DNA from: an uncultured Pseudorhodoferax sp.
GTDB taxonomy: Bacteria > Pseudomonadota > Gammaproteobacteria > Burkholderiales > Burkholderiaceae
NCBI GenBank assembly: GCA_913776795.1
Contig: CAJYRH010000416.1
Coordinates: 1 to 12,785 of the forward strand
Direction: 5' to 3'
Length of the DNA: 12,785 bases
Made by a program: the position numbers and the translations under genes. Numbering within the stretch: the stretch's first letter is position 1; each line of letters opens with the position of its first letter. This document shows, piece by piece, positions 1 to 12,785 of the stretch. The notes beneath the pieces were generated by a model that was not told where the DNA came from, ran no database searches, and saw only the letters and a list, made by a program, of their open reading frames with translations.

Positions 1-299
1 ACAAGTTCGGCGATGCGCTCAAGAACGTGATGCAGGGCGACAGGGGCTACGTGGTCTCCACCGTTCAGGCCCGCACGGCCGCCGGGCACCTGCCGTTCTC
101 CCGCATCGGCGAACTCTCGCACCAGAACGACCCGGAGCTCGGCTACAGCGTGCAGGCCCAGCCCAACCTGGACCAGAACACGGTGGACCTGGACCGCGAA
201 CGTGCCAATTTCGTGGACAACACCGTGCGCTACGAGGCCGCGCTGCGCTTCATCAACGGCCAGGCCAAGACCATGCTGACCGCCATCCAGGGGCAATAA
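1..299 (+). CDS. flgB: Flagellar proximal rod protein FlgB (5'-truncated by window edge)
   Basis: The reading frame begins at base 3 and shows 98 residues before the TAA at 297-299. FlgB is one of the proximal rod subunits of the flagellar basal body and assembles near the MS ring after export by the flagellar type III apparatus. The C-terminal part is diagnostic: a PNLDQNTVDLDRERANF stretch, then VRYEAALRFINGQAKTMLTAIQGQ-type sequence, matches the FlgB C-terminal helix, which ends in AIQGQ in many species. FlgB is usually about 135-140 residues, so roughly 40 N-terminal residues lie outside the window. The stop is followed after 11 bases by flgC, whose Shine-Dalgarno overlaps the stop codon, indicating co-transcription. 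Any promoter lies upstream of the window. Family and position at the head of the operon make the call secure. Confidence 0.95.
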   Translation, partial: KFGDALKNVMQGDRGYVVSTVQARTAAGHLPFSRIGELSHQNDPELGYSVQAQPNLDQNTVDLDRERANFVDNTVRYEAALRFINGQAKTMLTAIQGQ

Positions 300-310
300 G
301 GAGCTTCGCC

Positions 311-715
311 ATGTCGATGTTCTCGATCTTCGGCGTCTCGGGCAGCGGCATCAGCGCCCAGTCGCAGCGGCTCAACGTGGTGGCCTCCAACCTGGCGAAC
401 GTCGATGCCGTGGCCGGCCCCGACGCCCAGCCCTACAAGGCCCGCCAGGTGGTGTTCCAGACCACGCTGATGGGTGCCGACAGTTCGGCCGGCGTGGCCG
501 TACGCCAGGTCACCGAAAGCAATGCGCCGGCGCGAAAGGTGCTCGATCCGGACCACCCGCTGGCCGACGCCGAGGGTTACGTGACGCACTCCAACGTCAA
601 CGCGGTGGAGGAGATGGTCAACATGATCTCGGCCTCGCGCTCCTACCAGAACAACGTGGAAGTCATGAACACGGCCAAGACGCTGCTGCTCAAGACGCTG
701 CAGATGGGCCAGTGA
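311..715 (+). CDS. flgC: Flagellar proximal rod protein FlgC
   Basis: The 134-residue protein has the same length as enteric FlgC. It is a rod subunit of the basal body and is exported without a cleaved signal peptide. The N-terminal D0 helix carries the rod/hook family motif (SQRLNVVASNLANVDAV, about residues 17-33). It is followed by the PYKARQVVFQT segment typical of FlgC. The C-terminal helix (YVTHSNVNAVEEMVNMISAS, then SYQNNVEVMNTAKTLLLKTL) is the second half of the coiled-coil D0 domain. AAGGAG at 298-303 lies 7 bases before the ATG and overlaps the flgB stop. A second in-frame ATG two codons in is possible, but the first fits the Shine-Dalgarno. The next gene starts within 30 bases. 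Confidence 0.97.
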   Translation: MSMFSIFGVSGSGISAQSQRLNVVASNLANVDAVAGPDAQPYKARQVVFQTTLMGADSSAGVAVRQVTESNAPARKVLDPDHPLADAEGYVTHSNVNAVEEMVNMISASRSYQNNVEVMNTAKTLLLKTLQMGQ

Positions 716-741
716 GCCCGCGCTACCTGAAAGACACCACC

Positions 742-1404
742 ATGGCCATCTCCACCGACGTTCTGAACTCCGTCAACGGCGCAGGCAGTGCCGGCACCAC
801 CGGCGGCACGAACAAGAACGACTCGAGCGCTCAGGCAGTGCAGGACCGCTTCCTCAAGCTGCTGGTCGCGCAGTTGAACAACCAGGACCCGATGAACCCG
901 CTGGACAACGCGCAGATGACCTCGCAGATCGCCCAGCTCAATACCGTCACGGGCATCGAGAACCTGAATTCCACCGTCAACAACGTGCTGTCGCAGATGG
1001 CCTCGATGCAGGCGCTGCAGGGGGCGACCATGGTCGGCCACGAGGTGCTGAACGAAGGCTCCGCGCTGCAGGTCAGCGACAAGGTGGGCCGCGCCGCATT
1101 CGATCTGTCCGCCAATGCCGACGGGGTGAAGGTGCAGGTGCGCACCGCCAGCGGCACGCTGGTGGACACCATCGACATGGGCGCACTCGGCGCCGGCCGC
1201 CACGCCATCGAATGGGATGCGTCCAAGTACGGCGGCAACGAGGCGCTGCAGTTCACCGTGACGCCGACCAGCAAGAACACCGTCACGGCCACCGCGCTGC
1301 AGCGCTCGCGCGTCGAGTCCGTCAGCAACGAGAACAACGTGCTGACCTTGCACCTGGCCGGCGGCCAATCGCTGGCCTACGGCAACGTCAAGGCCATCCT
1401 CTGA
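742..1404 (+). CDS. flgD: Flagellar hook assembly scaffold (hook cap) FlgD
   Basis: FlgD caps the growing hook, promotes addition of FlgE subunits, and is lost when the hook is complete. The 220-residue protein carries the conserved N-terminal FlgD signature from residue 37 (FLKLLVAQLNNQDPMNPLDN, then TSQIAQLNTVTGIENLN). The C-terminal half is beta-rich and contains the FlgD Ig-like and tudor-like segments (VRTASGTLVDTIDMGALGAG, IEWDASKYGG). Length is close to the roughly 230 residues of enteric FlgD. I chose the ATG at 742 because MAISTDVLNSVNG resembles family N-termini. An in-frame GTG at 712 overlaps the flgC stop (GTGA) and would add 10 residues, but it has no Shine-Dalgarno. The chosen start also has only a weak upstream purine stretch, so translation may be coupled to flgC. 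Confidence 0.96.
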   Translation: MAISTDVLNSVNGAGSAGTTGGTNKNDSSAQAVQDRFLKLLVAQLNNQDPMNPLDNAQMTSQIAQLNTVTGIENLNSTVNNVLSQMASMQALQGATMVGHEVLNEGSALQVSDKVGRAAFDLSANADGVKVQVRTASGTLVDTIDMGALGAGRHAIEWDASKYGGNEALQFTVTPTSKNTVTATALQRSRVESVSNENNVLTLHLAGGQSLAYGNVKAIL

Positions 1405-1429
1405 ACCCCTCAAGCCTCAGGAGCTTTCC

Positions 1430-2656
1430 ATGGCATTCCAACAAGGTCTCTCCGGTCTGAACGCCGCCAGCAAGAATCTCGACGTCATCGGCCACAACAT
1501 CGCCAATGCGAACACCACCGGCATGAAGGCCTCGCGCGCCGAGTTCGCCGAGCTCTACGCCAACGCCATGGGAACGGCAGGCGGCATCAACCAGGGCCTG
1601 GGTGTGGAGGTCAACACGGTCTCGCAGCAGTTCACGCAGGGCAACCTGTCGGTGACCGGCAACTCGCTGGACGTGGCCATCAACGGCAACGGCTTCTTCC
1701 AGATCGACCAGCCCAACGGCACGCGTGCCTATACCCGGGACGGCTCGTTCAAGTTGACCAAGGAAGGCCAGATCGTGACCAACGACAACGGCGCCCTGCT
1801 GGGCGTCGTGGCCGACGCCAACGGCCTGATCCCGAGCGGTGGCGCGATCGGCCCGCTGGTGATGCCGGCGGGCGGCCAGATCGACGCCGCGCGCAGCACC
1901 AAGCTGGACCTGCGCCTCAACCTGGATGCCGGCGCCGCGGTGCCGACCGGCACGGCGCCGGCGGCGCTGACCCCGCCGATCGAGACGTACGGCACCTCGG
2001 CCGTGGCCTACAACGCGCAGGGCACCGCCGTTCCCATCGGCATCTACTTCACCAAGACCGCCAACAACAGCTGGGATGTCTGGACCACCGTGGACGGCGG
2101 CCCCATGACCAACAGCGGCTCCATGACCTTCGGCAACGACGGCGAGCTGACCTCGTCGTCGACGCTGACGTCGCTCAACCTCACGGAATCGGACGGCACC
2201 ACGACCTTTCCCGTCGCCTTCAACCTGGAGCGCGCGACGCAGTACGGCTCCTCGCGCTTCGGCGTGACCAAGGCACTGGCGGATGGCCAGACCTCGGGCC
2301 AGCTGACCGCCGTGAACATCGACGACGCCGGTGTGGTGCAGGGCGTCTACTCTAATGGCAAGACGCTGGCGGTCGGCCAGATCCAGCTCGCCACCTTCAC
2401 CAACGCCCAGGGACTGGCGCCGATCGGCGGCAACCTGTGGCTGGCGACGGCCGCCTCGGGCATGACGCCCACCGCCACCGGTACGCCGGGCAGCGGCAAC
2501 CTGGGCGTGGTGCGCGCCGGCACGCTGGAGGACTCCAACGTCGACCTGACCAAGGAACTCGTGAACATGATGACCGCGCAGCGCACCTACCAGGCCAACG
2601 CGCAGACCATCAAGACCCAGGACCAGGTCCTGAACACCATCCTGAATATTCGATGA
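1430..2656 (+). CDS. flgE: Flagellar hook protein FlgE
   Basis: FlgE polymerises into the hook, the universal joint between rod and filament. At 408 residues it is close to enteric FlgE (about 402). The N-terminal D0 helix has LNAASKNLDVIGHNIANANT (about residues 9-28). [12 protein letters not shown] follows at about 81-92 with TRAYTRDGSF just after, the shared hook/rod D1 signature. The C-terminal helix (about 368-408: DSNVDLTKELVNMMTAQRTY onward) closes the coiled coil. It lacks the FlgG-type L-stretch insertion that FlgG in this window has, which separates it from the distal rod protein. AGGAG at 1419-1423, 6 bases before the ATG, fixes the start. The TGA is itself part of an ATGA that begins intergenic repeat R1, so the usual tight operon spacing ends here. 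Confidence 0.97.
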   Translation: MAFQQGLSGLNAASKNLDVIGHNIANANTTGMKASRAEFAELYANAMGTAGGINQGLGVEVNTVSQQFTQGNLSVTGNSLDVAINGNGFFQIDQPNGTRAYTRDGSFKLTKEGQIVTNDNGALLGVVADANGLIPSGGAIGPLVMPAGGQIDAARSTKLDLRLNLDAGAAVPTGTAPAALTPPIETYGTSAVAYNAQGTAVPIGIYFTKTANNSWDVWTTVDGGPMTNSGSMTFGNDGELTSSSTLTSLNLTESDGTTTFPVAFNLERATQYGSSRFGVTKALADGQTSGQLTAVNIDDAGVVQGVYSNGKTLAVGQIQLATFTNAQGLAPIGGNLWLATAASGMTPTATGTPGSGNLGVVRAGTLEDSNVDLTKELVNMMTAQRTYQANAQTIKTQDQVLNTILNIR

Positions 2657-2787
2657 CCACCCCCGTCGCTTGCTCGCTTCGTGTAGCTGCATCGCCCCTC
2701 AAAAGGGCGACACCAGCGGCCCGGCAGCGCCGGTTCCGCGGTGTCTCCCGCCTGGGTCCGGCTTCATCCGTGGCCTGCGCCTGCTGA
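2657..2787 (+). repeat. Dispersed structured intergenic repeat, copy R1 (flgE-flgF gap)
   Basis: This is the most divergent of four copies. It starts at the ATGA that holds the flgE stop and continues CCACCCCCGTC, as in R2. Hairpins visible in order: (a) GCT 2672-2674 with AGC 2685-2687, plus CGC 2675-2677 with GTG 2681-2683, loop TTC and a bulged T; (b) TCGCCC 2692-2697 with GGGCGA 2705-2710, a 6-bp stem; (c) CCGGC 2721-2725 with GCCGG 2729-2733 (loop AGC), or alternatively GCCGG 2729-2733 with CCGGC 2758-2762 (24-base loop). The block CAGCGGCCCGGCAG then GGTTCCGCGGTGTCT is shared with the other copies. A frame from ATG 2653 to TGA 2787 is open and collinear with the frame in R2 (SLRV and RFRGV in both). 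The 3' boundary is approximate; 33 bases separate it from flgF. Confidence 0.75.
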
Positions 2788-2815
2788 TCCGCCCCCGTCA
2801 CGCACTTTGGAATCT

Positions 2816-2819
2816 GGAG
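2816..2819 (+). promoter_or_regulatory. Unusually close Shine-Dalgarno of flgF
   Basis: GGAG ends one base before the flgF ATG, whereas 5-9 bases is usual. A second purine patch (TTTGGAA, 2806-2812) lies at a more normal distance. An in-frame TGA at 2785-2787 and no other start codon rule out an upstream start, and MDHIIYTAM is the family N-terminus. The start is therefore correct and the spacing is truly odd. It fits weak or coupled initiation after the R1 repeat. Confidence 0.5.
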
Positions 2820-2820
2820 C

Positions 2821-3561
2821 ATGGACCACATCATCTACACCGCGATGACCGGCGCCCTTGCCGCCTCCGGGCGGCAGGCGGTGTTGTCCAACAACCTGGC
2901 CAACGTCTCGACCACCGGCTTTCGGGCCGAGCTGTCGAACTTCCGGTCGGTGCCGCTGAACGGCTCGGGCTCCAGCAGCCGGGTGTTCGCGCTGGAGACC
3001 ACGCGCGGCCACGACGAGAAGGCCGGCCCCGTGCAGCGCACCGGCCGCAACCTGGACGCCATGGCGCGCGACAACGCGTGGTTCGCCGTCCAGGGGCTGG
3101 ACGGCACCGAGGCCTACACGCGCGGCGGCTCCTTCGAGATCACGGCCGCCGGCACGCTGGTCACGCCCACCGGCCTGCCCGTGCTCAGCGATGGCGGAGC
3201 GCCCATCGACGTGCCGCCGAACGCCGAGGTGACGCTGGGCTCGGACGGCAGCATCACGGCCAAGGTCGGCAACCTGCCGCCCACCAACCTGGGCCGGCTC
3301 AAGCTGGCCACCCCCACCGCGGAGGACAGGCTCAAGCGCAGCGACGACGGGCTGTTCCGCACCACCTCGGGCGACCCCCTCGCCAGCGACCCGAACGCAC
3401 GCATGGCCGCCGGGGCACTGGAGGGTTCGAACGTGAATGCCGTGGAAACCATGGTGGGCATGATCCAGGTGGCGCGCCAGTTCGAAGTCCAGATGCGTTT
3501 GCTGCAACTCGCCGAAGCCGGCGACAAGAGTGCCAGCCAATTGCTGGGCACCCAAGGTTAA
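2821..3561 (+). CDS. flgF: Flagellar proximal rod protein FlgF
   Basis: FlgF is a rod subunit placed between the FlgB/C part and the FlgG distal rod. The 246-residue protein begins MDHIIYTAMTGA, matching the characteristic FlgF start (MDHAIYTAM in enterics), followed by [20 protein letters not shown] (about residues 18-37). The D1 signature is degenerate relative to FlgE and FlgG (DNAWFAVQGLDGTEAYTRGGSF), as is normal for FlgF. The C-terminal helix (about 200-246) has LEGSNVNAVETMVGMIQVAR. Length is near enteric FlgF (251). It follows the 164-base repeat-bearing gap and may start a second translation block (flgFGHI). The flgG start lies 12 bases beyond its TAA. Confidence 0.97.
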   Translation: MDHIIYTAMTGALAASGRQAVLSNNLANVSTTGFRAELSNFRSVPLNGSGSSSRVFALETTRGHDEKAGPVQRTGRNLDAMARDNAWFAVQGLDGTEAYTRGGSFEITAAGTLVTPTGLPVLSDGGAPIDVPPNAEVTLGSDGSITAKVGNLPPTNLGRLKLATPTAEDRLKRSDDGLFRTTSGDPLASDPNARMAAGALEGSNVNAVETMVGMIQVARQFEVQMRLLQLAEAGDKSASQLLGTQG

Positions 3562-3573
3562 GAAAGGTTCGCC

Positions 3574-4356
3574 ATGATCAATTCGCTCTGGATCTCCAAG
3601 ACCGGGATGGAAGCCCAGCAAACCCAGCTGGACGTCATCTCGCACAACCTGGCCAACGTGTCGACCACCGGGTTCAAGCGTTCCAACGCAGTGTTCGAAG
3701 ACCTGATCTACCAGAACCTGCGCCAGGTCGGCGCCAACAACACCGAGGCCGAGCAGTTGCCCACCGGGCTGCAGCTGGGCCTGGGTGTGCGCACGGTGGC
3801 CACCAGCCGCCAGTACTCGCAGGGTTCGCTGCAGCTCACCGAGAACCGCTTCGACGTGGCGATCAACGGCAACGGCTTCTTCAACGTGCAACTGCCCGAC
3901 GGCACGGTGGGCTACACGCGCGACGGCAGCTTCGAGGTCGACTCCCAGGGCCGCCTGGTCACCTCCAATGGCCTGCCCGTGGCGAACGGCATCACGATCC
4001 CGCCCAACGCCGTCAACGTGACCATCAGCGAGACCGGCACCGTGTCCGTGGTGTTGCCGGGCAACGCGACGCCGCAGACGGTGGGCACGATCGCCATGTC
4101 CAACTTCGTCAACCCGCCAGGCCTGGAGCCGCGCGGCCAGAACATCTTCACCGAGACCGCCGCCTCCGGGCAGCCGCAGGGCGGCACGCCGGGCACCAAC
4201 GGCCTGGGGGTGATGCGGCAGAACTACCTGGAGACGTCCAACGTCAACGTGGTGCAGGAGCTGGTGACCATGATCCAGACCCAGCGCGCCTACGAGATGA
4301 ACTCCAAGGCCGTGCAAACCTCGGACCAGATGCTGCAAAAGCTCGCGCAGCTGTAG
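3574..4356 (+). CDS. flgG: Flagellar distal rod protein FlgG
   Basis: FlgG forms the distal rod that crosses the periplasm inside the P and L rings. The 260-residue length equals that of enteric FlgG. The N-terminal D0 helix includes [20 protein letters not shown] (about residues 16-35). It is followed by the FlgG-specific L-stretch region ([20 protein letters not shown]), which makes the rod straight and distinguishes it from Flg[13 protein letters not shown] begins at residue 94 with GYTRDGSF after it. The C-terminal helix (about 219-260) carries [27 protein letters not shown] at 3561-3567, 6 bases before the ATG, supports the start. The TAG stop at 4354-4356 overlaps the Shine-Dalgarno of flgH. 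Confidence 0.98.
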
Positions 4357-4364
4357 GAGCCGCC

Positions 4365-5057
4365 ATGGCAAGAACCATCACCCTGCGCACCTGGCTGCTG
4401 GCCGTGGTCGCCTTCGCGCTCGCCGGTTGCGAGACCCTGCAGCAGACGCCCAAGGTCGAGTTTCCCGACACGGCGACGCAGCGGCCGGTGGCCATCGCGC
4501 CGCAAGCCGCGCCCGTCGCCACCGGGGGGCTGTACTCGCAGGTGCGTTACCGCCCGTTCTTCGAGGACCGGCGCCCGCGCATGCTCGGCGACACGCTCAC
4601 GGTGCAGATCGTCGAGAGCCTGAACGCCAGCCAGACCAGCACCGCCTCGGTCGACAAGACCGGCAACGTGAGCAGCGGCGTCACCGGATTGCCGTTCCTG
4701 TCCGCATCGCTGCTGGGCAAGCTCGGAGTGGGCGCCGAATCGGAGAACAAGTTCGCCGGCAGCGGCGGCACCGCAGCCGCCAACACCTTCAGCGGCACCA
4801 TCACCACCACCGTGGTGGACGTGCTGCCCAACGGCCACCTCGTGGTGCTGGGCGAGAAGCAGATCGGCGTCAACCAGAACGTGGACGTGCTGCGTTTTTC
4901 GGGCACGGTGGACCCGCGCGCCGTGCTGCCCGGCTCCATCGTGCCATCCACCTCGGTGGCCAACGTGCGTGTGGAGTCGCGCGGCCGCGGCCAGCAGCAG
5001 GACGCCATGGCAATTGGCTGGCTGGCCCGGTTCTTTTTGAGCGTTCTGCCGTTCTGA
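4365..5057 (+). CDS. flgH: Flagellar L-ring lipoprotein FlgH
   Basis: FlgH builds the outer-membrane L ring, a bushing around the distal rod. The 230-residue precursor has a lipoprotein signal: MARTITLR, a hydrophobic core, then the lipobox LAGC with the lipidated Cys at residue 22. The mature part contains family landmarks: GLYSQVRYRPFFEDRRPRML, GDTLTVQIVESLNASQTSTA, FSGTITTTVVDVLPNGHLVV and GEKQIGVNQNVDVLRFSGTV. It ends in an aromatic/hydrophobic tail (ARFFLSVLPF), as expected for an outer-membrane protein. Length matches enteric FlgH (232). The start at 4365 follows AGGAG (4355-4359) by 5 bases. A much longer frame open from 2670 is only upstream read-through in a non-coding frame. The gap to flgI is 43 bases. 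Confidence 0.97.
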   Translation: MARTITLRTWLLAVVAFALAGCETLQQTPKVEFPDTATQRPVAIAPQAAPVATGGLYSQVRYRPFFEDRRPRMLGDTLTVQIVESLNASQTSTASVDKTGNVSSGVTGLPFLSASLLGKLGVGAESENKFAGSGGTAAANTFSGTITTTVVDVLPNGHLVVLGEKQIGVNQNVDVLRFSGTVDPRAVLPGSIVPSTSVANVRVESRGRGQQQDAMAIGWLARFFLSVLPF

Positions 5058-5100
5058 GGCTTCGCACAATCACGGCAGCCCCCTCCATCCGAGCACTGCC

Positions 5101-6213
5101 ATGACATTCCTGCCGCGCCTCCTGCTTCCGCTGCTCGCCCTCGCACTGCTGGTCCAGCCGGTGCAGGCCATGCGCATCAAGGAAGTCGCCTCGGTGCAGG
5201 GCGTGCGCAGCAACCAGCTGACGGGCTACGGCCTGGTCGTGGGCCTGGACGGCACTGGCGACCAGACCACGCAGATGCCGTACACGACGCAGAGCCTGTC
5301 CAACTACCTGCAGCAGCAAGGCATCGTGCTGCCGGCCAACCAGGCCTCGCAGCTGCAGCTCAAGAACGTGGCAGCGGTGCTGGTCACGGCCGAGCTGCCC
5401 GCGTTCGCGCAGCCGGGCCAGGCCATCGACGTGACGGTCTCCTCCATGGGCAACGCCAAGTCGCTCAAGGGCGGCACGTTGATCGCGACACCGCTGCGCG
5501 GTGCCGACGGCGAGGTCTACGCGCTGGCACAGGGCAACCTGGTGGTGGCCGGCGCGGGTGCTGCCGCCGGGGGCAGCAAGGTGCAGATCAACCACCTGTC
5601 GGCCGGTCGCATCCCCGGTGGCGGCCAGGTCGAGCGCAGCGTTCCCACGCCGCTGCAGGACGGCGACCACATCACGCTGGGCCTGGATGCCTCGGACTTC
5701 CAGACCGCGCGCCGCGTGGCCAGCGTCATCAACGAAAAGCTGGGACAGGGCCTGGCGCAGGCGCTGGACGGCCGCACGGTGCAGGTGCGCGCCCCCAACA
5801 CGCCCCACGCCCGTGTGAACTTCATCGCCGAGCTCGAAGAACTGCGCTTCGACAAGGCCGTGCCGTCGGCGAAGGTGGTGATCAACTCGCGCACCGGCTC
5901 CATCGTGCTGAACCAGGCCGTGACGCTGGGGCCCTGCGCCATTGCACATGGGAACCTGTCGGTCAGCATCGCCACCACGCCGGTGATCAGCCAGCCGGCG
6001 CCGTTCTCGCAGGGCCAGACCGTGGTCGGCCAGCAGTCTGACATCTCGGTCAAGCAGGAGCCCGGAAAGCTGCTGCAGCTGCAGGGCGCGCCGCAGCTGG
6101 GCGACGTGGTGCGTGCACTGAACGCGCTGGGTGCCACGCCGCAGGACCTGCTGGCCATCCTGCAGGCCATCAAGGCCGCAGGCGCCCTCAATGCAGAGCT
6201 GGAGGTGATCTGA
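5101..6213 (+). CDS. flgI: Flagellar P-ring protein FlgI
   Basis: FlgI forms the periplasmic P ring around the rod in the peptidoglycan layer. The 370-residue precursor starts with a Sec signal peptide: a basic start, a leucine-rich core, and a likely AxA-like cleavage after VQA at residue 23, leaving MRIKEVASVQGVRSNQLTGY. Further family landmarks are GLVVGLDGTGDQT, VLVTAELPAFAQPGQAIDVT, SSMGNAKSLKGGTLIATPLR, KVVINSRTGSIV and TLGPCAIAHGNLSVSI. Length is close to enteric FlgI (about 365). There is no strong Shine-Dalgarno before the ATG, but the signal peptide requires a start here. Immediately after the TGA, one base later, is the ATG that begins repeat R2. Confidence 0.97.
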   Translation: MTFLPRLLLPLLALALLVQPVQAMRIKEVASVQGVRSNQLTGYGLVVGLDGTGDQTTQMPYTTQSLSNYLQQQGIVLPANQASQLQLKNVAAVLVTAELPAFAQPGQAIDVTVSSMGNAKSLKGGTLIATPLRGADGEVYALAQGNLVVAGAGAAAGGSKVQINHLSAGRIPGGGQVERSVPTPLQDGDHITLGLDASDFQTARRVASVINEKLGQGLAQALDGRTVQVRAPNTPHARVNFIAELEELRFDKAVPSAKVVINSRTGSIVLNQAVTLGPCAIAHGNLSVSIATTPVISQPAPFSQGQTVVGQQSDISVKQEPGKLLQLQGAPQLGDVVRALNALGATPQDLLAILQAIKAAGALNAELEVI

Positions 6214-6350
6214 CATGAAGCACCCCCGTCTGAATTTCTCACTGCGTGTAGAAAATCCATCCCCCCTCGTGGGCGCACCGCCGGCGGCCTGGCAGAGCCG
6301 GTTCCGCGGCGTCTGCCGGCATGGCCTGCTCCGCGGCCTTCGGAACAGCG
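6214..6350 (+). repeat. Dispersed structured intergenic repeat, copy R2 (flgI-flgJ gap)
   Basis: R2 is nearly identical to R4 and begins directly after the flgI stop (TGA-C-ATGAAGCACCCCCGTC). Stem (a): TTTCT 6235-6239 with AGAAA 6250-6254, CAC 6240-6242 with GTG 6246-6248, loop TGC, one bulged T. Stem (b) is a weak C-run/G-run (CCC 6264-6266 with GGG 6271-6273). Stem (c): GCCGG 6297-6301 with CCGGC 6316-6320, 14-base loop; CTGGC 6289-6293 can instead pair with 6297-6301 using one T-G wobble. The 53-base block 6286-6338 aligns without gaps to R3 and R4. A 63-codon frame (6215-6406) runs from the repeat ATG to a TGA one base before flgJ. After the repeat, 6351-6407 shows nothing further except the flgJ ribosome-binding site. 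Confidence 0.85.
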
Positions 6351-6396
6351 GCCCGCCTGCCACTTCTGGATCCTGCGTGCGGCGCGCCGGCGCCGT

Positions 6397-6400
6397 GGAG
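6397..6400 (+). promoter_or_regulatory. Shine-Dalgarno that decides the flgJ start
   Basis: GGAG lies 7 bases before the ATG at 6408. It favours that start over the in-frame ATG at 6321, which sits inside repeat R2 and would add 29 residues unlike FlgJ. Confidence 0.65.
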
Positions 6401-6407
6401 CTCTGAC

Positions 6408-7274
6408 ATGTCGCTTTCGCCGCTGGTCCCCAACAACAATGCACTGGCCGCCGACGCCCGCTCGCTGGATTCCCTGAAGGCGCAGGCCGGCAAGGACGGC
6501 GCGGGCGCCGTCAAGGAGGCAGCCAAGCAGCTGGAGTCGCTGTTCATGCGCGAGCTCATCAAGAGCATGCGCGACGCGACCATGAAGTCCGGCCTGTTCG
6601 ACAGTCCCCAGAGCGATGTCAGCAAGGACCTGCTGGACCAGCAGCTCTCGGTATCGATGTCCGGGCTGCCTGGCGGCCTGTCATCGGCCATCGAGCGCCA
6701 GCTGTCGCGCCACACCGTGGCGATGGACAACACGCGCGTGCTGCCGCCGTCCGACGACGCCGAAAAGGTGTCCCGGCCCATGCCGGCAGGCACCGGCAGC
6801 GCCAAGCACGGTTTCGTGCAGCAGCACCAGGATGCGGCAGAGCGCGTCGAGCGGCAAAGCGGCATCCCGGCCAGCTACATGATCGGCCAGGCCGCCCACG
6901 AGACCGGCTGGGGCAAGCGCGAGATCAAGCACAGCGACGGCAGCACTTCGTTCAACCTGTTCGGCATCAAGGCCGGCCCGGGCTGGACCGGCAAGGTGGC
7001 CGAGGTGACGACCACCGAGTACGTGAACGGCGAGGCCCGCAAGGTCAAGGCCAAGTTTCGCGCCTACGACTCCTACGAGGACTCGTTCCGCGACTACGCC
7101 AACATGATCACCAACAGCCCGCGTTACGAGAAGGTGCTCAGCAAGACGGATTCGCCGTTGGCCTTCGCCACCGCGCTCAAGCGCGCTGGCTACGCCACCG
7201 ACCCGGACTACGCCGGCAAACTCAGCCGCGTGATCAACAGCACGCTGCAGGTGCAGCGCGCCTTGAACGCCTGA
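6408..7274 (+). CDS. flgJ: FlgJ: rod-binding cap fused to peptidoglycan hydrolase
   Basis: FlgJ caps the growing rod and cuts peptidoglycan so that the rod can pass. This 288-residue protein has both parts. The N-terminal rod-binding domain (about residues 20-105) includes AAKQLESLFMRELIKSMRDA, SGLFDSPQSDVSKDLLDQQL and MSGLPGGLSSAIERQL. After a linker, the C-terminal GH73-type glucosaminidase/muramidase domain (about 130-288) has FVQQHQDAAERVERQSGIPA, the catalytic AAHETGWG with Glu165, FNLFGIKAGPGWTG, FRAYDSYEDSFRDYANMI and AGYATDPDYAGKLSRVI. The dual-domain form is typical of Beta- and Gammaproteobacteria; it is a little shorter than the 313 residues of the enteric protein. No signal peptide is present, as expected for export by the flagellar apparatus. 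flgK starts 13 bases after its stop. Confidence 0.97.
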   Translation: MSLSPLVPNNNALAADARSLDSLKAQAGKDGAGAVKEAAKQLESLFMRELIKSMRDATMKSGLFDSPQSDVSKDLLDQQLSVSMSGLPGGLSSAIERQLSRHTVAMDNTRVLPPSDDAEKVSRPMPAGTGSAKHGFVQQHQDAAERVERQSGIPASYMIGQAAHETGWGKREIKHSDGSTSFNLFGIKAGPGWTGKVAEVTTTEYVNGEARKVKAKFRAYDSYEDSFRDYANMITNSPRYEKVLSKTDSPLAFATALKRAGYATDPDYAGKLSRVINSTLQVQRALNA

Positions 7275-7287
7275 TCTTCGGCGCGCC

Positions 7288-9183
7288 ATGAGCAACATCC
7301 TGAACGTCGGTGTGCGTGCGCTGCAGGCCAACCAGGCGGCGCTGTCGACCACCGGCCACAACATCGCCAACAACGCCACGGTCGGCTACTCGCGCCAGGT
7401 GGTCAAGCTGGCGACGGTGGAGGGCCAGTACACGGGTGGCGGCTACATCGGCAAGGGCGTGGAGGTGGCGGCGATCGAGCGCGTCTACGACATGTACCTG
7501 ACACGCCAGGCCGCGCTGACCAAGTCGGTGTCGGCACAGGACGTGGCCCGTGCCGAGAAGCTGCTGCAGCTCGAAGGGCTGTTCAGCACCGGCAAGACGG
7601 GCCTGGGCGCCTCCGTCAGCGAACTCATGAACGCGTTCTCGGACGTGGCCAGTGCGCCGACCGACCTGACCGCGCGCACCGTGGTGCTGACACGCGCCTC
7701 GGAGACCGCGTCGCGCTTCAACGACACGGCCGCCCAACTGGCCAACCTGCAGCGCGGCCTGACGGAGGAACTGGAGAACAGCGTGGCGACCGTGAACACG
7801 CTGGCCGCCAACATCGCCGACGTGAACCGCCAGATCCAGGCGGTCTCCGGCCTGAGCGAGTCGCCCAACGACCTGCTGGACCGGCGCGACCAGCTCATCA
7901 GCGAGATGAACAAGTACGTTCAGACCACCACGCTGGAGAACAACGACGGCACCGTCAACGTGTTCGTCGGGCAGAGCCAGCCACTGGTGCTGGCCAACCG
8001 GGCCATGGCGCTCAAGGTGGCGAACGACCCGCTGGACGCCACGCGCACCGAACTGCGCCTGGTCAACGGCAACACCGAGCTTAAGCTGCAGGACACCATG
8101 CTTGGCGGCGGCTCGCTGTCGGGCCTGATGCGCTTTCAGAACGAGGACCTGGCCGAGGCGCAGAACCTGCTGGGCCGCATGGTGGTCTCGCTCACCACGG
8201 TCATCAACGCGCAGCACAAGCTGGGCCTGGACCTGGACGGCAAGCCCGGCGCCGACCTGTTCACGCCGATCGCGATGCCCGACGGGGCGCCCTTCGTCAA
8301 CAACGCCGGCACGGCAACCATCGGCCTCGGCGTGGCCGATGCGAGCCAGCTGCATGCGTCCGACTACCGCGTGACGTTCACCTCGCCGACCGCCTACACG
8401 GTGACGCGGCTGTCGGACAACGCCACGGTGCCGGTCGACCCCGGCCCGCCGCCCACCGCGGACGGCCTGGCACTGAACATCGCGGGGGGCGCGGCCGCCA
8501 CCGGCGACAGCTTCCTGCTGCGGCCGTACGCGCAGGCTGCCGGTAACATGCACACGCTGTTCGCCTCGCCGCGCGAACTGGCCGTCGCCAGCCCGGTACA
8601 GGCCAACATGGGCACCACCAACACCGGCGGCCTGACCGTCGGCAAGCTGGCCGCAGGCGCGGTTCCCGCGCCGGCGAACGTCACCATCACCTTCACGAGC
8701 GGCACCCAGTACACGCGCTCGGACGTGCCCGGAACCTTCACCTACAGCCCGGGCACACCGATCACCTACGACGGCAGCACGCCGCCCGCCTGGACGCTGA
8801 CGATGACCGGTGCGGCCCAGGCCGGCGACACGCTGACCGTGGGCGCCATCAGCCCGGCCTATGCGCCGCTGGACGCTGGCAACGCCAAGGCCCTGATGGA
8901 CCTGCGGGACATGAAGCTGTTCGACGGCGCACCGCTGACGGACGGCTATGCGTCGCTGATCGCCAACGTCGGCGTGCGGGCGCAGAGCGCGCAGTATTCG
9001 GCCGACGTGTCCAAGTCCATCGCCGACGGCATCGAATCGCAACGCGCCGGTGTCTCGGGCGTGAACCTGGACGAAGAGGCCGCCAAGCTGATCCAGTACC
9101 AGCAGGCCTACCAGGCATCGGCCAAGATGCTGCAGGTGGCGCAAAGCATTTTCGACAGCCTCATCTCGACCATCGCCCGGTGA
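7288..9183 (+). CDS. flgK: Flagellar hook-filament junction protein FlgK (HAP1)
   Basis: FlgK is the first junction layer between hook and filament. The 631-residue protein has the conserved N-terminal D0/D1 helix (NVGVRALQANQAALSTTGHN, then ATVGYSRQVV, about residues 6-35). The D1 coiled region includes SVSELMNAFSDVASAPTDLT, NDLLDRRDQLISEMNKYVQT and an NVFVGQSQPLVL segment. The C-terminal helix (590-631) begins SGVNLDEEAAKLIQYQQAYQ and ends QSIFDSLISTIAR. It is longer than enteric FlgK (547); the extra length lies in a Thr/Ala/Pro-rich middle (roughly residues 345-530), the surface-exposed and fast-changing D2/D3 part. No clear Shine-Dalgarno precedes the ATG, which lies 13 bases after the flgJ stop, so coupling to flgJ is likely. 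Repeat R3 follows the TGA directly. Confidence 0.97.
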   Translation: MSNILNVGVRALQANQAALSTTGHNIANNATVGYSRQVVKLATVEGQYTGGGYIGKGVEVAAIERVYDMYLTRQAALTKSVSAQDVARAEKLLQLEGLFSTGKTGLGASVSELMNAFSDVASAPTDLTARTVVLTRASETASRFNDTAAQLANLQRGLTEELENSVATVNTLAANIADVNRQIQAVSGLSESPNDLLDRRDQLISEMNKYVQTTTLENNDGTVNVFVGQSQPLVLANRAMALKVANDPLDATRTELRLVNGNTELKLQDTMLGGGSLSGLMRFQNEDLAEAQNLLGRMVVSLTTVINAQHKLGLDLDGKPGADLFTPIAMPDGAPFVNNAGTATIGLGVADASQLHASDYRVTFTSPTAYTVTRLSDNATVPVDPGPPPTADGLALNIAGGAAATGDSFLLRPYAQAAGNMHTLFASPRELAVASPVQANMGTTNTGGLTVGKLAAGAVPAPANVTITFTSGTQYTRSDVPGTFTYSPGTPITYDGSTPPAWTLTMTGAAQAGDTLTVGAISPAYAPLDAGNAKALMDLRDMKLFDGAPLTDGYASLIANVGVRAQSAQYSADVSKSIADGIESQRAGVSGVNLDEEAAKLIQYQQAYQASAKMLQVAQSIFDSLISTIAR

Positions 9184-9311
9184 CATGAAACACACCCAGT
9201 CTCCGCGCTGCGCGCTCCGCCAACCACTTGCAGGCGGTGCCGCCAGCGGCCGCGCAGAGCCCGCGCCGCGGCGTCTGCGGGCATGGCCAGCCCCGCGGCC
9301 GCTCGAACCGC
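9184..9311 (+). repeat. Dispersed structured intergenic repeat, copy R3 (flgK-flgL gap)
   Basis: R3 starts one base after the flgK stop (TGA-C-ATGAAACACACCCAGTC). The 5' hairpin is rewritten but present: GCGC 9205-9208 with GCGC 9212-9215 around the same TGC loop found in R2 and R4. Main stem: GCCCG 9259-9263 with CGGGC 9278-9282, 14-base loop; compared with R2 and R4 the fourth pair has become C-G. The competing upstream arm (CGCGC 9251-9255) has one mismatch here. The block 9248-9300 aligns without gaps to R2 and R4 and ends in the same CCGCGGCC. A 60-codon frame (9185-9367) runs from the repeat ATG to a TGA two bases before flgL. The remaining gap, 9312-9369, holds nothing else I recognise. 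Confidence 0.8.
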
Positions 9312-9369
9312 TTTGTGTGAGCAGGTTCCATGCCCTGCGGATGGCGCGCCTCACCGCGAAGAACTGAAC

Positions 9370-10635
9370 ATGGCCAACACCTTCACCCGCCTGGGCACCG
9401 CCAACACCTTCGATGCTGCGCGGCAGACGCTGCAGACGCGCCAGTCCACCCTGGCCGACCTGCAGGCCAAGCTCACCGAGGGCAAGCGCGTGGTGCGTCC
9501 CAGCGACGACCCGACCTCCGCCGCCCAGGCCGAGCGTGCGCAGACGCGCATCGCCCGCATCACGGTGGAACAGCGCGCGCTGGAGACGCAGAAAAGCGCC
9601 ATCGCGCTCGGCGAATCGACGCTGGGCGATGCCACGGCGCTGCTGCAGCAGTTCCGCGATCTGCTGGTGCAGGCCGGCAGCGGCGTCAACAGCCCGACGG
9701 AACGCGAGACCATCGCCAAGCAGCTGGTGGGGCTGCGCGACGAACTGATCACGCTGGCGAACCGCAGGGACGCCAACGGCCTGCCGCTGTTCCACGGCCT
9801 CGGCAGCACCTCCGCCCCGTTCGAGGTCAGTGCCGACGGCACCGTGCCGGACCCCGACTACAGCTTCAACGGCCTGGCCGGCCAGGTGGGTGGCGACGAC
9901 GTGGCCATCCCCGGTACGCTGGACGGCCGCGCCACCTGGATGGACGTGCCCGAGAGCAACGGCGTGTTCAAGGTCAGCCTGGGCGCGGCCAACACCGGCA
10001 GGCTGTACACGGACGTTGGCCTGATCAAGGACGCTTCGCTGATGGGCAGCGAGGGCACGGACTTCTCGCTGACCTTCCACGTGGACGCGGCCACGGGGGC
10101 GATGCGCTACGACGTCACCAACAACACCACCGGTGTCGTCACCACGGGCCAGCCATACAAGGAAAACCAGACCATCACGCTGGGCGGCATTTCCATCGTG
10201 GTCAAGGGCGTTCCGGCCGAGGGCGACCAGCTGGAGGTCGATGCCACGGTGCCCAGCGAGCGGCCCAGCATCTTCGGCGTGCTGGACCGCGCCATCGCCG
10301 GCATGTTCGAGCCCGGCAGCTCGACCAAGGGCGCGGCCAGCGCCAACGCCAACTTCAACCACGAGCTGGCGATTTCGCTGGCCCAGGTGGACACCAGCCT
10401 GGAGCGCATCGGGGCCATGCGTGGCCGCGCGGGCGACCTGCTCAACCGGGCCGACCGCATCGACGCGACCCAGCAGAGCCGCAACGTGCAGGCCGAGGGC
10501 GACCGCTCGCGCGCGGAGGACATGGATATGATCCAGGGCCTGTCGGACTTCCAGAACCAGCAGACGAGCTACCAGGTGGCATTGCAGACCTACGCATCGA
10601 TCCAGAAGCTCTCGCTGTTCGACTTCATCCGGTGA
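9370..10635 (+). CDS. flgL: Flagellar hook-filament junction protein FlgL (HAP3)
   Basis: FlgL is the second junction layer, between FlgK and the flagellin filament, and resembles flagellin at both ends. The protein is 421 residues from the ATG at 9370. N-terminal helices carry QTLQTRQSTLADLQAKLTEG, KRVVRPSDDPTSAAQAERAQ and ALGESTLGDATALLQQFRDL, followed by TLANRRDANGLPLFHG, the FlgL/flagellin D1 pattern. The C-terminal helices (ISLAQVDTSLERIGAMRGRA, DMDMIQGLSDFQNQQTSYQV, ending KLSLFDFIR) close the coiled coil. It is longer than enteric FlgL (317), with the extra length in the variable middle domain (about residues 150-310). An in-frame ATG at 9283 lies inside repeat R3 and adds 29 residues of low-complexity sequence, so I reject it. 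There is no good Shine-Dalgarno at 9370; a short upstream frame ends two bases before it. Confidence 0.96.
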   Translation: MANTFTRLGTANTFDAARQTLQTRQSTLADLQAKLTEGKRVVRPSDDPTSAAQAERAQTRIARITVEQRALETQKSAIALGESTLGDATALLQQFRDLLVQAGSGVNSPTERETIAKQLVGLRDELITLANRRDANGLPLFHGLGSTSAPFEVSADGTVPDPDYSFNGLAGQVGGDDVAIPGTLDGRATWMDVPESNGVFKVSLGAANTGRLYTDVGLIKDASLMGSEGTDFSLTFHVDAATGAMRYDVTNNTTGVVTTGQPYKENQTITLGGISIVVKGVPAEGDQLEVDATVPSERPSIFGVLDRAIAGMFEPGSSTKGAASANANFNHELAISLAQVDTSLERIGAMRGRAGDLLNRADRIDATQQSRNVQAEGDRSRAEDMDMIQGLSDFQNQQTSYQVALQTYASIQKLSLFDFIR

Positions 10636-10769
10636 GATGAGCCCTCCCCCGTTTGGATTTCTCACTGCGTGTAGAAATCCCATCCCCCCCAGGGGGCGCC
10701 GCCAGCGGCCTGGCAGAGCCAGTTCCGCGGCGTCTGCTGGCATGGCCTGCTCCGCGGCCGTTCGACCTG
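10636..10769 (+). repeat. Dispersed structured intergenic repeat, copy R4 (after flgL)
   Basis: R4 starts one base after the flgL stop (TGA-G-ATGAGCCCTCCCCCGTT). Its 5' hairpin is the strongest of the four: GGATTTCT 10655-10662 with AGAAATCC 10673-10680, CAC 10663-10665 with GTG 10669-10671, loop TGC and one bulged T. Next is a C-run/G-run hairpin (10684-10688 with 10692-10696). Main stem: GCCAG 10718-10722 with CTGGC 10737-10741, 14-base loop; an identical CTGGC at 10710-10714 can pair with the same GCCAG around an AGA loop. The block 10707-10759 differs from R2 only at 10721 and 10738, which pair with each other. A 71-codon frame (10637-10852) spans the gap and its TGA overlaps the next gene's ATG. 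Confidence 0.85.
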
Positions 10770-10787
10770 TGGCTTGCAAGCGCGGTC

Positions 10788-10814
10788 TAACTCTCGCGAA
10801 TGACGCGCCGGCAC
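10788..10814 (+). promoter_or_regulatory. Possible FliA (sigma-28) flagellar promoter
   Basis: TAAC at 10788-10791, 15 bases, then GCCGGCAC at 10807-10814. The classical FliA pattern is TAAA, 15 bases, GCCGATAA. Spacing is exact and the GCCG core matches, but the rest of the -10 box is poor (one of four). Placed between R4 and the HDOD gene, it would give that gene late flagellar expression. This is a weak pattern match only. Confidence 0.25.
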
Positions 10815-10840
10815 AATGGACACTTGAGTTTTTGGGCCGC

Positions 10841-10846
10841 GAGGAG
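10841..10846 (+). promoter_or_regulatory. Close Shine-Dalgarno of the HDOD gene
   Basis: GAGGAG ends two bases before the ATG at 10849; counted from GAGG alone the distance is 4. The spacing is short, as at flgF, and again follows a repeat copy. Confidence 0.45.
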
Positions 10847-10848
10847 TC

Positions 10849-12048
10849 ATGACGCAATCGGTCGTCGGCAGCATCACCCTGGGCTACCGCCCCCTGTGGA
10901 ACCAGGCCCGCGAGCTCGAGGCCGTGCAGTTGTTCGTCGAGGCGGCCCAGGGGGGCGCCATCGACGCAGTGCATTTCGTGGCCGCGCTGCAGGAACTCTC
11001 GTCCATGGCCACGCCGCAGCTGCTGCTGTCCATGCACAACAAGCGTCTCTTGTCGGACATGCTGGCGCATGCGCCGGCCGGCGACTACTGGATCGAGGTG
11101 CGCGGCGAATGGCTGGCCGAGGCCGACATCTACGAACGCACCCAGGCCGCGCACGCGCGCGGCCTCAAGCTGGTGTGGCGAGGCGCGCAGGAGGACTGGG
11201 CCAAGGCGCCGCTGCGGCACTGCTTCTTCCTGCGCATGCTGCGCATGGCGCCGTTCACCGCCGCCGCGGCTCTGCAGGCCGCCGCCGCCAACCGCTTCGC
11301 CGACATCACGCTGGAGCCGGGGCAGATCTACGAGGACGTGCAGAGTCGCGCATTGGCCAGCCTGTGCCTGGACCGGGCCGGCGCGCTGGCGATTGCCGGA
11401 TGGCCTTCGGAGGACGTGCTGCACGCGCACCGCCACCAGCCCGTGGCGCCGGATGGCGAGGTGATCCGCCGCGCCGGCAAGGCGGTGGACCAGGACCAGT
11501 CGATGGAGCAGATCGAGGCCGTGGTGCGCGAGGAACCCGTGCTGGCCTACCGCTTCCTGTCGTTCACCAACTCGGCCGCGATGGCCGGGCGCGGCGGCAT
11601 CGACTCGGTCCGCCACGGCCTGATGATGCTGGGCTACGGCGCGCTGGGCCGCTGGCTCGCCGAGCAGGGCGCGCATGCGGCGACCGACATCGACCTGCGC
11701 CCGGTGAAGGCCCAGATGGTGCTGCGCGCGCGCCTGACCGAACACCTGCTGGACGCCGGCGCCGAGGATGGCCTGCGCCGCGAGGTGTACCTGTGCGGCC
11801 TGTTCGCCGAGCTCGACCTGCTGCTGCATGAGCCGCTGGGCGTGGTGCTGAACCGCCTGCCGCTGTCCGAACGCATCTACGCCGCCGCCGTCAAGCGCAG
11901 CGGCCCCTACGCCCCGGCCCTGCAGGCCGCCCGGGCCATGGAGGGCGACGACACGCCTGCGCTGCGTGCCGTCTGCCGCGCCCACGGCATCGGCGTGGAA
12001 GAGGCGAACCGGCAGCTGCTGCGGGCGCTGGTGGGCGCGCGGCGCTGA
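10849..12048 (+). CDS. Degenerate EAL plus HDOD domain protein (putative regulatory output protein)
   Basis: The 399-residue soluble protein has no signal peptide or membrane segment. The N-terminal part resembles a decayed EAL domain: GSITLGYRPLWN (residues 7-18) matches the usual opening strand, and ELEAVQLFVEAA follows. The catalytic EAL, metal-binding and DDFGTG-type motifs of c-di-GMP phosphodiesterases are not visible, so it is probably catalytically inactive. The second half (about 200-310) is HDOD-like: QDQSMEQIEAVVREEPVLAY, RFLSFTNSAAM, then a VRHGLMMLGYGALGRWLAEQ stretch. HDOD proteins lack the HD catalytic pair and tend to act as scaffolds in signalling, motility and c-di-GMP output; the exact role here is unknown. 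It lies just after flgL on the same strand, so it may be co-transcribed or driven by a late flagellar promoter. It converges with the next gene at 16 bases. Confidence 0.8.
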   Translation: MTQSVVGSITLGYRPLWNQARELEAVQLFVEAAQGGAIDAVHFVAALQELSSMATPQLLLSMHNKRLLSDMLAHAPAGDYWIEVRGEWLAEADIYERTQAAHARGLKLVWRGAQEDWAKAPLRHCFFLRMLRMAPFTAAAALQAAAANRFADITLEPGQIYEDVQSRALASLCLDRAGALAIAGWPSEDVLHAHRHQPVAPDGEVIRRAGKAVDQDQSMEQIEAVVREEPVLAYRFLSFTNSAAMAGRGGIDSVRHGLMMLGYGALGRWLAEQGAHAATDIDLRPVKAQMVLRARLTEHLLDAGAEDGLRREVYLCGLFAELDLLLHEPLGVVLNRLPLSERIYAAAVKRSGPYAPALQAARAMEGDDTPALRAVCRAHGIGVEEANRQLLRALVGARR

Positions 12049-12064
12049 GGCCGGCCGGCGCCGT

Positions 12065-12785
12065 TCAGTACGTCAGTTCGCGCGCCCGCGTGCCGCTGGC
12101 GCCTTCCAGCCGGTTGTCGCGCAGCACCACGCGGCGCTCGCCGGGCGACACACGCAGCCAGGTGCCACCGGCCGGCAGGTCGTCGACGAGCACGTTGTCG
12201 TGCATCACGAGTTCGTTGTCGGGCCAGCCGTAGCCCTCGACACCGTACGAGACCATGACGGGGTTGGTCGTGCCGGGGCCCTGGCGCAGCCGGTTGCGGC
12301 TCACGCGCGCCAGGCCGCCATTCGGAAACTCCAGCTCGTAGCTGGCGCGGCCGGCGTCGCTGTCCGTCAGCTGGTTGCGGTGGATCTCGTTGCGCGCGGC
12401 GCGGCTCTTGAGCAGGTGGCCCCCACGGGCATCGTGGAACGCGCTGTCGGTCACCGTCAGCAGGCCGATGCGGCCCACGTAGAGGTTGTGGCTGTAGCCG
12501 TCGCCATGGCCGTTGTCGCGGAAGACGCAGCGCTCCAGCGTCAGTTCGGCCTGGTCGTCGCCCGCGGTCAGGATGCCGTTCTCGTTGTCGGTGAAGCGGC
12601 AGTCGACGGCGCGCAACCGGCCGCTCTCGAAGCGGATGCCGGCGCCGTTCCGGTTGGGCACGCGGGTGCCCTCGAAGTCGAAGCCCTCGATGCGGATGTC
12701 GCCGCCGCGCACCACCCAGATGGCCTTCTTCTCGGCGCTGGCGCCATCGGCGAGCAGCCGCACCCGGCCGCCCACGGCGCGCAGC
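12065..12785 (-). CDS. Right-handed parallel beta-helix repeat protein (N-terminus beyond window)
   Basis: This - strand frame is open through the window edge at 12785 and stops at 12065-12067, so 240 C-terminal residues are seen. It shows the irregular short repeats of a pectate-lyase-type right-handed beta-helix: IRIEGFDFEGTRV, GIRFESGRLRAVDCRFTDNE, GILTAGDDQAELTLERCVFR, LLTVTDSAFHDARGGHLLKS and VVLRDNRLEG, each with the N-x-G or D-x-x-F turn pattern. Such proteins are secreted or cell-surface enzymes or binding proteins acting on polysaccharide, but no catalytic residues can be assigned here. A GTG at 12775 is in frame, but the preceding codons (LRA) also fit the fold, so the true start is probably outside the window. 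Its link to the flagellar genes is doubtful; it is convergent and probably a separate unit. Confidence 0.75.
   Translation of the reverse strand, partial: LRAVGGRVRLLADGASAEKKAIWVVRGGDIRIEGFDFEGTRVPNRNGAGIRFESGRLRAVDCRFTDNENGILTAGDDQAELTLERCVFRDNGHGDGYSHNLYVGRIGLLTVTDSAFHDARGGHLLKSRAARNEIHRNQLTDSDAGRASYELEFPNGGLARVSRNRLRQGPGTTNPVMVSYGVEGYGWPDNELVMHDNVLVDDLPAGGTWLRVSPGERRVVLRDNRLEGASGTRARELTY

Follow-up and report, generated by a model that had tools for sequence, protein, structure and literature searches.

Several families of small repeats offer comparisons for the element described here, and their properties are given as stated in the passages of the papers cited. REP/BIME sequences, which go with RAYT transposases, are palindromic, extragenic and present in high copy number (PMC2817692). 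The BRE repeats of Bordetella and its relatives are GC-rich, dispersed and about 90 bp long; they also occur in Comamonadaceae, with 1-29 copies in the members listed, and are found in tandem and sometimes within coding sequences (PMC3110155). ERIC, BOX, other MITEs and the Rickettsia palindromic elements are small mobile palindromes that can hold a reading frame, and open reading frames within such elements as well as in-frame fusions inside genes have been reviewed (PMC10969869). Among them, the Chunjie MITE of Geobacter uraniireducens is described with conserved repeats, inverted as well as direct, at its termini; by the text of that review it disrupts one of two operons for phosphate uptake, and the title of the original paper in its reference list speaks of insertion into an operon with the structure undisturbed (PMC10969869). 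The Bor repeats of Bordetella are stem-loop repeats of 26-30 bp near coding regions (PMC1590033). RTS are stable structures right behind stop codons that are reported to govern re-initiation and to be depleted at operon-internal positions (PMC7518266).

The window, a stretch of 12,785 nucleotides from an uncultured Pseudorhodoferax sp., carries flagellar genes on its forward strand with repeat copies between them. A preliminary description had noticed three 53-base blocks, 6286-6338 (R2), 9248-9300 (R3) and 10707-10759 (R4), that align without gaps, and this is borne out. The blocks are the middle of a dispersed element, whose Pseudorhodoferax form measures about 190 nt and of which a fourth, more diverged copy (R1, about 2657..2820, forward strand) lies between flgE (stop 2654-2656) and flgF, with no ATG immediately after the flgE stop. 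The other three copies are on the same strand: R2 (6214..6407), a full element, separates flgI (stop 6211-6213) from flgJ (start 6408); the diverged R3 (9184..9369) separates flgK (stop 9181-9183) from flgL (start 9370); and R4 (10636..10827), again a full element, follows flgL (stop 10633-10635).

BLAST and profile searches gave 10 to 40 scored matches per genome in each of six Pseudorhodoferax genomes, and of 120 family genomes, 85 had core matches. The copies retrieved were those that matched R4 or the core model best, not a random draw; 80 places were taken from the six-genome search and 60 were hand-picked from the family-wide list. The 153 hits correspond to 149 unique places, of which 115 retain the 5' end and 110 both ends. 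The family alignment has 131 columns and 153 copies, or 129 after rows at least 95% identical are dropped, and a core alignment of 57 rows was derived from the same copy set by filtering on length and at 93% identity.

The element has three palindromes: H1, a hairpin of a C-run and a G-run, and a long hairpin with the tip CTGGC-AGA-GCCAG. Strong covariation is seen in H1, where columns 10, 12, 13 and 14 with 33, 31, 30 and 29 are among the best covarying pairs, and in the long hairpin. In R4, H1 occupies 10655..10680, with arms at 10655-10661 and 10674-10680 and a conserved loop between them, and the long hairpin occupies 10698..10734. The preliminary description had correctly recorded that the R2 and R4 blocks differ only at 6300/10721 (G/A) and 6317/10738 (C/T) and that R3 has C9262 and G9279, and had taken these positions (columns 76 and 93) as partners in a main stem GCCNG/CNGGC. 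The true partner of 6300/9262/10721, however, is column 66 (6290/9252/10711), ten bases upstream. Columns 66 and 76 are paired in 122 of 127 of the non-redundant copies (TA 65, GC 42, CG 13) and rank first of 8256 column pairs, whereas columns 76 and 93 pair in standard fashion in 72 of 126 and rank 5320th, varying independently of each other (G 11.5, permutation p 0.18). Independent variation of these two columns in a large alignment is what the preliminary description had itself named as refuting its proposal. Column 93 is T in 110 of 126 copies regardless of column 76 (AT 60, CT 40, GT 8, TT 2). The core alignment agrees: in the hairpin that includes column 66, 94.1% of the cells are paired and 10 of 15 pairs show double changes, which 0 of 500 shuffles reach, while the formerly proposed pair is unpaired in 35 of 55 rows and its stem is equalled or surpassed in pairing by 500 of 500 shuffles. 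The true pair is T10711-A10721 in R4 (tip 10710-10722), G9252-C9262 in R3 (hairpin 9239..9275, tip 9251-9263), where the pair just inside it is broken (C9253, C9261), C2722-G2732 in R1 (tip 2721-2733), and a wobble pair, T6290-G6300, in R2 (hairpin 6277..6313, placed by alignment column; tip 6289-6301). The GCCNG/CNGGC stem, which would close a 14-nt loop, does form in all four window copies; 16 non-redundant copies have a base other than T in column 93, and four of these pair at columns 76/93, three of them window copies. We read the 76/93 pairing in the window as a coincidence and not as family-level covariation, and selection on that stem as such, whether in RNA or DNA, can scarcely be maintained. 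As this case illustrates, covariation from three copies can mislead about the partner if two similar complements of one arm lie close by.

Among the 115 unique places with a 5' end, 105 begin 1-11 nt behind a stop codon that closes a frame of at least 90 codons, on the coding strand; five others lie 19-67 nt behind a stop and five are without such a stop. By our own crude gene calls, made from codon composition and used for neighbour strand throughout, the upstream gene has the same orientation in 142 of 153 hits, the opposite one in eight, and none was called in three. The 82 profile hits (45 places) at 80 flg loci and in the window are all on the operon strand. TGA precedes the element in most copies, and the consensus has TGA at both edges. 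The position behind a stop also holds in other genera, where the frame described below is often shorter or absent. This tight spacing and orientation, found in other genera too, together with the reported role of structures behind stops in re-initiation (PMC7518266), are what would be expected of a functional element at mRNA 3' ends or between cistrons, whose hairpins stabilise the upstream message or damp re-initiation and which is selected at useful places. We consider such a function unlikely: RTS are reported in the part of the source cited to be depleted inside operons (PMC7518266), yet most copies of the present element precede a same-strand gene, and the palindromes themselves also speak against it.

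The palindromes show that there is indeed strong covariation of the kind from which the preliminary description had argued for selection on a folded RNA or a hairpin DNA, although it had named the wrong pair, and its stem finds no support. In the two helices, 2013 of 2096 cells are Watson-Crick and the mismatches are without wobble bias, G-T cells being no commoner than A-C cells (10 vs 17). The absence of wobble enrichment leans towards DNA palindromes or mutational symmetry over a structured sense RNA. Single-sequence RNA folding of the four window copies, the folds of which differ from copy to copy, was unexceptional (z-scores -1.84, 0.25, -1.36 and 0.46), again contrary to a role in mRNA. 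Rfam gave no match at the gathering threshold over the window and none at E<=1 for 10620-10860. Between 2640 and 10900, four terminator-like sites (a GC-rich stem followed by a T run) were found where shuffles average 4.9, none of them within R1-R4, and there were no promoter-like sites, hence none within the copies. Nearly perfect Watson-Crick pairing free of wobble bias is also what is expected of arms copied by template switching, and the covariation would then come from mutation and the element would be a decaying repeat with no function. This seems improbable to us, as it leaves the anchoring to stop codons, the orientation and the matching phases of the two ends, described next, unexplained.

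Many copies contain an open frame of about 63 codons that begins at -4 or +1 of the upstream stop and closes at -4 or +1 of the following start. The Pseudorhodoferax form carries an NTG start at its 5' edge, which abuts or overlaps the stop of the preceding gene, and at its 3' edge a stop that abuts or overlaps the start of the following one. The frame of R2 (6215..6406) has 63 codons and is +1 at both junctions; that of R3 (9185..9367) has 60 codons, +1 behind flgK and ending 2 nt before flgL; that of R4 (10637..10852) has 71 codons and runs into the next gene with an ATGA overlap at its start (10849). On the Comamonas testosteroni plasmid pCNB, arsC is followed by TGA-A-[63 codons]-TGA-C-ATG, the last being the start of the arsenic transporter. 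A start codon lies near the upstream stop in 97 of the 110 full-length copies, at -4 in 49 and at +1 in 31 of the 97. When the 110 are divided by the next gene (97 same-strand, 11 opposite-strand, 2 undecided), a frame of 45-75 codons is present in 73 of 97, 1 of 11 and 1 of 2, respectively, and thus missing from 24 same-strand copies; the single opposite-strand case (L169) has a small frame ending TGA-C-ATG, so that the true count may be 0 of 10 instead of 1 of 11. With ATG starts only, the counts are 65 of 97 and 1 of 11 (Fisher p 0.0003). Among the 73 framed same-strand copies, the frame's stop is at -4 to the next start in 23 and at +1 in 25. A motif resembling a Shine-Dalgarno sequence precedes the start of the small frame in 24 of 97.

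The phases of the two ends compensate each other. In the 50 of 87 same-strand copies with a start that keep the stop triplet at the terminal columns, 40 are in frame against 22.2 expected, which none of 20,000 permutations reached when relatedness is ignored. Members of the two most frequent phase classes are intermingled on the tree of copies. Well-supported branches provide 4 independent pairs, of which on average 3.5 agree with compensation and 0.0 disagree, a number of pairs too small to reach significance. The phase that runs into the conserved H1-loop TAG occurs in 5 of 87 same-strand copies and in 3 of 8 opposite-strand ones (p 0.018). Over 150 nt in 83 copies with ATG, the small frame is open in 75 and the frame two bases on in 52; because that second frame is also so often open, much of the openness amounts to avoidance of one TAG.

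A small gene whose product of about 63 residues itself matters would likewise have an open frame with coupled start and stop, and five predicted database proteins of 58-63 residues are 75-83% identical to one copy. All five are named only 'hypothetical protein', however, no Pfam family was matched at E<=1 by the three window peptides, and one nucleotide sequence is used in at least two frames by different copies, which yields unlike peptides. On account of these differing frames a conserved peptide was rejected, and we regard a small gene as very improbable. The preliminary description was therefore right that no single peptide is kept, but it overlooked that an open frame is retained in most copies before a same-strand gene, and translation is therefore a possible constraint. 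Ribosomes that follow this frame would melt the hairpins across which it is open in most same-strand copies, which is a further difficulty for a structured mRNA element.

The presence of the element at orthologous sites is patchy, as judged from four flg junctions in the window and six relatives and from occupancy over 81 loci, a pattern that fits a mobile element and also does not favour a useful function in the mRNA. The flgI-flgJ junction, the site of R2, is empty (TGA-n-ATG) in loci L001-L004 and filled in L005 and L006, while the junction of R4 behind flgL is filled in L001, L003, L004 and L006 and empty in L002 and L005. The spacer base agrees at both ends in 3 of 9 copies with +1/+1 spacing, which gives no consistent sign of a target duplication, and no terminal inverted repeats were detected: the consensus ends match at best at 7 positions, and 90% of 2000 shuffles are as good. 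A Y1 transposase gene is present once in each of six genomes (PF01797), and the six 3.3-kb loci around these genes gave no element match at E<=1. With one gene per genome and no element beside it, RAYT was rejected as the mobiliser, and the Y1 search of the six genomes identified no cognate transposase.

Taken together, it is on balance probable that the element is a mobile palindromic repeat which is tolerated inside operons through ribosome read-through. Counting against this reading are the same-strand copies that lack the frame, R1 with no start, the Shine-Dalgarno-like motif in 24 of 97, the openness of the second frame, the small number of independent pairs, the shorter or absent frames of other genera, the inconsistent spacer base and the Y1 gene without the element beside it. 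Insertion would place the element in coding orientation after a stop codon, mostly before another same-strand gene. A ribosome ending the upstream gene may then restart on the element, read through the hairpins and restart once more on the next gene at the 3' edge. By this hand-over from gene to element to gene, translation of the operon would be left uncut by the insertion. The palindromes may persist because they serve the spread of the element in the form of hairpin DNA, for which a single-strand transposase acting in trans is conceivable. It is possible, though we suggest it tentatively, that the element is specialised for operons, with the coupled start and stop at its edges reflecting selection on an open frame and not on a peptide, and the palindromes serving as DNA hairpins for movement. 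If this is true, many intergenic spacers of a large bacterial family would be translated passengers and not untranslated regulatory RNA, which would matter for the annotation of operons, for the passage of ribosomes over gene borders and for the way in which small repeats escape polar damage.

Passengers of the IS200/IS605 type insert in a single orientation, on the 3' side of a short fixed target, and depend on a cognate HuH transposase. The present element resembles REP/BIME in being palindromic, extragenic and high in copy number, but it is longer, has a single orientation relative to the gene without alternation, and is not beside a Y1 transposase gene in the six genomes. It also lacks the GTAG/GTGG at the hairpin foot, and the GTAG of the consensus, placed by eye, is on the 3' side of the loop in H1. 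In the parts of the literature searched, no description of the element was recognised, with the possible exception of BRE. Compared by description, both are GC-rich and dispersed, whereas BRE occurs in tandem and sometimes inside genes; BRE could be the same element or a relative. Bor repeats, set beside it in the same way, are likewise stem-loops near genes but shorter. RTS share the place behind stop codons but are not a sequence family and are reported to be depleted within operons. Unlike Chunjie, the element is without a terminal inverted repeat, and in contrast to the frame-holding MITEs and Rickettsia elements its frame spans the interval from the stop of one gene to the start of the next. 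If the proposed read-through holds, a translation-transparent operon passenger would represent a distinct life style among small repeats.

The element occurs four times in the window, between flgE and flgF (R1), flgI and flgJ (R2) and flgK and flgL (R3), and behind flgL (R4). A preliminary description compared 53-base blocks of R2, R3 and R4, which do align without gaps and with the differences described, and proposed three-state compensatory change in a stem joining 6300 to 6317 (R2), 9262 to 9279 (R3) and 10721 to 10738 (R4), i.e., columns 76 and 93 of the family alignment. By analysis of 153 copies over 131 columns (129 copies after removal of near-duplicates), it became apparent that column 76 has another partner. 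Column 93 pairs with it in 72/126 copies (rank 5320 of 8256 column pairs, permutation p 0.18), and the large-alignment check, set beforehand, came out against this pair. Column 66 pairs with column 76 in 122 of 127 rows (TA 65, GC 42, CG 13), and the two are the best of all 8256 column pairs. This pair is C-G in R1 (2722-2732), T-G in R2 (6290-6300), G-C in R3 (9252-9262) and T-A in R4 (10711-10721).

Across the 57 diverse rows of a core alignment that spans several genera, 94.1% of the cells of the long hairpin through column 66 are paired, and 10 of its 15 pairs show double changes, matched by 0/500 shuffles. For the five-pair stem originally drawn, 0/500 of its shuffles pair worse, and the key pair fails to form in 35/55 rows. 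The lower part of the long hairpin has further covarying pairs, as does the 5' palindrome, H1 (columns 10 and 12-14 with 33 and 31-29). Compensatory change is thus strong in the palindromes (columns 66-76, H1, long hairpin), but not in the pair first named. Since only three copies were compared and the arm has two similar complements close by, the window by itself was not enough to tell which is the partner. Each of R1-R4 does form the 76/93 pair. Column 93 is other than T yet still paired in four non-redundant copies, and three of these are R1, R2 and R3; we have no explanation of this beyond chance, and an effect local to the lineage of the window may lie behind this pair.

A helix selected in sense RNA is expected to tolerate G-U pairs. 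In H1 and the long hairpin, 2013 cells are Watson-Crick, 10 are G-T/T-G, 17 are A-C/C-A and 56 are other mismatches, and the core alignment has 8 G-T/T-G cells versus 13 A-C/C-A cells. Because G-T cells are not in excess of A-C cells, the evidence leans away from a sense RNA fold and toward a DNA hairpin, or toward copying between the two arms. RNA folding z-scores of the window copies are -1.84, 0.25, -1.36 and 0.46.

The repeat is present in 6/6 nearest genomes, whose flg loci are from Pseudorhodoferax (FlgK identity up to 94%), with at least 29, 40, 40, 10, 40 and 40 matches when no more than 40 of 102-151 candidates per genome were scored. A core match was found in 85 of 120 genomes drawn from the family. 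In an alignment of 110 full-length copies, conservation runs from TGAnATGA at the 5' edge to ..TGGAcaaCTGAnATG at the 3' edge, with ~190 nt between. The stem of H1 (10655-10680; columns 9-34) covaries freely, and its loop (TCACTGCGTGTA) is strongly conserved and includes a conserved TAG, which acts as a stop in one of the three frames. This loop may be a recognition site.

The 5' end is present at 115 of 149 unique places, and at 105 of these it lies 1-11 nt behind a stop codon that ends a frame of 90 codons or more; at the other ten, the stop is 19-67 nt away (five) or none such was found (five). Among 153 hits, 142 have an upstream gene on their own strand, 8 have one on the opposite strand and 3 have none called. 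The 80 flg loci and the window contain 82 profile hits (45 places), every one on the strand of the operon. In 59 loci from further genomes of the family-wide set, in other genera, a co-oriented stop codon lies within 75 nt of the core at 58/64 places, and for 53 of these 58 the frame scores at least as high for coding as its antisense frame. H1 is often of different sequence there, a GC hairpin of another kind (GAAGCGCCTGCGGCGCC or GAGTCGCTTCGCGCC, for example) taking its place, with the core and the post-stop position retained. Five plasmid copies have annotated surroundings. Four are behind a co-oriented gene, and the fifth, from Methylibium (NC_008826.1, 473961-474007), departs from the stop-codon rule and lies inside an annotated transposase in antisense orientation; the surroundings of three more plasmid copies are unannotated.

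The flgI-flgJ junction is empty (TGA-n-ATG) in 4/6 nearest relatives (L001-L004) and filled in the window as TGA-C-ATGAAG ... CTC-TGA-C-ATG; it holds a related copy in L006 and a shorter one in L005. Because the closest relative by FlgI, FlgJ, FlgK and FlgL is L001, this pattern requires precise loss or repeated gain. Among these seven loci, flgK-flgL and flgE-flgF are filled in the window only; behind flgL, an element is present in L001, L003, L004 and L006 and absent from L002 and L005. The gene behind flgL (10849-12048) carries an HDOD domain (PF08668, residues 213-322), and a minus-strand frame near the window end (12065-12775) a right-handed beta-helix domain (PF13229). In the 81-locus survey, elements fill flgI-flgJ in 10/78, flgJ-flgK in 3/80, flgE-flgF in 2/60, flgK-flgL in 1/81, flgH-flgI in 3/37 and the site behind flgL in 5/81; four other junctions have none. 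The filled flgI-flgJ sites belong to Pseudorhodoferax and Acidovorax-like genomes, and their subtypes differ. This junction is a hot spot or undergoes repeated turnover.

In R2, R3 and R4, a single nucleotide separates the upstream stop from a frame of 63, 60 and 71 codons, respectively, that extends to the next start; R1 has no start of that kind behind its upstream stop. A start lies near the upstream stop in 97/110 full-length copies (-4 in 49, +1 in 31), and the next gene is on the same strand in 97/110, a different set. A frame of 45-75 codons occurs in 73/97 copies with a same-strand next gene versus 1/11 with an opposite-strand one (ATG only: 65/97 versus 1/11, Fisher p 0.0003). In those 73 copies, its stop lies at -4 from the next start in 23 and at +1 in 25. 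A Comamonas testosteroni pCNB copy shows the complete layout between two annotated genes, with 63 codons open. Of 50 copies that end in a stop triplet, 40 have start and end phases that agree (22.2 expected, 0/20,000 permutations). The phase classes are interspersed on the copy tree, with 18 changes in total; the second class needs 9, 4 of them forced by starred branches. A strict independent-pairs test of the phase match has four pairs only, too few to decide. Because copies use different frames and their peptides differ, the sequence of the product is not what is kept, in agreement with the earlier view that selection is not on a peptide. A second frame is also open to 150 nt in 52/83 copies, versus 75/83 for the frame itself, so much of the openness is avoidance of the single conserved TAG.

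The best explanation, held with confidence only slightly above even and a little reduced by this second open frame, is that of a mobile element, small and palindromic, whose translation lets operons tolerate it behind their stop codons. A ribosome finishing the upstream gene would restart on the element and, on leaving it, restart on the next gene; the palindromes would probably be needed as DNA. A putative enzyme would mobilise the element. The TGA-adjacent site, single orientation and right-end TGA recall single-strand IS200/IS605 insertion, which we take to be a resemblance only. A single Y1 transposase-like gene of 230-278 codons (PF01797) is present in each of six Pseudorhodoferax genomes, and no repeat copy lies beside it in any of the six.

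Of the systems found in the literature, the nearest are BRE (PMC3110155), Bor repeats (PMC1590033), REP/RAYT (PMC2817692), MITEs with frames (PMC10969869) and RTS (PMC7518266). BRE, compared by description, may be the same as the present element. The element is a dispersed palindromic repeat, a known kind, of which two features are unusual: the anchoring to stop codons and the frame leading from one gene to the next.
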